DNA from: Bradyrhizobium diazoefficiens
GTDB lineage: Bacteria; Pseudomonadota; Alphaproteobacteria; Rhizobiales; Xanthobacteraceae
Direction: 5' to 3'
Length of the DNA: 64,000 bases
Assembly (NCBI RefSeq): GCF_016616885.1
Contig: NZ_CP067102.1
Span: 2,570,501-2,634,500, forward strand
The translations under genes were made by a program, and so were the position numbers. Shown here piece after piece: positions 1 to 64,000 of this stretch; position 1 is the stretch's first letter; each line of letters opens with the position of its first letter. The notes under the pieces were generated by a model. The model was not told the DNA's origin. It saw nothing but the letters and a program-made list of their open reading frames with translations, and ran no database searches.

Positions 1-113
1 CTGATCACATCCGTCGCGTCAGGCGCACGGTCGCCGCGCATCTGCTCGCCCGTGCTGTCGGCAAGAGCTGCGGTGCTGATGGAGGCCAGGACGATCGCGA
101 CCAATATCTGCAT
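1..113 (-). CDS. Small secreted protein, N-terminal part only
   Basis: Reading leftward from the ATG at 113 the frame is open to the window edge for 37 codons. It begins MQILVAIVLASISTAALADS, a good signal peptide with an Ala-rich c-region, and then turns hydrophilic (GEQMRGDRAPDATDVI). The product is probably periplasmic or secreted; the function cannot be read from this fragment. There is no clear ribosome binding site. A GGAAC-N16-CATT promoter-like element at 122-146 points at this gene and would place the transcript start only about 2 bases before the ATG. It is divergent from the gene at 210. Confidence 0.5.
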   Translation of the reverse strand, partial: MQILVAIVLASISTAALADSTGEQMRGDRAPDATDVI

Positions 114-121
114 GACTATCC

Positions 122-146
122 AATGACTTGTAACCTGCGAAGTTCC
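122..146 (-). promoter_or_regulatory. Candidate EcfG-type promoter
   Basis: Minus strand: GGAAC at 146-142, a spacer of exactly 16, then CATT at 125-122. The EcfG (general stress sigma) consensus of rhizobia is GGAAC-N16/17-CGTT, so this has one mismatch in the -10. It faces the signal-peptide gene at 113. Confidence 0.35.
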
Positions 147-178
147 GCCCGACGTTACGATCCCGTAAGGACGGTTGC

Positions 179-203
179 GGAACGCGTGTTCCGTGCCCAC
201 GTC
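179..203 (+). promoter_or_regulatory. Candidate EcfG-type promoter
   Basis: GGAAC (179-183), 16-base spacer, CGTC (200-203): one mismatch from the EcfG consensus. The expected transcript start falls at about 209-210, on or next to the ATG of the following gene, which has no Shine-Dalgarno sequence. Confidence 0.4.
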
Positions 204-209
204 TTTCCC

Positions 210-404
210 ATGAAACAGTCCGACATCTTCAGGGGCAACGCCGAGAACTGCCTGCAATTGGCCGAGCGTTCGGAAGGGCAACCCGCCTATAATCGCTATT
301 CGCGCATGGCGGATGCCTGGATGGCCTTGGCGAAAGAGCAGGACTGGCTCGATGGAGAGATCCCACCCGTTAAGGTCGGCGCCCTGCACAGCCAGAGTGC
401 CTGA
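210..404 (+). CDS. Small hydrophilic protein of 64 residues
   Basis: Starts MKQSDIFRGNAENCLQLAER and carries a mostly helical, charged stretch (YSRMADAWMALAKEQDWLDGE). I do not recognise a named family, although short proteins with this look (an N-terminal region with Cys, then MADAW) are common in rhizobia. The start at 210 is chosen over an upstream in-frame ATG at 123 because the region before 210 encodes implausible Arg-rich sequence and overlaps two promoter-like elements. There is no ribosome binding site before 210, so the mRNA may be leaderless. Function unknown; a stress role is inferred only from the promoter. Confidence 0.55.
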   Translation: MKQSDIFRGNAENCLQLAERSEGQPAYNRYSRMADAWMALAKEQDWLDGEIPPVKVGALHSQSA

Positions 405-526
405 CGGCTCTCGCTTTCGTGAGTCCACGTGTGTGAGACCGCTCACGGTATCAGCGGGACCAATCAACAATCATACGGGAATAGTCGATCGCGTTTGATT
501 TTCCAATTCCAGAAGGAGGTTTTGCG

Positions 527-658
527 ATGGCTCCACGTCTGGCACTTCTCTCACTCATTCTCGCCTTCGGCGTTTCGGTCGCGTTCGCGACGGTGACGAC
601 GGTCCGGCAGGTGCATCAGGAAAACGCATCGGTCGCGGTGCATGCGGCGCATAGCTAG
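527..658 (+). CDS. 43-residue membrane or secreted peptide
   Basis: ATG at 527 follows a near-perfect ribosome binding site (AAGGAGG, 513-519) at good spacing. The product starts MAPRLALLSLILAFGVSVAF, a hydrophobic segment that can be a signal peptide or a single membrane helix, and ends in a short tail with several His residues (VHQENASVAVHAAHS). No family recognised. The strong binding site and the correct signal-peptide shape argue that it is real despite its size. Confidence 0.55.
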   Translation: MAPRLALLSLILAFGVSVAFATVTTVRQVHQENASVAVHAAHS

Positions 659-681
659 CGTCGCACACCTTTCGCACGTTC

Positions 682-706
682 GGAACATTCGACGCACCGG
701 AGCGTA
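682..706 (+). promoter_or_regulatory. Candidate EcfG-type promoter
   Basis: GGAAC (682-686), 16-base spacer, CGTA (703-706): one mismatch from GGAAC-N16-CGTT. It lies 36 bases before the ATG of the gene at 743, a sensible leader length. Confidence 0.45.
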
Positions 707-742
707 AGCGCTTCGAGGCATCGGAACACGCGAGAGGACATC

Positions 743-949
743 ATGGCACATTCCGACCACGGCATCGTCAAGGACAAGCGCGCGGAGGATCAGCCACGCG
801 ACAAGCGGCGCGCGCAAACCGTGCACAAGACAGACCAAAAGAGTTCGCCGTCACGTGAGGCGACGCGCGATCCCAAGCTCAATGACGACAGCAAGACGCC
901 CGGCTCCGGCATGACGCCGGATGATTCCGGCGCCGCACCGAGCGGCTGA
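743..949 (+). CDS. Very hydrophilic small protein of 68 residues
   Basis: Begins MAHSDHGIVKDKRAEDQ and is made almost entirely of charged and small polar residues, ending in a Gly/Pro/Ser-rich tail (PGSGMTPDDSGAAPSG). This composition is typical of intrinsically disordered, hydrophilin-like stress proteins. A ribosome binding site (AGAGGA) lies just upstream. The EcfG-like promoter at 682-706 supports a general-stress role. No named family; function inferred from composition and context only. Confidence 0.6.
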   Translation: MAHSDHGIVKDKRAEDQPRDKRRAQTVHKTDQKSSPSREATRDPKLNDDSKTPGSGMTPDDSGAAPSG

Positions 950-1088
950 CCGAGCGAGGAACGAATCCCTGCGCGATGAGTCGACTGATTGCTTCCGGTT
1001 GTCATGCCCCCGGTGGTCCGGAAGCAATCTCCAAGGACGGCCCTGGCACCCCACTGTGCCGGGGTCGTTTGCTTTGCGATGGTTGTGA

Positions 1089-1331
1089 TCAGTCTTCGTT
1101 CCCGGGGGCGCCCTGTGTGTGCCCATCCGGCCCGCGGCCGAACACCCCGAAGCTGCTCGACTTCACGCCAGCTGCAGCATCAACGTCTGCGACGGCCAGT
1201 CCGAACTTGAGAAGTTCGCGAACCGCCGCGGCGCGCGTCGGCATGCGATGTTTGAACCGGAAATCATCAATGGCGGCCAGCTCTTCCGGCGAGAGCATGA
1301 CCTGAAGGCGCTCGGCGCGAAGGTCATTCAT
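1089..1331 (-). CDS. Ribbon-helix-helix-like small protein
   Basis: 80 residues. The N-terminal half (ERLQVMLSPEELAAIDDFRF, then HRMPTRAAAVRELLKFGL) has the beta-strand, helix, helix pattern of ribbon-helix-helix DNA-binding proteins (MetJ/Arc class), in which the strand reads the DNA as a dimer. The C-terminal 25 residues are Gly-rich and probably disordered. It stands alone, with no obvious toxin partner next to it. Likely a small transcription regulator; target unknown. Confidence 0.65.
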   Translation of the reverse strand: MNDLRAERLQVMLSPEELAAIDDFRFKHRMPTRAAAVRELLKFGLAVADVDAAAGVKSSSFGVFGRGPDGHTQGAPGNED

Positions 1332-1505
1332 GGTCGATCACATAAATTGAGTAGTTTGAGTAGTTCGCTCAACGGCCGAACTCGGAGCGAGTTCCACAAG
1401 AGTCGGCAAAACCCCAAAATGAGTAAAAAAGTAAAGTAAAAACAATAGGTTAAGCCTTGAAACGACTCTCCGAGAAGCGCATTTTATAGGAAAGGGAGAT
1501 GGGTC

Positions 1506-1664
1506 ATGACGGACAAGGTCAGATTACCCCGCAAGCTTTCCGAGGAACCCGAAGCGCCGAAGCCGGTGCGCCCGAGCCATCAGAAGGTGATTGAGCAAGT
1601 CGAGCGCTGGGCCAACAGCCCGGGCCTACAACCACCGAGGACGGATGATGCGAAGACGGTCTGA
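1506..1664 (+). CDS. 52-residue hydrophilic protein
   Basis: ATG at 1506 is preceded by an AAAGGGAGA ribosome binding site. The sequence MTDKVRLPRKLSEEPEAPKP continues with a helix-forming stretch (HQKVIEQVERWANS). Not a family I recognise. The stop overlaps the start of the next gene by 20 bases, which suggests translational coupling. Confidence 0.5.
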   Translation: MTDKVRLPRKLSEEPEAPKPVRPSHQKVIEQVERWANSPGLQPPRTDDAKTV

Positions 1665-1842
1665 ACCCCACACATTCGAGGAACGTCTCGACGCGCAGAG
1701 GCTGCGGCTCGAGCACGAGCTGTCGCGCGTGCCGGATGGCCAACAGCGCGACACCCTGGTGGCGCGCATCGATCAGCTGCAGACTGCGGCCGAGATGTAC
1801 GATTTCCTGATGACACGGGAAGATGCTGCGGCTTCTCGCTGA
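1645..1842 (+). CDS. 65-residue coiled-coil-like protein
   Basis: Start at the ATG ATG pair (1645), a few bases after GAGG. The product is Arg/Glu-rich and helical (EERLDAQRLRLEHELSRV, then QRDTLVARIDQLQTAAEMYD), consistent with a short coiled coil. Its start lies inside the preceding gene, so the two are probably co-translated. No named family; likely cytoplasmic. Longer in-frame starts exist (1591) but overlap the upstream gene more heavily and lack a binding site. Confidence 0.55.
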   Translation: MMRRRSEPHTFEERLDAQRLRLEHELSRVPDGQQRDTLVARIDQLQTAAEMYDFLMTREDAAASR

Positions 1843-1858
1843 TCACCCTTGGCGTTGA

Positions 1859-2314
1859 TCACCCTTGGCGTTCAGTCCGCTTAACGTGGGCGGTGATGCG
1901 AAGCTTCCGCCTCAACCACCACGCTGACACCGAGACGGCAGCCCATGCCAGGATGGCGGCCGCGAATGCAATGATCACGCTGGCCGCGACCAGGGCGTAG
2001 AAGGTGGCGGCGAACGCGGCAAGACCCAAGCTCCCCAGGCCGGCACCCGTGGCATCGAGAGCTGCAGCCTGCTGCCCGCGTCTCCGTCCGCTGAGACCTG
2101 CCTTCTCCTTGGTCCGGCGTTCATGGCTTTCGATCAATGTCGCGCTGGCGCAGAAGATGGCGGGGAGGGCGAGGAAGAGCCCACCGATGGCGACGCCAAA
2201 GCGTGCACTCATGACGCCCGCGAAAACCGTCGCCAAGCCACCGAGCAGGAAGCGAACGCCGTATTCGTACCACCGCGTTTGTCTCAGAGCCGACGTCGAC
2301 AGTTTGACCAGCAT
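1859..2314 (-). CDS. DUF3147-like integral membrane protein (second of a pair)
   Basis: 151 residues from the ATG at 2314, starting MLVKLSTSALRQTRWYEYGV. It has two hydrophobic helices near the N-terminus, a charged loop (ESHERRTKEKAGLSGRRR), and two more helices before a basic C-terminus. The first part resembles its upstream neighbour and DUF3147 proteins (RFLLGGLATVFAGVMSARFG). The start codon overlaps the neighbour's stop as TGATG, so the two are coupled and may act together. Function of the family is not known to me. Confidence 0.65.
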   Translation of the reverse strand: MLVKLSTSALRQTRWYEYGVRFLLGGLATVFAGVMSARFGVAIGGLFLALPAIFCASATLIESHERRTKEKAGLSGRRRGQQAAALDATGAGLGSLGLAAFAATFYALVAASVIIAFAAAILAWAAVSVSAWWLRRKLRITAHVKRTERQG

Positions 2315-2661
2315 CACACGGCGCCTCCGAAACCCGCGAGCAAGGCAAAGGCAACCGCAAGCCATACGACGGAAGCGATGATGGTGGCAGGTAGCGCCGA
2401 GAATCGAAATCTCACCAGGAGATGGCACACGGCGATGCTGTAGCAGGCGAGGGCCACCGCACCATAGATCATGGTCCAGCTTTCCGCTGCCGCATATTGC
2501 GGCCCGTGGTGGACGACAGCGATCCCCAGCGTCGCCAGGGCTACCGATGGCGCGGCACCGAGGAGGCCACCGAAACTCTTGGGCCGCAACATGTCGCCGA
2601 GGATCGCGAAGGCGGACACGATCACGCCGCCGGCGATGAAACGGAGGACGTACTCACTCAT
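2314..2661 (-). CDS. DUF3147 family membrane protein (first of a pair)
   Basis: 115 residues, four predicted membrane helices, with the typical sequence of DUF3147 proteins: FIAGGVIVSAFAILGDMLRP, then FGGLLGAAPSVALATLG. It overlaps the PAP2 gene stop by 4 bases (ATGA) and its own stop overlaps the next start, so the order PAP2, DUF3147, DUF3147-like forms a tight three-gene unit. Inner-membrane location; biochemical role unknown. The lipid-phosphatase neighbour suggests an envelope function. Confidence 0.75.
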   Translation of the reverse strand: MSEYVLRFIAGGVIVSAFAILGDMLRPKSFGGLLGAAPSVALATLGIAVVHHGPQYAAAESWTMIYGAVALACYSIAVCHLLVRFRFSALPATIIASVVWLAVAFALLAGFGGAV

Positions 2662-3242
2662 GACCGAATCCGCCGATCCGCTGGCTTATTGCTCCGCCTT
2701 GCCAGCGTCCACGGCCTCAGGATTCGCTCGATGACGATGCCCAGGGTGAAGCCCGCGATCACATCACTGGCCCAATGCGCGAGCAGCGCGATGCGTGTCA
2801 ACGACAGGGCTGTCGCGATGACGCGAACGAAACGTCGCCGGGGAGGGGGCAGCAGGCCGGCCGCGGAGGCCAGCGCGCCCATGTGCACCGCGTGGCCCGA
2901 CGGAAAGGCATCGCGCGCCTGTCCGGAGAACGGGATGCCGCGACGATGCCCTCGTATCGTCAGCCGGTCCGGCCTGATCTGGTTGAACGCGGATTTCAGG
3001 ATGTGGGGGACTATCGCCGTCACCAGCGACACCACGAGGATGTGGTTGGCCGCACGGCGCTCTTCGGCGGGGCGCCGCCTGGCGAAGAGCCACCCCGCAG
3101 CGGCGAGAACGAGCAGCACATGTTCGTCGGCGCCCCAGGTCAGGGCTTCGGCAGTCCCCTCGAGCTCCGGGTTGGTGTGATCTGCGATCTCATTCGCGAT
3201 CGCGATATCGATCCGCGTGGGTTTGACTGTTACGAGCGCCAT
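2658..3242 (-). CDS. PAP2-family membrane phosphatase
   Basis: 194 residues with the full acid-phosphatase signature: motif 1 K-x6-RP (KSAFNQIRP), motif 2 PSGH (FPSGHAVHMG) and motif 3 around SLTRIALLAHWASDVIAG, where the Arg and His complete the active site. Such enzymes remove phosphate from lipid phosphates (phosphatidate, undecaprenyl pyrophosphate) at the inner membrane. Several hydrophobic helices flank the motifs. First gene of a coupled trio with two DUF3147-like proteins. The exact substrate cannot be read from sequence. Confidence 0.85.
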   Translation of the reverse strand: MALVTVKPTRIDIAIANEIADHTNPELEGTAEALTWGADEHVLLVLAAAGWLFARRRPAEERRAANHILVVSLVTAIVPHILKSAFNQIRPDRLTIRGHRRGIPFSGQARDAFPSGHAVHMGALASAAGLLPPPRRRFVRVIATALSLTRIALLAHWASDVIAGFTLGIVIERILRPWTLARRSNKPADRRIRS

Positions 3243-3311
3243 TGATCCGGGATGGGCGAAAAATTCTCCATGACGGTTTTGTAAGGCCGAACGCCGACGA
3301 TCGTTCCTGCG

Positions 3312-4202
3312 TTACGGCTGTCCCGATCCGCCCGCGGAGCCATAGACTTGGCCGGTCGCATAGCTCGCATCGGCTGCGGCGAGCTGCACGTAGATCGAGG
3401 CCAACTCGGCGGGCTGGCCGGGCCGCCCGAGCGGCGTCATGCCGCCGAACTTTTCGAGCTTCTCCATGGTGGCGCCGCCGGAGACCTGGAGAGGCGTCCA
3501 GATTGGTCCCGGCGCAACACCGTTGACGCGAATCCCCCTGGAAGCGAGCTGCTTTGCTAGCGACTTCACGTAGTTCATGGTCGCCGCCTTGGTCTGTGCG
3601 TAGTCATAGAGATCGGGTGAGGGATCGTAAGCCTGCTCGGATGTCGTGCCGATGATGCAGGATCCAGGTTTGAGATGCGGTAGCGCCGCCTTGATGATCC
3701 AGAACGGCGCGTAGATGTTTGTCTTCATGGTCGCATCGAAATCCTCCGACGAGACGTCGAGGATGGAGGTGCGCGCCTGCTGTCGCGCCGCGTTGTTGAC
3801 GATGATGTCGAGGCCGCCGAGGCCTTGCACGGCCTGTTCGACCAGGGTCTTGCAGAAGGCTTCGTCCTTGAGGTCACCGGGGATGGCGAGCCCCGTGCGG
3901 CTCTCCTTCTTGATCAGTGCGATCACCTCCCGGGCATCGGGCTCCTCCGCCGGCAGATAGTTGATGGCGACGTCGGCGCCTTCGCGCGCATAGGCGATCG
4001 CGGCTGCGCGGCCCATGCCGGAATCGCCGCCGGTGATCAACGCCTTGCGGCCGGCGAGCCGGCCGGAGCCCTTGTAGCTGGCCTCGCCATGGTCCGGTCG
4101 CGGCTCCATCTTGCCGGCGAGGCCGGGCCAGGGCTGCGACTGCTTCTTGAACGGCGGCTTCGGATAGCGGGTGACGGGATCGATCAGGTCCTGCTTGGCC
4201 AT
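3312..4202 (-). CDS. SDR-family NAD(P)-dependent oxidoreductase, YhdF/YghA type
   Basis: 296 residues from the ATG at 4202, which follows AAGGAAG at good spacing; a longer upstream frame is rejected because it is antisense-like and lacks a binding site. After a roughly 45-residue N-terminal extension typical of this subgroup comes TGGDSGMGR (about 57-65, cofactor binding), NNAA, a serine in IIGTTSEQAYD, and the catalytic pair YAQTK. It ends with the usual YATGQVYGSAGG. Members are often general-stress or glucose-dehydrogenase-like enzymes; the substrate is unknown. It lies downstream of the DUF4142 gene in the stress cluster. Confidence 0.85.
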   Translation of the reverse strand: MAKQDLIDPVTRYPKPPFKKQSQPWPGLAGKMEPRPDHGEASYKGSGRLAGRKALITGGDSGMGRAAAIAYAREGADVAINYLPAEEPDAREVIALIKKESRTGLAIPGDLKDEAFCKTLVEQAVQGLGGLDIIVNNAARQQARTSILDVSSEDFDATMKTNIYAPFWIIKAALPHLKPGSCIIGTTSEQAYDPSPDLYDYAQTKAATMNYVKSLAKQLASRGIRVNGVAPGPIWTPLQVSGGATMEKLEKFGGMTPLGRPGQPAELASIYVQLAAADASYATGQVYGSAGGSGQP

Positions 4203-4303
4203 GTCGGTGCTTCCTTTCGCTGTCGCGGATGCCAGCGAAGCCGCAGCGGGCATGGCGCTCGCCGCGTGGACGATGGGCTGGCGGGATACTCTGTCCAGGG
4301 CGA

Positions 4304-4330
4304 GGGGACGCCGGTAAGGCCGGCATCCCC
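4304..4330 (-). terminator. Hairpin behind the DUF4142 gene
   Basis: An 11-bp stem (GGGGACGCCGG and CCGGCATCCCC, one wobble pair) with a 5-base loop lies 10 bases after the stop of the gene at 4340. There is no T-run, so it may only weaken transcription into the SDR gene or protect the 3' end. Confidence 0.4.
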
Positions 4331-4339
4331 GCAAAATGT

Positions 4340-4891
4340 CTATTTCGACTGTCCGACACTCGGCGCCCGGCCAAGCTCCTTGGCCATATCGAGATGATGC
4401 CTGAGTGCTGGCAGCGTCTTGTCGGTCCAATCCTTCAGCGCGGCATTGTCGCCGCCCTTGGCATAGCGATCGAACAGCGAGATCGCGTCTTCGTGCGCGC
4501 TGACCTGATAGGAGTTGTAGTCCGAGCTGAAGTCCTTGCCGGAGGCATTCTTGAGCTTGTCGAGCTTGCTCTGGTGCGAGCTGTCGAGCGCCGTCGGCAG
4601 CGTGGCCTGCACCTTGCCATTGCCGACGAGGGCCTTCAGCTCGCTGCTGGTCTTGGTGTGGTCGGTCACCATCTGCTGCGCGAAGCTCTTCTCCTGCGCG
4701 TTGCCCTTCTGCTCGGCAAGCTTGCTCGACTCGATCTCGAACATGTCGCTGACGGCGACCTCCTTGACGAAATCGGCGGTGGTCGGTGCGACGCCGAGCG
4801 CCGAGTTGACGCCGGTTTTCTCACCGAGCGACTGGGCAAGCGCTGGGCCTGCGAGAAGCACGCAGGCGATGGCGATGACGGTACGTTTCAT
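4340..4891 (-). CDS. DUF4142 secreted protein
   Basis: 183 residues. Start at 4891 (MKRTVIAIACVLLAGPALAQ, a signal peptide with an ALAQ cleavage site) preceded by GAGGGA. The mature part is all-helical and matches DUF4142 (formerly DUF305-like), with DFVKEVAVSDMFEIESSKLA, then FAQQMVTDHTKTSSELKALV and a final helix with HEDAISLFDRYA. These ferritin-like helical bundle proteins are periplasmic and often stress-induced. A GGAAC-N16-TGTT promoter at 4949-4973 fits that. Function otherwise unknown. Confidence 0.85.
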   Translation of the reverse strand: MKRTVIAIACVLLAGPALAQSLGEKTGVNSALGVAPTTADFVKEVAVSDMFEIESSKLAEQKGNAQEKSFAQQMVTDHTKTSSELKALVGNGKVQATLPTALDSSHQSKLDKLKNASGKDFSSDYNSYQVSAHEDAISLFDRYAKGGDNAALKDWTDKTLPALRHHLDMAKELGRAPSVGQSK

Positions 4892-4948
4892 GGTCAGGTC
4901 CCTCTGATTGGCCACACGGCCTTTGCCGCGCGGGTCTTTGCGGCGACC

Positions 4949-4973
4949 AACACGGCCTCAGAACCAAGGTTCC
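4949..4973 (-). promoter_or_regulatory. Candidate EcfG-type promoter for DUF4142 gene
   Basis: Minus strand GGAAC (4973-4969), 16-base spacer, TGTT (4952-4949): one mismatch from the consensus. The -35 overlaps the stop codon of the upstream gene at 4973. Leader to the start at 4891 is about 50 bases. Confidence 0.5.
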
Positions 4974-5200
4974 TAATCCGTTGGATTGCGGCCAGTGCGG
5001 GGATTGACCGGATCAGTCGGCTTCCGCCGCAGCCGTTCGGGCAGGAATGGCTCGGACGGCGAGGCTGATGGCTCGGCGCGCACATCGGCATGACGCTGCG
5101 CCCGCTCATGCGGCGTCTGGTTGGTATTGATCTGGCGCTTCACGTCGACGCCGTCGACGGGATCGTTGACGCCGTGCTGAATGTCACGAAAATCGCCCAT
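4973..5200 (-). CDS. Small hydrophilic protein of 75 residues
   Basis: Starts MGDFRDIQHGVNDPVDGVDV and is rich in Arg, Pro and Asp, ending in a basic, probably disordered tail. It begins 8 bases after the thiamine-diphosphate enzyme gene on the same strand, so the two are likely co-transcribed. Not a recognised family. Another member of the hydrophilic small-protein set in this stress cluster. Confidence 0.6.
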   Translation of the reverse strand: MGDFRDIQHGVNDPVDGVDVKRQINTNQTPHERAQRHADVRAEPSASPSEPFLPERLRRKPTDPVNPRTGRNPTD

Positions 5201-5208
5201 GGTTGACC

Positions 5209-6996
5209 TCATTCGTTTCCAGGCAGGATCTTTTCCAGCACTTGCCGGGCCGCTCCCTTGATCACCCCGGTCTCGTCAGGATCGCCCTTCATCAAAGCGA
5301 GCGAAAAGTTCTTTGCCTGCTGCAGGGTGATGTGCGGCGGCAATGGCGGCACTTCGGGATCGGTCTTCACCTCCAGCACGACAGGCATCTCGCTTGCCAG
5401 CGCCTGCTCCCAGGCCGAGCCGAGCAATTGCGGGCTATCGACGAAGATGCCGGTGAGGCCGATCATCTCGGCGAAACGCGAATAGGGCACGTCGGGGATA
5501 CGCTGCGAGGCCTCGAATTTGGGATCGCCATTGATGATGCGCTGCTCCCAGGTAACCTGGTTGAGATCTTCGTTGTTGAAGACGCAGACCACAAAGCGCG
5601 GATCGCGCCAGGATCGCCAGTATTTCGCGGCGGTGATCAGCTCGGCCATGTTGTTCATCTGCATGGCGCCGTCGCCGACCAGCGCGATCACCGGCCGGTC
5701 CGGATGGGCGTATTTCGCCGCGAGCGCGTAAGGGACCGCCGCGCCCATCGATGCGAGGCCGCCGGATAGCGAGGCCGTCATGCCGCGCCGGATCTTGAGA
5801 TCGCGCGCGAACCAGTTGGCACAGGAGCCGGAATCGCTGGTGATGATGGCGCGCTCGGGCAGGCGCGGCGACAGCTCCCAGGCGACGAGCTGGGGATTGA
5901 TGGGCGCGGCGGGCTGATGCGCACGGTCGTCCAGCGTCTTCCACCATTTCGCTACGTCATCCTCGATGCCCTTGCGCCAGGCGCCGTCGCTCCTGGGCGC
6001 GAGCCGTGGCAGCAAGCTCCGCAATGTCTCCGCGGCGTCGCCGACGAGGCTGACCTCCATGGGGAAGCGGATCGACGTCATGCCGGCATCAATGTCGATC
6101 TGCACGCCGCGCGCGGCGGCTTCCTTCGGAAGGAATTCTGCGTAAGGGAACGCGGAGCCGACCATCAGCAGCGTGTCGCATTCCATCATCATGTTGTAGC
6201 TGGGCTCGGTGCCGAGCAGGCCGATCGAGCCCGTCACCCATGGCAGATCGTCCGGGAGTGCCGCCTTGCCGAGCAGCGCCTTGGCGCAGCCGGCCGACAG
6301 GCGATCGGCAACGCTGATCACTTCGTCCGTGGCCTGCAGCGCGCCGGCGCCGATGAGCATGGCGACCTTCTTGCCGGCGTTGAGCACCTCCGCGGCACGA
6401 TCGAGCTCGGTCTCGCGCGGCATCACGCGTGGGGCACTGTAGCCGACACCGGAATGCAGGGTGCCGTGCGCGCGGGGCGGCGCTTCGTGGGGCTCCTCTT
6501 GGAGATCATTGGGCAGGATGATCGCGGTGGGAGCACGGCGTGCGAGCGCGATGCGCACTGCGCGATCGATCAGGTGTCGCACTTGAGCGGGCGAGGACGC
6601 CTGCGCGACATACGCGCCCGCGACGTCCTTGAACATTGAGACGAGATCGAGTTCCTGCTGATAGCTCCCGCCGAGCGCGTTTCGCGCCTGCTGGCCGACG
6701 ATCGCCAGCACGGGCTGGTGATCCAGCAGCGCATCATAGAGGCCGGTGATCAGATGTGAGGCGCCGGGCCCGGAGGTCGCGATACAGACGCCAAGCTCGC
6801 CGGAAAACTTCGCATAAGCGCTTGCCATGAACGCCGCCATCTCCTCGTGCCTGGCCTGCACGAAGCCGATCTTGGCTTCCGCCCGGTTCATAGCGCCGAA
6901 CACGCCGTTGATGCCGTCGCCTGGATAACCGAAGATGTGGCGTACACCCCATTGATGCAGACGCCGAACGATGAAGTCGGAGATGGTCTGGGTCAT
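5209..6996 (-). CDS. Thiamine-diphosphate-dependent enzyme, pyruvate oxidase/acetolactate synthase family
   Basis: 595 residues. The N-terminal domain starts MTQTISDFIVRRLHQWGV and has the catalytic Glu in ARHEEMAAFMASAYAKF and SGPGASHLITGLYDA. A central FAD/nucleotide-type domain follows, and the C-terminal domain carries the cofactor motif GDGAMQMNNMAEL with the downstream NN (VFNNEDLNQVTWE). It resembles B. subtilis YdaP and E. coli PoxB rather than anabolic IlvB (no regulatory partner nearby). Likely decarboxylates pyruvate or a similar 2-oxoacid. A GGAAC-N16-TGTT promoter at 7032-7056 suggests stress induction. Substrate is not certain. Confidence 0.85.
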   Translation of the reverse strand: MTQTISDFIVRRLHQWGVRHIFGYPGDGINGVFGAMNRAEAKIGFVQARHEEMAAFMASAYAKFSGELGVCIATSGPGASHLITGLYDALLDHQPVLAIVGQQARNALGGSYQQELDLVSMFKDVAGAYVAQASSPAQVRHLIDRAVRIALARRAPTAIILPNDLQEEPHEAPPRAHGTLHSGVGYSAPRVMPRETELDRAAEVLNAGKKVAMLIGAGALQATDEVISVADRLSAGCAKALLGKAALPDDLPWVTGSIGLLGTEPSYNMMMECDTLLMVGSAFPYAEFLPKEAAARGVQIDIDAGMTSIRFPMEVSLVGDAAETLRSLLPRLAPRSDGAWRKGIEDDVAKWWKTLDDRAHQPAAPINPQLVAWELSPRLPERAIITSDSGSCANWFARDLKIRRGMTASLSGGLASMGAAVPYALAAKYAHPDRPVIALVGDGAMQMNNMAELITAAKYWRSWRDPRFVVCVFNNEDLNQVTWEQRIINGDPKFEASQRIPDVPYSRFAEMIGLTGIFVDSPQLLGSAWEQALASEMPVVLEVKTDPEVPPLPPHITLQQAKNFSLALMKGDPDETGVIKGAARQVLEKILPGNE

Positions 6997-7031
6997 TGCG
7001 GCTCCCGGTTTCCTTGCACTGAAACATCAAG

Positions 7032-7056
7032 AACAGCGCGTTCCCGGCGATGTTCC
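7032..7056 (-). promoter_or_regulatory. Candidate EcfG-type promoter for the thiamine-diphosphate enzyme
   Basis: Minus strand GGAAC (7056-7052), 16-base spacer, TGTT (7035-7032), about 35 bases before the ATG at 6996. In the opposite direction GGAAC at 7078-7082 faces the PRC-barrel gene, but its spacing to GTTG is 18, so that one is weaker. Confidence 0.5.
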
Positions 7057-7134
7057 TGTTTGGAGCAGGCACCTTCTGGAACGATCACCCCTTCACACAA
7101 GTTGTTCTACACATTGGCTGAGTGGAGAATTGAG

Positions 7135-7509
7135 ATGTTGAATCAGGGAGAACTGGACCGCAGCGAGATGGGCCGGCTGATCGGCAGTGACAAGGTGGAG
7201 GGAACATCGGTCTACGGTTCCGATCGCAACCGGATTGGTTCGATCGAACGTGTGATGATCGACAAGGTCAGCGGCAAGGTATCTTACGCCGTGCTTGGCT
7301 TCGGCGGATTTTTGGGGCTCGGCAACGATCACTATCCCTTGCCCTGGCAGTCGCTGAAATACGACACCGAGCTTGGTGGCTATGTCACCGGGATCACTGC
7401 CAAGGCGCTCGAAGGCGCGCCGAAATATAGCGAGCGCAGCGATTGGAACTGGGGTGATGACGCCGCTACCCGCAGCATCAACGCCTATTACGGCGTTCCC
7501 TTCGCTTGA
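7135..7509 (+). CDS. PRC-barrel domain protein
   Basis: 124 residues. Start at ATG 7135 (MLNQGELDRSEMGRLIGSDK); the long upstream frame is the antisense of the neighbouring gene. The PRC-barrel shows as a short beta-rich stretch: VEGTSVYGSDRNRIGSIERV, MIDKVSGKVSYAVLGFGGFLG, and HYPLPWQSLKYD. PRC-barrels bind proteins or RNA; stand-alone copies are common in rhizobial stress regulons. It is followed by a 52-residue hydrophilic protein in the same direction. Confidence 0.85.
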   Translation: MLNQGELDRSEMGRLIGSDKVEGTSVYGSDRNRIGSIERVMIDKVSGKVSYAVLGFGGFLGLGNDHYPLPWQSLKYDTELGGYVTGITAKALEGAPKYSERSDWNWGDDAATRSINAYYGVPFA

Positions 7510-7533
7510 TCGCCCGATCGAGAGGGAGATCCG

Positions 7534-7692
7534 ATGAGCCAGGAAAAGCCTGACAACGATCCCCGGCACCAGAATGACTGGGGATCGCATGCCCAGACGG
7601 ACAAGCCCTGGAAGGGCAATCCGGAGAAGGAGCAGAAGTCCGGCGACAAGAAGCCTGATCTGGAGAGGTGGCACGAGACCAAGACGCACTAG
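7534..7692 (+). CDS. 52-residue hydrophilic protein
   Basis: ATG at 7534 after AGAGGGAGA, 24 bases behind the PRC-barrel gene. The sequence starts MSQEKPDNDPRHQNDWGSHA and is almost wholly charged or polar with three Trp residues and many Lys/Pro. It looks disordered. It is probably in an operon with the PRC-barrel gene. Function unknown. Confidence 0.55.
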   Translation: MSQEKPDNDPRHQNDWGSHAQTDKPWKGNPEKEQKSGDKKPDLERWHETKTH

Positions 7693-7783
7693 GTGCGCCG
7701 ATTGACACGAGCGCGGCAGGTCAAGTGCCGCGCTTCTTTTTTGGGCAATGCAATCACGAATAGCAGTGGTGCTCTCAGAACCC

Positions 7784-7808
7784 GGAACCATGTTTTGGCG
7801 CTGCGGTT
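7784..7808 (+). promoter_or_regulatory. Candidate EcfG-type promoter for the efflux operon
   Basis: GGAAC (7784-7788), 16-base spacer, GGTT (7805-7808): one mismatch from consensus, about 70 bases before the GTG start at 7878. Confidence 0.4.
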
Positions 7809-7877
7809 GGGCTCGCAGCGCGGGTGCCGGCTCTGGCTACACCTGCTGCCGATTTCGTGCCGAGAAAGGTGTTCACC

Positions 7878-9032
7878 GTGGATGCTCAGACACGGGAGCG
7901 TGAGCCGTCTGCGGAACAACCGCAGAGGGCGAAAGAAGCTCCAAAGACTTCTCCTGATCAGACCGGCGAGGCCAAGGACCAGCCGAAGAAGCCGGCGCCG
8001 TCGCTACGCGAGCGGCTCGCCGAGCACTGGCTGCTCGCAACCGTCGGTGCCATTGCGCTGATCGCGGCGTTGGCCGGCGGTCTGCTCTATTGGCTCGAAG
8101 TCCGCCACTACGAATCCACCGACGACGCCTTCGTCGCGGCGCGCAGCTTTTCCGTGGCCCCGAAAGTCGGCGGCTACGCGACGGATGTCCCGGTCACGGA
8201 TAACCAGCACGTCAACGCCGGCGATCTCCTCGCCAGGATCGACGAGCGCGACTATCGCATCGCCGTCGATCAGGCTGCGGCGCAGGTCGAGGTCTCCAAG
8301 GCCAACATCGCCAATGTCGAGGCGCAGATCGACTCCCAGCAGGAGCAGATCAAGCAGGCCCAGGCGCAGCTCGACCAGGCGCAGGCCCAGCTTCAATTCT
8401 CGCAGGAAGAGTTCAATCGCGCGGAAAATCTGGTCGAGAAGGGCGCCGGCACCGTGCAGCGCCAGCAGCAGACGCGCTCCGATCTTCAGGCCCAGCAGGC
8501 CAACACCGAGCGCGCCAAGACCGCGGTGATAGCCGCGCAGGTCGGCATCAAGACACTGCAGGCCCAGCTCGAGGGTGCCAAGGCGCAACTGGAGCAGTCG
8601 CAGGCGCAGCTCGATCAAGCGAAGCTGAATTTGCAATATACCAGTGTCATCGCCGCGCAGTCCGGCCGCGTCGTCAAGCTCTCGGGCGCCAAGGGCACGT
8701 TCGTGACCGCGGGGCAGAGCTTGATGATGTTCGTGCCCGACGATGTCTGGATCGTCGCCAACTACAAGGAAACGCAACTGAACGACATGCGGCCGGGCCA
8801 GCCGGTCGAGATTCGCATCGATGCCTATCCCGGACGCAAGCTGACCGGCCACGTCGATTCCGTGCAGCCGGGCTCCGGCACCGCCTTCAGCCTGCTGCCG
8901 GCGGAGAATGCCACGGGCAACTACGTCAAGGTGGTGCAGCGCGTGCCGGTGAAGATCGTGGTCGACAACTGGCCGGCTGATCTGCCTGTTGGTCCCGGGA
9001 TGTCGGTCGTGCCCTGGACCAAAGTACGATGA
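7878..9032 (+). CDS. HlyD/EmrA-type membrane fusion protein
   Basis: About 384 residues. The GTG at 7878 follows GAGAAAGG at 8 bases and is preferred over an in-frame GTG at 7824 with no binding site. After a Lys/Pro-rich cytoplasmic tail there is one membrane helix (LLATVGAIALIAALAGGLLY), the first half of the lipoyl domain (SVAPKVGGYATDVPV), a long Gln/Ala-rich coiled-coil hairpin, then the second lipoyl half and beta-barrel (YTSVIAAQSGRVVKLS, WIVANYKETQLNDM). It forms the periplasmic link between the inner-membrane pump encoded next and an outer-membrane channel not seen here. Exports drugs or lipophilic compounds. Confidence 0.88.
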   Translation: MDAQTREREPSAEQPQRAKEAPKTSPDQTGEAKDQPKKPAPSLRERLAEHWLLATVGAIALIAALAGGLLYWLEVRHYESTDDAFVAARSFSVAPKVGGYATDVPVTDNQHVNAGDLLARIDERDYRIAVDQAAAQVEVSKANIANVEAQIDSQQEQIKQAQAQLDQAQAQLQFSQEEFNRAENLVEKGAGTVQRQQQTRSDLQAQQANTERAKTAVIAAQVGIKTLQAQLEGAKAQLEQSQAQLDQAKLNLQYTSVIAAQSGRVVKLSGAKGTFVTAGQSLMMFVPDDVWIVANYKETQLNDMRPGQPVEIRIDAYPGRKLTGHVDSVQPGSGTAFSLLPAENATGNYVKVVQRVPVKIVVDNWPADLPVGPGMSVVPWTKVR

Positions 9033-10648
9033 CCGACGTCGCGCAAGGCGGCGCATCTGCCGGAGGCTGGTCGCCGGAGCGCTCGGCAGCCGGCGGGCAT
9101 AATCCTTACCTCATCGCCTTCGTGGTCTCGATCGCGACCTTCATGGAGGTACTCGACACCACCATCGCCAATGTCGCGCTGCGCCATATCGCCGGCGGGC
9201 TCGCCGTCGGCCTCGACGAGAGCACCTACGTCATCACCAGCTATCTCGTCGCCAACGCCGTCGTGCTGTCGATCTCGGGCTGGCTCTCGACGGTGCTCGG
9301 CCGCAAGCGCTTTTACATGATGTGCGTGGCGACCTTCACGATCGCTTCGCTGCTCTGCGGCCTTGCCTGGAATTTGCAATCGTTGGTCCTGTTCCGCATC
9401 CTGCAAGGTCTCGGCGGTGGTGGCATGGCGACCAGCGAGCAGGCCATTCTCGCCGACTCCTTCCCGCCGCAGAAGCGTGGTCAAGCGTTCGCCATCTACG
9501 GTGTGGCCGTGGTGGTCGCCCCCGTGGTCGGCCCGACCCTGGGTGGCTGGATCACCGATACCTATTCCTGGCACTGGGTGTTCCTGATCAACGTGCCGAT
9601 GGGGCTGCTCTCGCTGTTGCTGGTCGGCACGCTGGTCAAGGAGCCTTCGAGTGCCGAGGAGGAGAGGGCGGAGCTATTGAGCAAGGGGCTTCGCGTCGAC
9701 TATGTCGGATTCATCCTGATTGCTGTCGGGCTCGGCGCGCTCGAATTCGTGCTCGATGAAGGCCAGCGCAACGACTGGTTCGGATCCAACATGATCCTGT
9801 CGTTTGCGCTGCTCGCGGCATTCTGCCTGCTTGCGCTGATCCCATGGGAACTGTCGCGCGATGATCCCATCGTCGATATCCGCCTGCTCGGTACGCGGCA
9901 ATTCGGTGCCTGCGCTGTGGTGATGCTTGGCACCTTTGCGGTGCTGATCTCGACCACGCAGCTCTTGCCACAGCTGTTGCAGACCGAAGTGGGCTACACC
10001 GCGATGCTGGCGGGGTTGGCGCTGTCCCCCGGCGGCATCGCGACCATGATGTTGATGCCAGTGGCGGGACGGTTGGTCAGCGTGGTGCAGCCAAAATATC
10101 TGATCATGTTCGGCGCCGCGGTCGCCGCGCTGTCGATGTGGCATATGACGGGACTGACGGGGGATATCTCCTACGGCTATGCTGCGCTGGCGCGCATCTA
10201 TCTCGCGATCGGCCTTCCCTTCCTGTTCCTGCCGGTGACGACGGCGTCCTATGACGGCGTGCCGCCCGAGAAGACCAACCAGGCGTCCGCGCTGATCAAT
10301 GTCGCGCGCAATATCGGCGGCTCGATCGGCGTGGCGGTGGCGCAGACGCTGCTGGCCCAGCGTCAGCAATTCCATCAAAGTCGCCTCATTGAGCATGCCG
10401 CACCCTCCGACCTCGGCTACCAGCAGACCATCGACACGATGACGCGCTATTTCCAGGCCCAAGGCTCGAATGCCAGCGATGCGGCGTCGCAGGCGGTCGC
10501 CTGGGTGGGGAAAACCTTGCAGCAGCAGGTCGATTTCCTCGCCTATATCGACGTGTTCTGGTCGCTCGCCATCATCGCCGCGCTGCTGATCCCGATCGCC
10601 GCCACGCTCCGCTCAATCGATCTCGGCGCGCCGGCGCGGGGGCACTAG
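9029..10648 (+). CDS. DHA2-family (EmrB/QacA) drug:H+ antiporter
   Basis: 539 residues with about 14 hydrophobic helices. Signature stretches are VLDTTIANVALRHIAG (motif D1 of the DHA2 group), the cytoplasmic loop GWLSTVLGRKRFYM (motif A) and the antiporter motif C region YGVAVVVAPVVGPTLGGW. Its start overlaps the HlyD-type gene by 4 bases (ATGA), so the two make an EmrAB-like tripartite pump. The stop overlaps the convergent HxlR gene by 4 bases. Substrate unknown. Confidence 0.9.
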   Translation: MTDVAQGGASAGGWSPERSAAGGHNPYLIAFVVSIATFMEVLDTTIANVALRHIAGGLAVGLDESTYVITSYLVANAVVLSISGWLSTVLGRKRFYMMCVATFTIASLLCGLAWNLQSLVLFRILQGLGGGGMATSEQAILADSFPPQKRGQAFAIYGVAVVVAPVVGPTLGGWITDTYSWHWVFLINVPMGLLSLLLVGTLVKEPSSAEEERAELLSKGLRVDYVGFILIAVGLGALEFVLDEGQRNDWFGSNMILSFALLAAFCLLALIPWELSRDDPIVDIRLLGTRQFGACAVVMLGTFAVLISTTQLLPQLLQTEVGYTAMLAGLALSPGGIATMMLMPVAGRLVSVVQPKYLIMFGAAVAALSMWHMTGLTGDISYGYAALARIYLAIGLPFLFLPVTTASYDGVPPEKTNQASALINVARNIGGSIGVAVAQTLLAQRQQFHQSRLIEHAAPSDLGYQQTIDTMTRYFQAQGSNASDAASQAVAWVGKTLQQQVDFLAYIDVFWSLAIIAALLIPIAATLRSIDLGAPARGH

Positions 10649-11112
10649 GCAGCGTCGGCTCCTTGCCGTCCCGGGCCCGCGTGCACATGCACCTGTTTCG
10701 CATGCAGCGGCTCGCCGCATTCCGAGCACACCATCACCGGATCGAACAGCTTGCCGCACGTCTTGTGCTCGTGCAGCAGTGGGCGGCCGCGCTCGTCGCC
10801 CATGTGGGTATCGCCCCAATGCACCATCGCCATGATGATCGGATAGAGGTCGAGCCCCTTCTGCGTGAGGATGTATTCGTAGCGCTTCGGCGCTTCGGAA
10901 TAGGGGACGCGGCGCAAGATGCCAAAGCGCACCAGCTTCTTCAGCCGCTCCGAGAGCAGATGCCGCGTGATCTGGAGCGAGGACTGGAACGCCTCGAAGC
11001 GGCGCACGCGCAGAAAACATTCGCGCAGGATCAAGAGCGTCCAGCGGTCGCCGACCACGGCGACGGCGCGGGACAGCGAGCAGGGCTCCTCATCCAGCGT
11101 ATCCCACTTCAT
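10645..11112 (-). CDS. HxlR-family transcription regulator
   Basis: 155 residues. The winged-helix core is classic HxlR: SLSRAVAVVGDRWTLLILRE, then FEAFQSSLQITRHLLSERLK (recognition helix), and RVPYSEAPKRYEYILTQKG (wing). The C-terminal tail adds CGKLFDPVMVCSECGEPL, a possible four-Cys zinc ribbon seen in some members. It is divergent from the SDR gene at 11269, and a perfect palindrome (11209-11225) lies between them, the likely operator. It may sense small electrophiles or act through Cys residues; inducer unknown. Confidence 0.88.
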   Translation of the reverse strand: MKWDTLDEEPCSLSRAVAVVGDRWTLLILRECFLRVRRFEAFQSSLQITRHLLSERLKKLVRFGILRRVPYSEAPKRYEYILTQKGLDLYPIIMAMVHWGDTHMGDERGRPLLHEHKTCGKLFDPVMVCSECGEPLHAKQVHVHAGPGRQGADAA

Positions 11113-11203
11113 GGTTCGGTCTCCGGCTTAGTCAGTCAGAAAAAGGAACTAACTTGAATGAACAGCACAATTCGTCATGTAGCGTAGCATTCCTTCTCTC
11201 AAT

Positions 11204-11230
11204 TTGACAGTTCTATTTTAGAACTATAGC
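11204..11230 (+). promoter_or_regulatory. Promoter with palindromic operator for the SDR gene
   Basis: TTGACA (11204-11209), 15-base spacer, TATAGC (11225-11230). The spacer is occupied by a perfect inverted repeat AGTTCTATTTTAGAACT (11209-11225, 7-bp arms, 3-base centre). A dimeric regulator, presumably the divergent HxlR protein, bound here would block RNA polymerase. Confidence 0.5.
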
Positions 11231-11268
11231 GTTCGTTCCAACATATGCTCTCATCGGAGGAGGCGACC

Positions 11269-12006
11269 TTGCCCAAGCGAAACGCGACAGCCGCCGTGAT
11301 CGGGGCCGGCGATTTCATCGGCTCCGAGATCGCCAAGAAATTCGCCGCCGAAGGCTTTTCGATCTATGCGGGCCGCCGCAACGGCGACAAGCTCGCGTCG
11401 CTGGTGAAGGACATCGAAGCGGCCGGCGGCGAGATCCATGCGCGCTCGCTCGACGCGCGGAAGGAGGAGGAGGTCATCTCGTTCCTCGACGATGCCGACA
11501 AGCACGCACCGCTGGAAGTCTGCATCTTCAATGTCGGCGCCAACGTCAATTTCCCGATCCTCGACACCACCGAGCGGGTGTTTCGCAAGGTCTGGGAGAT
11601 GGCCTGCTATTCCGGTTTCCTCGCCGGGCGCGAGGCGGCGCGGCTGATGCTGTCGCGCGGTGGCGGCAAGATTTTCTTCACCGGCGCGACGGCGTCCTTG
11701 CGCGGCGGCAGCGGCTTTGCCGCCTTTGCCAGTGCCAAGTTCGGACTGCGCGCAGTGGCGCAGGCGATGGCACGCGAGCTCGGGCCGAAGAACATCCACG
11801 TCGCGCATCTCATCATCGATTCCGGCGTCGACACCGAATGGGTACGGCAGCGCCGGCTCGACGCGCTCGGGCCGAATGCGCTCGACAATCCCGATCTGCT
11901 GATGCCGCCTTCGGCTGTCGCCGATTCCTATTGGCAGCTTTATCAGCAGCCGAAGAGCGCCTGGACTTTCGAGATGGAGATCCGCCCGTTCGGCGAGAAA
12001 TGGTGA
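11269..12006 (+). CDS. Atypical SDR-family protein lacking the catalytic tyrosine
   Basis: 245 residues from TTG at 11269, chosen because GGAGGAGG lies 8 bases before it; the in-frame ATG at 11245 would give only about a 10-base leader from the predicted promoter and has no binding site. The Rossmann start reads VIGAGDFIGSEIAKKF instead of TGxxxGIG. At the active-site position the sequence is AAFASAKFGLRAV, so Tyr of YxxxK is Phe while Lys is kept. It is probably a divergent SDR with altered chemistry or a binding role. Expressed from the HxlR-controlled promoter; a nitronate monooxygenase-like gene follows. Confidence 0.75.
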   Translation: MPKRNATAAVIGAGDFIGSEIAKKFAAEGFSIYAGRRNGDKLASLVKDIEAAGGEIHARSLDARKEEEVISFLDDADKHAPLEVCIFNVGANVNFPILDTTERVFRKVWEMACYSGFLAGREAARLMLSRGGGKIFFTGATASLRGGSGFAAFASAKFGLRAVAQAMARELGPKNIHVAHLIIDSGVDTEWVRQRRLDALGPNALDNPDLLMPPSAVADSYWQLYQQPKSAWTFEMEIRPFGEKW

Positions 12007-12064
12007 CCGCGGCGCAACAGTCCGGCTAGACTGATTCCAAGCAAAAATCCGGGAGGATATGTAA

Positions 12065-13066
12065 GTGAAGACCGCGATCACCGAACTGTTCGGCATCGAG
12101 CACCCCATCGTCCAGGGCGGCATGCATTTCGTCGGCTTTGCGGAGCTTGCCGCCGCCGTCTCCAATGCCGGCGGGCTCGGCATCATCACCGGTCTCACGC
12201 AGAAAACACCGGAGCTGCTCGCCAAGGAGATCGCGCGTTGCCGTGACATGACCGACAAGCCGTTCGGCGTGAACCTCACCTTCCTGCCGGCCTTCTCGGC
12301 GCCGCCTTATCCGGAATACATTGCCGCCATCGTCGAGGGCGGCATCAAAGCGGTGGAGACCGCGGGTCGCAGCCCGGAAGCATACATGCCGGCGCTGAAG
12401 GCGGCCGGCATCAAGGTGATCCACAAATGCACCTCGGTGCGCCATTCGCTGAAGGCCGAGCGCATCGGCTGCGACGCCGTCAGCGTGGACGGGTTTGAGT
12501 GCGGCGGTCATCCCGGCGAGGACGACATTCCCAACATGATCCTGCTGCCGCGCGCGGCGGAGGAATTGAAGATCCCGTTCGTGGCCTCCGGCGGCATGGC
12601 CGATGGGCGCAGCCTCGTCGCGGCCCTGTCGCTGGGTGCGGCGGGCATGAACATGGGCACGCGCTTCATCGCGACCAAGGAAGCTCCTGTGCATCAGAAC
12701 GTGAAGAACGCGCTGGTCGCGGCGACCGAGCTCGACACCCGCCTGATCATGCGGGCCCTGCGCAACACCGAACGCGTCCTGAAGAACGCAAATGTCGACC
12801 GCCTGCTCGAGATCGAGCGCGAGAAGGGCGCCAAGCTCACGATCGACGACATTCACGACCAGGTCGCGGGTGTCTATCCCAAGATCATGCTGGACGGGCA
12901 GATGGATGCCGGCGCCTGGAGCTGTGGCATGGTCGCAGGGCTCATCCACGACATCCCCACCTGCAAGGAACTCGTCGACCGCACCATGACCGAGGCGGAA
13001 CAAATCATCCGCAGCCGGCTGATGGGGTTCCTGGATGGGACGGGTGCGACGCGAAAGGTCGCCTGA
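12065..13066 (+). CDS. Nitronate monooxygenase (2-nitropropane dioxygenase family)
   Basis: 333 residues, GTG start after GGGAGGATAT. An FMN-binding TIM barrel: the N-terminal IEHPIVQGGMHFVGFAELAA, GGLGIITG, the family GFECGGHPGE loop (catalytic His in ECGGHPG), FVASGGMADGRSLVAALSLG and the phosphate-binding MNMGTRFIATKEAP. These enzymes oxidise alkyl nitronates such as propionate 3-nitronate, although relatives include enoyl reductases. It lies 58 bases after the SDR gene, probably in the same operon, so the HxlR unit may deal with a nitro or electrophilic compound. Confidence 0.85.
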   Translation: MKTAITELFGIEHPIVQGGMHFVGFAELAAAVSNAGGLGIITGLTQKTPELLAKEIARCRDMTDKPFGVNLTFLPAFSAPPYPEYIAAIVEGGIKAVETAGRSPEAYMPALKAAGIKVIHKCTSVRHSLKAERIGCDAVSVDGFECGGHPGEDDIPNMILLPRAAEELKIPFVASGGMADGRSLVAALSLGAAGMNMGTRFIATKEAPVHQNVKNALVAATELDTRLIMRALRNTERVLKNANVDRLLEIEREKGAKLTIDDIHDQVAGVYPKIMLDGQMDAGAWSCGMVAGLIHDIPTCKELVDRTMTEAEQIIRSRLMGFLDGTGATRKVA

Positions 13067-13117
13067 CACTGTCGAACTTCTTAACCACGGCCGCATTTGA
13101 CGGCTGGAAATGCGCGC

Positions 13118-13173
13118 GACGCCTCCTAGATAGGAGTAAATTACTCCTTAACTAATCAATTTCAGGAGGCGTC
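13118..13173 (+). promoter_or_regulatory. Structured leader that pairs the ribosome binding site
   Basis: A perfect 10-bp inverted repeat, GACGCCTCCT (13118-13127) and AGGAGGCGTC (13164-13173), buries the whole Shine-Dalgarno AGGAGG of the GTG start at 13175. Between the arms is a second perfect palindrome AGGAGTAAATTACTCCT (13132-13148). CTCCT (13123-13127) can instead pair with AGGAG (13132-13136), and ACTCCT (13143-13148) with AGGAG of the binding site, so alternative folds exist. This looks like translational control in RNA; as DNA the inner palindrome could be an operator. Confidence 0.55.
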
Positions 13174-13174
13174 C

Positions 13175-13594
13175 GTGGTCCTGAAAAGCGTTCGTTTTGC
13201 AGTTGTTGTTGCCCTCGTGCTCGCATGGGGCGGCATCGCATACGCTGACGACTACAAGCCTGACGAATATCTCGGTCTCGATCTCTCCAAGGCGGTGCTG
13301 TCACCGAAGCGGCTCGGACCCGAGACGCAATTCGCGCCGGTCGCTCTGGAGGCGAAGGGCGGCAATGAGGCGCATGCCCGCGCCGAGCTCATCGATGTGC
13401 CGAAGAAGGTCGCGGTCGAACGCGTGCGCGCGCCGGAGCCGAAGGTCGCTCACACGAAGAGTGCGCAGCCGCGTGGCGCAGCCCGCACCAAGCTCGCACA
13501 TCGTCACGGCAATCCGCTGAACGCCCAGGCGATGGACACCCGCATCCAGACCTGGCCGTGCCGTTCCGGCGGCATCTGTAACTGGAAGCACTGA
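13175..13594 (+). CDS. Secreted protein of unknown function
   Basis: 139 residues, GTG start 5 bases after AGGAGG. The signal peptide is clear (VRFAVVVALVLAWGGIAYAD). The mature part begins DDYKPDEYLGLDLSKAVLSP, has a basic low-complexity middle, and ends with a compact motif TWPCRSGGICNWKH whose two Cys residues may form a disulfide. I know no function. The strongly structured leader suggests its translation is controlled by temperature, a ligand or a small RNA. Confidence 0.7.
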   Translation: MVLKSVRFAVVVALVLAWGGIAYADDYKPDEYLGLDLSKAVLSPKRLGPETQFAPVALEAKGGNEAHARAELIDVPKKVAVERVRAPEPKVAHTKSAQPRGAARTKLAHRHGNPLNAQAMDTRIQTWPCRSGGICNWKH

Positions 13595-13712
13595 CCCAGT
13601 CCGAGACCGTCACCTCCGCGTCGCAAAACCGTAGGCGTGAAGTCAAGAAACCGTAAGCCGGGAGTCAAGGAGCGCAGGCACCTTCCGTCGCGATTCGACG
13701 AAGGTCTCCTGA

Positions 13713-15278
13713 ATGGCAACGCTCCGCGCCTCGCGCGCATGGACCCGGCGGCAGTTTCTGGTCCGCTCCACGTCCTCTCTCGCCATCGCCTCGCTCGCAA
13801 AACCCTGTATCAGCCGCGCGGCCGATCGCCCGCAGATCGCGGGCGGGATCCAGTCGGGCGACGTGTCCGATGGCTCGGCCGTGATCTGGGCGCGCGCCGA
13901 CCGGCCTGCGCGGATGCAGGTAGAATGCTCGACCGTCGAGAGCTTCAAAACGATCATTGCCTCGGCGTCGCGTGACGCACTGCCCGACGCAGACTTCACC
14001 GCAAAGCTGCAGCTCGACGATTTGCCGCCCGGGCAGGACATCTTCTATCGCGTGCGCTTCGACGACATCGCGACCGGCATCGCCGGCGAAAACCGCGTCG
14101 GACATTTCCGCACCGCGCCGGCCGAGGGGAAATCGATCTCGTTCCTGTGGTCCGGCGATGTCGCGGGGCAGGGGTGGGGCATCGACATCTCGCGCGGCGG
14201 CTATCGCAGCTATCGCACCATGCTCGACAACCGACCGGATTTCTTCATCCACTCCGGCGACCATATCTATGCCGACTGCACGATCCCGTCCGAACAGAAG
14301 CTGCCAAACGGCGAGACCTGGCGCAACGTCGTGACCGAGGAGAAAGCGCAAGTCGCGCACACGCTGGCGCAGTTTCGCGGCAACTACAAATACAACCATC
14401 TCGACGAGAATTTTCGCGCCTTCCACGCGCAAGTGCCGATGTTCGCGCAATGGGACGATCATGAGGTCACCAACGACTGGTCGCCGACCGGCAGCTATGA
14501 CGATGCCGGCCATGAGGACGACGGCACGCCGCGCCTGGTCGCGCGTGCCCGCCGCGCCTTCTTCGACTTCATGCCGATCCGGGACATCGGCGCGCGGCAG
14601 GGACGGGTCTATCGCAAGATCGCCTACGGCCCGCTGCTCGACGTCTTCATGATCGACATGCGCAGCTACCGCGACGAGACCTGGAACAAGGGCAACGATC
14701 ATCGCGGCTGGATTCTGGGCGCCGAGCAGCTCGCCTGGCTGAAGCGGGAGCTCGCCGCTTCGCGCGCGACCTGGAAGGTGATCGCGGCCGACCTGCCGAT
14801 CGGCCTGATCAGCCTCGATGCCGTCGCGCTCGGCGACGGTCCGCCGGACAGACGTGAGCACGAGATCGCCGATCTGCTCGCATCGATCAAGCGCGCGGGC
14901 GTCCGCAACATCGTCTGGCTCACCGCCGACATGCATTACACGGCCGCGCACTACTATGACCCGAACAAGGCGCAGTTCAGCGATTTCGAGCCGTTCTGGG
15001 AGTTCGTCTCCGGCCCCCTGCATGCCGGCACCTGGGGCCCGGGCGAGCTCGACAACACGTTTGGCCCCGTGGCGATGTACCGGAACGGGTGTAGCGAAGC
15101 CCAGGGCGAGAACCTCGCGCCGTGCTTCGGCCTACAGTTCTTCGGCCGCGTCGACATCGATGGCGCCGGTGGCGTGATGACCGTGACCTTGAAGGACGTC
15201 GACAACCGCGACCTCTGGTCCGTCGACATCGTGCCCCAGCCGCAGGCGCGCCCGGCTATGGTTGCGCAGCATTCGTGA
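13713..15278 (+). CDS. phoD: PhoD-type alkaline phosphatase/phosphodiesterase
   Basis: 521 residues with a Tat signal (SRAWTRRQFLVRSTSS, twin Arg) for export in folded form. A small N-terminal beta-sandwich (PhoD_N; GIQSGDVSDGSAVIWARADR) precedes the metallophosphatase core: the metal ligands sit in IHSGDHIYADCTIP, FAQWDDHEVTNDWSP and TADMHYTAAHYYDP. PhoD enzymes use Ca and Fe to release phosphate from esters and teichoic or nucleic phosphodiesters in the periplasm. No Pho box was found in the short upstream region. A dispersed repeat begins 16 bases after the stop. Confidence 0.88.
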   Translation: MATLRASRAWTRRQFLVRSTSSLAIASLAKPCISRAADRPQIAGGIQSGDVSDGSAVIWARADRPARMQVECSTVESFKTIIASASRDALPDADFTAKLQLDDLPPGQDIFYRVRFDDIATGIAGENRVGHFRTAPAEGKSISFLWSGDVAGQGWGIDISRGGYRSYRTMLDNRPDFFIHSGDHIYADCTIPSEQKLPNGETWRNVVTEEKAQVAHTLAQFRGNYKYNHLDENFRAFHAQVPMFAQWDDHEVTNDWSPTGSYDDAGHEDDGTPRLVARARRAFFDFMPIRDIGARQGRVYRKIAYGPLLDVFMIDMRSYRDETWNKGNDHRGWILGAEQLAWLKRELAASRATWKVIAADLPIGLISLDAVALGDGPPDRREHEIADLLASIKRAGVRNIVWLTADMHYTAAHYYDPNKAQFSDFEPFWEFVSGPLHAGTWGPGELDNTFGPVAMYRNGCSEAQGENLAPCFGLQFFGRVDIDGAGGVMTVTLKDVDNRDLWSVDIVPQPQARPAMVAQHS

Positions 15279-15293
15279 GGGACGCGCAACTGG

Positions 15294-15394
15294 TTCACCT
15301 CTCCCGCTTGCGGGAGAGGTCGGCGCGAAGCACCGGGTGAGGGCTCTCTCCTCTGGGGGATTGTCCCGTTGCGGCTGCACCCTCTCCCGCAAGC
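15294..15394 (+). repeat. Dispersed repeat A, copy 1
   Basis: Begins TTCACCTCTCCCGCTTGCGG, a strong hairpin, runs through a block with GGGCTCTCTCCTCT and GGATTGTCCCGTTGCGG, and ends with CCCTCTCCCGCAAGCG. The reverse strand of 50728-50838 carries the same string of blocks with few differences. Both copies start a few bases behind a stop codon (phoD and dxs) in the same orientation relative to the gene. Confidence 0.75.
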
Positions 15395-15447
15395 GCCCTC
15401 CAGGGGCCATCGTATATGATTCTTGGTGGTCGCCTGAGCGCGCGCCT

Positions 15448-15579
15448 CGTCCTTCGAGACGACCGCTCCGCGGTCTCCTCAGGATGAGGCTAATCGGCAT
15501 TGGTCTCCGCTGAATCTGGCGCCGCATACTCCGCCCTCATCCTGAGGAGCCCGCCCAAAGCGGGCGTCTCGAAGGATGG
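15448..15579. repeat. Self-complementary repeat D
   Basis: CGTCCTTCGAGACG (15448-15461) and CTCCTCAGGATGAGG (15475-15489) reappear inverted as CCTCATCCTGAGGAG (15535-15549) and CGTCTCGAAGGATGG (15565-15579). The whole block is thus a large near-palindrome with a 45-base centre, of the kind found in many copies in rhizobial genomes. Confidence 0.7.
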
Positions 15580-15778
15580 CCGCAGCAAAAACGTTCAAAT
15601 GCGATAGCCTTCCCGCAAGCGGGAGAGAGGGGTCACCTAACCCAATCTTGATTGGCCGCTCCGCGCCTCCGGCGCTATGCTGGCCACTCCCGCCACCTCT
15701 TTTCCATCACCGAAGAGTCTGCTCGCGCGGCATCGCCGCTGGCATCCGGCGGGCTGAAATACCTCAGGAGCCTGTTCA

Positions 15779-16597
15779 ATGGACAATGTGAAAACACAGG
15801 GCATCAGCATGCCCAAGCTTGGCCTCGGCACCTTCCGCATGCAGGGCGATGCCTGCCGCGCCGCGGTCGAGAGCGCGCTGTCGATCGGCTATCGCCATAT
15901 CGATACCGCCGAAATGTATGCCAACGAGGAGGCTATCGGCGCCGCGCTGGCGGCGGGCTCCGTGCCGCGTGGTGAGCTGCACGTCACGACAAAGGTCTGG
16001 CACGAAAATCTGGCGCCGGACGCGATCCGCCGCGCCTTCGATGCCAGCCTGAAGAAACTGAGGCTCGACCACGTCGATCTCTATCTCGTGCACTGGCCGT
16101 CGAAGTCGGCGAACTGGGGCGCGGTGTTCGAGACCCTGATGAAGCTGAAGGAAGAGGGGCGCACGCGGGCGATCGGCGTTGCCAATTTCACCACGGCGTT
16201 GCTCAAGATCGCGGTCGAGGATGTCAAGGCGCCGATCGCCTGCAACCAGATCGAATATCACGCGATGCTGGATCAATCGAAAGTGTTGGCCTATCTCAAC
16301 GCCAAGTCGATTCCGCTCGTCGCGTATTGCCCGCTGGCGCAGGGGCGTATTGCCTCGGACCCGATGTTGGCGGAAATCGGCGCCAGGCACAACGCGAGCG
16401 CCGCGCAAGTGGCATTGAAATGGCTGCTCGACCAGGATGGTGTCGCCGCGATCCCGAAGGCATCACGCCGCGAGAGCCAGCAGGCCAATCTGGACTCGCT
16501 GAAGATCAAGTTGGATGATGCCGACCGCGAGAAGATCGCAGCGCTGCCGAAGGACAGGCGTTGCGTCAATCCGGGCTTCGCGCCGGCTTGGGATTAG
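15779..16597 (+). CDS. Aldo/keto reductase
   Basis: 272 residues. The (beta/alpha)8 AKR fold is shown by LGLGTFRMQGDACRAAVESA and the catalytic tetrad: Asp and Tyr in YRHIDTAEMYANE, Lys in HVTTKVWHENL, His in YLVHWPSKS. The C-terminal NADPH-binding stretch AIPKASRRESQQANL is present. It is similar to 2,5-diketo-D-gluconate reductases (DkgA/B). Cytoplasmic; reduces aldehydes or ketones with NADPH. Convergent with the His-rich gene at 16888, with a shared hairpin terminator between. Confidence 0.88.
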   Translation: MDNVKTQGISMPKLGLGTFRMQGDACRAAVESALSIGYRHIDTAEMYANEEAIGAALAAGSVPRGELHVTTKVWHENLAPDAIRRAFDASLKKLRLDHVDLYLVHWPSKSANWGAVFETLMKLKEEGRTRAIGVANFTTALLKIAVEDVKAPIACNQIEYHAMLDQSKVLAYLNAKSIPLVAYCPLAQGRIASDPMLAEIGARHNASAAQVALKWLLDQDGVAAIPKASRRESQQANLDSLKIKLDDADREKIAALPKDRRCVNPGFAPAWD

Positions 16598-16624
16598 TCT
16601 CGGCAGTCCACTTTCGAATGCAAA

Positions 16625-16650
16625 GAAATGGCCCTGTGAGGGGCCATTTC
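16625..16650. terminator. Bidirectional hairpin terminator
   Basis: A perfect 10-bp stem, GAAATGGCCC and GGGCCATTTC, with a 6-base loop, lies between the convergent genes ending at 16597 and 16667. On the minus strand it is followed by TTTG, on the plus strand by CAGTTTG. Confidence 0.65.
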
Positions 16651-16666
16651 CAGTTTGCGTTGCGCA

Positions 16667-16888
16667 TTAGTAGTCCATATGACGATGACTGCGCTTGACC
16701 ACGACGACACGGTCGTGATGGTGCCAGCCACGATGCCAGCCATAGTCGCGATGCTCGCGGAATTCGGCGCGGGCGGCGTACGGGCCGTGATGACCGTGCC
16801 TGATCACCACAGTGTCAGCACTTGCCAGCGTCGGCGCCGCAACTGCGAGCGCACCCAGAGCGGCAACGACATAACCAAGCGTCTTCAT
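16667..16888 (-). CDS. Histidine-rich small secreted protein
   Basis: 73 residues from the ATG at 16888, after GGAGGAGG. The signal peptide is MKTLGYVVAALGALAVAAPT with a cut near ASA. The mature part is 45 residues with about ten His (RHGHHGPYAARAEF, HRGWHHHDRVVVVKRSHRH), suited to binding metal ions. A perfect EcfG-type promoter (16919-16943) stands before it, so it is very likely part of the general stress regulon. Periplasmic; role inferred. Confidence 0.7.
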   Translation of the reverse strand: MKTLGYVVAALGALAVAAPTLASADTVVIRHGHHGPYAARAEFREHRDYGWHRGWHHHDRVVVVKRSHRHMDY

Positions 16889-16918
16889 GATGTCCTCCTC
16901 CAACGTAATGCAACTGAG

Positions 16919-16943
16919 AACGGCACATACGCGCGAACGTTCC
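16919..16943 (-). promoter_or_regulatory. EcfG-type promoter, exact match
   Basis: Minus strand GGAAC (16943-16939), spacer of 16, CGTT (16922-16919): an exact match to the consensus, 30 bases before the start of the His-rich gene. This is the best of the family in the window and anchors the others. Confidence 0.65.
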
Positions 16944-16993
16944 GGAGGAACGGGAAGAGAATTCTGAATGGATATTCAGGATCAGAACGATCG

Positions 16994-17446
16994 CTAGTCG
17001 CAGCGCTGCTGCGGAGGTGTCGGCGCGCCGGTCTTGACGTATTTGCCGTCCCTGATCGTGTATTCGCCGCGCTCGCTGCGATTGTAGATTGCGCGCAGGC
17101 TGCCTTGCTCTGAGAGCAGCAATCCGAACTCGCGCGTCTGCTGCAGCGACGGGAAGTACACCATCACATTGAGCAGACCTTCGGCGTTGACCGTGGCGGA
17201 CACCACCTCATTCTCGTCCTTGGCGTCGCCGAAATTGCGCCGGTACACCACCCGGCCGTCCTTCCGGATTTCGTAAGTCAGCAGTGCGCCCTTGTTACGG
17301 TCGGGCCGGGCTGCGCAATCGACCGCCCATGAGCCGAGCAAGCCCCATTGTTCGACCGTCTCCGCAAGCGTCTCAGCACGCGCGAGCGACGCGAACACAA
17401 TCCAAAGCACCGCTGCTGTCATCCAGCGGCTCAAACAACGCCTCAT
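16994..17446 (-). CDS. Secreted protein of unknown function
   Basis: 150 residues from the ATG at 17446. The start RRCLSRWMTAAVLWIVFASL is a signal peptide ending near ARAE. The mature protein has WGLLGSWAVDCAARPDRNKG, an alternating beta pattern (LLTYEIRKDGRVVYRRNFGD) and a C-terminal Cys. The two Cys may pair. It looks like a small beta-barrel, lipocalin-like periplasmic protein, but I cannot name a family. Upstream in-frame ATGs (17545, 17488) lack binding sites. Confidence 0.6.
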   Translation of the reverse strand: MRRCLSRWMTAAVLWIVFASLARAETLAETVEQWGLLGSWAVDCAARPDRNKGALLTYEIRKDGRVVYRRNFGDAKDENEVVSATVNAEGLLNVMVYFPSLQQTREFGLLLSEQGSLRAIYNRSERGEYTIRDGKYVKTGAPTPPQQRCD

Positions 17447-17570
17447 GTCCCGAAAAGCCCCGCCTCGAACAATTCCAAAGTGTACCATCCGGCGCGCGGT
17501 CGTCCACGCTCGTCCCCAATCGCGCGCGAATTTGATCCGCGTCAATGAGGCCGCGCGCGTCGGGGGTAAG

Positions 17571-17876
17571 ATGGCGCTCCCGAAGGCGAACGTGGTGAGA
17601 GCGATGCTGAATCAAGTGATGGATTTCGCGGGCGAGGTGCTGCCGGGAAGCTGTGCGCTGCCGCCTTATTCCGAGACCGCGTTCCTGGCCGAGCTGGGCG
17701 AGCGCCTGAGGTCCTCGCGCACGCGTTGCGAGCTGTCGCGCCGGGAACTCGCCCGCCGCTCCGGGATTTCAGAGCGCTACATCGCCCAGATCGAGGCCGG
17801 CAAGGGCAACGTCTCGATCGTCCTGTTGCTGCGGCTGGCCTCCGCGATCCACCGCAGCCAGCCCCCGGTGGCCTAA
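17571..17876 (+). CDS. XRE-family HTH protein, possibly a truncated BoxR/BzdR-type regulator
   Basis: 101 residues. The second half is an HTH of the type found at the N-terminus of BzdR/BoxR benzoate regulators: ELGERLRSSRTRCELSRREL, ARRSGISERYIAQIEAGKGN, VSIVLLLRLASAI. Those proteins continue for about 190 more residues with a shikimate-kinase-like domain; here the frame stops 11 residues after the HTH, and the stop codon TAA lies inside the left end of a palindromic repeat (17875-17971). Either a short stand-alone regulator or the remnant of a longer one. Start ATG after GGGGGTAAG. Confidence 0.65.
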   Translation: MALPKANVVRAMLNQVMDFAGEVLPGSCALPPYSETAFLAELGERLRSSRTRCELSRRELARRSGISERYIAQIEAGKGNVSIVLLLRLASAIHRSQPPVA

Positions 17877-17971
17877 GCATGATCCGGACCCGAAGGGCCG
17901 CGTTAGCGCAAAGTGTGAAGCGGTTTTCCCTCGCGACAAACGCGGAACGCGTTTGCGCGGAGATCATGCTT
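17875..17971. repeat. Dispersed palindromic repeat E
   Basis: 97 bases bounded by AAGCATGATC (17875-17884) and its exact inverse GATCATGCTT (17962-17971), with internal AAGTGTGAAGCGGTTTTCC. From memory, elements of this pattern are widespread in Bradyrhizobium. It supplies the stop codon of the HTH gene. Confidence 0.7.
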
Positions 17972-17983
17972 TAACAATAAGCG

Positions 17984-19216
17984 TCACGCCCGCTTCTCCA
18001 CATTGGCGCTGCGAGAGGGCACGCCGAACTCCTTGCGGCAGACCTCGGCCAGCACGGCGACGCCTTCGCGGATCTGCTGATGCGAGGGGCTCGCAAAACA
18101 CAAGCGCAGGCGCGAGCCTGAGTGGCCCTTGTTGGTCGACCATTCCGGTCCGGGATTGATCGAGACGCCGGCGGCGAGCGCAGCCTGATAGAGCTTCAGC
18201 GTATCGACCTGGTCGGGCAGCTTCACCCACAGGAAGATGCCGCCCTTGGGCTCCTCGAATTCGGCCGCGGTCCCGAACTGCTCGTTGAGGGCCTCCATCA
18301 GCGTGTCGAGCTTGGTGCGCAGCGTCTTGGTCAGCGCCGGCACGTGGCTCGCGAAATGCGGCTTGCAATAGGTGCCGAGCACCATCTGCTCCAGCGCGCC
18401 GGAGCCGGCATCCGTCTTCAGCGCCAGCATCCGCGACATCACATCCCAGGGCGCCACGATGAAGCCGACGCGTAGCGCCGGCGCGATCGATTTCGAGAAC
18501 GAGCCGATATGGATCACGCCGCCATTTTTGCTCAAGGCGTGGATCGCGGGCGGCCGTTGCCCCGACCAGACCAGGTCGGCATAGCAATCGTCCTCGAAGA
18601 CGGGCACGCCATATTCGGCCGAAAGCCGCAGCAACTCGACGCGGCGTGTCTCCGGCATGATGCTGCCGGTCGGATTCTGCACGGTCGGAATGGTGTAGAT
18701 GTATTTCGGCCGGGTGCCGCGGCCCTTCAGATCGGCAAGCGTCGAGGCCAGCGCATCCATGCGCATGCCGTCGTCGTCGAGCGGAATGCCGATGGTGTTG
18801 ACGCCCAGCCGCATCAGCCGCTGCAGGGATCCCTGATACGTCTCCTGCTCGACGATCACGGTGTCGCCGCGCGCCAGCAGCGTGTTGTTGACGAGGTCGA
18901 GTGCCTGGAGCGAGCCGGAGACGATCATGAGATCGTCGACCGTGCAGCTGATGCCGGCATCGCGCTTCAGTTTTGTCACCAGGAATTCGCGCAGGGGGAG
19001 GTAACCCTGCGGGCCGTGCGCCAGGCCGTAGGTGGCAAGCGAGCGGCCCTCGCGTCGCAAGGCCTGATTGGCGGCCTCGATCAGCTCGTCGACCGGCACC
19101 TGCTCGGAATCGTTGTTGCCGCCGACAAAGTTGTATTTGGCGAGACCCGTCCAGCGCGCAGAAGGGGCCGGCAGCCCTGCGGGAAACAGGGGCGCGAAAT
19201 CGAAGCTGGACGTCAT
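17984..19216 (-). CDS. PLP-dependent aminotransferase, 2-aminoadipate (LysN/MocR-like) class
   Basis: 410 residues from the ATG at 19216, after GAGGAA. Fold type I aminotransferase: YGLAHGPQGYLPLREFL, the cofactor-stacking IVSGSLQALDLVNNTLL, YTIPTVQNPTGSIMP, FEDDCYADLVWSG (Asp binding the pyridine N and Tyr) and the Schiff-base lysine in IHIGSFSKSIAPALRVGF, with the substrate Arg in GSRLRLCFASPS. There is no N-terminal GntR domain, so it is an enzyme, not a MocR regulator. Probably acts on aromatic or 2-aminoadipate-like amino acids. Confidence 0.85.
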   Translation of the reverse strand: MTSSFDFAPLFPAGLPAPSARWTGLAKYNFVGGNNDSEQVPVDELIEAANQALRREGRSLATYGLAHGPQGYLPLREFLVTKLKRDAGISCTVDDLMIVSGSLQALDLVNNTLLARGDTVIVEQETYQGSLQRLMRLGVNTIGIPLDDDGMRMDALASTLADLKGRGTRPKYIYTIPTVQNPTGSIMPETRRVELLRLSAEYGVPVFEDDCYADLVWSGQRPPAIHALSKNGGVIHIGSFSKSIAPALRVGFIVAPWDVMSRMLALKTDAGSGALEQMVLGTYCKPHFASHVPALTKTLRTKLDTLMEALNEQFGTAAEFEEPKGGIFLWVKLPDQVDTLKLYQAALAAGVSINPGPEWSTNKGHSGSRLRLCFASPSHQQIREGVAVLAEVCRKEFGVPSRSANVEKRA

Positions 19217-19490
19217 GGGAGGGTTCCTCGTTATTCTTGTTGAGCGGCCGGCTTGGTACCGACCGGGCACCGCGATTTCGATGATGTCATCATGCCAGTG
19301 TTTTGCCCGACGCGTCAAACAAAATTCGTAAAATCCGCAGTCCTATCGCGCGTACCAACAAGCCATTGATTTTGCTGGTGCGGGCTACTGTGCATGGGGT
19401 TGTTTTCGCCTTTTCGATCTGCGGTCGCGACAGCGCTCGCTCAAAGCAGCGGCTGATCGACGTCCTCGATCCGGGCCGCTTCGACCTGCG

Positions 19491-20099
19491 CTATTTCTTG
19501 CTGACACTCCTGGTCGGACGTCCCTGGCTGATGAAAGCGTAATGCGCATTGGCGACGCCGCCAACCATCAAGGCCTCGACAACCGGCTCGGCGATCTCGC
19601 CTGTGGCGGCCCAGTCGACGATGAAATTGGCGCCGGTCCCGCCGCGCACATCGTCGGTCGGAATGAAGATCGAGATGGTGGCGAGCGGCTTCACGGCGAC
19701 CGGTGCCTTCAGATAGCTCTCGACTTGCTTTCCCGCAGTGTCGAAATAGGCGATGCGCCGCACCACCAGCGGCTGGCTTTCAGAAGCGTTGTGGACGCTC
19801 AGCGTCACCGAAAAATCGACCCGCAGCTTGCCCCGGCTCATTGCGACGCTGGAATAAGCCGGCACGTAGAAGCCGCCGGAGACGGCGACTTCCTCCTTCG
19901 GCAGCGCCGTGAGCGAATCGGCGAAGGTCTGTTCAAGGTTCACGTTGGGCTGCGCGACTGCCGGCAGAGCGGACCCGAGCGGACCTAGCAGGACCATCAG
20001 CCAGAGCAAGCTCCGTACGTGATGAGCTGCTCGCTTGCCGCATCGCAACCGGTCTCCACGGGGCGGCAAAACGGACCAATCTGGCACGTATGGACTCAT
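19491..20099 (-). CDS. DUF3124 secreted protein
   Basis: 202 residues from the ATG at 20099, which follows GAGGGTGA at 8 bases. A hydrophobic segment (SLLWLMVLLGPLGSALPAVA) about 45 residues in acts as the signal or anchor; a shorter start there is possible. The mature part matches DUF3124: VPAYSSVAMSRGKLRVDFSV, VRRIAYFDTAGKQVESYL and GTGANFIVDWAATGEIAEP. Predicted beta-sandwich periplasmic protein of unknown role. Confidence 0.75.
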   Translation of the reverse strand: MSPYVPDWSVLPPRGDRLRCGKRAAHHVRSLLWLMVLLGPLGSALPAVAQPNVNLEQTFADSLTALPKEEVAVSGGFYVPAYSSVAMSRGKLRVDFSVTLSVHNASESQPLVVRRIAYFDTAGKQVESYLKAPVAVKPLATISIFIPTDDVRGGTGANFIVDWAATGEIAEPVVEALMVGGVANAHYAFISQGRPTRSVSKK

Positions 20100-20481
20100 T
20101 CGCGAGATCACCCTCTGTATTCTGTTTGGCGGGATGTTGGGACCTGCTCGCCCACCCCGCAACCGCGGATCCTGGCCTTACCTTATCGCCGGCGTCTGCA
20201 TAGGTCCATTCGACGCGGGACTGCGGTCAGGTCGCAGGAATCAACCAACGTCCTCTCCGAGCGGGGCCAGATGCATGATCGGTCTCGAGCTGCCTTCCGC
20301 CTGAGAGATTGGCGCCTATATCGCTGGTATCTTCGGCGCAAGTCGGAAAGCCCGTCCGGGGAGCGGCCTGCGGGCAAATGCGGTTGCATCCAGGACACTA
20401 GCGCTTGGGCCCAAGTCCGGCTAAGGCGTCCGGCTAAGGCGTCCGTTAAGCCTCCGGCCCATAACCAATAGAGATTGGGAA
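20100..20481. other. Gap before ribB, no confident gene
   Basis: I find no complete gene. A degenerate open stretch reads SWPYLIAGVCIG on the plus strand near 20175 and EIGAYIAGIFGASRKARP near 20305 after a stop, possibly remains of a membrane protein gene. I looked for an FMN riboswitch ahead of ribB and did not find its conserved blocks. Confidence 0.4.
20415..20452 (+). repeat. Short tandem repeat upstream of ribB
   Basis: Two perfect copies of GTCCGGCTAAGGC (20415-20427, 20428-20440) and a third decayed copy GTCCGTTAAGCC (20441-20452), ending 29 bases before the ribB start. May be a repeated operator or slippage product. Confidence 0.6.
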
Positions 20482-21558
20482 ATGCCCGATACCGTTCAGG
20501 AAGTCTTGCAGGCCTTTGCCCTGGGTGAACTCGTCGTCGTGACCGACGACGAAGATCGCGAAGGCGAGGGCGATCTGATCGTCGCCGCCTCATTCTGCAC
20601 GGCGGAAAAGATGGCCTTCATCATCCGCCACACCTCCGGCATCGTCTGCGCGCCTGTTACCACCGAGGACGCGCGGCGGCTGCGGCTCGATCCGATGGTC
20701 GCCCACAACGATTCCGCCCACACCACAGCCTTCACGGTCTCGATCGACTACAAGCCCGACGGCGGCACCGGCATCTCGGCCGAGGAACGCGCCTCCTGCT
20801 GCCGTGCGCTGTCCAATCCCAATGTCGGCGCCAACGACTTCGCCCGGCCGGGCCACATCTTCCCGCTGATCGCCAAGGACGGCGGCGTGCTCCTGCGGTC
20901 GGGCCACACCGAGGCCGCGGTCGATCTCTGCAAGCTCTCGGGCCTGCCGCCGGTCGGCGTCATCAGCGAATTGATGAACGACGACGGCAGCGTGATGAAG
21001 GGCGAGCAGGTCGCGCAATTCGCCGCCAAGCACAAGTTGAAGCACGTCACCATCGCCGACATGATCGCTTATCGCCAGGCGCGCGAAAAGCTGATCGAGC
21101 GGGTCTCGACCTTCACCACAGAAAGTCCGATCGGGCCGCTCCAGGGCTATGCCTACCGCTCGCCGTTCGATTCGATCGCCCACGTCGCTTTCGTCTACAA
21201 TGGCGTCGGCGACGGCAAGAACGTGCTGACGCGCTTCCACAAGCCGAACATCGTCAAGGACACCTTTACCGGCCACAAGCGCATGGCGGCCGTGCTCGAG
21301 CACTTCAAGAAGTCCGGCCGCGGCGTGCTGGTCTATCTGCGCGACGGCGCGGCCGGTGTCCCTGTCGCCCCGCTGCCTGATGAGAGCGCGACGGAAGCCG
21401 ACCGCAACCGCCAGTGGCGCGAAGTCGGTGTCGGCGCGCAGATCTTGCGCGATCTCGGCGTCACCTCGATCCGCCATCTCACCTCGTCGGTGCATGACTA
21501 CAAGGGCCTCTCGGGCTTCGGCATCGAGATCGTCGCCAACGAGCAGCTCGAAAGCTAG
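20482..21558 (+). CDS. ribB: 3,4-dihydroxy-2-butanone 4-phosphate synthase with decayed GTP cyclohydrolase II domain (RibBX type)
   Basis: 358 residues. The first 205 are a complete DHBP synthase: VVVTDDEDREGEGDLIVAA (metal-binding Glu/Asp loop), RRLRLDPMV, TAFTVSIDY, FARPGHIFPLIAKDGGVLLR, RSGHTEAAVDLCKLSG. It converts ribulose 5-phosphate to the four-carbon unit of riboflavin. The remaining 150 resemble GTP cyclohydrolase II, but the zinc cysteines (LRCDCG) are replaced by FTGHKRM and the RQEGRG loop by RDGAAG, so this half is probably inactive and a separate RibA is needed. Known for alphaproteobacterial RibBX. Confidence 0.88.
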   Translation: MPDTVQEVLQAFALGELVVVTDDEDREGEGDLIVAASFCTAEKMAFIIRHTSGIVCAPVTTEDARRLRLDPMVAHNDSAHTTAFTVSIDYKPDGGTGISAEERASCCRALSNPNVGANDFARPGHIFPLIAKDGGVLLRSGHTEAAVDLCKLSGLPPVGVISELMNDDGSVMKGEQVAQFAAKHKLKHVTIADMIAYRQAREKLIERVSTFTTESPIGPLQGYAYRSPFDSIAHVAFVYNGVGDGKNVLTRFHKPNIVKDTFTGHKRMAAVLEHFKKSGRGVLVYLRDGAAGVPVAPLPDESATEADRNRQWREVGVGAQILRDLGVTSIRHLTSSVHDYKGLSGFGIEIVANEQLES

Positions 21559-21695
21559 CGCTGTCATTCCAGGACGCGCGATGCATGCCCGGGATTCACG
21601 CAGACCCGTACATCTGCAACGCAATTGCACTTGTTGCCGCGGCGCATTAATTTGTCGGGCAATTTTTAGACGGAACCAGACCGAAAGGACGTTTC

Positions 21696-22910
21696 ATGAG
21701 CGTGCGCCCTCAGACCAAGGACAAGCCGGCTGCGGCTTCCTTCCAGTGGGACGATCCGTTCCTGCTCGATGAGCAGCTGACCGAAGACGAGCGCATGGTG
21801 CGCGACACGGCGCGCGCCTACGCCCAGGACAAGCTGATGCCGCGCGTCACCAAGGCCTATCTGGAAGAGAAAACCGACCGCGAGATCTTCAACGAGATGG
21901 GCGAGCTCGGCCTGATCGGCATCACGCTGCCGGAGGAATATGGCTGCGCCAACGCGAGCTACGTGGCTTATGGCCTCGTCGCGCGCGAGATCGAGCGGGT
22001 CGATTCCGGCTATCGTTCGATGAACTCGGTGCAGTCCTCGCTGGTGATGTACCCGATCTACGCCTATGGCGACGAGAACCAGCGCAAGAAATATCTGCCG
22101 AAGCTCGCCAGCGGCGAGTGGGTCGGCTGCTTCGGCCTGACCGAGCCCGATGCCGGCTCCGACCCGGCCGGCATGAAGACCCGCGCCGAGAAGGTCTCGG
22201 ACGGCTATCGCCTGACCGGCAGCAAGATGTGGATCTCGAACGCGCCGATCGCCGACGTATTCGTGGTCTGGGCCAAGTCGGCCGAGCATGACAACCAGAT
22301 CCGCGGCTTCGTGCTGGAGAAGGGCATGAAGGGCCTCTCCGCGCCGAAGATCGGTGGCAAGCTCTCGCTTCGCGCCTCGATCACCGGCGAGGTCGTGATG
22401 GACGGCGTCGTGGTTCCGGAAGACGCGCTACTCCCCAACGTGTCCGGCCTCAAAGGCCCGTTCGGTTGCCTCAACCGTGCTCGTTACGGCATCTCCTGGG
22501 GCGCGCTCGGCGCCGCCGAGGACTGCATGCACCGCGCCCGCCAGTACACGCTCGACCGCAAGCAGTTCGGCAAGCCGCTGGCCGCGACCCAGCTCGTGCA
22601 GAAGAAGCTCGCCGACATGGAGACCGAGATCGCGCTTGGCCTCCAGGGCTCGTTGCGGGTCGGCCGCCTGATGGACGAGGGCAAGTTCGCCCCCGAGATG
22701 ATCTCGCTCATGAAGCGCAACAATTGCGGCAAGGCCCTCGACATCGCCCGCGTCGCCCGCGACATGCACGGCGGCAACGGCATCTCGGCCGAGTACCACG
22801 TGATGCGCCACGTCCATAACCTCGAGACAGTCAACACCTACGAGGGCACCCACGACGTCCACGCCCTGATCCTGGGCCGCGCGATCACGGGCATTCAGGC
22901 GTTTTTCTGA
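21696..22910 (+). CDS. gcdH: Glutaryl-CoA dehydrogenase
   Basis: 404 residues, FAD acyl-CoA dehydrogenase fold. The family markers are [18 protein letters not shown] [73 protein letters not shown], and the catalytic base Glu in [17 protein letters not shown]. It oxidises and decarboxylates glutaryl-CoA to crotonyl-CoA in lysine, tryptophan and aromatic breakdown, passing electrons to ETF. It has a ribosome binding site AAAGGA. Repeat B follows the stop directly. Confidence 0.92.
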
Positions 22911-22917
22911 GGGTTCA

Positions 22918-23040
22918 GCTGTCATCGCCCGCCTTGTGCGCAATTGCGCACTGGGGCGGGCAATCCAGTATTCCAGAGACCTCGCCTTCGCCATCGCCGC
23001 CACGGCGTACTGGATACCCCGCTTTCGCGGGGTATGACGG
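22918..23040 (+). repeat. Dispersed repeat B, copy 1
   Basis: Starts TGTCATCGCCCG, contains GGGCGGGCAATCCAGTATTC and ACTGGATACCCCGC, and ends with a hairpin CCCCGCTTTCGCGGGGTATG. The same order of blocks occurs at 58771-58875. Located between gcdH and the metallo-hydrolase gene. Confidence 0.7.
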
Positions 23041-23074
23041 CGAGGGTTGGGGTAGCAGTGCGCAGGGAAGTGCC

Positions 23075-23992
23075 ATGTCCGACAACGACGACGTCCCGTT
23101 CAACCGCAACTTTCAGCTGAAAGCTGGTGTCGTCGAGGAAGTCCGCCCCGGCGTGCGGCGGGTGCTCTGTAACAATCCGAGCCCGTTCACCTTCACCGGC
23201 ACCGTCAGCTACATCGTAGGTACCGGCAGCGTCGCGATCATCGATCCCGGTCCCGACGATGAGGCTCATGCGGCAGCACTTCTCGACGCCGTGCGCGGCG
23301 AGACAGTGAGCCATATCTTCGTCACCCACACCCATCGCGACCATTCGCCAAACACGCCGCGGATCAAGCAGGCGACCGGCGCGCCGGTTTATGCCGAAGG
23401 GCCGCACCGCGCCTCGCGCCCGCGCTTCGAGAGCGAGAAGCACAATCCGGAATCAGGCGCCGACCGCGACTTTGCGCCCGATGTGCGGATCGCCCATGGT
23501 GACGTCGTCGAAGGCGCCGGGTGGCGGCTCGAGGCCGTGGCCACGCCCGGTCACACCGCCAACCATCTCGCCTTTGCCTGGCCCGAGCGAAAGTTCAACT
23601 TCGTCGGCGATCACGTCATGGGCTGGTCGACGTCGATCGTGGCACCGCCCGATGGCTCGATGATCGACTACATGGAGTCGCTCGACCGGCTCGTCGCGCG
23701 CGAGGAGGATCTGTATTTCTCCGGCCATGGTCCGGAGATACCCGACGGTCAGCGCTTCGTGCGTTTCCTGATCCGCCACCGCAAGGCGCGCGAGGCCTCG
23801 ATCCTGCACCGCCTCGCCAAGGGCGAGACGGATATCCCGACCATGGTGCGCGCGATCTACATCGGTATCGATCCGCGTCTGACGACGGCCGCCGGCTATT
23901 CCGTGTTGGCGCATCTGGAGGACCTGGTCGCACGCGGCGTTGTCGCGACGGACGGCGATCCCGTGATCGGCGGGACGTACCGGATGGTGTGA
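23075..23992 (+). CDS. Metallo-beta-lactamase-fold hydrolase
   Basis: 305 residues from ATG 23075, after AGGGAAG; longer frames run through the repeat. The metal-binding signature is [14 protein letters not shown], followed by the His in [12 protein letters not shown], Asp in [13 protein letters not shown] and the last His in [15 protein letters not shown]-terminal winged-helix-like domain ([20 protein letters not shown]) places it with the LACTB2 group of zinc hydrolases and RNA/thioester hydrolases. Cytoplasmic; substrate not known. Confidence 0.82.
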
Positions 23993-24000
23993 GGCGAATG

Positions 24001-24063
24001 GCGAATAGGGAGTAGCGAATAGGGAAGGTGGCTTCCACTCGCTATTCGCTACTCCCTATTCGC
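24001..24063. terminator. Large bidirectional hairpin between convergent genes
   Basis: A perfect 22-bp inverted repeat (24001-24022 and 24042-24063) around a 19-base loop. Each arm itself contains a direct duplication of GCGAATAGGG. It begins 8 bases after the stop at 23992 and its right arm reaches the stop codon of the minus-strand gene. Likely a transcription terminator and also a mobile repeat unit. Confidence 0.7.
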
Positions 24064-24917
24064 TACTTCTTGACTGTCTTCGCCGGCGCCTTCGGTGGCG
24101 CGACCGGGGTCTTCTTCACCGGCTTCAACGCGTCCGCGTCGGCTGCGGTATTGAGGTCGTCGATGAATTTCGTCACGCGTGCAGCGTTGCTGCCGAGGTC
24201 GCTCTCGAAGTAGCGCGAGGCGGAGCGGATATCGACGCGGGAATCGTCGCCGTCAGGCACGACCCTGATCGAGATGTCCTCGCGAAAGCCCATGATCGGC
24301 GTGCGCGCCACCGCCTCGATGCGGCCCATGCGGCGCGGTGGCTGCGGCTCGCGGTCGTCGATGACGGTCCATTTGCGCTTGATGACGAGCTGGCGCGCGA
24401 TCGCATAGGCGCGGTCGACGGGGATCTCGAGCTCGATCGGCTCGATGTCGGGATAGAACTGGCGCTGCTGCTCGGCCGAATAGAGACCGGCATAGACGGC
24501 AGTGTTGGTGCCGTCGCCGGTGCGCAGGCGCGACAGCGCATCGAAGCGCGGCGGGTCGATCGGGTCGGTGGTGATGTCGTGGATCGGCGGCAGCTTGCGG
24601 TACAACAGGGCTTGATAAGCGGGATAGGCGAGGATCGCCCCGTCGATCAGGAAGGCGAGCAGGATGCGCGCCATGCCGCGTGAGCCGTTCTGCCAGATCG
24701 CTGCAAAGCCGGCGAGGCCAAACAGGATGGAAAGCGCTGATATCGCGAGCCCGCCGAAGAAGGTGGCCAGCGCCGGCTTCATCTCCAGGAAGTCGAAGCG
24801 GACGATAATGATCGACACCACCACCGCCACTACGGCGAACACGGCCAGATTGCGCGCCCAGGTCGCGAGGCTGGACACGGGCTCCGACTGATAGGGAGCG
24901 GAAAACCTGCGGGCCAT
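24063..24917 (-). CDS. DUF1499 membrane protein
   Basis: 284 residues from the ATG at 24917. Three N-terminal membrane helices (LAVFAVVAVVVSIIIVRF, LATFFGGLAISALSILFGLA, ILLAFLIDGAILAYPAYQAL) precede a DUF1499 domain: AEQQRQFYPDIEPIELEI, AYAIARQLVIKRKWTVID, FREDISIRVVPDGDDSRVDI, RSASRYFESDLGSNAARV. The tail is Lys/Pro/Ala-rich. The soluble domain should face the periplasm; the function of DUF1499 is unknown. The last codons lie in the 24001-24063 hairpin. Confidence 0.82.
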   Translation of the reverse strand: MARRFSAPYQSEPVSSLATWARNLAVFAVVAVVVSIIIVRFDFLEMKPALATFFGGLAISALSILFGLAGFAAIWQNGSRGMARILLAFLIDGAILAYPAYQALLYRKLPPIHDITTDPIDPPRFDALSRLRTGDGTNTAVYAGLYSAEQQRQFYPDIEPIELEIPVDRAYAIARQLVIKRKWTVIDDREPQPPRRMGRIEAVARTPIMGFREDISIRVVPDGDDSRVDIRSASRYFESDLGSNAARVTKFIDDLNTAADADALKPVKKTPVAPPKAPAKTVKK

Positions 24918-25038
24918 CGGGTGAGCTCTGCCGGGGTCTCGGGTGCGGTGCCGGCCGATTTGGCGCGACGATGAGCCGTTGAGACCACGGCCCGGGGGCA
25001 AATTCAAGGGAGTCCGGGTTGTTACTGCCGATCATTCC

Positions 25039-25065
25039 GGGGGCGATGCGGTTGGCATCGCCCCC
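25039..25065 (-). terminator. Intrinsic-type hairpin after the acyl-CoA synthetase gene
   Basis: A perfect 11-bp GC-rich stem (GGGGGCGATGC and GCATCGCCCCC) with a 5-base loop, 18 bases behind the stop at 25084. No T-run. Confidence 0.6.
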
Positions 25066-25083
25066 GAGCGATTTGCGAGGCAG

Positions 25084-26712
25084 TTACGCCGCCGCGTTCG
25101 GGAAGCGATACTCCTTGAACTGGTCGCGCAGCGCGGTCTTCAGGATCTTGCCGGTCGCGGTATGCGGGATGCCGTCGACGAAGGCGACGTCGTCGGGCAT
25201 CCACCATTTGGCGATCTTGCCGTCCATGTATTTCAGGATGTCGTCGCGCGTGGCCTGCTGGCCCTGCTTGAGCTGCACGATCAGCAGTGGCCGCTCGTCC
25301 CATTTGGGGTGGAAGACGCCGATCACGGCGGCCTCCGCCACGGCCGGGTGGCCGACCGCGAGGTTTTCGAGGTCGATCGAAGAGATCCACTCGCCGCCAG
25401 ATTTGATCACGTCCTTGGAGCGGTCGGTGATCCGCATATAGCCGCCCTCGTCGATAGTCGCGACGTCGCCGGTGTCGAAGAAGCCGTTCTCGTCGAGGAT
25501 GTTGGCATCGAGATGGAAATAGGCCTTGGCGACGGCGGGGCCGGAGACTTTGAGGCGGCCAAAGGTCTTGCCGTCCCAGGGCAGCTCCTTGCCGGCATCG
25601 TCTGTGATCTTCATTTCGACCGCAAAGGGCGCATAGCCCTGCATCTGCAGCACGTCGAGCCGCGCATCGCCGGTCGCGTTCTGGAACGGCGGCTTCAGCG
25701 CCGAGACGCTGCCGATCGGGCTCATCTCGGTCATGCCCCAGGCGTGGCGGACGTTCGAGCCCATGTCGAGGAAGGCCTTGATCATTGAGCGCGGCATCGC
25801 CGAGCCGCCGCAGATCACCATCTTCAGGTCCGGCAGCTTCAGATTATTGGCGGTCATGTGCTGAAGCAGCATCAGCCACACCGTCGGTACGCCGGCCGTA
25901 TGCGTCACCTTCTCGGTCGAGAGCAGTTCGTAGACCGAGGCGCCGTCGAGCTTCGGCCCGGGCATCACCAGCTTGGTGCCCTGCGATGGCGCGGAGAAGG
26001 CGATACCCCAGCTGTTGGCATGGAACAGCGGAACCACCGGCAGCATCGTCTCGGAGGCACTGGTGCCGAGCGCGTCGACATTGTTGGCCATCAGCGCGTG
26101 CAGCACGTTGGAGCGATGCGAATACAACACGCCCTTCGGGTCGCCGGTCGTGCCTGACGTGTAGCACATCGCGGCCGCTGTGTTCTCGTCAAAGTCCTTC
26201 CATTTGAATTTGCCGTCGGCCTCGGCGATCCAGTCCTCATAGGCCATGACGTTCTTCAGCGTGGTCTCGGGCATATGCGCCTTGTCGGTGAGGATGACGT
26301 ATCGTTCGACGCTCGGCAGCTTGTCGGCGAGCTTTTCCAGCACGGGAACGAAGGTGAGGTCGACCATCACGATGCGGTCTTGCGCATGGTTGATGATCCA
26401 GGCGATCTGCTCGGGGAAAAGCCGGGGATTGACGGTATGGCAGATGGCGCCGATGCCCATGATGCCGTACCAGACCTCGAGATGGCGCCAAGTGTTCCAG
26501 GCGATCGTGGCGACGCGGTCGCCGAGCTTGATGCCATCGCGCTCCAGCATCTGCGAGACCTTGAGCGCGCGCTTGTGGATTTCGGCGTAGGTGGTGCGAT
26601 GGATCGGTCCCTCGACCGATCGCGTCACGACCTCCTGCTTGCCATGAATCTTGGCGGCGTGTTCGATGATCCGGTGGCAGAGCAGGGGCCAATCTTGCAT
26701 CAAGCCGAGCAT
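25084..26712 (-). CDS. Acyl-CoA synthetase (fatty-acid or 3-methylthiopropionate:CoA ligase family)
   Basis: 542 residues of the ANL superfamily. P-loop YTSGTTGDPKGVLYSHRS, HAWGMTEMSPIGS (A5), FFDTGDVATIDEGGYMRITD (A7), KDVIKSGGEWISSIDLE (A8), and the catalytic lysine in PHTATGKILKTALRDQF (A10). It activates a carboxylic acid with ATP and CoA. The sequence resembles medium/long-chain FadD-like and DmdB ligases; a large DmdC-like dehydrogenase lies at 58.9-60.7 kb, too far to share an operon. Substrate unproven. Confidence 0.88.
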   Translation of the reverse strand: MLGLMQDWPLLCHRIIEHAAKIHGKQEVVTRSVEGPIHRTTYAEIHKRALKVSQMLERDGIKLGDRVATIAWNTWRHLEVWYGIMGIGAICHTVNPRLFPEQIAWIINHAQDRIVMVDLTFVPVLEKLADKLPSVERYVILTDKAHMPETTLKNVMAYEDWIAEADGKFKWKDFDENTAAAMCYTSGTTGDPKGVLYSHRSNVLHALMANNVDALGTSASETMLPVVPLFHANSWGIAFSAPSQGTKLVMPGPKLDGASVYELLSTEKVTHTAGVPTVWLMLLQHMTANNLKLPDLKMVICGGSAMPRSMIKAFLDMGSNVRHAWGMTEMSPIGSVSALKPPFQNATGDARLDVLQMQGYAPFAVEMKITDDAGKELPWDGKTFGRLKVSGPAVAKAYFHLDANILDENGFFDTGDVATIDEGGYMRITDRSKDVIKSGGEWISSIDLENLAVGHPAVAEAAVIGVFHPKWDERPLLIVQLKQGQQATRDDILKYMDGKIAKWWMPDDVAFVDGIPHTATGKILKTALRDQFKEYRFPNAAA

Positions 26713-26777
26713 TCAGACGTTCCTCCGAGAAGTCGCTGGGCGCGTTATCGCTCTCAGCGCAGGGCCAAAGAATTGTC

Positions 26778-27881
26778 ATGAGTTTTAGCCTGCCGGACTT
26801 TCGCCGCAAATGGTCTTGTCGCGGCAATATGTCCGCCCGCGCGGCACTGGTTACCGCTGCGCTCGGGCTAACGCTTGTGCTCGCGGATCGGGCGGAGGCG
26901 CGAAGCTATGCTGCGCCGCTCGATATCTTTGGGCTTGGTACACCACGGCCGCGCCGGAGCGTTCATGCCGCCAGAATACCGCTACCAAAGCCTCGCCCCG
27001 AGGACGCCCCCAAAGCAACGGACGAGGCCGCGCCGGAGGCCGACGGCAATCCTTCCCCGGATAAGCCTGCCGCGAACAAGCCGGCCGAGGCTACGCCGCC
27101 TCCCGAGAAGCAGCTATCGGCCTGCCGTATCGCACTGACCGAGGAGATCGCGGTCGCGCCATCCATTCCCGATATCCACGGTCCCGGCGCCTGCAGCGGC
27201 GAGGATCTGGTGCGGCTGGAGGCCATCGTGCTGCCGGACAAGCGCAAGGTCGCAGTCAAGCCGGCGGCGATCCTTCGCTGCACCATGGCGTCAGCGATCG
27301 CCGATTGGGTGCGCACCGACATGGTGCCGCTGGCTGCGAGCCTCGGCTCGACCATCACCGACCTCGACAATTTCGACAGTTTTGAGTGCCGCGGCCGCAA
27401 TCGCATTGTCGGCGCGATGCTGTCCGAACACGGCAAGGCCAACGCGCTCGACGTGCGCTCGCTCAAGCTTGCCAACGGGCAGTCGATCGGCCTGACCGAC
27501 CGCACGCTGTCGCGCGACGTGCGCGAGCGCGTGCTGCATTCGGTCTGTTCGCGCTTTTCCACGGTGCTCGGTCCGGGCTCGGACTGGTACCACGAGGACC
27601 ACATCCACCTCGATCTGGCGCAGCGGCGCAACGACTACCGGATCTGCCAGTGGAACGTCTGGGACCCCTTGCCCCAGGTCGCGCCCCTGCTGCCGGCCGA
27701 GCGCCCCGAGGAGGCCCCGCCCCGCGAGGTCGCGGCCAAGTCGGAAGGCGCCAAGGAGGGAGCGAAGGATGGAACGAAGGATGGGGCTGACGAGCAGGAG
27801 AGCGCGAAACCTGCCGCGCCGCCGGACAAGCCGGCAGCCGACTCCCGCAAGAGCAAGCCGGCAACAAAAAAGCGCCGGTGA
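26778..27881 (+). CDS. Extensin-like family protein
   Basis: 367 residues. The signal segment is NMSARAALVTAALGLTLVLA at about 17-36, followed by a Pro/Ala/Glu-rich linker. The conserved domain (about 115-300) has ACRIALTEEIAVAPSIPDIH, GPGACSGEDLVRLEAI, KPAAILRCTMASAIADWV, SFECRGRNRIVGAMLSEHGK, ANALDVRSLKL and LGPGSDWYHEDHIHLDLAQR, the last with the His/Asp pattern of zinc DD-carboxypeptidase-like (LAS/VanY-related) folds. The long C-terminal tail is Lys/Glu/Ala-rich. Probably a periplasmic wall-modifying protein. Its stop lies inside a terminator hairpin. Confidence 0.82.
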   Translation: MSFSLPDFRRKWSCRGNMSARAALVTAALGLTLVLADRAEARSYAAPLDIFGLGTPRPRRSVHAARIPLPKPRPEDAPKATDEAAPEADGNPSPDKPAANKPAEATPPPEKQLSACRIALTEEIAVAPSIPDIHGPGACSGEDLVRLEAIVLPDKRKVAVKPAAILRCTMASAIADWVRTDMVPLAASLGSTITDLDNFDSFECRGRNRIVGAMLSEHGKANALDVRSLKLANGQSIGLTDRTLSRDVRERVLHSVCSRFSTVLGPGSDWYHEDHIHLDLAQRRNDYRICQWNVWDPLPQVAPLLPAERPEEAPPREVAAKSEGAKEGAKDGTKDGADEQESAKPAAPPDKPAADSRKSKPATKKRR

Positions 27882-27894
27882 GATCGGCGCTTTT
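27868..27894 (+). terminator. Rho-independent terminator overlapping the gene end
   Basis: AAAAGCGCC (27868-27876) and GGCGCTTTT (27886-27894), perfect 9-bp stem with 9-base loop that holds the stop codon (27879-27881). The A and T runs make it work in both directions. Confidence 0.8.
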
Positions 27895-27936
27895 CAAAAG
27901 CCTCAGGCAAGGCTTGTTCCGTAGGATCTGGCCCGT

Positions 27937-28620
27937 TTAGTAAGAACCGGTACCGGAACCGCCGCCCTGGAGCGCGAGGCGCGAATTGTAGGGCGAGTCG
28001 CCGTGCTTCGGCTCAAGCACCACGACGATGGTGCCGACCTTGACGCGGCTGTAGAGGTCGATTGCGTCCTCGTTGGTCAAGCGGATGCAGCCCGACGAGA
28101 TCGAAGCGCCGATATATTCCGGCTGGTTGGTGCCGTGAATGCGGAACAGCGTGTCCTTGCCGCCGGAATACAAGTACATCGCGCGCGAGCCCATCGGATT
28201 GTCCGGACCGGGGGCGACGTAGGTCGGAACGCCAAGGCGCGAGATCTCGCCAGGGGTCGGGTGCCAGGCCGGCCATTCGGTCATGCTGCCGACCTTGGCG
28301 ATGCCGGACCAGGCCATCGCCTCTTCGCCGACGGTGATGCCGTAGCGGATCGCCTTGCCGCCATCCATCACGTAGTAGAGGTAGTGGTTGTCGGAATCGA
28401 CCACGATCGAGCCGGGCGACTCCTTGCGGTGATAGTCGACGATGGCGCGACGGAACGGCTCTGCCACCGGCGTATTCTCGTACCGGACCTTGGCCAGAAG
28501 TTCCTTGTCCTTCGGCTTGAAATTCTGGGTGTTGGTGGCTTCGAAATGCGTGGCCTGCATGCAGCCCGACAGCATGAAGCCGGCAGCCAAAATTCCCAAC
28601 ATAACTTTCAGCGACGACAT
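27937..28620 (-). CDS. L,D-transpeptidase lipoprotein (YkuD domain)
   Basis: 227 residues. A lipoprotein signal MSSLKVMLGILAAGFMLSGC with lipobox LSGC anchors it to a membrane. The YkuD domain (about 70-205) starts SIVVDSDNHYLYYVMDGGKA and contains the active site FRIHGTNQPEYIGASISSGC followed by IRLTNEDAIDLY, where His and Cys are catalytic. It forms 3-3 peptidoglycan cross-links or attaches proteins to the wall in the periplasm. The Gly/Ser-rich tail is typical of rhizobial members. Divergent from corA. Confidence 0.9.
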   Translation of the reverse strand: MSSLKVMLGILAAGFMLSGCMQATHFEATNTQNFKPKDKELLAKVRYENTPVAEPFRRAIVDYHRKESPGSIVVDSDNHYLYYVMDGGKAIRYGITVGEEAMAWSGIAKVGSMTEWPAWHPTPGEISRLGVPTYVAPGPDNPMGSRAMYLYSGGKDTLFRIHGTNQPEYIGASISSGCIRLTNEDAIDLYSRVKVGTIVVVLEPKHGDSPYNSRLALQGGGSGTGSY

Positions 28621-28957
28621 GGTTTGGTTCCAATCAAAACAATACCGCGCAGGTCCTGAGCGTAGCGCCCAAGGCCTTCGACTCCGTTGATTTCATTATC
28701 GTTGAAATCTGCCACAATTCCAGCGTTTAGGGACTTTTCCCGCACTGCGAGACCCAACCTGTGGCTTTTTTGCCGCAAATTTTGCGGCTTTGGGCTGGTT
28801 TTGGGGCAGAGAACGCCGAACTGTCGATTCCATGCCACAGTTGGGCCATGCAGTCGCCACAAATGCAAATGGTCCGTTAATGTGCTTGTCATCATGAACT
28901 TGTCAGAATCGCGCTAAGGGCTGTCATTCTATCGCAGGCCCCTTCCTGGAGTTGTTC
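28621..28957. other. Divergent promoter region, no gene seen
   Basis: 337 bases between the L,D-transpeptidase and corA starts. No ORF with plausible composition. It is less GC-rich than its surroundings (for example TTGATTTCATTATCGTTG near 28687), as expected for promoters; I could not fix one with confidence. Confidence 0.5.
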
Positions 28958-29935
28958 ATGTTTTCTGTGTTCGTTCCAACCGACTCCTCCCTGAAGAAGG
29001 CCGTTGTCAACGATCTCGCTGCGGTGCCGGAGCACGCAGTGTGGATTGACCTGTTCAACCCGACCGCGGCCGAGGACAAGGCCGTGGAGCGGCTGTCGGG
29101 GATCGCGATCCCGACCCGGGAGGACATGCAGGAGATCGAGATCTCCAGCCGCCTCTATATCGAGAACAGCGCGCGCTACATGACCGCGACGCTGATGTGC
29201 CACTCCGACACCGACATGCCCCGGACCACGGCGGTGACCTTCATCCTCGGCGACCACCGTCTGGTCACGGTGCGCTACGACCAGCCCAAGCCGTTCGCCC
29301 TGGTCGAAGCCAAGCTCGCCCGCACCTGCACCCCGGCTATCACCGGCGAGATGGTGCTGATGGAACTGCTGGACGCGGTGATCGACCGCTGCGCCGACAT
29401 CCTGGAGCGCTGCGGCGCCGAGATCGACCAGGTCTCCCACGACATCTTCGAGCCCGAGAGCGAGCGCCACGGCCACGCCAAGCAATACTCCCAGATCCTG
29501 ATCTCGATCGGCCGCAAGGGGGATTTGACCTCCAAGGTTCGCGAGAGCCTGGTCTCGATCGGCCGCGTCGTCACGTTCCTGTCCGCGGTGGTGGAGGGCG
29601 TGAAATGGTCAAAGGACATGCGCGAGCAGCTCAAGACCATGCAGCGCGACGTCGCCTCGCTGACCGACCACGCCTCCTATCTCTCCAGCAAGATCACCTT
29701 CGTGCTGGATGCCATGCTCGGCGTCGTCAATCTCGAGCAGAACAACATCATCAAGCTGTTTTCGGTCATGGCTGTTGTCCTGATGCCGCCGACCCTGATC
29801 GCCTCGATCTACGGCATGAACTTCAAATCGATGCCGGAACTCGAATGGGCGCACGGTTATCCCTTTGCGCTGGTGTTGATGGTGATCGCAGCGATCGTCC
29901 CGTACTGGATCTTCAAATTGAAGAAGTGGCTCTGA
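28958..29935 (+). CDS. corA: CorA-family magnesium/divalent metal transporter
   Basis: 325 residues from ATG 28958, 6 bases after GGAG (a TTG two codons upstream is less likely). The long N-terminal cytoplasmic funnel (FSVFVPTDSSLKKAVVND onward) leads into two C-terminal helices with the diagnostic pore motif SIYGMNFKSMPEL between them, ending in a basic tail (YWIFKLKKWL). It forms a pentameric inner-membrane channel importing Mg2+ (or Co2+/Ni2+). Stands alone. Confidence 0.9.
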   Translation: MFSVFVPTDSSLKKAVVNDLAAVPEHAVWIDLFNPTAAEDKAVERLSGIAIPTREDMQEIEISSRLYIENSARYMTATLMCHSDTDMPRTTAVTFILGDHRLVTVRYDQPKPFALVEAKLARTCTPAITGEMVLMELLDAVIDRCADILERCGAEIDQVSHDIFEPESERHGHAKQYSQILISIGRKGDLTSKVRESLVSIGRVVTFLSAVVEGVKWSKDMREQLKTMQRDVASLTDHASYLSSKITFVLDAMLGVVNLEQNNIIKLFSVMAVVLMPPTLIASIYGMNFKSMPELEWAHGYPFALVLMVIAAIVPYWIFKLKKWL

Positions 29936-30141
29936 GCCGGCCTGCGCTCTGAAAATAGTGACCGAGACCTTACGCGGGTCGCTGAGACAGGGCTGATGGT
30001 GTCGCAGAATAGAGCGTCATTGCGGCGACGCGGTGATGCGTATGCTGTGCCCCAATTCCTCCGGTAAAATTTGAGCAGTGGGCTGAACGTTTGCGCGAAA
30101 CTTGTCTGCGATAAGCAATGGGTTAGCCGCGAGGAACAGCC

Positions 30142-30372
30142 ATGGTTGAAAAACACATAACGACGCCCCGCAACGTCATTGATCTGACCAGCTATCGTCA
30201 GGCCGTGGCGAGCGGCAAGGCGCCGTCGTTGTCGGCGCGCATGTGCCGGCACTGTGGTGCTCCGCTGCTCGACGGCGAGAACGATGACGACTGCTCGACT
30301 GCATTCGACGCTGCCGCTCCAAATGCTGCAGCTTTGAGATTGCGACGGTCGCGTCGGGTTCGAGTCGATTGA
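30142..30372 (+). CDS. Small protein with one CxxC zinc-knuckle-like motif
   Basis: 76 residues after a GAGGAA binding site. It starts VEKHITTPRNVIDLTSYRQA, has the motif MCRHCGAPLLDGENDDDC (two Cys plus His and a third Cys), and ends in an Arg-rich tail. The Cys cluster resembles half a zinc ribbon. No known function; possibly a small nucleic-acid-binding or regulatory protein. Confidence 0.55.
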   Translation: MVEKHITTPRNVIDLTSYRQAVASGKAPSLSARMCRHCGAPLLDGENDDDCSTAFDAAAPNAAALRLRRSRRVRVD

Positions 30373-30455
30373 GGAGTGGAAGGAAGGGCGGGCGATCCAG
30401 CCTTGCGGCGGCGTTGTCTGGATCGCCTAGCTTTCCGCCTTTCGCGGCAAATCAT

Positions 30456-31229
30456 CTAGCGCTTCACGATCTGCGCCGTCGAGACGATGGTCTCGGCGAT
30501 CAAGCCGTCGCGGCTGAACGATGCCAGATGGCTCTCGACGTCCCGCAACATCGCCTCGACGTTGTCGCCGCCCAACGCTTCCGGCGAGGACGACGAGTAG
30601 GTGAGGGTGCGTTGCGCCAGGTCCTGCATGCTGACCGTGTAGCTGGTCTCGACCGTGACGAGCTCGGTGGGTGCAAAGGCGCTACCGTGGAAGAACGCTC
30701 GCAAGTCGCGATGGGTCCGCGTGCCTTTGCCGGCCTCCTCCCAGAGCTTCGCGGGTGACCAGCGGCGGCGGATCTCGTTGTAGCCGTCAAGCCATGGGTT
30801 GCGGCCGTCGGTGACGGAGAACGAAGCGCAGATCAGAATGGTGCCGTCGCAGGCGACCAGTTCCTCGAGCCGCGCAAGCGTCGCGTCGCGATCCATCCAG
30901 TGCAGCGCTCGGCCGATCGTGACGATGTCGAACGTACCAATGTCGAAGGGGAGCGTCTCTGCCTTGCCTTCGATCAGCGTGAGATGTCGCCCCGCGCCCG
31001 AAGCGGCGAGCCGGGCGGCGTCAAGCATCGCAGGCTCCGGGTCGACACCGACGACACGGCCGACATAAGGGCCGAAGCCGAGCGCCAGCAGGCCGGGTCC
31101 GGTGCCGAGATCGATCAGGCTGCTCTCTTTGGTGAGGCCGACCTTGTGTGTGACGGCGCGGAAAAATTCCCGCGGGTAGGGCGGGCGCAAATGTTCGTAG
31201 AGCGAAGCCGTGCTTGCAAACCGGCCCAT
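30456..31229 (-). CDS. Class I SAM-dependent methyltransferase
   Basis: 257 residues. Motif I is SLIDLGTGPGLLALGF, motif II acid in VVGVDPEPAMLDAAR, then KAETLPFDIGTFDIVTIGRA (motif IV region) and ALHWMDRD, the pattern of UbiE/Trans-aconitate-type small-molecule methyltransferases. It is the third gene behind pdxH and an SDR on the same strand (12-base gap), probably one operon. Substrate unknown. Confidence 0.82.
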   Translation of the reverse strand: MGRFASTASLYEHLRPPYPREFFRAVTHKVGLTKESSLIDLGTGPGLLALGFGPYVGRVVGVDPEPAMLDAARLAASGAGRHLTLIEGKAETLPFDIGTFDIVTIGRALHWMDRDATLARLEELVACDGTILICASFSVTDGRNPWLDGYNEIRRRWSPAKLWEEAGKGTRTHRDLRAFFHGSAFAPTELVTVETSYTVSMQDLAQRTLTYSSSSPEALGGDNVEAMLRDVESHLASFSRDGLIAETIVSTAQIVKR

Positions 31230-31241
31230 GCGTCACCTGGC

Positions 31242-32000
31242 CTAGACGTGCTGGCCGCCGTTGATGTGGATCTCGGCGCCGTTGACGTAAGAGCTGGTGT
31301 CCGTGCACAGCACGTAGATGATCTTGGCGACCTCGTCCGGCGTACCGAGGCGATGCATCGGGATCTGCTGCTCGACGATCTTCTCTGTCCCCGGCGACAG
31401 GATCGAGGTGTCGATCTCGCCCGGTGCGATCGCGTTGACGCGCACGCCGACCCGGCCGAAGTCGGAGGCCATCTCGCGCGTCAGCGATGCGAGCGCGGCC
31501 TTGGAGGTCGCATAGGCGGCGCCTGCGAAGGGATGCACGCGCGAGCCCGCGATCGAGGTGACGTTCACGACAGAACCCTTGGCGGCCTTCAATTCCTCGA
31601 TCAAGCCGCGCGCGATCATGATCGGCGCGAAGAAGTTGACGTGGAAGACATGCGTCCAGGTGTCGAGGTCGGTGTCGACCGAGCCGAGCCTGGAGCCGCC
31701 GGGACCTTTCGGCGAGATCGCGGCGTTGTTGACCAGCGCGTGCAGCATGCCGCCTTCGAGGCGGTCGCGGATGTCGGAGATCGCGCGCGTGGTGTCCTGG
31801 GGATTGCCGAGGTCGACCTGGATGTGATCCTCGGGACCCGCATCCCACGGGCAATCCTCCGGGAAGGGATGCCGCGAGCAGGTGATGACCCGCCAGCCCG
31901 CCGACGAGAAGCGGATCACGGTGGCGTGGCCGATACCGCGGCTCGCTCCGGTCAGGAGCAGCGTGCGGCGCGGCGCATTTGACGAATGCGGCATGGACAT
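31242..32000 (-). CDS. SDR-family oxidoreductase
   Basis: 252 residues, classical SDR with all parts intact: LLLTGASRGIGHATVIRF, a long insertion with FPEDCPWDAGPEDHIQVD, LVNNAAISPKG, VNVTSIAGSRVHPFAGAAYA then TSKAALASLTREM (Ser, Tyr and Lys), and APGEIDTSILSPG. It ends with VNGAEIHINGGQHV. NAD(P)-dependent reduction or oxidation of an alcohol or ketone. Lies between pdxH and a methyltransferase gene. Confidence 0.87.
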   Translation of the reverse strand: MSMPHSSNAPRRTLLLTGASRGIGHATVIRFSSAGWRVITCSRHPFPEDCPWDAGPEDHIQVDLGNPQDTTRAISDIRDRLEGGMLHALVNNAAISPKGPGGSRLGSVDTDLDTWTHVFHVNFFAPIMIARGLIEELKAAKGSVVNVTSIAGSRVHPFAGAAYATSKAALASLTREMASDFGRVGVRVNAIAPGEIDTSILSPGTEKIVEQQIPMHRLGTPDEVAKIIYVLCTDTSSYVNGAEIHINGGQHV

Positions 32001-32032
32001 CTTTCAGGTCGGCCCAGGATTCGAGACAAGGC

Positions 32033-32674
32033 TCAAGGATACATCCGCGTCTTGGACCATGGCTGGCCGGCCGCGTCACGACGAAATTCGATGCGGTCGT
32101 GCAGGCGGAATGGGCGGTCGTGCCAGAACTCGATGCGCGTAGGCGCGATGCGCCAGCCGCTCCAGCCCGGCGGCCGCGGCACTTCGCCGATGACATGTTT
32201 GGCGGCGACCTTTGCGATGGCCTGCTCGAAGGCGAAGCGGCTCTCGAGTTCTTGCGATTGCTTGCTCGCCCAGGCGCCGATCTGCGCCTGCTTCGGTCGC
32301 GTCGCGAAATAGGCGTCGGCCTCGGCGTCGGTCACCGGCGTCACGTTGCCGCGGATACGGACCTGACGGCGCAGCGACTTCCAGTGAAAAAGTAAAGCCG
32401 CCTTAGGATTTGCGGCGAGTTCGCGGCCCTTTTGGCTGGCGATGTGGCTGTAGAAGACAAAACCTTCGGTATCGAAGCCCTTCATCAGCACCATGCGCAC
32501 GTCGGGCAGGCCGTCGGGATCGACGGTTGCGAGCGCCATGGCGTTGGGATCGTTCGGCTCGCTCTTGATCGCCTCGTTCAGCCAGGCCTCGAACAGCGCA
32601 AAAGGCTCGTCGGCGGCGGTGAAATCACCGGATGTTAAGGGTGTCTGGTGTTTCATCGAGGTCGTGTCGGTCAT
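32033..32674 (-). CDS. pdxH: Pyridoxamine 5'-phosphate oxidase
   Basis: 213 residues from ATG 32674. The FMN-binding split barrel shows as [60 protein letters not shown], then [20 protein letters not shown] and the C-terminal PNP_oxidase signature [30 protein letters not shown]. It makes pyridoxal 5'-phosphate, the cofactor of enzymes such as the aminotransferase at 18-19 kb. First gene of a likely three-gene unit. The binding site is weak, so the start is not fully certain. Confidence 0.92.
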
Positions 32675-32766
32675 GTCTGGAATCCGAATTGCGTCCCGCG
32701 GCCCAAAGCGCGCTGTTGTCTGCTCCCGCCCTATATAGGGCATGGGGACGGGTTGGCCTATCGGTG

Positions 32767-33195
32767 ATGCGGCCGTCGGGCCTTGCCATGACGATGATTT
32801 TGATCGGGCTCGGCGCCGGCGGATGCAGTCTGTCCCGCACTGACACCAACGCCTATGCCAAGGCCGACGACAACGACCTCACCGGTTCGATCGTGCGGCC
32901 GGCGAAGGACGCGCCCCCAACCGAGACCGATCTCGCCTTCGCCCGCAACGCCGCCTCCGACGTGTTGAGCAAGGGCGACAAGGATGCCAGCCAGCACTGG
33001 GAGAATCCGGAAACCGGCGCGCGCGGCTCGGTGACGCCGATCGCGCAATCCTACGCCGCCGAGGATGGCCGCAAGTGCCGCGATTTCCTGGCGAGCTATG
33101 TCAACGGGACGACCGAAAGCTGGCTCCAGGGCGCCGGCTGCCAAAGCAGCCGTGGCCGTTGGGAGATTCATACGCTAAAGCCGTGGCGGAGCTAG
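32767..33195 (+). CDS. 17-kDa surface-antigen-like lipoprotein (RT0821/Lpp0805 family)
   Basis: About 142 residues. A lipoprotein signal ([17 protein letters not shown], lipobox AGGC) is followed by a linker and the C-terminal domain [51 protein letters not shown], which has the conserved Trp, two Cys and final W of this family. Predicted outer-membrane lipoprotein. Start could also be the ATG at 32788. It is divergent from pdxH with an overlap-free 92-base promoter region. Confidence 0.75.
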
Positions 33196-33321
33196 GAATC
33201 AGGCTGGTCGACTAGTTGCAAAAATACCACTCGCCCCCCACATGAGGCTCAGGTGGGGCGGGGAGCCCTTTTGAACATTTGGATTTCCCGGGATTGGATT
33301 TCCCAACAGGAGACGTGACGG

Positions 33322-34293
33322 ATGCGCGACCCCTATGAGGTCTTGGGGGTGCCGCGGAGCGCCAACGCTGCCGCGATCAAGAGCGCCTATCGCAAGCTGG
33401 CCAAGAAGCATCATCCCGACAGCAACAAGGGTGATCCCAAGGCCGCCGAGCGCTTCTCCGAGATCAATTCGGCCAACGAGATCATCGGCGACGAGGACAA
33501 GCGCAAGCAGTTCGACCGCGGCGAGATCGACGCCGAGGGCAAGCCGCGCTTCCAGGGTTTTCCGGGCGGCGGCGGACCGCGCGGGCGGCCAGGCGCAGGT
33601 CCCGGCGGCTTCGAGAGCTATACGTTCCGAGGCGGCGGGGCAGGCCCCGGCCAGGGCGCCGGCGCTTTCGAGGACATCCTCAACAGCATGTTCGGCGGCG
33701 GGATGCGCGGTGCGCGCCCCGGGGCCGGCGGCGGGGCCCAGTTCGAATTCGACACCGGCGGGATCGGGCTCGATCTCGACGTCAACGTCGCTATGTCCGT
33801 CGCGCTGGAAGAATCGGTCCAGGGTGGCGAGAAGCGCGTCCGGCTGCCGAATGGCAAGGAACTCAACGTCAAGATTCCGGCTGGCGTCGTCGAGGGCCAG
33901 CAGATCCGGCTGCGGGGCCAGGGCGAGAGCGCCCAGGGCCATCCGCCCGGAGATCTCCTGATCACCATCAGCATCGCGCCGCATCCCTTCTTCAAGATCG
34001 AGGGTGCTGATCTCAGGATCGACCTGCCAATTACCCTCTACGAGGCTGTGCTCGGCGGCAAGGTCCGTGTGCCCACGCTCGGTAACGCAGTGGAATTGTC
34101 GGTTCCGAAAAACACCTCCAGTGGCCGGACCTTCCGCCTCAAAGGTAAGGGCTTGCCGAGATCTGGAGGAACCGGGGATCTCTTCGTCACCATCAGGATT
34201 ATGCTACCGGACGGGAACGACGCCGAGCTTGAAGCATTGATGGAGAAGTGGCGGGACCAACACCCCTACAATCCACGTAGCGGGCTTGGGTAG
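33322..34293 (+). CDS. DnaJ-family co-chaperone (CbpA type)
   Basis: 323 residues. J domain at the N-terminus (RDPYEVLGVPRSANAAAIKS, HPD in KKHHPDSNKGD) that stimulates Hsp70 ATPase, then a Gly/Phe-rich region (about 75-140), and the two beta-barrel substrate domains (RVRLPNGKELNVKIPAGVVE, PGDLLITISIAPHPFFKIEG). No zinc-finger CxxCxGxG repeats, so type II (CbpA/DjlA-like), not DnaJ proper. From about 34000 the codon usage changes, with rare AGA, GGA, CTA, AGG, AGT, unlike the first two thirds. Confidence 0.87.
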   Translation: MRDPYEVLGVPRSANAAAIKSAYRKLAKKHHPDSNKGDPKAAERFSEINSANEIIGDEDKRKQFDRGEIDAEGKPRFQGFPGGGGPRGRPGAGPGGFESYTFRGGGAGPGQGAGAFEDILNSMFGGGMRGARPGAGGGAQFEFDTGGIGLDLDVNVAMSVALEESVQGGEKRVRLPNGKELNVKIPAGVVEGQQIRLRGQGESAQGHPPGDLLITISIAPHPFFKIEGADLRIDLPITLYEAVLGGKVRVPTLGNAVELSVPKNTSSGRTFRLKGKGLPRSGGTGDLFVTIRIMLPDGNDAELEALMEKWRDQHPYNPRSGLG

Positions 34294-34649
34294 GGCGAGT
34301 TCGAACTGAAGGGATTCTCCTAAAGGTCTAGGGCATCTTCCAACGGATGATGCTCGTCATATGCCCGAGGCGTGGTAGCGCTTTTCGGCTCGAATGCTCG
34401 ACGTGTCGGATGTCCGGCGGGGCAGCCGATAGAGAGGTGCGGCCTCGAGAGGGGGACCAGCGCGGTACCAAAAACCCCAATCGAGGCCGCCCGCGTCGAT
34501 CGGCGGATCGAACGCCGCTCATATTCGCGTGAACACCCGGTGCGATAATGAGACGCATACATGTTCTGATTCCAAATTTTCAATGACGGAATCGAGGCAC
34601 GGCGCGGTTTGAAGGATGCCCATGGGAAGCTTGGGCCATGACGGGTTGT
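34294..34649. other. Gap of unusual composition, no confident gene
   Basis: 356 bases between the DnaJ-like and anti-sigma genes. Short ORFs exist but lack binding sites and look random. It has more A/T-rich patches (AATTTTCAATGACGGAATC) than the surroundings and continues the compositional shift seen in the end of the DnaJ-like gene. An imperfect inverted pair GGGCATCTTCC and CATATGCCC occurs near 34332-34367. Confidence 0.4.
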
Positions 34650-35420
34650 TCAACCGCCGTTTTTCTCGGCCTGGTCATAGACCGCCTGCGCCACCTTGGT
34701 CAGCCGATCGCGGTCGCTGCCGCCGCTGACGACGTAGCCGACGCCGCGGTCGGCCCAGAACAGTGCCCCGTCCTTGCCTTCTTTGGCGTAGCGCATCTGT
34801 GTTGCGCCGCTCTCGGTCTTGGCGGTGTAGATCGTGTAGCGCTCGCCCGAGGCGCCCTCATACATCAGGAAGGACGCCGGCCCGTTCGGCCCCGGCAGCA
34901 GCCGGCCGCCGACCAGCTTCAGCCCGCTCGCCTCCAGATTGGGGGCGAACACGGTCCAGCCGCAGCGCCGGGTCAGCCAGGCCTGGAGGTGGTCGCGCTC
35001 GTTGCCGCCGACCTCGACCGGATGGCGGACCTCGACGACATAGAGGCGGTGGGCGTCGAGCGCATCCGTCGTAAAGCTCTGGAAGGTCGTGGGTGCGTTG
35101 GCGGCGCCATGCGCCACCCAGCCGGCCGCGCCGCCGGCAACGAAGGCGACCAGCGCAGCCGCAACCGCACCATAAAGCCATTGCCGCGGACGGCGCTCCA
35201 GCCGTTCGAGCTCCAGCCGGGCCGGCACCGGCTCCTGGGCAACGCTGTCGTAGCGGGCGTGTAGCATCTCGGCCATGGCACGCCAGGACTGCACCCGCTC
35301 GGCATCATCAAGATGTGCGGCAAGCCAGGCCTCGACGTCGGCGCGGCGCTCGGGCGGCAGCTCGCCGTCGACAAAGGCATGCAGCTCGTCTTCGGTCACG
35401 GGAATATCGCGGTCGTTCAT
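34650..35420 (-). CDS. Anti-sigma factor, membrane-anchored
   Basis: 256 residues. The N-terminal anti-sigma domain reads VTEDELHAFVDGELPPERRA, DVEAWLAAHLDDAERVQSWR, of the zinc-less ASD type. A single membrane helix (LYGAVAAALVAFVAGGAAGW, about 82-101) follows, then a periplasmic domain of about 150 residues (VEVRHPVEVGGNERDHLQAW; RLLPGPNGPASFLMYE) that presumably senses a signal. It is downstream of its sigma gene on the same strand, with a 106-base gap. It would hold the sigma factor at the membrane until stress. Confidence 0.82.
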   Translation of the reverse strand: MNDRDIPVTEDELHAFVDGELPPERRADVEAWLAAHLDDAERVQSWRAMAEMLHARYDSVAQEPVPARLELERLERRPRQWLYGAVAAALVAFVAGGAAGWVAHGAANAPTTFQSFTTDALDAHRLYVVEVRHPVEVGGNERDHLQAWLTRRCGWTVFAPNLEASGLKLVGGRLLPGPNGPASFLMYEGASGERYTIYTAKTESGATQMRYAKEGKDGALFWADRGVGYVVSGGSDRDRLTKVAQAVYDQAEKNGG

Positions 35421-35526
35421 ATCGGTCGTCTCTGGCTCTGCGGCCCAAAAAATCTTACGCGGTTCAACTGCGCTGCTTCTCTCTCCGTGCAGCGGACGCG
35501 GCCTGCGCGATGCATCAATCCTGCCA

Positions 35527-36015
35527 TCATTTCACCCGCCTGAGCGTCGGGCGCTCACCCTCCAGCGACGCCTTAACGTGTGCGCGGGCGCGCGCCAGGC
35601 GGGACATGACGGTGCCGATCGGCACGCCCTGGATGTCGGCGACCTCGCGGTAGCTCATGCCCTCCAGCATCACCAGCAGCAGCACCGAGCGTTGCTCCTC
35701 GACGAGCGTCGAGAGCGCCCGTTCGATGTCGCGTCCTTCGGCCTCCGTCCCGCTGGCATCCGGGTTGTTCTCCGTCAGCTGCATGAATTGCGGCCGCCTT
35801 GCGAGCGACCGCCGCCGGTTCTTGTTGAGGTTGGTCAGGATCGTGTAGAGCCAGCTCTTGACATCGCCTCCGAGAAACAATCGCTCCGAACGCAACGCAC
35901 GCACCAGCGTGTCCTGCACCAGATCGTCGGCCGCATCCGCATCGCGCGTGAGCGCGCGGGCGTAGCGGCGCAACGCCGGGATCATGGCTTCCACGCTCTG
36001 GCGAAACGCGCTCAT
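35527..36015 (-). CDS. ECF-family RNA polymerase sigma factor
   Basis: 162 residues. Region 2: IPALRRYARALTRDADAADD, LVQDTLVRALRSERLFLGGD and WLYTILTNLNKNRRR (promoter -10 contact). Region 4: ALSTLVEEQRSVLLLVMLEG, MSYREVADIQGVPIGTVMSR, LARARAHVKASL (-35 contact). No C-terminal extra domain. It pairs with the downstream anti-sigma gene. A candidate self-controlled promoter lies at 36061-36088. It is not an EcfG sigma by context (no NepR/PhyR beside it). Confidence 0.88.
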   Translation of the reverse strand: MSAFRQSVEAMIPALRRYARALTRDADAADDLVQDTLVRALRSERLFLGGDVKSWLYTILTNLNKNRRRSLARRPQFMQLTENNPDASGTEAEGRDIERALSTLVEEQRSVLLLVMLEGMSYREVADIQGVPIGTVMSRLARARAHVKASLEGERPTLRRVK

Positions 36016-36060
36016 GCCGTCTGGACGTCCTTCACATCAGGCGCGAGCGCCTATAGCGAT

Positions 36061-36088
36061 CATAACACCCGAACGGAACGGCTATTCC
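36061..36088 (-). promoter_or_regulatory. Candidate autoregulated ECF promoter
   Basis: Minus strand GGAATA (36088-36083), 16-base spacer, GTTATG (36066-36061), about 46 bases before the sigma start at 36015. Typical -35 shape for ECF sigma factors. Confidence 0.35.
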
Positions 36089-36186
36089 GGCGCTGGAAAC
36101 AGCGTTAACGCCACGTAATAGGGCTGTACCGCAGGGGAGGGCTGGTGTACCTCCAGACCTTAACGAGAGCCACAGGACGTTAGCAA

Positions 36187-37008
36187 ATGGCGCAGAATTC
36201 AGGTCTGATGCAGGGACTGATGCAAGGCAAGCGCGGGGTCATTCTCGGGGTTGCCAACAACCGCTCGATCGCCTGGGGCATCGCCAAGGCATGCCGGGCG
36301 GCCGGCGCCGAACTCGCCTTCACCTATCAGGGCGATGCGTTGAAGAAGCGCGTCGAGCCACTGGCTGCCGAAGTCGGTGCACTTGTGCTCGGCCATTGCG
36401 ACGTCACCGACGCCGCGACGATCGATGCGGCCTTCGAAGGCCTCAAGGAAAAGTGGGGCAAGATCGACTTTGTCGTGCACGCGATCGCTTATGGCGAACA
36501 GCTCGACGGCCGCTACGTCGACACCACGCCGGAAAACTTCTCCAAATCGATGCTGATCTCCTGCTATTCGCTCACCGCGCTCGCGCAGCGCGCCGAGAAG
36601 CTGATGACCGCCGGCGGCTCGATCCTCACGCTCAGCTATTACGGCGCCGAGAAGTGGATGCCACGTTACAACGTGATGGGCGTGGCGAAGGCCGCACTCG
36701 AAGCGAGCGTGCGATATCTCGCCGCCGACCTCGGCGAGAAGGCGATCCGCGTCAATGCGATTTCTGCAGGGCCGATCAAGACGCTTGCCTTCGCCGGCAT
36801 CTCGGATTCCCGCCTGCTGCTGAAATACAACGAGGTCAACGCACCGCTGCGGCGCAACGTGACGATCGAGGAGGTCGGCGACAGCGCGGTCTATTTCTTG
36901 TCGGACATGTCGCGCGGCGTCACCGGCGAAATCCATCACGTCGATTCCGGATACAACGTGCTGGGCATGAGCCGGCCCGAGGCATCCGGTACGGTGCCGA
37001 AGGACTAA
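36187..37008 (+). CDS. fabI: Enoyl-[acyl-carrier-protein] reductase (NADH)
   Basis: 273 residues, SDR-like with FabI features: KRGVILGVANNRSIAWGIAK (cofactor), DFVVHAIAYGEQLDGRYVDT, ILTLSYYGAEKWMPRYNVMG then VAKAALEASVRYLAADLG, with Tyr and Lys spaced six residues apart (YNVMGVAK), and AGPIKTLAFAGISDSR. It does the last step of each fatty-acid elongation round and is the triclosan target in many bacteria. A phosphatase gene starts 12 bases after it. The ribosome binding site is AGGA. Confidence 0.93.
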   Translation: MAQNSGLMQGLMQGKRGVILGVANNRSIAWGIAKACRAAGAELAFTYQGDALKKRVEPLAAEVGALVLGHCDVTDAATIDAAFEGLKEKWGKIDFVVHAIAYGEQLDGRYVDTTPENFSKSMLISCYSLTALAQRAEKLMTAGGSILTLSYYGAEKWMPRYNVMGVAKAALEASVRYLAADLGEKAIRVNAISAGPIKTLAFAGISDSRLLLKYNEVNAPLRRNVTIEEVGDSAVYFLSDMSRGVTGEIHHVDSGYNVLGMSRPEASGTVPKD

Positions 37009-37020
37009 TCGCTACGCGGA

Positions 37021-37620
37021 ATGCCCGTGCCCACGATCTATTATCTTCGCCACGGCGAAACCGAGTGGAATGCGCTCGGCAGGCTCCAAGGCATCAAGGA
37101 CATTCCGCTGAACGCGCGCGGCCGCAGTCAGGCCGTGCAGGCAGGCCTCATCCTGGGCGACCTCCTCCAGCGGGATGGCAAGGACAAGGCGGCGCTGCCT
37201 TATGTGTCGAGCCCGCTCGGCCGTGCGCGCCAGACCATGGAACTGGCGCGCGGCAAGCTCGAATTGCCTGTTACGGATTATGCGCTGGACGATCGCCTGC
37301 GCGAGATCGGCTACGGCAGCTGGGAAGGGCTGACGCTAGCCGAGAGCGAGGCGACAGATCCCGACATCTATGCCAGGCGCCTCGCCGACAAATGGACGGT
37401 GGGGCCTGCGGGCGGGGAAACCTACGCCGATGTGCAGGTCCGCGTGCGCGCCTGGTATGACGAGCTTCGGACCGACACCGTCGCGGTCGCCCACGGCGGC
37501 ACCTGCCGGGCCCTGATGGTTTCGCTCGGCCTGGAGACGCCGGCCAGTGCCGCCGATCTCTATATCGAGCAGGGCGCCGTCTACGTGTTCCGCGACGGCC
37601 GGCTGGACAAGTATAGTTAG
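37021..37620 (+). CDS. Histidine phosphatase (phosphoglycerate-mutase family)
   Basis: 199 residues. The phospho-His motif YYLRHGETEWNALGRLQG lies at the very N-terminus; other active-site residues are in VSSPLGRARQTMELARG, DDRLREIGYGSWEGLTL and VAVAHGGTCRALM (second His). It is of the cofactor-dependent PGM or broad phosphatase (CobC-like) type. Starts 12 bases after fabI, so probably co-transcribed. Substrate unknown. A hairpin of repeat type C follows the stop by 10 bases. Confidence 0.85.
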   Translation: MPVPTIYYLRHGETEWNALGRLQGIKDIPLNARGRSQAVQAGLILGDLLQRDGKDKAALPYVSSPLGRARQTMELARGKLELPVTDYALDDRLREIGYGSWEGLTLAESEATDPDIYARRLADKWTVGPAGGETYADVQVRVRAWYDELRTDTVAVAHGGTCRALMVSLGLETPASAADLYIEQGAVYVFRDGRLDKYS

Positions 37621-37630
37621 GACAACCCAC

Positions 37631-37673
37631 CGTCATTCCGGGTTCGATGCTCCCGCATCGTCCCGGAACGACG
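37631..37673. repeat. Short palindromic repeat C, copy 1
   Basis: CGTCATTCCGGG (37631-37642) and CCCGGAACGACG (37662-37673) form a 12-bp stem with one wobble; inside it CGATGC/GCATCG forms a second stem. Likely a terminator after the phosphatase gene. Related blocks occur at 43217-43316. Confidence 0.6.
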
Positions 37674-37744
37674 GGAACAGGGTTGAATGCGGTGTTTCCG
37701 GGCGCTACCACAGGTCAGCACCTGACCTTACGAGCTAGAGACTG

Positions 37745-38833
37745 ATGTCCTTCAACACCTTCGGCCACATGTTCCGCGTCACCACCTTTGGCGAGAGCCA
37801 CGGAGTGGCGATTGGCTGCGTGGTCGACGGCTGCCCGCCGATGATCCCGCTGACCGAGGCCGACATCCAGCAGGACCTCGATCGCCGCAAGCCGGGCCAG
37901 TCGCGCTTCACGACCCAGCGCCAGGAGCCGGACCAGGTCAAGATCCTGTCCGGCGTGATGGCGCATCCGGAGACCGGCGTGCAGGTCACCACGGGCACCC
38001 CGATTGGGCTCCTGATCGAGAATACCGACCAGCGCTCGAAGGACTATTCGGAAATCAAGGACAAGTTTCGCCCCGGTCACGCCGACTTCACCTATGAAGC
38101 GAAGTACGGTCTGCGCGACTATCGCGGCGGTGGCCGCTCCTCCGCACGCGAGACCGCAATGCGCGTCGCCGCCGGTGCGATTGCGCGAAAGGTGCTGCCC
38201 GATGTGAAGGTGCGTGGCGCGCTGGTGCAGATGGGCCCGCACAAGATCGACCGCGAGAAGTGGGACTGGGACGAGATCGCCAAGAATCCGTTCTTCTGTC
38301 CGGACAAGGACAAGGCTGCGTTCTTCGAGACCTATCTCGACGGCATCCGCAAGAGCGGCTCCTCGATCGGCGCGGTGCTCGAAATCGTCGCCGAAGGCGT
38401 GCCGGCTGGTTTGGGCGCGCCGATCTACGCAAAACTCGATTCCGATCTGGCGGGCGCGATGATGACCATCAACGCGGTGAAGGGCGTCGAGGTCGGTGCC
38501 GGCTTCGGCGCTGCCGAGCTCACCGGCGAAGAAAACGCTGACGAGATGCGCACCGGCAATGACGGCACGCGCTTCCTGTCCAACCATGCCGGCGGCGTTC
38601 TGGGCGGCATCTCCACGGGACAGCCGGTAGTGGTACGTTTCGCGGTGAAGCCGACTTCGTCGATCCTGCAGCCACGTCTCACGGTCGATCGCCAGGGCGC
38701 CGATACCGAGATCTTCACCAAGGGCCGCCACGACCCCTGTGTTGGCATCCGCGCCGTCCCGGTCGGCGAGGCCATGATGGCTTGCGTGCTGGCGGATCAT
38801 TTCATCCGGGATCGCGGACAGGTGGGGCGGTAG
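37745..38833 (+). CDS. aroC: Chorismate synthase
   Basis: 362 residues. The three signatures are [37 protein letters not shown] (FMN and substrate) with [19 protein letters not shown], and [20 protein letters not shown] then [19 protein letters not shown]. It ends with [17 protein letters not shown]. Converts EPSP to chorismate, the last shared step of aromatic amino-acid synthesis, using reduced FMN. Stands alone 124 bases after the phosphatase. Confidence 0.95.
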
Positions 38834-38917
38834 AGCGCCGTGCTTGAAGCTTTTGTGTGGCGCCACTAGCCCACCGCGCAGCTTGACGATTCCACAACTT
38901 CGTCGGCAAATGCGGGC

Positions 38918-40108
38918 ATGGAAAGCTCCGGGCTTCAGCGCGTCCTGAACTGGTTGATTGACGGCGCGAGGTCTTCGGGGACTTCAGCCGACATGATCGC
39001 CGCCGTCTGCGAGCGCTTGGTCGATGCCGGCCTGCCGCTGTCGCGGTTCGGCATCTTCATCCGCACGCTGCATCCGGAAATCTTCGGCCGCAACTTCATT
39101 TGGCGGCAAGGGCAGGAAGTTGAAATCGGCACCGTCGATTTCGAGATTCTCGAGACGCCCGAGTTCGCCAAGAGCCCGCTTCGCATCGTGTTCGAGCAGG
39201 GAATCGAGGTACGGGGCCGCATGGACGATCCCGACAGCAGGCGGTTTCCGTTTCTCGACGATATGCGTGCCGAAGGCGTGACCGACTACATCGCGGTGCC
39301 GATGCCGTTTCTCGATGGCTCGATCCATGCCACGAGCTGGGTCACGCGGCATCCCGGCGGCTTCAGCGATGACGACATCGCGACGATCCGAATGATCATG
39401 GCGCCGCTAGCGCGGGTCAGCGAGATCGTCACCCTGCGCCGTACAGCCGAGATGCTGCTCGACACCTATGTCGGCAACCGCGCCGGCGCACGCATTCTCG
39501 GCGGCCAGATCCGTCGTGGTCATAACGACACCATGCAGGCTGCGATCTGGCTGTCGGATCTGCGGGGCTTCACCGCGTTGTCGGACCGGTTGCCGGCCGA
39601 GACGGTGGTCGAGATTCTCAACCATTATTTCGACTGCCAGGTCACGGCGATCCGCGGCCACGGCGGCGAGGTGCTAAAATTCATGGGCGACGGACTGCTG
39701 GCGGTGTTTCCGATCGACGAATATGTCGGCGATGCCGCCCATGTCTGCACGCGCGTGCTGGAGGCCGCACGCGAATCCCGCGCGAGCGTCGAGGCGCTCG
39801 CCTTTCCGGTCGGCGATGTCGTCGAGCGCTTCCGCTTCGGCGTCGCGCTGCATGTCGGCAACATCCTCTACGGCAATATCGGCGGCGGCAACCGGCTCGA
39901 CTTCACCTGCATCGGGCCGGCCGTCAATCTCGCGGCGCGGATGGAAAAGATCGCGGGCCGGCTGGGACGCACCGTCGTGGCGTCAGAAGGCTTTGCCGAT
40001 GTCTGCCAGCACGACTGGCGCGATCTCGGTGATTTTCCGATCGCGGGATTTTCCAAGGCGCAGCGTGTGTACGGGCTCGCCGAGGAGACGCCGGTGGTGA
40101 TGGCGTGA
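38918..40108 (+). CDS. Class III adenylate/guanylate cyclase
   Basis: 396 residues. An N-terminal sensor-like region of about 190 residues (RVLNWLIDGARSSGTSADMI; FGIFIRTLHPEIFGRNFIWR), GAF-like by length and pattern, precedes the cyclase domain: metal-binding Asp residues in WLSDLRGFTALSDRLPAETV and LKFMGDGLLAVFPIDEY, and the substrate/transition-state region LDFTCIGPAVNLAARMEKIA. Rhizobial genomes carry many of these. No membrane helices, so cytoplasmic. Its input signal is unknown. Confidence 0.85.
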   Translation: MESSGLQRVLNWLIDGARSSGTSADMIAAVCERLVDAGLPLSRFGIFIRTLHPEIFGRNFIWRQGQEVEIGTVDFEILETPEFAKSPLRIVFEQGIEVRGRMDDPDSRRFPFLDDMRAEGVTDYIAVPMPFLDGSIHATSWVTRHPGGFSDDDIATIRMIMAPLARVSEIVTLRRTAEMLLDTYVGNRAGARILGGQIRRGHNDTMQAAIWLSDLRGFTALSDRLPAETVVEILNHYFDCQVTAIRGHGGEVLKFMGDGLLAVFPIDEYVGDAAHVCTRVLEAARESRASVEALAFPVGDVVERFRFGVALHVGNILYGNIGGGNRLDFTCIGPAVNLAARMEKIAGRLGRTVVASEGFADVCQHDWRDLGDFPIAGFSKAQRVYGLAEETPVVMA

Positions 40109-40281
40109 AGCAGGCGGGCCGCCCACGACCGTCCAATTCCGTCAGATCGAGATCGCTGACACCGACGCCTTCCGTGCCGCCGTCGATCCCGGTCGACGGC
40201 ACCTATCACGACGAGATCCTCATGGCGCGGCTCAGGGATGAGCTTGAGGCGGTGCGTCCTACTCCTCCGGCTCGGTCGTGA
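40105..40281 (+). CDS. Possible small protein coupled to the cyclase gene
   Basis: 58 codons from a GTG overlapping the cyclase stop (GTGA). The first half is Arg/Ser/Pro-rich; the second half holds a possible helix VDGTYHDEILMARLRDELEA. It ends 23 bases inside the convergent clpS gene. No binding site of its own beyond GGTGATGG, and no family. It may be non-coding chance sequence. Confidence 0.25.
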   Translation: MKQAGRPRPSNSVRSRSLTPTPSVPPSIPVDGTYHDEILMARLRDELEAVRPTPPARS

Positions 40282-40570
40282 ACAGCAGCGGATAGCCCTT
40301 GGCGCGGCCGGCGTCGGTGGCGCGGGTGGCCTTGGTCTCCGCGACGTCCTTGGTGAAGACGGCGACGACGCAGGCGCCGAGCTTGTGCGCGGTGATCATG
40401 ACCTTGTAGGCCTGATCCTCGGTCATGCGGAATTCGGCCTTGAGGATCATCGTGACGAACTCACGCGGCGTGTAGTCGTCGTTGATCAGGATGACCTTGT
40501 GCAGCTTTGGCCGCTCGACCTTGGTCCTGGTCCTGGTCCTGGTTTTCGGCGTGGTGACAGTGTCGTTCAT
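40259..40570 (-). CDS. clpS: ATP-dependent Clp protease adaptor ClpS
   Basis: 103 residues. A basic, Thr/Arg-repeat N-terminal tail (TRTRTRTKVERPKLHK), then the ClpS core: VILINDDYTPREFVTMILKA, EFRMTEDQAYKVMITAHKLG, ACVVAVFTKDVAETKATRAT. It delivers N-end-rule substrates to ClpAP. The hydrophobic pocket residues (NDD, T-x-EFV) are kept. No clpA follows, which suggests the second ClpS paralogue (ClpS2) that many alphaproteobacteria carry apart from the clpA-linked copy. Confidence 0.87.
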   Translation of the reverse strand: MNDTVTTPKTRTRTRTKVERPKLHKVILINDDYTPREFVTMILKAEFRMTEDQAYKVMITAHKLGACVVAVFTKDVAETKATRATDAGRAKGYPLLFTTEPEE

Positions 40571-40614
40571 TCCGCCTCCTGGACACGGCGGGCTCGGGTT
40601 CCCAGCCGGAGCGA

Positions 40615-40956
40615 TCAGCTCGCGGCTTTCGTACCATATTGGAGGACCTGCACCTTCTCCAAGGTGATCAGGCCGCTCGACATCATGCCGTCCAGGATGG
40701 GCAGGAATGCGTTGATGTTGTCCTCGCTGTCGACGATCTCGATCAACAGCGGCAGGTCTTCCGAAAGCCGCAGGATTTTCGAGGTGTGCAGCCGGCTCGA
40801 CTTGCCGAACCCCATCGGCCCGCGCAGCACGGTGGCACCCGCAAGGTGGCGCTCGCGCGCCGTCATCACGATCGCTTCATAGAGCGGCTTGCCGTCGAAA
40901 TGGTCGCTCTCGCCAATGAAGATGCGGAGTAAAACAGCCTGATTGGGGATCTGCAT
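40615..40956 (-). CDS. DUF190 family protein
   Basis: 113 residues from ATG 40956, after AGGAG. The PII-like fold of DUF190 is shown by QAVLLRIFIGESDHFDGKPL, YEAIVMTARERHLAGATVLR, GPMGFGKSSRLHTSKIL and DLPLLIEIVDSEDNINAFL. DUF190 genes often sit beside crcB, as here (2-base gap). Last gene of the fluoride operon. It may bind a nucleotide or ion and control the channel; not established. Confidence 0.85.
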   Translation of the reverse strand: MQIPNQAVLLRIFIGESDHFDGKPLYEAIVMTARERHLAGATVLRGPMGFGKSSRLHTSKILRLSEDLPLLIEIVDSEDNINAFLPILDGMMSSGLITLEKVQVLQYGTKAAS

Positions 40957-40958
40957 GG

Positions 40959-41384
40959 TCAACTCCTGGTCAAGCGGTTGTAGCGGCTCGCCATCATATG
41001 CCCAGCCCATACCGACACCAACCAGCAGCCGACGGACGCCGCGACATAGGCGAGTGCCGTGTATTTCATGCCGCCGTGAAACAGACGGAAAGTCTCCAGG
41101 CTGAATGTCGAGAAGGTGGTGTAGCCGCCGCAGAAGCCGGTCATGACGAACTGCCGGTGCTCAGGCCGCGCCAGCATGCGGCCGTCGGGGCCGGTCAGCG
41201 TCGCGTAGAAGCCGATGATGAGCGAGCCCGTCGCGTTGATGAACAGCGTCGCGAAGGGAAAGCCGGGGCCGGTGTCGAGGGTGAGTCCGGCCAGATAGCG
41301 GGTCAGCCCGCCGACAACGCTGCCGGCAGAAACCCAGGCATAGAGCATCGCCGTACGCCAGCGGTCGGCAGAGGAGGAATTCAT
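40959..41384 (-). CDS. crcB: Fluoride channel subunit CrcB/Fluc (second copy)
   Basis: 141 residues with four membrane helices. Family motifs are GSVVGGLTRYLAGLTLD, FPFATLFINATGSLIIGFYA (pore Asn) and GFCGGYTTFSTFSLETFRL (central sodium site and Phe box). Exports F- as a dimer. It is the partner of the copy immediately upstream (6-base gap); paired crcB genes often encode oppositely inserted subunits of a heterodimer. Confidence 0.9.
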   Translation of the reverse strand: MNSSSADRWRTAMLYAWVSAGSVVGGLTRYLAGLTLDTGPGFPFATLFINATGSLIIGFYATLTGPDGRMLARPEHRQFVMTGFCGGYTTFSTFSLETFRLFHGGMKYTALAYVAASVGCWLVSVWAGHMMASRYNRLTRS

Positions 41385-41390
41385 CTGCCT

Positions 41391-41780
41391 CTAGCCTCCC
41401 AGGCTGTCCGCAAGGAGGAAGCCGCAGCTCACAGCCGCGAGGCACAGTCCGACCGAGAACACGACATTGCCGAGTGCGTGCACCGGCTCACCGTTACGGG
41501 CGAGTGTCAGCGTTTGCAGGCTGAACGAGGACACTGTGGTGTAGCAGCCGAGGAAGCCCGTCACCGCGAATAGCCACGGATTGGGCGCGGCAAGCACCGA
41601 GCCGGAATGGGTCGCGAGCGCGCTGAAGATGCCGATCAGGAAGGCGCCGGTGACGTTGATTGTCATGGTGCCCCAGGGAAAGGTCTCGCCCAGCCGCCGC
41701 GCGATCACGCCGGAGACGAAATAGCGGGCGCAGCCGCCCAGCACGCTGCCGACCACGATTGCGATCACTCCGCTCAGCAC
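41391..41780 (-). CDS. crcB: Fluoride channel subunit CrcB/Fluc (first copy)
   Basis: 129 residues, four helices: GSVLGGCARYFVSGVIARRL, FPWGTMTINVTGAFLIGIFS (pore Asn) and GFLGCYTTVSSFSLQTLTLA (sodium site and Phe box). 19 bases behind the MFS gene in the riboswitch-controlled operon. With its neighbour it should form the fluoride exporter in the inner membrane. Confidence 0.9.
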   Translation of the reverse strand: MLSGVIAIVVGSVLGGCARYFVSGVIARRLGETFPWGTMTINVTGAFLIGIFSALATHSGSVLAAPNPWLFAVTGFLGCYTTVSSFSLQTLTLARNGEPVHALGNVVFSVGLCLAAVSCGFLLADSLGG

Positions 41781-41799
41781 GATGAATAGCCTCCCGTCC

Positions 41800-43008
41800 T
41801 CACTTGTTCTCCGTTGTCAGACCATTCCTGACAGCGAGCAGCCCCACGAGCGCGACCAGCGCGAAGCCGAGCCCGGCAAGGAACGTGACCGCCGGCCCAT
41901 AGGCATCCCATAGCGCGCCGGCGATCACGCTTGCGGCCAGCAGCGCAAGGCCCGTGAACAGGTTGAAATAGCCGAAGGCGGTGCCGCGCAAGTTTGGTGG
42001 TGCAGTATCGGCGACGAGCGCTGAGAGCAAGCCTTGAGTCAATCCCATGTGCAGGCCCCACAGCACGATGCCGAGCGCGAGGCCGGACAGACTAGGCAGC
42101 AGCGCGAGCACGAGGTCGGCGCCGGCGAGGAAGACCAGGCCAAGCGCGAGCAGGGCGGTCCGGTTGATCCGGTCCGACAGCACGCCTGCGGGATAGGCCG
42201 AGAGCGCATAAGTGATGTTCATCAGCACCAGCACCGCCGGCACCCACATCGCGTTGAGGCCGATGTTCTGCGCGCGCAGGATGAGGAAGGCCTCGCTGAA
42301 GCGGGCGAGCGTGAAGATGATGCCGACCGCGACGACGCGCCAGTACACGGGTCCAAGCTGCCGCATGGCGGCGGTGTTGAGTGGGTTCTTCGCGGGCTCG
42401 CGGCTAGCATCCGGCTCCGGCTCTTTGACCGCAAATGCGATCAGTCCGAAGGACAAGAACGCCGGCACCACGGCTACCCAGAACACGGTGGCAAAATGGT
42501 CCGCCGTCCACCACATCAGGCCGATTGCGGCGAGCGGGCCGACGAAAGCGCCGACCGTGTCGAGCGACTGCCGCAGGCCGAAGCTCGCGCCGCGCAGGCC
42601 GATGGGCGAGATGTCGGCGATCAGCGCATCGCGGGGCGCGCCGCGAATGCCCTTGCCGACGCGGTCGATGAAGCGCGCCGCGACCAGCCAGCCGACGCTG
42701 GGGGCGAGTGGGAACAGCGGCTTGGTCAGGGCGGCCAGGCCATAGCCGAGGGCGGCGAGCAGCTTGCGCCGGCCGAGCCAGTCCGACAATGCGCCGGAGA
42801 AGATCTTCGTGATCGAGGCGGTCGCCTCCGCGACGCCTTCGATAAAGCCGACGGTGAGCGTGGAGGCGCCGAGCACGGTGACGAGATAGACGGGCAGCAG
42901 CGCGTGGATCATCTCGGAGGAGATGTCCATCAGCATCGAGACGAAGCCGAGCACCCAGATTCCCCTGGGTAGCCTGGTGCGCGAAACAGTCGGTGTGGTC
43001 GTCGTCAC
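41800..43008 (-). CDS. MFS transporter in the fluoride operon
   Basis: 402 residues, 12 hydrophobic helices. It has MFS loop motifs GALSDWLGRRKLLAALGYG and RFIDRVGKGIRGAPRDALIA between helices, with the second half opening at VYWRVVAVGIIFTLARFSEA. The sequence SMLMDISSEMIHALLPVYLV at the first helix is typical of a poorly studied MFS group. Being the first gene behind the fluoride riboswitch, it is likely tied to fluoride tolerance or to a fluoride-linked metabolite. Its substrate is unknown. Confidence 0.85.
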   Translation of the reverse strand: MTTTTPTVSRTRLPRGIWVLGFVSMLMDISSEMIHALLPVYLVTVLGASTLTVGFIEGVAEATASITKIFSGALSDWLGRRKLLAALGYGLAALTKPLFPLAPSVGWLVAARFIDRVGKGIRGAPRDALIADISPIGLRGASFGLRQSLDTVGAFVGPLAAIGLMWWTADHFATVFWVAVVPAFLSFGLIAFAVKEPEPDASREPAKNPLNTAAMRQLGPVYWRVVAVGIIFTLARFSEAFLILRAQNIGLNAMWVPAVLVLMNITYALSAYPAGVLSDRINRTALLALGLVFLAGADLVLALLPSLSGLALGIVLWGLHMGLTQGLLSALVADTAPPNLRGTAFGYFNLFTGLALLAASVIAGALWDAYGPAVTFLAGLGFALVALVGLLAVRNGLTTENK

Positions 43009-43032
43009 GTCCTGACCTTCGTTTCAGGCAAC

Positions 43033-43056
43033 AAAAAACCCGCCACCGGCGGGCTT
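43033..43056 (-). terminator. Intrinsic terminator of the fluoride riboswitch
   Basis: On the minus strand a stem CCCGCC/GGCGGG with a 3-base loop is followed by TTTTTT, 45 bases downstream of the aptamer and 25 bases before the MFS start. This is the expression platform: it should stop transcription when fluoride is absent. Confidence 0.8.
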
Positions 43057-43100
43057 GTCCATGCTCCCGCCAAAGGCAGAGACTGATTGCCTCGCCTCGA

Positions 43101-43166
43101 GCAGCAGTCATCAGCCCACTACGGTCATGCGACCGCCGGGCGGTTGTTCGGGGGACTCCATCCCCG
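43101..43166 (-). promoter_or_regulatory. Fluoride riboswitch (crcB motif)
   Basis: Minus strand from 43166: GGGGATGGAGTCCCCC (first stem-loop), ACAACCGCC, then GGCTGATGACTGCTGC ending at 43101. These match the conserved blocks of the fluoride aptamer: GGNGATGG in the first loop, the ACCGCC stem, and CTGATGACT. AGTC of the first loop can pair with GACT of the last block, the expected pseudoknot. It precedes a terminator and an operon with two crcB genes. Confidence 0.88.
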
Positions 43167-43216
43167 TCTGTGCAGTCAGCCTAGCATGGAAATGGCGTGG
43201 AACAAGAGATGTCCCC

Positions 43217-43316
43217 CGTCATTCCGGGGCGATGCGCAGCATCGAGCTCCGGTGCGCAATTGCGCTCCTGAGAATCTCGAGATTCCGGGTTCTCGCTTCG
43301 CGAGCCCCGGAATGAC
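43217..43316. repeat. Palindromic repeat C, copy 2
   Basis: GTCATTCCGGGG (43218-43229) and CCCCGGAATGAC (43305-43316) are exact inverses bounding a 75-base block that contains GGTGCGCAATTGCGCTCC, itself palindromic. The GCGCAATTGCGC core also appears inside repeat B at 22941 and near 47330. Confidence 0.65.
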
Positions 43317-43479
43317 TTGTATGTTGTCACGCGTCTTCCTGCGGCACGACCATGGCGACGCAGCGGCATTCTTGCGCAAGCTCGCAAATCTCTAACCTGA
43401 ATGTGAAGCACAAGCGATCTTCGCGCTTTGCGGCAAGGCGTTTGCATGTCACCATCGCGTCATACGACGGGAGACTGCG

Positions 43480-44337
43480 ATGCGATTGCTGTTCTCGATC
43501 GGGGCTGTGCTGGTGGCCGGCGTGCTTGCTGGAGGGGATGTCGCGGGCGTCGCGGCACCAGGGCCAAAATTACATCAACCGCAGCGACAGGCGGCCGACG
43601 GTGATGCGCAATCGGTCGATGTCGAGCTGATCCTCGCGGTTGACGTCTCCTATTCCATGGACATGGATGAGCTCGCGGTCCAGCGCGAGGGTTATGCGCT
43701 GGCGATCCAGTCCAAGGAGTTTTTGCAGGCGCTGAAGGTCGGCCCCAATGGCAGGATCGCGGTGACCTATTTCGAATGGGCTGCATCCTCCGATCAGAAG
43801 ATCATCATCCCGTGGCGCCTCATCGACGGACCGGAGACGGCGGACGCGGTCGCCGCCGAGATCTTGAAGACGCCGATCCGGCGCGCCTCACGCACCTCGA
43901 TCTCCGGCGCGATCGGATTTGCGATGCCGCTGTTCGATGAGGATCCCTATCGCGGGATTCGCCGCGTCATCGACATCTCCGGCGACGGCCCCAACAACAA
44001 TGGCGGCCCGGTCACCGTGGCGCGCGACGCCGCACTCGAGAAAGGCGTCGTCATCAACGGCCTGCCGATCATGGTCAAGGAGCCGTCCTATTCGACCATG
44101 GATATCGACAATCTCGATTACTACTACGAAGACTGCGTCGTCGGCGGTCCCGGCTCCTTCGTCATCGCGATCAAGGATCGCGACAAGTTCAAGGAAGCGA
44201 TCCGGACCAAGCTGCTGATGGAAGTCGCCGGCCGCACGCCCGACCGTCCGGTGGTGCACGCTGCGGACAAGGAGAAAGAGCCGCGCGTGAACTGCATGAT
44301 CGGCGAGAAGATCTGGTCGGATCGCTGGGGCCGCTGA
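43480..44337 (+). CDS. DUF1194 von Willebrand factor A-like secreted protein
   Basis: 285 residues. A signal peptide (LLFSIGAVLVAGVLAGGDVA) is followed by a vWA domain with the metal-ion site DVSYSMD in VELILAVDVSYSMDMDELAV, the Thr in RRASRTSISGAIGFAMPLF, and the acidic RRVIDISGDGPNNNGG. The C-terminal part (NLDYYYEDCVVGGPGSFVIA) is typical of DUF1194. Periplasmic, probably a protein- or ligand-binding module. Stands alone behind a repeat. Confidence 0.85.
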   Translation: MRLLFSIGAVLVAGVLAGGDVAGVAAPGPKLHQPQRQAADGDAQSVDVELILAVDVSYSMDMDELAVQREGYALAIQSKEFLQALKVGPNGRIAVTYFEWAASSDQKIIIPWRLIDGPETADAVAAEILKTPIRRASRTSISGAIGFAMPLFDEDPYRGIRRVIDISGDGPNNNGGPVTVARDAALEKGVVINGLPIMVKEPSYSTMDIDNLDYYYEDCVVGGPGSFVIAIKDRDKFKEAIRTKLLMEVAGRTPDRPVVHAADKEKEPRVNCMIGEKIWSDRWGR

Positions 44338-44463
44338 AGGTCGATCGCGATGAGGCCGTTTGCCTCATCGTGTCGGGTGGTTGAAATTAACCGCTCGTTA
44401 AGTGTGGCGTGGTCCTAATCCAATTGTTTCTGAATATTTCAGACACTGCTTCCGAGCAGATTC

Positions 44464-45056
44464 ATGGCCATCGTCACGCAGAGCACCAGCCAGATTTCGC
44501 CCGCCAATGAGCGGATGTATCACCATGCGCTCTGCTCGGTGAATGGAAGGGCAATTGGGCGGGCAACAACCAGCCCGTCGGCTTCAAGGTCGTGAACATT
44601 CGCGGCAGCCGTGCCCAGGTCGAGTACACCCACAACGGGCACACCGAGCGTGGTTTTGCCCAGATCAGCGGCTCGCTCATCACCTTCGGCTCGGTGACGG
44701 TCGGCACGAAGGACGGCAAGAACCTAGTGCCGTTGTTCTCCGCGGGCGGCGCCGGCAAGCAGACCGCAACCCTCGAGAAGCAGGCGCCGCCGGCCTCCGA
44801 CAGCCGTCTGATGGGAAGCTGGGGCGGCTAGTCCAGCGACAACGGCAAGAGCGCAAGCTTTCGCGTGCTCGCCGTCAACGGCAATGAAGCGCAGGTCAGC
44901 GTCACCACCGACGGCATCACCCGCCAGGGCACCGGCATTGTCTACAAGAACGTCATCATGTTCGGGCAGTCGCAGATCGCGACCGACGACGGCCAGAACG
45001 GCAAGATCATCTACCAGGTCGGCAACAAGTCCTTCATGGTGCCGGTGACGAAATAA
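44464..45056 (+). pseudogene. Broken gene with a duplicated domain of about 75 residues
   Basis: From the ATG at 44464 the frame reads MAIVTQSTSQISPANERMYH but shifts near 44530; the conserved frame then reads GEWKGNWAGNNQPVGFKVVN, SRAQVEYTHNGHTERGF, LITFGSVTVGTKDGKNLVPL. At 44829-44831 a TAG stops it, after which the same frame goes on to 45056 with FRVLAVNGNEAQVSVTTDGI, VIMFGQSQIATDDGQN. The two halves are homologous (G-W-G, F+V, AQV, T.DG..N). So one frameshift and one nonsense codon in an internally duplicated protein. Family unknown to me. Confidence 0.65.
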
Positions 45057-45102
45057 CCGCCGGCCGACTCGTCGTCCTCGGTGGACAGAACGGCGTAGCC
45101 GC

Positions 45103-45948
45103 TCACGGCTGCTTCCCGCTCGACTGCGTCAGCGTCTGCAATTGCCGATCGATTTCTCGCGACACGTCGCAGGCGGGCGCAAGGGCGTCTTCGCCAATCA
45201 GCCGCCAGACCTCCTTTGCCTGTTCGGCCAGATGCGGAATCGTCAGCGGCAGGTGCGCCGCTTCCAGCAGCGCCCCCTTTTCATTGATGAGATAGCGCTC
45301 GTTCAGCGCGAACAGGACCTGTGCGACGCAGGCAAGCGATCGGTAGATGCACCCGCCGACGTGGGTCTGCTCGCCGCGCGCGACGGCAAGCTCGGCGTTG
45401 TCGATGCCGAATGACACCTCCCACCGAAAGCGCCGGATCAAGGCATCGCGCAGTGGCCGCGGATAGGGCTGTGCGATCGATTTCAGCTGGGCGATCAGGG
45501 CCTGCGGATCGTGCAGCGGCTGGCAGTAGGCAATCTCGCCCATCCAGATCGCAGAGCAGAAGCCGTGCGGATGGCCGGGCTGGTAGTCCATGGTGACGAT
45601 GCCGGCGCGGCAGGAGTCCATCACCGCTTCGACGGCGTCGGCATTGCGGTAAAGCAGATCGACCTTGTGTCCGTCGACCGCGAGCCACGCACCGCCGACG
45701 ATCCACGGCCCCCATTCGCCGATTGGCGTCACCGAAGTGGCTGCGGGGCTGTCGGCGATCGCTTTCACGGCTGCCAGCAATCGTTCCGTATCCAGCGGGA
45801 TCGCCGCCGTGAAATAGAGACCGATATCGTAGTCGGACGCCTGATGCGCGCTGCTCCGCGCACGCGAGCCGCCGAGCACGATGGCTGCGATGCCCGGCAC
45901 CGCGGCAAGAGCGGACGTCAAGCGCGTGAGCAAAGGATCGTGCGGCAT
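45103..45948 (-). CDS. Nucleotidyltransferase-domain protein
   Basis: 281 residues. The N-terminal nucleotidyltransferase core is IAAIVLGGSRARSSAHQASD then YDIGLYFTAAI, with GGSRARS and the metal-binding DYD; a third acid is in VDGHKVDLLY. The helical C-terminal part (RRFRWEVSFGIDNAELAVA, CIYRSLACVAQVLFALNERY) resembles DUF4037 or aminoglycoside-nucleotidyltransferase-like enzymes. Transfers a nucleotide to an unknown small molecule or protein. Overlapping in-frame variants were rejected. Confidence 0.78.
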   Translation of the reverse strand: MPHDPLLTRLTSALAAVPGIAAIVLGGSRARSSAHQASDYDIGLYFTAAIPLDTERLLAAVKAIADSPAATSVTPIGEWGPWIVGGAWLAVDGHKVDLLYRNADAVEAVMDSCRAGIVTMDYQPGHPHGFCSAIWMGEIAYCQPLHDPQALIAQLKSIAQPYPRPLRDALIRRFRWEVSFGIDNAELAVARGEQTHVGGCIYRSLACVAQVLFALNERYLINEKGALLEAAHLPLTIPHLAEQAKEVWRLIGEDALAPACDVSREIDRQLQTLTQSSGKQP

Positions 45949-46226
45949 GAACGGTGTCTGCTGTCTTTACAAGCGGCGGCAGCGGCGCCACGCCCTCGTC
46001 CGGTGCTTCCGCCTGCTTCGCGACCAATGTCATCAAGACCAGGTCTTAATAGCCGATCAGGCCGATGATATCTATGATGCCGCCGAACGATCTCGCTTGC
46101 CAGATGGGAGAACCGCATGACCGGCGGGCCCCCGATGATGGTTGGCGCCGCAACCGTCTTCGTCACTTTCGGGATGGGGATGGACGCGGCGCTTGACGTG
46201 GTCGGCCGCGCCCGTCGCGATCAAAA

Positions 46227-47285
46227 TCAGATCCGCGCCTCCAGGATCAGGTTGAAGGGTGTCTCGGCGGCGCGGCGGAAGCGTGACAATCCGCCTTCGC
46301 TCGCGACCTTGCGCAGCCTTGCCTCGCCGGCTTGCGCGCCGAGTGCAAGGCCCACCTCCTGATCGAGCGAGGCCGGCGTGCAGATCATGGTCGACGCCGC
46401 GTAATAGACGCGCCCGACCGGGTTGAGATTATCTTCGAGGCGGTCGCCCGCGAACGGCTCGACCAGCATGCAGGTACCGTCCTTCGCCATGGTTTGACGC
46501 ACGTGGCTGATGGCGCCGACGGGATCGCCCATGTCGTGCAGGCAATCGAAGAAGCAGACGAGATCGTAGCCCTCGGCCGGATAGGTCTTGGCCGAGTGGA
46601 CCGCGAAATTCACCCGATCGCCGAGCTTGGCCTCGGCGGCCGCCTTGCGCGCCGCCTCGATCGAGCCCTCGTGATAGTCGAAGCCGTAGAAACGCGAATT
46701 GGGAAAGGCCTCCGCCATCAGTCGCGTCGAGACGCCGTGCCCGCAGCCGATATCGGCAACCTTGGCGCCGCGCTTCAGCTTGTCCACGACACCGTCGAGC
46801 GCGGGCAGCCACTCCTGCACCAGATGATGCATGTAACCGGTGCGGAAGAAGCGGGCGGTGCCGCAGAACAGGCACTCGCTGCGCCGGTTCCAGCCGACCC
46901 CCTTGCCGCTCTTGAATGCGTCCGTAATCTTCGGCTCGTCGAGAAACGCCGCGGCAATGACATTGCCGACCGCACCGAGGAACACCGGGCTGTCCTCGTC
47001 GGCCAGTGCCATCGCCTGTTCCGGCAGCATCGAGAATTTGCCCGACGCGGAATCGTATTCGACGTAGCCGGACGCCGCCTGGCTCGCCAGCCACTCGCGA
47101 ACGTATCGCTCCTTCGTTCCGGTGGCGCTCGCGAGCTCGGCGGGGTTCATCGGCCCTTTGGCGGCGAGGGCGCGGTAGAGGCCGAGCTTGTCGCCCAGCA
47201 GGACCAGTGATGCGTTCATCGCGGCCCCAACTTCGGTGATCATCTTGCCCATAAAGGCATTCAACCTGTCGGAATTGACCTCCAT
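46227..47285 (-). CDS. Class I SAM-dependent methyltransferase with winged-helix domain
   Basis: 352 residues from ATG 47285, after GGAGG. The N-terminal third is a dimerisation/winged-helix part like O-methyltransferases (LGDKLGLYRALAAKGPMNPA, ELASATGTKERYVREWLASQ). The methyltransferase core has motif I KVADIGCGHGVSTRLM, motif II YGFDYHEGSIEAAR and DLVCFFDCLHDMGDPVGA. Homologues in mycobacteria and rhizobia are annotated only as methyltransferases. Substrate unknown. Upstream 278 bases (45949-46226) show no convincing gene. Confidence 0.83.
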   Translation of the reverse strand: MEVNSDRLNAFMGKMITEVGAAMNASLVLLGDKLGLYRALAAKGPMNPAELASATGTKERYVREWLASQAASGYVEYDSASGKFSMLPEQAMALADEDSPVFLGAVGNVIAAAFLDEPKITDAFKSGKGVGWNRRSECLFCGTARFFRTGYMHHLVQEWLPALDGVVDKLKRGAKVADIGCGHGVSTRLMAEAFPNSRFYGFDYHEGSIEAARKAAAEAKLGDRVNFAVHSAKTYPAEGYDLVCFFDCLHDMGDPVGAISHVRQTMAKDGTCMLVEPFAGDRLEDNLNPVGRVYYAASTMICTPASLDQEVGLALGAQAGEARLRKVASEGGLSRFRRAAETPFNLILEARI

Positions 47286-47527
47286 GACAGCCTCCATACG
47301 AGCGTTGGGCATTTTCAAGGGTCTGCGCAATTGCGCGCTGCGGGACCGCGCCAGGCTTCGCGGTCAAAGCCATGGCCTGAACTTGCGCGTCCTCTCAATG
47401 GGTCAATCCGCCACGGAGGAGGTTCAAAGCGTCAGGCAGGCGTGATCGGGAACTCGCGAGGCGTCGCCTTGCTGGCATTCGCGTTGCCCGGAGGGTATAA
47501 TTCGAGACGTTTTGGACGGTAGCCTGA

Positions 47528-48106
47528 ATGTCACGCCTCACAGCTTCTTGCGGATTCGCAGTTCTCTTCGCCGTGCTTGGCCTCGGTGGAACGCCGGTTC
47601 ACGCGCAGGTTGCGCCGCTACAGTATTTTATACCGGGCGGGCCTTTCGGCTTTGGCGGCAGCGATACCTACGGCAACTCTTCGAGTGTCGATGCGAGCGG
47701 GCGCACCACTTTTGCGAACGGCTTCTTTGTCGGAAGCCAACGCGGCAACCTCAATTGGAGCGGCCTGGGCCAGACAGGTGTGACCGGCAATTTCAGCGCG
47801 CTGTCCTACGATAGCACGCAGTTCGGCTACAACATGAAGACCACGGGCGGCACGCCCGTCACGTTCTTTGCCGGCTTCGACACGCTGAAATATGGCAACG
47901 GCATCGGCAGTTCGGTTGCGCCGCTGACCTCCGGCGCTGCGCCCGGCTATGGCGGATTTGCCGGTGTCGAGTTCAAGCCGACGTCGAACCTCAGCCTGTC
48001 CTTCGGGGCCGGGTTCACCCAGCGAGATTCGGGCCGCATGGACAGCGATATCAGATCGGACATGCTGCCCGGCGAGTCGCCGGCGCTCGGCCAGCTACGG
48101 CGCTGA
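47528..48106 (+). CDS. Secreted protein, probable beta-rich outer-membrane-like
   Basis: 192 residues. A signal peptide ends at VHAQ (FAVLFAVLGLGGTPVHAQVA). The mature part is rich in Gly, Ser, Thr, Phe and Tyr with short alternating strands (FGYNMKTTGGTPVTFFAGFD, GYGGFAGVEFKPTSNLSLSF, GAGFTQRDS), the look of a small beta-barrel. It ends six bases before the convergent methyltransferase gene stop. No named family. Confidence 0.6.
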   Translation: MSRLTASCGFAVLFAVLGLGGTPVHAQVAPLQYFIPGGPFGFGGSDTYGNSSSVDASGRTTFANGFFVGSQRGNLNWSGLGQTGVTGNFSALSYDSTQFGYNMKTTGGTPVTFFAGFDTLKYGNGIGSSVAPLTSGAAPGYGGFAGVEFKPTSNLSLSFGAGFTQRDSGRMDSDIRSDMLPGESPALGQLRR

Positions 48107-48111
48107 AGACT

Positions 48112-49356
48112 TCATCGCGTAAACTTAGCCACCAGTTCGACATGCGGCGTGTGGCGAAACTGGTCCACCGGCACGACACTCTCGATCTTGTAGCCGCCGT
48201 CGATCAACAGCCGCGCGTCGCGCGCGAAGGTGGCAACGTTGCATGAGACTGCAACCACGACCGGCACCTTGCTCGCCGCGAGTTTCAGCGCCTGCGCCTG
48301 TGCCCCCTGGCGCGGCGGATCGAACACCACGGCGTCGAAATCGCGCAGCTCCGGCGGCACCAGCGGACGGCGGAACAGGTCACGCGGCTCGGCCTTGATC
48401 GGCTTCAGCCCCGACGTGCGCGCGGCTTTCGCCAGCGCGGCGATGGCGCCGGCGTCGTTGTCGTAAGCCGTGACGCGCGCCTTCTCGGCGAGCCTGAGGG
48501 CAAACGGGCCGACGCCGCAGAAGAGATCGAGAACCTCCTTGGCCTTGCCGACGCGCTCGGCAACGAGTGCAGCGAGGGTCTCTTCCCCCGCTACCGTTGC
48601 CTGCAGGAACGAGCCCGGCGGCAGCGCCACTTCAGCACGGCCCATCCTGATCGTTGGCGGCAGACGTTGCAGCACCAGCTCGCCATGCCGCGTCAGCCGC
48701 GCCAGGCGATGCTGCTCGGCAACGCGCGACAGCGCCGTGACCAGCGGCGTCGGCAACGGCCCGGAGCCGCGCACGTCGACATCGAGACCGTTGGCCGTCG
48801 CGGTGACCTGGATATCCAGCGGTTTCGTCACCGGCATCTTCGATGTCAGCGGCTCTGCGAGCGCCCAGGCGGCATCGAGCGCGCCGTCGAGCGCGGGATC
48901 GAGGATCGGGCAGCGATGGATCGGGATGACGTCGTGCGAGCTCGCCGCCGAGAAGCCGACCTTTAGCACGTCATGCGTGCCGAACCTGCCATGCAGCGTC
49001 ACGCGCCGACGGCCCGCGCCGTGGGCATCGACCAGCGGCGCCACCTCGCAATCGATGCCGGCCTGGGCCAGCGTCTCGACCACGATGTTGCGTTTCCAGG
49101 CGTGATAGGGCTCCGCCGCCCAATGCTGGATCGCGCAGCCGCCACAGACCCCGAAATGCGGGCAGAACGGCTCAACGCGCTCGGGGCTTGCGACGTCGAC
49201 CGCGAGCAGCTTGCGGCGGTCTGGATGGCCGCCGACATGGTCGACCTCGACACTCTCGCTGCCAAGCGTGTAGGGCACGTAGACCGCATCGCCGGTCGTG
49301 AGCGAGACGCCATCGCCGCGATGGCCGACATGATCGATCGTGATGCGTTCAACCAC
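48112..49356 (-). CDS. Class I SAM-dependent rRNA (uracil-5-)-methyltransferase, RlmD/TrmA family
   Basis: About 414 residues from GTG 49356 ([19 protein letters not shown]), overlapping the tlyA stop by 8 bases. A TRAM-like N-terminus is followed by an iron-sulfur Cys cluster ([16 protein letters not shown]), SAM motif [20 protein letters not shown], motif [15 protein letters not shown] and the catalytic Cys in [17 protein letters not shown]. It methylates C5 of a uridine in 23S rRNA. Last gene of a dxs-NDT-tlyA-RlmD row. Confidence 0.85.
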
Positions 49357-50083
49357 GGCGCGCACCCAGGAAGAATTCGATGTTGCCGTCGCCGCCCGCG
49401 ATCGAAGAGGGAAACACGGCGATGTCGGTGCAGCCGAGCGACGCGGCAAAGGCTGCGATGTCGTCGCAGATCTCCTGATGCACCGCGGCGTCGCGGATGA
49501 TGCCCTTCTTGTTGTGCTTCCGATCGGCCTCGAACTGCGGCTTGATCAGCGCCAGCAGGCTCATCGGGGCGGCTGCCAGCGACAGCGCCACGGGCAGCAC
49601 GATCTTGAGCGAAATGAAACTGACGTCGATGACGACGATATCGGGCCGCGCTGGCAGTCGCTTGCCCTCATAGCTGCGAATGTCGGTCTCCTCCATCGAC
49701 ACGATCCTGGGATGATCGCGCAGCGAGGCATGGAGCTGGCTGGTGCCGACATCGATGGCGAATACCAGGCTCGCGCCGTTCGCCAGCAGCACCTCGGTAA
49801 AGCCGCCGGTAGATGCACCGACATCGAGGCAGACATGATCCTCGATCTCGATGGGGTAGCGCTCGAGGGCACCTGCGAGCTTGACGCCGCCGCGCGAGAC
49901 GTAGGGGTGCGCAGGCTCGGCCTGGATCACCGCGTCCTCGGCGATCGTCTCCGAGGGTTTTGCGACCTGCTTGTCGTCAGCCGTGACGAGGCCGGCCTCG
50001 ATTGCCGCGCGCGCCCGCGCCCGGCTCTCGAACAGGCCGCGCTCGACCAGCAGAACATCCGCGCGCTTGCGGGCAGGGGGCAT
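49349..50083 (-). CDS. tlyA: TlyA-family rRNA (cytidine-2'-O)-methyltransferase
   Basis: 244 residues from ATG 50083, after GGAGAG. An S4 RNA-binding domain at the N-terminus ([35 protein letters not shown]) precedes an FtsJ/RrmJ Rossmann fold ([20 protein letters not shown] for SAM; catalytic KDKE set around [14 protein letters not shown] and [10 protein letters not shown]). It 2'-O-methylates rRNA; loss in mycobacteria gives capreomycin resistance. Overlaps the next gene; likely translationally coupled. Confidence 0.9.
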
Positions 50084-50109
50084 GATCTCTCCGGAGACGG
50101 TTGAAACGT

Positions 50110-50664
50110 CTATGTAGCGATCAATCGCGCGGCCGCCATCCGGACGCAAGTCTCGAACGCGGCGAGATCGTGCCAGACGTCGGCCGGCGGTTCTGCCGGC
50201 GTCACCAGCGGGCAGCCGTGCAGCTCCAGCGCATGGATCATCATGAGATTGTCGACGAGACCGAAATCCTCGACCGTCAGTCCCTGCGCATCGACCAGCC
50301 GGCCGTCCTCGGAGGTGACGGCCATGTAACGGCCGACTCGGTCGGCATAGGTGGTCCCATCGTTGGAATAGGCCAGGCAAAACTTGCGACGGCCGGCCAT
50401 GTAGCCGAGCTCGTAGACCGTACCCGGGTCGGCACCGGCGCCGCGGAACGGGGTGAGATTGGCGATGATGGCGTCGGCCGCGTCCATCATCGCCTCGTTG
50501 CCGCGGAAGATCTGCCGCGACGCATCAGGCGCGGAGAGGTCGATGGCGTTGTCGAGGGGATAGAGGCCGGTGAGCCCGTGAGCAGCGCAGATCGCGGCCT
50601 TCTGCCGGCCGATCCCGACCGCATCCGGCAGGAACACGTCGGGACCTGCCAGATAGATTTTCAT
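50110..50664 (-). CDS. Nucleoside 2-deoxyribosyltransferase family protein
   Basis: 184 residues: MKIYLAGPDVFLPDAVGIGR start, AIIANLTPFRGAGADPGTVY then ELGYMAGRRKFCLAYSNDG. The D-GTVYELGYM segment holds the catalytic Glu. Transfers or hydrolyses deoxyribose from nucleosides; rhizobial members may clean up damaged nucleotides. 26 bases before tlyA; a repeat separates it from dxs. Confidence 0.82.
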   Translation of the reverse strand: MKIYLAGPDVFLPDAVGIGRQKAAICAAHGLTGLYPLDNAIDLSAPDASRQIFRGNEAMMDAADAIIANLTPFRGAGADPGTVYELGYMAGRRKFCLAYSNDGTTYADRVGRYMAVTSEDGRLVDAQGLTVEDFGLVDNLMMIHALELHGCPLVTPAEPPADVWHDLAAFETCVRMAAARLIAT

Positions 50665-50727
50665 GAGAACTGCTCAGGAGAAATCAGGCGAGTTGCGAAC
50701 CGCGGCAAAAACTGCGCTCCCTCCCCC

Positions 50728-50838
50728 GCTCGCGGGGGAAGATTGGGGAGAGGGTGTCTCCGCAACGGGACAATCCCCTAGAGGAGAGAGCCCTCTCACC
50801 CGCGCCTTCGACCTCTCCCGCAAGCGGGAGAGGTGAAC
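50728..50838 (-). repeat. Dispersed repeat A, copy 2
   Basis: Minus-strand copy of the repeat at 15294-15394, starting GTTCACCTCTCCCGCTTGCG six bases behind the dxs stop, and including GGGCTCTCTCCTCT and GGATTGTCCCGTTGCGG. Its far end is a second hairpin with CCCCCGCTCGCGGGGG. Likely acts as a terminator. Confidence 0.75.
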
Positions 50839-50843
50839 AAGCC

Positions 50844-52772
50844 TCAGGCGAGCTTGACCGTCTCGGTCTTGACGTCCTTGCCGAGCGCTTCGAACACCTT
50901 GGCGACGATGCCCTTGGCGTCGAGACCGGCGCGGGCGTACATCGCGTTCGGCGTGTCGTGATCCTGGAACACGTCGGGCAGGACCATCGTGCGGAACTTG
51001 AGCATGCCGGTGTCGAGCACGCCCTGATCGGTCAGGAACTGCGCGACATGCGAGCCGAAGCCGCCGATCGAGCCTTCTTCCACCGTGATCAGGACGTCGT
51101 GGTCGCGCGCGAGCTTGAGCACCAGCTCGGTGTCGAGCGGCTTCATGAAGCGCGCATCGGCGATCGAGGTCGAGAGGCCATGGGCGGCGAGCTCGTCGGC
51201 CGCCTTCTCGCATTCGGCCAGACGCGTGCCGAAGGAGAGCAGGGCGATCTTGCTGCCCTGGCGGATCATGCGGCCCTTGCCGATCTCGAGGGGAACGCCG
51301 ACGTCGGGCATCTCGATGCCGCGACCTTCGCCGCGCGGATAGCGCAGCGAGCTCGGACGGTCGTTGATCGCAACCTGGGTCGCCACCATGTGGACGAGCT
51401 CGGCTTCGTCGGCTGCCGCCATGATCACCATGTTCGGCAGACAGCCGAGATAGGCGTTGTCGAACGAGCCGGCATGCGTCGCACCGTCCGCGCCGACGAG
51501 GCCGGCGCGGTCGATGGCGAAGCGGACTGGCAGGCTCTGGATCGCGACGTCATGGACGATCTGATCGTAGCCGCGCTGCAGGAAGGTCGAGTAGATCGCG
51601 CAGAACGGCTTGTAGCCTTCGGTCGCAAGACCGGCGGCGAAGGTGACCGCGTGCTGCTCGGCGATGCCGACGTCGAAGGTGCGATCCGGGAACGCCTTGT
51701 TGAAGATGTCGACGCCGGTGCCCGACGGCATCGCCGCGGTGATGGCGACGATCTTGTCGTCCTTCTCGGCTTCCTTGACCAGGCTCTGGCCGAACACGTT
51801 CTGGTAGGCCGGCGCGTTCGGCTTGGCTTTCGCCTGGGTGCCGGTGGCGACGTCGAACTTGACGACGGCGTGGTACTTGTCGGCGGACGCTTCAGCCGGG
51901 CCGTAGCCTTTGCCCTTCTGCGTCACGACGTGGACCAGGATCGGGCCGGTCTCCATGTCGCGGACGTTCTTCAGCACGGGCAGGAGATGGTCGAGATTAT
52001 GGCCGTCGATCGGGCCGACGTAATAGAAGCCGAGCTCTTCGAACAGCGTGCCGCCGTCCATCATGAAGCCGCGGGAATATTCCTCGACGCGGTTGGCGCG
52101 GTTGGCGAGGATCTTCGGCAGGCGCTTGTTGATCTGTTTGGCCGCATCGCGCAGCGTGCGATAGGTCTTGCCGGAGTAGAGGCGCGAGAGATAGGCGCTC
52201 ATGGCGCCGACCGGCGGCGCAATCGACATGTCGTTGTCGTTGAGGATGACGATCAGGCGCGAGTTCATGGCGCCCGCGTTGTTCATGGCCTCGTAGGCCA
52301 TGCCCGCCGACATCGCGCCGTCACCGATCACTGCTATAACGTTGTTCTTGCCGCCAGCGAGGTCGCGCGCGACCGCCATGCCGAGACCGGCCGAGATCGA
52401 GGTCGAGGAATGCGCGGCGCCGAACGGATCGTAGTCGCTCTCGCTGCGCTTGGTGAAGCCGGACAGGCCGCCGCCGGTGCGCAGCGTGCGGATGCGGTCG
52501 CGGCGTCCGGTGAGGATCTTGTGCGGATAGGCCTGATGGCCGACGTCCCAGATCAGCCGATCGCGCGGCGTGTCGAACACGTAGTGGATCGCGGTGGTGA
52601 GCTCGACAACGCCGAGGCCCGCGCCGAAGTGACCGCCGGTCACCGAGACGGCATCGATGGTCTCCTGACGCAGCTCGTCGGCGACCTGGCGAACCTGTTC
52701 GACCTTGAGCTTGCGCAGGTCGTCCGGCGTCCGGATAGTGTCGAGAAGCGGCGTTTTACTGTATGCGTTCAC
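50844..52772 (-). CDS. dxs: 1-deoxy-D-xylulose-5-phosphate synthase
   Basis: About 642 residues. The start is taken as GTG 52772 ([20 protein letters not shown]) after TTGGAAAT; an ATG at 52829 is possible but adds a poorly conserved tail. Thiamine-diphosphate motif [20 protein letters not shown] with [38 protein letters not shown], and the transketolase C-half ([39 protein letters not shown]). It makes DXP from pyruvate and glyceraldehyde 3-phosphate for isoprenoids, thiamine and pyridoxal. A hairpin sits at 52793-52813 ahead of it. Confidence 0.94.
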
Positions 52773-53361
52773 GGCGATTTCCAATTTGTCAGCACCGGAA
52801 GATTGTTCCGGTGCGCGATGGGTTTGCACAATGTCGGCGCAGCGCGAGTCCTTAAACCGTCGGAGCCACCTGCATGGGGCAAAGCCCCGTCTTCAAGCTT
52901 AGGTGAGCTTAAGTGCGCTCCGGTTCAGTCTCTGTGATCCCTGTCACGTAGATCGGCTTCGTCCGTCCCAGCCAATTTCATTAGCGATTTGAAGCGCTTG
53001 TCGTCGGAAATCGGTCCCCACGTCAAAGCTAACAAAAAGCCACACTCCGCGCAGCTTTACACCAAAGCTTGGGCCAAAGCCAACCCGCCCGACCGACTAC
53101 GGGTATGCAGGTGCAACCGGCGGGCTAATTTGGTTAATCTCGGCGCCGGAGGGGAGGTTCCAATTCTGCCCGGTTCCTTGGCAGGATTCTGGGCATAAGA
53201 ACAGCTATTTTGGCGTGATTCGCCGGGTCAAAACGCAGCGGCGAGGGAATTCGCCAATTCTGCTGCCCCGCCACCCGGTCCGCGAGCGGCGACAGCGGCG
53301 TGCGATCTTGAAAATTGCAGGTGGCCGATGCTTGAAACGGGCGGCTTTGGGGCGCCGTGCC
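52773..53361. other. 590-base gap between xseB and dxs
   Basis: No convincing gene on either strand. It holds the leader hairpin of dxs (52793-52813), mixed A/T-rich stretches (near 53040 and 53205) and short frames without binding sites. In related genomes xseB and dxs are neighbours, so this is mainly regulatory or decayed sequence. Confidence 0.5.
52793..52813 (-). promoter_or_regulatory. Leader hairpin before dxs
   Basis: Perfect 8-bp stem CACCGGAA/TTCCGGTG with a 5-base loop, ending 20 bases before the dxs start. Could stabilise the mRNA or take part in attenuation; no T-run follows. Confidence 0.4.
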
Positions 53362-53613
53362 TTACTGCACGTCGAGCGGTGCGGTGCCGGTGGCCTGGCC
53401 GCTGGCATCGGTGGTGATCTTGTCGACGCGCGCCTCGGCCTGACGCAACAGCTCCTCGCAGCGCCGCTTCAAGGCTTCGCCGCGCTCGTAGATCGTGACG
53501 GATTCCTCGAGCGGCACCTTGCCGTCCTCGAGCCGCTTCACGATCGTTTCGAGTTCCTCGATCGCGCGCTCGAAGGTGAGCCGGGAGATGTCGATTTGGG
53601 TATTTTCGGCCAT
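53362..53613 (-). CDS. xseB: Exodeoxyribonuclease VII small subunit
   Basis: 83 residues: QIDISRLTFERAIEELETIV, KRLEDGKVPLEESVTIYERG, EALKRRCEELLRQAEARVDK, the two-helix coiled coil of XseB. It binds the XseA nuclease subunit, which degrades single-stranded DNA; xseA is not in the window. 73 bases after the deacetylase gene. Confidence 0.93.
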   Translation of the reverse strand: MAENTQIDISRLTFERAIEELETIVKRLEDGKVPLEESVTIYERGEALKRRCEELLRQAEARVDKITTDASGQATGTAPLDVQ

Positions 53614-53686
53614 ATCCGTTTCCGATTGCCCGATTCGCTACTCGTGTAAAACAGCAGAGTTTTGCGGGCTTAATGTGGCGAGTGGG

Positions 53687-54616
53687 TCAAGCACCCATCA
53701 GGGCGCCGACATGCGCCGTAACAGATTCTTTCAGTCCTTGCAGGTCGTAGCCGCCTTCGAGCACAGAAACAACGCGGCCCTCTGCGGATTTGTCGGCTAG
53801 GTCCATCAGCTTGCGCGTGACCCAGGAATAGTCTTCCGCGCGCAAATTCAGCGAGGCCAGCGGATCGCGGTAATGCGCGTCGAAGCCCGCTGAGATGATG
53901 AGCAACTCGGGGCTGAATTTTTCGAGTTGCGGCAGGATCAAATTCTCGAACGCCGAGCGGAATTCGGGTCCGCCGTCTTCCGAGGCCAGCGGTGCGTTGA
54001 CGATGGTGTCGTGATCGCCGCGCTCGCCCTTGGCACCGGTGCCTGGAAACAGCGGCATTTGATGCGTCGAGCAATACATCACGGTCGGGTCCGACCAGAA
54101 GATGTCCTGGGTGCCGTTGCCGTGATGCACGTCGAAATCGACGATGGCGGCGCGCTTGATGCCGTATTTGCGCTGTGCATGGCGCGCGGCGATCGCGACA
54201 TTGTCGAAAAAGCAGAAGCCCATCGGCTTGCCGATCTCGGCGTGATGGCCGGGCGGGCGCACCGCGACGAAGGCGTTGCGATGCTCGCCGTTCATCACCG
54301 CTTCGGTCGCAGCCACCGCCCCGCCGACGCCGCGCATCACCGCTTCCCACGTGCCCGGGGACATCGACGTGTCGCCATCGATATAGACTTGGCCGCTGGT
54401 CGGCGCGATGTGGCGCAGCTCGGTGACGTAGTCCTCGTTGTGGCAGAGCGTCACGAGATCGAGATCGCCCTCCGGCGCGAGATCACGCGCCAGGAACTGG
54501 AAGCGCTCAACCGCAAGCGCTTCCTCCACCGCGCGCAGGCGGTCGGGTCTTTCAGGGTGTCCCGGCGGCGTGACGTGGTCGAGGCAGGCCTTGTGGGAAA
54601 GGAGAAGCGTGCTCAT
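53687..54616 (-). CDS. Histone-deacetylase-family protein
   Basis: 309 residues from ATG 54616, after GAGG. The class II-like HDAC fold is complete: CLDHVTPPGHPERPDRLRAV, VAVRPPGHHAEIGKPMGFCF, AAIVDFDVHHGNGTQDIFW (zinc ligands Asp/His), LLIISAGFDAHYRDPLASLN and VSVLEGGYDLQGLKESV (Tyr). Bacterial members hydrolyse acetyl groups from polyamines or small molecules (acetoin/acetylpolyamine amidohydrolases). Upstream of xseB. Confidence 0.88.
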   Translation of the reverse strand: MSTLLLSHKACLDHVTPPGHPERPDRLRAVEEALAVERFQFLARDLAPEGDLDLVTLCHNEDYVTELRHIAPTSGQVYIDGDTSMSPGTWEAVMRGVGGAVAATEAVMNGEHRNAFVAVRPPGHHAEIGKPMGFCFFDNVAIAARHAQRKYGIKRAAIVDFDVHHGNGTQDIFWSDPTVMYCSTHQMPLFPGTGAKGERGDHDTIVNAPLASEDGGPEFRSAFENLILPQLEKFSPELLIISAGFDAHYRDPLASLNLRAEDYSWVTRKLMDLADKSAEGRVVSVLEGGYDLQGLKESVTAHVGALMGA

Positions 54617-54751
54617 CAGGTCGGCCTCACTGGGAACGAACTCTCGGCGTCGCTTGACGCATCCGGCGCCAAAACGCAATGCAAAACCCAATCTAGGGGT
54701 TCCACCGCGAATGGCAAAGGGCTGTCCCGTTCCGCCCAGGTTTGATCCGGA

Positions 54752-56410
54752 TCAATTCACGCGCAGGATGCGAGTCGGCGGCAGCGGGCCGATCGGACCA
54801 TGCGCCCTGAAAAACGCAAACAGCGCATCGGCGTCATAGCCGCCATATTGCGGCGAAGCGCCCCGTTTCGCGACCGTGAAGCCGTCGCCGCCGACCGCCA
54901 GATAATCGTTGACGGTGACGCGGTAGCCGGTGGCCGGCTCGATCGGCTTGCCATTGAGCGTCATCTTGTCGACGATCACGCGCTCGCCGAACGGCTTTGA
55001 TGCATCCCAGCTGTAGCTGAACCCGATCGACACCTGGAGGATCCGCGGCCGCTTCGGATCGAGCCATTGCTGCTCCAGCATGTCCTTGAGCTGGCTGCCT
55101 GACAGCGTCATGGTGACGAGGCGGTTGCGGAATGGCTGGCTCGCGAACAGCTCGCCGTAAGACACCGCGCCGTTCTCTTTCGGGATGATGTCGGTGCGGA
55201 TGCCGCCAGGATTGGTGAGCGCGATGACAGCGCTGCCATCCTTGGCGTCTTTGGTGGCGGCAAGCTGTGCATCGGCGATGACGTCGCCGAGCGCGCTTTC
55301 GCCGGCGTCGTTCGGGACGCGCGACAGCGTCTGCATCACCGATCCGGCCGGCCGGTTGGCAATCGGCGCCGAGAGCTTGTCATAGGCGTCGATCAGCGCG
55401 GTCTGCTCGGGATCCTTGGCGAGCGAGGCGTTGGCGACGATAACGTTCTCGGCCCTGGCGCTGACGATGTCGCGTGTTGCCGGATCGAGCTTGAGGTCGA
55501 TCGCGGTGACCAGCGTGCCGTATTTGTCGCCGCTGGTCACCAGCCGGCCGTCGATCTGGCAGACATAGGCGCGATGTGTGTGGCCGCTGACAACGACGTC
55601 GACGGCGCGGTCGAATTTTTTCACGATGTCGACGATCGGGCCTGTGATTGCGGGGCACTCGTTGTAGTCGCCCGAGGGTTCGCCGCCCTGGTGGATCAGC
55701 ACCACGATCGCCTCGACACCCCGTGCCCTCAACTGCGGCACAAGCGCGTTCACCGTCTCGGCCTCGTCGCGGAATTCGAGCCCGGCAATGCCTGACGGAG
55801 AGACGATGCCGGCGGTCTCCTTCAACGTCAACCCGATGAAGGCGACCGGGATGCCTTCGAACTCCCGGATCTCGTATGGCGGCAACACGCTCTTGCCGGT
55901 CGCGGTCTCGATGGTGGAGGCCGCGAGATAGTGGAATTTCGCGCCGGTGAAGGGACGTGGTCCCTGACATCCATCTTCCGGATGGCAGCCGCCGTTCTGC
56001 ATCCTGAGCAGTTCGGTCTTGCCCTCGTCGAATTCATGGTTGCCGACTGAGGTAATCGCAAGCCCCATCATCGAAAGCGCTTCGACCGACGGCTCGTCGT
56101 GAAACATCGCCGACAAAAACGGGCTCGCCCCGATCAGGTCGCCGGCGGCAGCGAGGATGGTGTTCTTGTGTCCCTCGCGGAGCTGCTGCACCAGCGTCGC
56201 CATGTACTCGGCGCCGCCGGCGGCGACCATCACCTTCTTGTTCTTGTCCTCGGGGTCATTGATGCGGATGCCGCCCGGCGGCGGACGGAGATTGCCGTGG
56301 AAATCGTTGATCGCGAGAATACGCAGCTCGACGGGCGCCACGGTCTGGGCCGCGGCGGGCAGGGCGGCGAGCGCGAGGGCGAAGCTGGTCAGGCGGAGAA
56401 GATGTCGCAT
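54752..56410 (-). CDS. Periplasmic 5'-nucleotidase / metallophosphatase (UshA family)
   Basis: 552 residues. Signal peptide LLRLTSFALALAALPAAAQT. N-terminal metallophosphatase: ILAINDFHGNLRPPPGG, ILAAAGDLIGASPFLSAMF, TSVGNHEFDEGKTELLRMQN, VVVLIHQGG region, VVSGHTHRAYVCQIDGR (metal His). The C-terminal 5'-nucleotidase domain has TNPGGIRTDIIPKENGAVSY, GELFASQPFRNRLVTM and YLAVGGDGFTVAKRG. It removes phosphate from nucleotides outside the cytoplasm. Confidence 0.9.
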   Translation of the reverse strand: MRHLLRLTSFALALAALPAAAQTVAPVELRILAINDFHGNLRPPPGGIRINDPEDKNKKVMVAAGGAEYMATLVQQLREGHKNTILAAAGDLIGASPFLSAMFHDEPSVEALSMMGLAITSVGNHEFDEGKTELLRMQNGGCHPEDGCQGPRPFTGAKFHYLAASTIETATGKSVLPPYEIREFEGIPVAFIGLTLKETAGIVSPSGIAGLEFRDEAETVNALVPQLRARGVEAIVVLIHQGGEPSGDYNECPAITGPIVDIVKKFDRAVDVVVSGHTHRAYVCQIDGRLVTSGDKYGTLVTAIDLKLDPATRDIVSARAENVIVANASLAKDPEQTALIDAYDKLSAPIANRPAGSVMQTLSRVPNDAGESALGDVIADAQLAATKDAKDGSAVIALTNPGGIRTDIIPKENGAVSYGELFASQPFRNRLVTMTLSGSQLKDMLEQQWLDPKRPRILQVSIGFSYSWDASKPFGERVIVDKMTLNGKPIEPATGYRVTVNDYLAVGGDGFTVAKRGASPQYGGYDADALFAFFRAHGPIGPLPPTRILRVN

Positions 56411-56459
56411 GGAACAAGATTAGTCATTCCGCGCGAAGATTTCACGAAAGTTCTCTTGC

Positions 56460-57218
56460 CTACCGCTTCTTCCTGTTCGCAAACGCATTGAATGCGGCCG
56501 TCGCCTCGTCCGATTTCAGCCGCTCGCCGAACAGATGGGCTTCCCGGTCGATGCGGCGGGTGAGCTCTTCCGGCGGGGCACGCAGCAGTTTGCGCGAGGT
56601 TGCGACGGCTTCGGCCGGTAGCCGGCTGATCTCGCGCGCCACCTTGCGGGCCTCGACCTCGGTATGTCCCGGCGAGACCACGGTGTTGACGAAGCCTGCG
56701 GCGTGGGCCTCGGCGGCGGTAAAAGTGCGCCCCATCACCAGCATGGCGAAGGCGCGCTGATAGCCCATCGTGTGCGGCATCAAGAGGCTGGCGGCGCCGA
56801 CCGGCACGAGCCCGAGATGGATGTAGGGCGCTGAAAATGTCGCAGCATTCGAGGCAAGCACATAGTCGCAGTGGAACAGCATCACCGTGCCCATGCCGAT
56901 CGAGGCGCCGTCCACGGCCGCAATGATCGGTTTGGCGTTGAGGGTGAGCGAATAGAGAAATTTTGCGCCGTCCGACAATGTTTCCGGGCGCGAGGTGTCG
57001 GCGTGCATGAAGTCGTCGATGTCGTCGCCGGCCGTGAACACGCCGGAGCCGCCGGTGATGATCATGCAGCGGATATCGGGATTGTTCTGCGCGGTGTCGA
57101 TCGCGCGGCTCATCTCGCGATACATGTCCAGGGTGATCGCATTCTTCTTGCTCGGGCGGCGCAGGGTGATGACGCGCGTTCCACGGTCTTCGGTGACGAT
57201 GATATTGCCGTTCGGCAT
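56460..57218 (-). CDS. Enoyl-CoA hydratase/isomerase family protein
   Basis: 252 residues of crotonase fold: VITLRRPSKKNAITLDMYRE, the oxyanion-hole loop VFTAGDDIDDFMHADTSRPE and KPIIAAVDGASIGMGTVMLF then HCDYVLASNAATFSAPYIHL. The first catalytic Glu position (normally GA.IKE) reads GASIGMG-type, so it is a hydratase or isomerase of unclear specificity. Acts on acyl-CoA in the cytoplasm. Confidence 0.85.
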   Translation of the reverse strand: MPNGNIIVTEDRGTRVITLRRPSKKNAITLDMYREMSRAIDTAQNNPDIRCMIITGGSGVFTAGDDIDDFMHADTSRPETLSDGAKFLYSLTLNAKPIIAAVDGASIGMGTVMLFHCDYVLASNAATFSAPYIHLGLVPVGAASLLMPHTMGYQRAFAMLVMGRTFTAAEAHAAGFVNTVVSPGHTEVEARKVAREISRLPAEAVATSRKLLRAPPEELTRRIDREAHLFGERLKSDEATAAFNAFANRKKR

Positions 57219-57505
57219 GAGGACTCCCTGCGGCCGCCGCGGCGCCTGCCATCGGCGAGTCTTGCGAGACTGAGCCTACATGATCCGGCACGCGTGCCAA
57301 TCCTGCGGTTCAACCATTTCGGCGGTGACGCTCGTAAGCGGTTGCATCACACCCGTCCGATGATGGCGTTCGCCGGGAACCTCGCGGTAGGTGCATCACA
57401 CATCCTGCGGCGTTTTGCGCATTGCAACAATCAGCTACAATGTTTCATTTGAAAAACCGGTGGTTGTGCGTCACGATCAGCCGTCTCGTTCCATGAGGCC
57501 GATAC

Positions 57506-58735
57506 TTGATCGCCGCAACGGGTGCTGATGAATCCTCGCTTCACTACCGTGGCTGGCGCGTGGTGCTGGCCTGCTTCCTGATGGCCTTCTTCATGTTCGG
57601 CTTTGGCCTCTACGGCCAGGGCGTCTATCTCGCCGAGCTCCAGCGCGCCCATGGCTGGCCCGGTACGCTGGTGTCCGCGGCCAGCACATTCTCGTTCCTG
57701 CTGACCTCCGTCTTCGTCATCTTCACCGACGATCTGCTCGCCCGCATTGGGCTGCGGGGGCTGATCCTGTGCGGGCTGACGGCGCTTGGCGCATCGACCG
57801 CGCTGCTGGGACTGATGCAGGCGCCCTGGCAGCTCTATCTTGCCTATGCGCTGATGTCGGTCGGCTGGACCGGCATGGGCTCGGTGGTGATCGCGACGGT
57901 GCTGAACGCGTGGTTCGCGCGGCGCCGCGGGCTCGCGCTCAGCCTCGCCTTCAACGGCGCCACATTCGGCGGCATCATCCTCGTTCCGGTCTTGCTGGCG
58001 CTGAGCAGCAGCATCGGTTTCCGCTCAGCCATGCTGGCAGCCACCATCGTGATGGTCGTGCTGGTGCTGCCGGTGGTCGTCGTCTTCACCAGCTGGCCGG
58101 TCGACGCGTCGCCGAATGCCGCAGATGTCTCTGGCGGCAAGGTGGCGCGTCATTCGCGGAAGGAACTGCTCGCCAACGCGTCATTCTGGACCATGGTGCT
58201 GCCGATCGCGATCGCGTTGTTGGCGCAGATGGGATTCATCATCCACCAGGTGACGTTTCTCGAGCCGCTGATCGGCCGCGCCAGTGCAGGCCTCGCCGTC
58301 ACCATCATGGCGGCGATGGCGGTGGTCGGCCGGCTGTCGCTCGGCCTGTTCGTCGACCGGCTCGATCCGCGGCTTGCCTGCGCGGCGTCGATGACCAGCC
58401 AGGCGGCGGCGCTGCTTGTGCTCCTGCAAAGCCAAAGCCCGACCGTGCTGCTCATGTGCTGCGCCGTCTATGGCTTCTCGATCGGCAACATGATCACATT
58501 TCCGCCTTTGATCATCCAGCGCGAGATCGGCAGCGCGGCTTTCGCGGCCGCGATGGGGCTGGGGACGTCGATCAGCGGCATCGTCAGCGCCTTCGGCCCG
58601 GGCCTCATCGGCCTCGTGCGCAGCGTGAGCGGTGACTACACGATGGCATTTGCCATGTGCGTGGTGCTGGACGTCATCGCTGCCGGCATCGTGCTGTGGC
58701 GGCCAGGGAGAGGAGTGAAGACGGTGGCTTCGTAG
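57506..58735 (+). CDS. MFS transporter, monocarboxylate/oxalate (OxlT-like) type
   Basis: 409 residues from TTG 57506, 7 bases after GAGG. Twelve helices; first part YRGWRVVLACFLMAFFMFGF, loop VYLAELQRAHGWPGTLVSAA, and the motif RRRGLALSLAFNGATFGGII typical of OxlT/MCT families. The central cytoplasmic loop is Ser/Lys-rich. Exchanges organic acids across the inner membrane; substrate unknown. Repeat B copy 2 follows. Confidence 0.85.
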   Translation: MIAATGADESSLHYRGWRVVLACFLMAFFMFGFGLYGQGVYLAELQRAHGWPGTLVSAASTFSFLLTSVFVIFTDDLLARIGLRGLILCGLTALGASTALLGLMQAPWQLYLAYALMSVGWTGMGSVVIATVLNAWFARRRGLALSLAFNGATFGGIILVPVLLALSSSIGFRSAMLAATIVMVVLVLPVVVVFTSWPVDASPNAADVSGGKVARHSRKELLANASFWTMVLPIAIALLAQMGFIIHQVTFLEPLIGRASAGLAVTIMAAMAVVGRLSLGLFVDRLDPRLACAASMTSQAAALLVLLQSQSPTVLLMCCAVYGFSIGNMITFPPLIIQREIGSAAFAAAMGLGTSISGIVSAFGPGLIGLVRSVSGDYTMAFAMCVVLDVIAAGIVLWRPGRGVKTVAS

Positions 58736-58770
58736 GGCGGACGTATGGCACGCGCGTACTACATAATCGG

Positions 58771-58875
58771 TGTCATCGCCCGACTTGATCGGGCGATCGA
58801 GTACTCCGAGACCTCTGCGGTTCATTGAGAAGCCGCGGCATACTGGATTCCCCGCCTTCGCGGGGAATGACAGCG
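58771..58875 (+). repeat. Dispersed repeat B, copy 2
   Basis: GTGTCATCGCCCGACTTGAT with GGGCGATCGAGTACTCCGAG, then ACTGGATTCCCCGCCTTCGC and GGGGAATGAC. Same layout and direction as 22918-23040. It begins 36 bases behind the MFS stop and ends just before the convergent dehydrogenase stop. Confidence 0.7.
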
Positions 58876-58885
58876 AGGAGGGCGC

Positions 58886-60664
58886 TTACCCCAACAGCAC
58901 CGCATCCGCTGCTGCGACCGACTCCGCGCTTTCCGTCACCGTGCGCTCGAGCGCGCCGGCCTGTACGGTGATGTTCTCGGCGAAGAAGCGCGCGAGCGAG
59001 ACGTAGCGTGCGGCCTCGGCGCTGCCGTCGGCCTTGGCGGCGAGCGCCTCGGTGGCCAGCATGCAGCCGCCGAGCGTCGCGCCAAACTGCTGCAAATACG
59101 GCGTGGCGCCGGCGAGCGCCTCGTTCGGCGCTGACGTGACGCGGTCCAGCAGCCACTTGCTCGTTCGCGCCAGCGCCTCCAGCGCCTCGCGCAGTTTCAC
59201 GCCCGTAGTGCCGAAGGCTGGATCGTTCGAGGCTTCGACCTGCTTGACGGTGGCGGACAGCTCGTCGAGCAACGCCCACACCGACGCGCCGCCGTTGGCG
59301 GCGAGCTTGCGCGTGACGAGGTCGATCGCCTGGATGCCGTTGGTGCCCTCGTAGATCGCGGTGATGCGCGCATCGCGATAATGCTGCGCTGCGCCGGTCT
59401 CCTCGATGAAGCCCATGCCGCCATGCACCTGCACGCCGAGATAGGCGACCTCGTTGCCGATATCGGTGGAATAGCCCTTTGCCATCGGCGTCAGCAGCGC
59501 GGCGCGTGCGGCGGCATCGGCGCGCACCTTCGGGTCCTTGGCGCGCGTCGAGACGTCGATCGCGACAGCGGTCGCATAGCAGATGGTGCGCGCGGCCGCG
59601 GTCTGCGCCCGCATCCGCATCAGCATGCGCTTGACGTCGGGATGCACGAAGATCGCATCCGACCCGTCGCCCTTCTTGTCGATTGCGCGGCCCTGCCTGC
59701 GCTCCTGCGCATAGGCCAGCGCCTGCTGATAAGCGCGATCGGCAACGCCGACGCCCTCCAGGCCGACGCCGAGGCGGGCCTGGTTCATCATCGTGAACAT
59801 GCAGCGCATGCCCTGGTTCTCTTCGCCGATCAGGAAACCGATCGCGCCGCCATGGTCGCCCATGGTCATGGTGCAGGTCGGCGAAGCGTGCATGCCGAGC
59901 TTGTGCTCAACGCCGGAGGCAAAGATGTCGTTGCGCGCGCCGAGCGAGCCGTCGGCATTGACCATGAATTTCGGCACGAGGAAGAGCGAGATCCCCTTGG
60001 TGCCGGCCGGCGCATCCGGCAGCCGAGCCAGCACGAAATGCACGATGTTGTCGGTCATGTCGTGCTCGCCATAGGTGATGAAGATCTTCGTCCCCTTGAT
60101 GCGATAGGTGCCGTCCGCCTGCTTCTCGGCGCGGGTGCGCAGCGCGCCGACGTCGGAGCCGGCCTGTGGCTCGGTGAGCTGCATCGTGCCGGTCCATTCG
60201 CCGGAGACGAGCTTTTCGAGATAGATCGTCTTCAGCTCCTCGCTGCCATGCTCCTCCAGCGCCTCCATTGCGGAAGCCGTCAGCAGCGGACAGAGGCCGA
60301 AGGCGACGTTGGAGGCGCTCCAGATCTCGGTGCAGGCGGCGTTGATCGCCAGCGGCAGGCCCTGGCCGCCGAAATCCTGCGGCCCCGAAACCGCGTTCCA
60401 GCCCCCCTCGGTCCAGCGCTTGTAGGCATCCGGCCAGCCCGGTGCGGTCGTGACCTTGCCGTCGTCGAGCTTGATGCCGTGCTGGTCGCCGACCTTGTTG
60501 AGCGGCGCCAGCACGTCGGTCGCGAATTTGCCGGCCTCCTCCAGCACCGCGGACACGATGTCGCCGTCGAAATCGCCGTAATGGCCGGCTTCCACGGCGG
60601 CCTTGAGGCCGGCGCCGTGGTTGAGCGACAGCAGCATGTCAGAGATCGGCGCGCGGTAGGTCAT
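58886..60664 (-). CDS. Large acyl-CoA dehydrogenase (DmdC-like)
   Basis: 592 residues, longer than ordinary ACADs because of a C-terminal extension typical of the FadE/DmdC group. Core: GEWTGTMQLTEPQAGSDVGA, KIFITYGEHDMTDNIVHFVL, GVEHKLGMHASPTCTMTMGD, GIQVHGGMGF-like GVQVHGGMGFIEETGAAQHY, and the catalytic Glu in AIYEGTNGIQAIDLVTRKL. Oxidises an acyl-CoA (possibly 3-methylmercaptopropionyl-CoA or a medium/long chain) with FAD. Stands alone. Confidence 0.88.
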   Translation of the reverse strand: MTYRAPISDMLLSLNHGAGLKAAVEAGHYGDFDGDIVSAVLEEAGKFATDVLAPLNKVGDQHGIKLDDGKVTTAPGWPDAYKRWTEGGWNAVSGPQDFGGQGLPLAINAACTEIWSASNVAFGLCPLLTASAMEALEEHGSEELKTIYLEKLVSGEWTGTMQLTEPQAGSDVGALRTRAEKQADGTYRIKGTKIFITYGEHDMTDNIVHFVLARLPDAPAGTKGISLFLVPKFMVNADGSLGARNDIFASGVEHKLGMHASPTCTMTMGDHGGAIGFLIGEENQGMRCMFTMMNQARLGVGLEGVGVADRAYQQALAYAQERRQGRAIDKKGDGSDAIFVHPDVKRMLMRMRAQTAAARTICYATAVAIDVSTRAKDPKVRADAAARAALLTPMAKGYSTDIGNEVAYLGVQVHGGMGFIEETGAAQHYRDARITAIYEGTNGIQAIDLVTRKLAANGGASVWALLDELSATVKQVEASNDPAFGTTGVKLREALEALARTSKWLLDRVTSAPNEALAGATPYLQQFGATLGGCMLATEALAAKADGSAEAARYVSLARFFAENITVQAGALERTVTESAESVAAADAVLLG

Positions 60665-60806
60665 GGCTCACTCCCCGAGGACAGGTTTGGCGCCGTATTC
60701 CCATGAAACGCGGGAGGTCTCAATGGGCGGGAGGGACGAGGATCGGGCCTATAATAGTGTGTCGCCCGGCCGGCCTCCGGTCTGTGGTATTTTGCCCCTC
60801 CAGCGG

Positions 60807-60833
60807 TTGAAATGCCGCGCCGCTCCCTATAGA
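60807..60833 (+). promoter_or_regulatory. Candidate sigma-70 promoter of the tRNA gene
   Basis: TTGAAA (60807-60812), 15-base spacer, TATAGA (60828-60833), about 63 bases before the tRNA 5' end. Plausible, not proven. Confidence 0.35.
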
Positions 60834-60895
60834 CCGGCTGCGACCAAGGGGAATCTGCGGATGCCAGTTCTTCCACCGTTCCCTTCGTCGCCTGA

Positions 60896-60970
60896 TGGGG
60901 CGTAGCCAAGCGGTAAGGCAGCGGATTTTGATTCCGCCATTCGGAGGTTCGATCCCTCCCGCCCCAGCCA
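60896..60970 (+). tRNA. tRNA-Gln (anticodon TTG)
   Basis: 75 bases. Acceptor stem TGGGGCG (60896-60902) pairs with CGCCCCA (60960-60966), discriminator G, encoded CCA. D-arm AGCCAAGCGGTAAGGC, anticodon arm GCGGATTTTGATTCCGC with loop TTTTGAT giving anticodon TTG, and T-arm GGAGGTTCGATCCCTCC. All stems are intact. The defence genes follow it by 387 bases, and tRNA genes are common sites for island integration. Confidence 0.92.
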
Positions 60971-61357
60971 GCACTCAAGTTGCTGAGTTCACGATATAAA
61001 CAGCTCCATTCCCGCCCAATTTCTTGAGCGCGTTTGGAAATGAAGCTTCCAATGCTCGGTCCCAGAATCGAACAAAGCGGCGTCATGCATTACATCGAGC
61101 ATATTGGCCTATCTGCGTGGCTTTCATCCGCAACATATACCGCGGGGAGGCCACGCCGACAGGTCTATTCTGCCCGCATGGTACAATTGCGTACTACGGC
61201 GTACAAATCGGACAATCCGTCGAAATGATGCATCTCGACTGAGCCCAACTCTAAGATGTTGTCCGTTTTTCACAGCCGGACTGAATACCCAAGAGCGCAT
61301 GAACTGGCGGACTCGGGAGTTGCGGAGTCTTCTGGATCTGTCACAGGCGCTGGAAGG
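60971..61357. other. Gap between tRNA-Gln and the defence genes
   Basis: 387 bases with no credible gene; short frames (for example 61034-61228) lack binding sites. It is less GC-rich than the genes around it, as often seen at island edges. I did not find a repeated copy of the tRNA 3' end here; a matching copy could lie beyond the window. Confidence 0.45.
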
Positions 61358-62617
61358 TTAGCAGTCGCCCAGATCGACGAGCAATGAGGCCGCCAGGCCT
61401 TCTTCGGCGATAGAGACTCGATGATGTTGCATAGCCTTCGTCAACGCCGGATCCCAGGCCGCGTCGACCACCTTTCCCGCGAGGGGCGCTGCGATGGCCG
61501 AGGCCGCCCGGAGGGCAACCTCGTAATCCTCCGCGCGGAAACGCCACGGTTGCGCGCCGTGTTCCCGCATGACGTGATTGCCGATGCGCAATCCCGGCCA
61601 GTCGAAATCGCCATGATATCGAAGTCGCGCGCCAGCGGACGTAAGCTGAGACAGGAGGCATCGCTGCGCGGCGGCCGGCATGCCGTCGGTGCAAACCATC
61701 GGTGCGCAGTGGGCGCCCCAGCGGTCGGCAGCGATCGAAAGCAGGTTTGGATTCTCGCAAACGTACACTTCGCGTCCGGCGACGTTCCATGTGGGCGCTG
61801 AACGCAGCAATACGCGCAGCGACGCGTAGGCCGGCTCTCCCGGCGGCCTTCCGTAGCTTTCCGTTTCGCTCGTGGGAAGATTCAGGAAGAGGGCTGGGCG
61901 TGCCAGTTCATTGACGAGAACACCCACCTTCGCCCAGATGTCGCGGTCCCGTTCTCCGTTTTGCCTTTCTTCGTCCGCGCTCTCCTCCATGGAGTCATCG
62001 CAGGCTCGCGGAAAGGCTTGGCGGCAGACAGCCATCACGATGGTCACCGTTGGCCGTCCGCTATCCAGCGCATGGGCGTCGCCCAAGACCTCGGCAGCCA
62101 GTTGCGAGCGCGTGATGCCGTTGGCCGGCAGACATTGCAGGACCGCTTCAGCACGGCGACATATTTGGCTCGCGGCCGAAGGCTCTCGTTTGGCGAGGCG
62201 TTTGAGCAGGCCCATGCCTGCCGGATTCCCAAGCAATCCGACGAGTCCGGGGTGATTGCAACTCCCGATTACGTCCGACCAAAGGACTTGTGAATGAAAC
62301 CGCTCGCTGGCGAGGTTGGCAATCGGGCCGTCAAGCCGCTCAAGCGCGTCGCGCAGCGAGGAAGCGATGCCAGAATTCCGGAAGGCCGCGTCGATCTGGC
62401 GAACATCGATCCGCAGCGAATTCGCATAGTGCTGCGGACGACCGAGCAGCGACGCCAGCGCAGCGTGCTCCGGCGCCGTCAAATCGCCGATACGAAAACT
62501 CTCGACCACGCCATTCAACGGCACGCGTTCGAAGCGCCGACGCAGGCGCTTGCGCAGGGAGGCGAGATGGTTGCCGCCGAGCAGGCGTCGAAGGCGTTCT
62601 TCGGCCCCATCGGTCAT
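61358..62617 (-). CDS. jetD: TIGR02679-family protein with Toprim-like DUF2399 domain (JetD-like)
   Basis: 419 residues from ATG 62617, which overlaps the upstream stop as ATGA; longer frames are antisense shadows. The N-terminal part starts MTDGAEERLRRLLGGNHLAS (DUF3323 type). The C-terminal DUF2399 is Toprim-like: the Glu in REVYVCENPNLLSIAADRWG, then PMVCTDGMPAAAQRCLLSQL and the DxD in LRYHGDFDWPGLRIGNHVM. In Wadjet/JET systems this subunit nicks or cuts circular plasmid DNA. Last gene of the operon. Confidence 0.85.
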   Translation of the reverse strand: MTDGAEERLRRLLGGNHLASLRKRLRRRFERVPLNGVVESFRIGDLTAPEHAALASLLGRPQHYANSLRIDVRQIDAAFRNSGIASSLRDALERLDGPIANLASERFHSQVLWSDVIGSCNHPGLVGLLGNPAGMGLLKRLAKREPSAASQICRRAEAVLQCLPANGITRSQLAAEVLGDAHALDSGRPTVTIVMAVCRQAFPRACDDSMEESADEERQNGERDRDIWAKVGVLVNELARPALFLNLPTSETESYGRPPGEPAYASLRVLLRSAPTWNVAGREVYVCENPNLLSIAADRWGAHCAPMVCTDGMPAAAQRCLLSQLTSAGARLRYHGDFDWPGLRIGNHVMREHGAQPWRFRAEDYEVALRAASAIAAPLAGKVVDAAWDPALTKAMQHHRVSIAEEGLAASLLVDLGDC

Positions 62618-64000
62618 GCCGGCGCAAACCTGCGGTCGGGATCGGCCTCGCGTACTCTTGCCTTTCCGTCCCAGGTCCAACGCGAAACGAACACTGCATC
62701 GATGCCCTCTTGGCGCTGCAACTGGCAGATCGATACGCCAGGCAGTTCGGCGTAGCAGGCCCACTCTCGTTCGCTCGTAATGACGAAATCCAGATCGAAC
62801 TCCCGGATGAGGCCCATACAATGAGCGCGTGCGGTATCGTCGATGCCGGCAAAAGCTTCGTCGAGTAAAATCAACCTCGGTGCTAGCGCGTAGCTGCCTT
62901 GGCTGTAGAAACTGGCGACAGCGGCAAACAACGGCACGGTGAGGCCGAGGGCCCGCTCCCCGCTGGAAGCCGGTCCGGAAAGCTTGCGCCATTGACCGTC
63001 TTGCCAGCGTTCGACACGGAATCTGTGCCAGCGTCGATAATCGAGCGCGCGCGAAAGCTGGTCGATCAGGCTACCGCCATCCGCTTCGGCGAGCTCGCGC
63101 TCGGCTGCGATGCGCTGCTGCAACATCGCACCGACAACCCGACGGTCCTCGGACGACCACAGGTCCGCGTTGGTATTGAGGAGACGCTTACGCGCAGCCT
63201 CGAGGCCGACTGGGGCGCCTTCTTCCTCCGACAGAGGCGGCCACAACAGGCGAAAGCGGACGCCCGTCGATGTTGGCCGACTGTACAGTTCCTTGTTAAT
63301 CGCGTCGCGCTGCGCCTCCGCTGTCTGCAGCAGACGCTGAATTTCGGAGGCGATCTCGGCTTGAAGATGATTTTCCAGCGCAGCGCGCTCGTTGGCGTTC
63401 AACAGTTCGGTGCGCTGGTCGATCTCTGCCTCAAGCCGTGTCGCGAGGCGGTCCGGGCGTTCGGACCGATTCTGGTAGATGACGCTTACGATGAGGCCCC
63501 AGTCGCTCTGTTCGGCAAGCACCTGATGGCCGAGCGCACTGAGGGAACGTTGCAGTTCTGTAAAGTCTTCGCCAATCTGCCGCTGGACGCGCGTCCACGC
63601 CTCGTCGTCATCCGTCACGCTGGATAGGGCATGTTCGGCACGGCGGGCCAGCGTCAGCGCTGGATCTATCGTCCAGGGGCTACTCGCGTCCGGTACCTCC
63701 AGGTCTGGCAATGCGGCCGACAGCAGACCTGCCAAGGTGAATTGCCGGAACTTCGAAATGGCTTGTGCACGCGCTTCGCTGCCGCGCTCAAACGCCGCAT
63801 TAGCGGTTGCGGACTGCTCATCGGCGACAGCACGCGCCTCGCCGGCCTTCTGCAAGGCCGTCCCTGCCTTCTTCCATCCTGTCTCGCACCGTTCGACGCC
63901 GGCACGCGCCTCACTGAGCATCTGCTGCAGTTCCTCGACTCTTGCACCTACTGCTTCGCGCAATACAACAAGCCGGGATGATGCTTCTTCCGCCTCGATC
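62614..64000 (-). CDS. jetC: TIGR02680-family SMC-like ATPase (JetC-like), C-terminal part
   Basis: 462 codons are visible; the frame stays open past the window edge. The visible part begins in a coiled coil (EAEEASSRLVVLREAVGARV) and has the ATPase C-lobe: signature SGPASSGERALGLTVPLF, Walker B RLILLDEAFAGIDDTARAHC and DLDFVITSEREWACYAELPG (switch). The Walker A half and most of the coil are outside. With TIGR02677 and TIGR02678 proteins, expected just upstream, it makes a loop-extruding complex that detects small circular DNA. Confidence 0.85.
   Translation of the reverse strand, partial: IEAEEASSRLVVLREAVGARVEELQQMLSEARAGVERCETGWKKAGTALQKAGEARAVADEQSATANAAFERGSEARAQAISKFRQFTLAGLLSAALPDLEVPDASSPWTIDPALTLARRAEHALSSVTDDDEAWTRVQRQIGEDFTELQRSLSALGHQVLAEQSDWGLIVSVIYQNRSERPDRLATRLEAEIDQRTELLNANERAALENHLQAEIASEIQRLLQTAEAQRDAINKELYSRPTSTGVRFRLLWPPLSEEEGAPVGLEAARKRLLNTNADLWSSEDRRVVGAMLQQRIAAERELAEADGGSLIDQLSRALDYRRWHRFRVERWQDGQWRKLSGPASSGERALGLTVPLFAAVASFYSQGSYALAPRLILLDEAFAGIDDTARAHCMGLIREFDLDFVITSEREWACYAELPGVSICQLQRQEGIDAVFVSRWTWDGKARVREADPDRRFAPA

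Follow-up and report, generated by a model that had tools for sequence, protein, structure and literature searches.

The window, a 64,000-nucleotide stretch of the Bradyrhizobium diazoefficiens genome, carries a fluoride riboswitch aptamer, a terminator and four genes, all of which are conserved. We propose, with a probability of about 0.6, that these form a fluoride-induced resistance operon in which a terminator switch would control expression, CrcB1 and CrcB2 would form a heterodimer, the DUF190 protein would be a partner adjusting this exporter, and the MFS transporter would be an accessory for a non-fluoride substrate. The genes after the terminator are ordered MFS, crcB1, crcB2 and DUF190, with intergenic gaps of 19, 6 and 2 bases (Table 1). 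A sequence-only reading of this DNA had described a minus-strand fluoride riboswitch, a terminator with six T, four tightly packed genes and a first gene from an uncharacterised MFS group; all four descriptions were borne out, by the above-cut-off RF01734 match, by the terminator found between aptamer and genes, by the reading frames and Pfam matches, and by an MFS that passes PF07690 and none of the NCBIfam subfamily cut-offs.

Table 1. Features of the riboswitch operon in the window, in order of transcription
Feature	Position	Strand	Evidence and remarks
Conserved promoter-like block, TTGT...TTTCCATGCTAGG	43177..43206 (approximate)	minus	Directly upstream of the aptamer
Fluoride riboswitch aptamer RF01734	43174-43095	minus	Rfam 44.1 bits (cut-off 34), E 6.1e-9
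Expression platform	43033..43071	minus	Antiterminator GGCGGG/CCCGCC overlapping terminator CCCGCC/GGCGGG, six T
MFS transporter, 402 aa, GTG start	41800..43008	minus	PF07690 (MFS_1) 168.6 bits (cut-off 33.4)
crcB1, Fluc subunit, 129 aa	41391..41780	minus	PF02537 88.5 (cut-off 32.9); charge bias of the N-out kind
crcB2, Fluc subunit, 141 aa	40959..41384	minus	PF02537 91.7 (cut-off 32.9); charge bias of the N-in kind
DUF190 (COG1993) PII-like protein, 113 aa	40615..40956	minus	PF02641 137.7 (cut-off 23.4)
clpS	40259..40570	minus	PF02617 85.1; neighbour with conserved position

Results

The aptamer and its pseudoknot

In an Rfam search at gathering thresholds, the RF01734 alignment spans the full model (1-64), and the sole other match is a tRNA. 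RF01734 exceeds its cut-off once in the genome (8.09 Mb, one contig), with the runner-up at 16.8 bits. A chance match is ruled out by the E-value of 6.1e-9, by the scores of 44.1 versus 16.8 bits and by conservation of the aptamer in the genus. The pseudoknot was compared across 41 aligned leaders, L057 being left out because the contig start was too near. In the register GGAGUC/GACUGC, the window leader forms five of six pairs and has one G.G mismatch. All six pairs, with G-U allowed, are complete in 39 of the 41 leaders (37 by a regular-expression count and two misregistered leaders read from the alignment). The mismatched base is G in the window leader only; it is T in two others, where it can still pair with G. 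One further leader, L076, likewise has a single pseudoknot mismatch. The AGTC/GACT pseudoknot proposed in the sequence-only reading is thus the intact part of a six-pair register, whose G.G mismatch had been overlooked.

A predicted terminator/antiterminator switch

The promoter-like block upstream of the aptamer is largely kept across the 41 leaders. A sigma-70 consensus scan gave no promoter match, and the block is a putative promoter at most. Downstream of the aptamer, the terminator-like stem at 43056-43036 with its T run is the only one of its kind across 42900-43500, against an expectation of 0.5 from shuffles. The 41 leaders show hardly any variation in the elements GGCGGGAGCATGG and CCCGCC-N3-GGCGGGTTTTTT. 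Four leaders were folded. When the pseudoknot strand was removed, the antiterminator formed at the CCCGCC stage; when it was present, it paired with GGGAGCA-UGGA. When the whole terminator was included, it gave the minimum-energy fold of each of the four leaders, and the ON state must therefore be kinetic. In the unbound window leader at the CCCGCC stage, CCCGC also pairs with GUGGGCU of the aptamer, a feature in which the three relatives differ.

These predicted folds suggest that the leader works as a terminator/antiterminator switch. In the absence of fluoride, the pseudoknot's 3' strand (ACUCC-UGCU) would pair with GGGAGCA-UGGA, CCCGCC would then pair with the second GGCGGG and transcription would stop. 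When fluoride is present, the aptamer would retain this strand, CCCGCC would be captured by the first GGCGGG and RNA polymerase would read through.

The CrcB pair and operon composition

CrcB1 passes the NCBIfam cut-offs (NF010799, 218.9 vs 129; TIGR00494, 90.7 vs 80.45), and CrcB2 falls under them (best NF010802, 128.9 vs 140; TIGR00494, 79.4 vs 80.45). Across 30 pairs including that of the window, the mean charge bias was -2.9 for CrcB1 (-5 to 2) and +4.6 for CrcB2 (2 to 6); for 12 single crcB genes, among them a CrcB1 bordering a contig end (L058), it was -0.8 (-4 to 4). At the position of the first TTFS Phe of CrcB2, CrcB1 has V in 30/30 cases, a change that might silence one pore. These adjacent paralogues carry opposite topology signals, as in heterodimeric Fluc channels, and CrcB1 and CrcB2 would accordingly be predicted to assemble into an antiparallel heterodimeric fluoride channel.

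In operons with this MFS, the crcB pair and DUF190 occur together or not at all: 29 loci have both and 11 have neither. On the MFS tree these two kinds of locus are intermingled, clustering no more than in shuffles. The clpS gene begins 44 bases past the end of DUF190. Of the 42 loci that carry a close MFS orthologue, 40 have clpS downstream, the exceptions being L058, truncated by its contig end, and L081, where it is upstream. Judged by this conserved position, clpS is a candidate operon member at most.

DUF190 genes beside fluoride exporters and elsewhere

A longer DUF190 frame from an ATG at 41010 was rejected, as homologues support the 113-aa frame. Relatives with solved structures are 2dcl (E 3.9e-28) and 1o51 (E 2.6e-22), whose folds we take to be PII-like. 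Of the 71 riboswitch loci in the phylum sample, 18 have DUF190 in the operon, together with CrcB in 13 cases and with CLC in 5; 17 of the 18 came from a scan up to 4.7 kb behind all 71 riboswitch matches and one (L325) from Pfam. An earlier comparison across the phylum had taken 28 of 106 DUF190 matches, picked by eye. The order sample held 33 DUF190 matches (G184 and G095 were left out, and the second match of G150 was seen only within L122), and all 13 strong matches adjoin crcB. DUF190 stands beside tandem crcB genes in 9 of 12 loci, compared with 4 of about 195 loci that have one crcB; the Fisher p-value takes no account of how closely the genomes are related. Most crcB loci lack DUF190, and a single crcB with DUF190 occurs at four order loci and at L365. 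No crcB was found at L367, which has DUF190. The link to the crcB pair is not strict, because such single-crcB and no-crcB loci exist.

DUF190 is also fused to the C-terminus of CLC-F in Labrys and in 115 of the 120 close homologues listed. The Labrys CLC (L123) carries the motifs GNNLI, GREGT and GEVTP, described as CLC-F signatures in PMC11139923, and these are invariant or nearly so in a 42-row alignment. The family is not restricted to fluoride loci, an idea we rejected on the basis of its neighbours elsewhere. In the phylum sample, its largest clade (f81) has Crp-like regulators rather than transporters as neighbours at the four loci inspected (L196, L201, L206 and L214, with Pfam run on L214). 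Other DUF190 genes adjoin metal-efflux genes of the CDF, RND or P-type ATPase kinds, or Sbt_1 genes.

The MFS transporter is tied to the riboswitch within Bradyrhizobium

The MFS protein matches no named NCBIfam subgroup, its 21 weak matches all being far under the cut-off. Of 78 close orthologues, all from Bradyrhizobium, 77 have a riboswitch no more than 400 nt upstream, as against 0/31 more distant MFS genes. At the level of loci, a riboswitch was found at 40 of 80, all Bradyrhizobium-type. No orthologue listed contains an internal stop. The expectation that this MFS group would recur beside crcB in other genomes held within Bradyrhizobium and failed beyond it: in a tblastn search with the window proteins, L104 (Alsobacter soli) was the sole one of 39 more distant loci with adjoining crcB and DUF190. 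None of the 39 had a riboswitch match below E 0.1; a match of 13.8 bits (E 0.4), on the opposite strand inside an MFS gene, was discounted. A general MFS-crcB partnership was rejected on these grounds. ChrB-like and PAP2-like genes flank the distant MFS in 5 of 36 loci surveyed (Pfam-confirmed on L087; L084, L085 and L103 were dropped, their MFS having escaped the gene caller). In a fluoride island of the Labrys type, a distantly related MFS (29% identity) has a fluoride riboswitch of its own upstream.

Discussion

A pair of crcB genes should suffice for fluoride export, and the MFS may instead be an accessory secondary transporter for a non-fluoride substrate that matters under fluoride stress. 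Support for an accessory transporter comes from Pseudomonas putida, in which overexpression of BenE-I is described as raising tolerance to fluoride with no drop in its internal level (PMC13104614). That result concerns BenE-I and makes no claim about an MFS. The sequence-only reading had the MFS carry fluoride or a fluorinated compound, and an MFS that exports either, with crcB as backup, would fit its first place behind the riboswitch in nearly all close orthologues, its retention where the crcB cassette differs and the riboswitch of the Labrys-type relative. We consider this improbable: only 7 of 71 riboswitch matches in the phylum sample have the MFS behind them, all in this genus, distant relatives mostly lack crcB and DUF190 and in part sit between ChrB-like and PAP2-like genes, and neither the papers listed in our literature search nor a search by MFS terms of the review PMC11139923 yielded a characterised fluoride-transporting MFS. 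Somewhat less remote, though still unlikely, is that the riboswitch was acquired for control of crcB, with the MFS as a passenger that contributes nothing under fluoride stress. Most members of this broad MFS family show no link to fluoride, the B. lablabi locus L081 has an MFS beside clpS without crcB or riboswitch, and other riboswitches of the genus have crcB behind them and lack this MFS (seen in part of 60 such matches). A passenger in first place should, however, be lost in some genomes, and its constancy in 77/78 orthologues with intact frames in those listed disfavours this account. In the window strain itself, the G.G mismatch could have impaired the riboswitch so that the operon no longer answers fluoride properly. 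The G is unique among the 41 leaders, its position takes part in pairing in the pseudoknot as well as in the predicted competing helix, and one relative (G672) has lost the aptamer and kept terminator and genes. Set against this, the aptamer still scores over the Rfam cut-off, the operon's reading frames are intact and L076 also has one mismatch; we regard impairment as a serious possibility that we do not favour.

By analogy with other PII-like proteins, DUF190 may answer a cell signal, perhaps a nucleotide, and adjust exporter activity. The earlier suggestion that it controls the channel is strengthened by its linkage to CrcB and by its adjacency and fusion to CLC-F; the regulation itself is what we infer. 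We tentatively put forward, at somewhat less than even odds, that such DUF190 proteins are effector-responsive PII-like gates of Fluc (in trans) and CLC-F (in trans or fused), which would be the first natural case of fluoride export being regulated at the protein level. According to the parts of a 2024 review that treat the subject, none is on record for fluoride channels. Our literature search found nothing joining DUF190 with the fluoride riboswitch, PII-like proteins with a fluoride channel, or fluoride, riboswitch and Labrys, and for DUF190 with crcB it gave one unrelated paper. We lowered the weight of the gate slightly because the largest DUF190 clade adjoins Crp-like regulators. These neighbours, and the metal-efflux genes, would suit an assembly factor or a stress sensor acting elsewhere, for example on metals or gene expression; the C-terminal fusion, however, places DUF190 physically on the CLC-F exporter and every strong match in the order sample adjoins crcB, and we see this alternative as quite possible without preferring it. 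If DUF190 is a gate, it could shut the channel upon a fall of membrane potential or ATP, as a membrane-potential-driven channel could admit fluoride once the cell is de-energised. DUF190 accompanies both bacterial fluoride exporter classes under riboswitches, making it a concrete candidate regulator, open to in vitro tests. With the riboswitch-linked MFS, a large plant-symbiont genus gains a conserved, unstudied gene in its fluoride regulon.

Compared with known crcB-motif riboswitches (RF01734), the window shares the aptamer blocks, the terminator and the place upstream of a fluoride exporter operon. It differs in having an MFS as first gene, in the pseudoknot mismatch of this strain and in a second hairpin longer than that of most other aligned sequences. 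The FRM operon of E. cloacae is likewise a multi-gene operon with a fluoride riboswitch and crcB, where knock-outs and complementation indicated a contribution of accessory genes; those genes, in contrast, are ppaC, uspA, eno, gpmA and orf5249, and a word search of the main text found neither "MFS" nor "facilitator" (PMC5533749). Heterodimeric Fluc channels share with the window pair two adjacent crcB genes of opposite charge bias, whereas the window pair is accompanied by DUF190; a passage of a review describes such heterodimers as considerably rarer in Gram-negatives. For DUF190, one parallel is the small PII-like protein encoded beside its transporter in SbtA/SbtB. SbtB is a PII-like regulator of the bicarbonate transporter SbtA, and two loci with weak PF02641 matches (L172 and L178, the two tested) adjoin Sbt_1 genes; the window DUF190, in contrast, scores strongly and neighbours a fluoride channel. 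Another parallel is offered by the CLC-F-DUF190 proteins of Labrys and others, where a PII-like domain likewise goes with a fluoride exporter under fluoride riboswitch control, but domain and exporter form one fused protein and the exporter family is unrelated to CrcB.

Fluoride riboswitch and operon

The fluoride riboswitch proposed in the sequence-only reading was confirmed when the covariance model was run, and its match was the only one above the cut-off across the 8.09 Mb genome. The riboswitch and its operon are a real feature of the window.

Features of the operon and its surroundings
Feature	Position	Strand	Basis
Fluoride riboswitch, RF01734	43174-43095	minus	Rfam, full-length model match, 44.1 bits (cut-off 34), E 6.1e-9
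Terminator-like stem and T run	43056-43036	minus	downstream of the aptamer
MFS gene	41800-43008	minus	Pfam MFS_1
crcB1	41391-41780	minus	Pfam CRCB
crcB2	40959-41384	minus	Pfam CRCB
DUF190 gene	40615-40956	minus	Pfam DUF190
ClpS gene		minus	Pfam ClpS; begins 44 bases past DUF190

In this genome, only crcB1 and crcB2 scored above the CRCB cut-off (a third match reached 23.3 bits) and the DUF190 gene was the single PF02641 match. Among three CLC matches, the one read (L361) carries GREGP, the fluoride signature being GREGT. This suggests that the operon is probably, though not certainly, the main fluoride exporter of the strain. Upstream of the riboswitch, 43218-43316 holds a perfect 13-nt inverted repeat (GTCATTCCGGGGC / GCCCCGGAATGAC, 73 nt between the arms); the consensus leader of the relatives lacks its gene-proximal arm.

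The riboswitch-MFS link across genomes

Using a riboswitch model built in this analysis, an aptamer was detected upstream of 40 of the best 80 MFS loci from a scan of the genome collection, all 40 being Bradyrhizobium-type with MFS identities of 82-92%. No riboswitch below E 0.1 was found at 39 loci, and the remaining locus, L057, lies too near its contig start. The 146 genomes of the genus sample gave 137 riboswitch matches, spread over 111 genomes; in 108 the MFS was present with an E-value of at most 1e-150. A riboswitch lay within 400 nt upstream of 77 of 78 MFS genes with at least 82% identity and of none of the 31 with 66-79%; 60 riboswitch matches were located away from these genes. The exception, genome G672, has kept the promoter-like block, terminator and genes and is missing the aptamer. 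At this locus (L375, G672:C1:5951100-5955000) the block is joined to the terminator, with the MFS, two crcB and DUF190 retained, an apparent natural aptamer loss.

In the phylum sample (398 genomes; 71 riboswitch matches at E 1e-4 or better, in 63 genomes), the window-type MFS followed seven riboswitches, all from the eight Bradyrhizobium matches there, two 20-21 bit matches elsewhere being left out of the count. A distant MFS (29% identity) lies behind its own riboswitch in the fluoride island of a Labrys-type genome, probably that of Labrys sp. WJW. The riboswitch-MFS link is a conserved variant at genus level. The main texts of a review (PMC11139923) and of an E. cloacae study (PMC5533749) link fluoride riboswitches to exporters, Na+/H+ antiporters, pyrophosphatase, enolase and others, and do not contain the word MFS.

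Dense clusters of the riboswitch were also observed. A draft genome of the genus (G611, contigs C15 and C134; L364, L365, L366) has 11 matches, with riboswitches on both sides of crcB-crcB-DUF190 at L366 and DUF190 behind a lone crcB at L365. The fluoride resistance island of the Labrys-type genome (G150:C22:157565-176872; L121 7565 to L122 about 8872) has seven in ~19 kb, with genes for an MFS, a universal stress protein, a Proton_antipo_M subunit, two MutS_V proteins, CLC-DUF190, a phosphatase and enolase.

Possible switch mechanism

GGCGGGAGCATGG and CCCGCC-N3-GGCGGGTTTTTT were almost invariant across 41 aligned leaders. We folded four leaders (the window and three relatives), truncated at CCCGCC and with the full terminator, using removal of the pseudoknot strand as a proxy for fluoride binding. 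When the folded leader ended at CCCGCC, the pseudoknot strand, if free, paired with GGGAGCA-UGGA, and its removal led to the GGCGGG/CCCGCC antiterminator pairing. In the free state of the window leader, CCCGC also paired with the aptamer's GUGGGCU, which was not so in the three relatives. With the full terminator included, the terminator was the lowest-energy fold in all four leaders, so the ON state would need to be kinetic. All six pseudoknot pairs (GGAGUC/GACUGC) were present in 39 of the 41 leaders, two of which were counted after a second reading of their rows; the exceptions are the window, with one G.G mismatch, and L076. One base has to pair with G in either alternative: most relatives carry C there, two carry T, and the window carries G. 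Since the mismatch falls on this base, the switch of the window strain may be weaker.

Possible substrate of the MFS

The MFS stayed below every NCBIfam cut-off; among solved structures, NorA was the closest to it in sequence (E 1e-6). In five of 36 surveyed relatives (65-70% identity, several genera) the MFS gene is preceded by a ChrB-like and followed by a PAP2-like gene. At L087 (2319-4696) the consecutive ChrB_N, MFS and PAP2 genes were confirmed by Pfam, this locus being the only one so confirmed; four further loci have similar neighbours by BLAST clustering. This row is possibly a toxic-ion resistance cassette, a setting which suggests that the MFS is an efflux transporter. It is unlikely to move fluoride itself, given that the operon also encodes a Fluc pair. 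Transporters that do not carry fluoride can still be important: overexpressing BenE-I in P. putida gave higher tolerance, and internal fluoride was not lowered (PMC13104614).

DUF190 and the fluoride exporters

In 30 pairs, the K+R bias was -2.9 for CrcB1 (range -5 to 2) and +4.6 for CrcB2 (2 to 6), compared with -0.8 (-4 to 4) for 12 single crcB genes, one of which belongs to a pair truncated by a contig end. These biases are what an obligate antiparallel heterodimer should have, as opposed to a dual-topology homodimer. Among 42 close-MFS loci, 29 have crcB1-crcB2-DUF190 and 11 have one divergent crcB without DUF190; of the other two, one is truncated by a contig end and one is without crcB. 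The two cassette states are interspersed on the MFS tree (nine parsimony changes, at least two forced by well-supported branches), with clustering no greater than in shuffles. Since the crcB pair and DUF190 are gained or lost jointly within this operon while riboswitch and MFS stay constant, we read DUF190 as probably coupled to the channel rather than to the MFS. Outside the close-MFS operon its tie to a crcB pair is not strict: DUF190 accompanies one crcB at four loci of the order sample and at L365, and no crcB was found beside the DUF190 of L367.

The order sample (199 genomes) gave 33 PF02641 matches. Each of the 13 strong matches (at least 82 bits) adjoins crcB. Of the weak stand-alone matches 16 were fetched, and no crcB lies within about 1.5 kb of any of them; two more sit within CLC frames and two were not fetched. 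On a hand-counted base of 219 crcB matches, DUF190 accompanied nine of 12 adjacent crcB pairs and four of about 195 single crcB genes (Fisher p 9e-11, relatedness ignored). In the phylum sample, DUF190 was downstream at 17 of 71 riboswitch loci, 13 with CrcB and four with CLC, one of the four scoring low (20 bits in the downstream scan, 27.7 by Pfam). At an eighteenth, L325, DUF190 lies behind a CLC split across two frames and, at 23.1 bits by Pfam, reaches the cut-off only together with its neighbours. The 18 loci fall in 18 of the 63 riboswitch-bearing genomes.

In two Labrys-type genomes, a CLC right behind the riboswitch carries a C-terminal DUF190 (23.1 and 25.3 bits, cut-off 23.4), supported by profile comparison (96.7% probability, E 3.2e-10). 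Both Pfam domains were found in 115 of the best 120 of 7999 scored homologues, which are close relatives (at least 58% identity) and not a share among all CLC-F; the Labrys sp. WJW protein is one of the five without both. At L272 and L274 (G485, G414), DUF190, fluoride riboswitch, CLC and a second DUF190 form a single row on one strand.

The review (PMC11139923) states that natural regulation of fluoride channels at the protein level has yet to be identified, and we found no open-access report linking DUF190 or PII-like proteins with fluoride riboswitches, crcB or fluoride channels. The DUF190-exporter link is a more general and more testable point than the riboswitch-MFS link. Other DUF190 neighbourhoods speak for a wider family: the largest DUF190 clade of the phylum sample (f81) adjoins a Crp-like regulator in the loci inspected, and other genes adjoin CDF, RND and P-type ATPase genes. 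At L201, L206 and L214, DUF190 is directly followed by a gene for a Crp-like cyclic-nucleotide-binding regulator (Pfam on L214 only). Two tested weak-scoring DUF190 loci adjoin Sbt_1, and SbtA/SbtB is a precedent for a PII-like protein acting on a neighbouring transporter.
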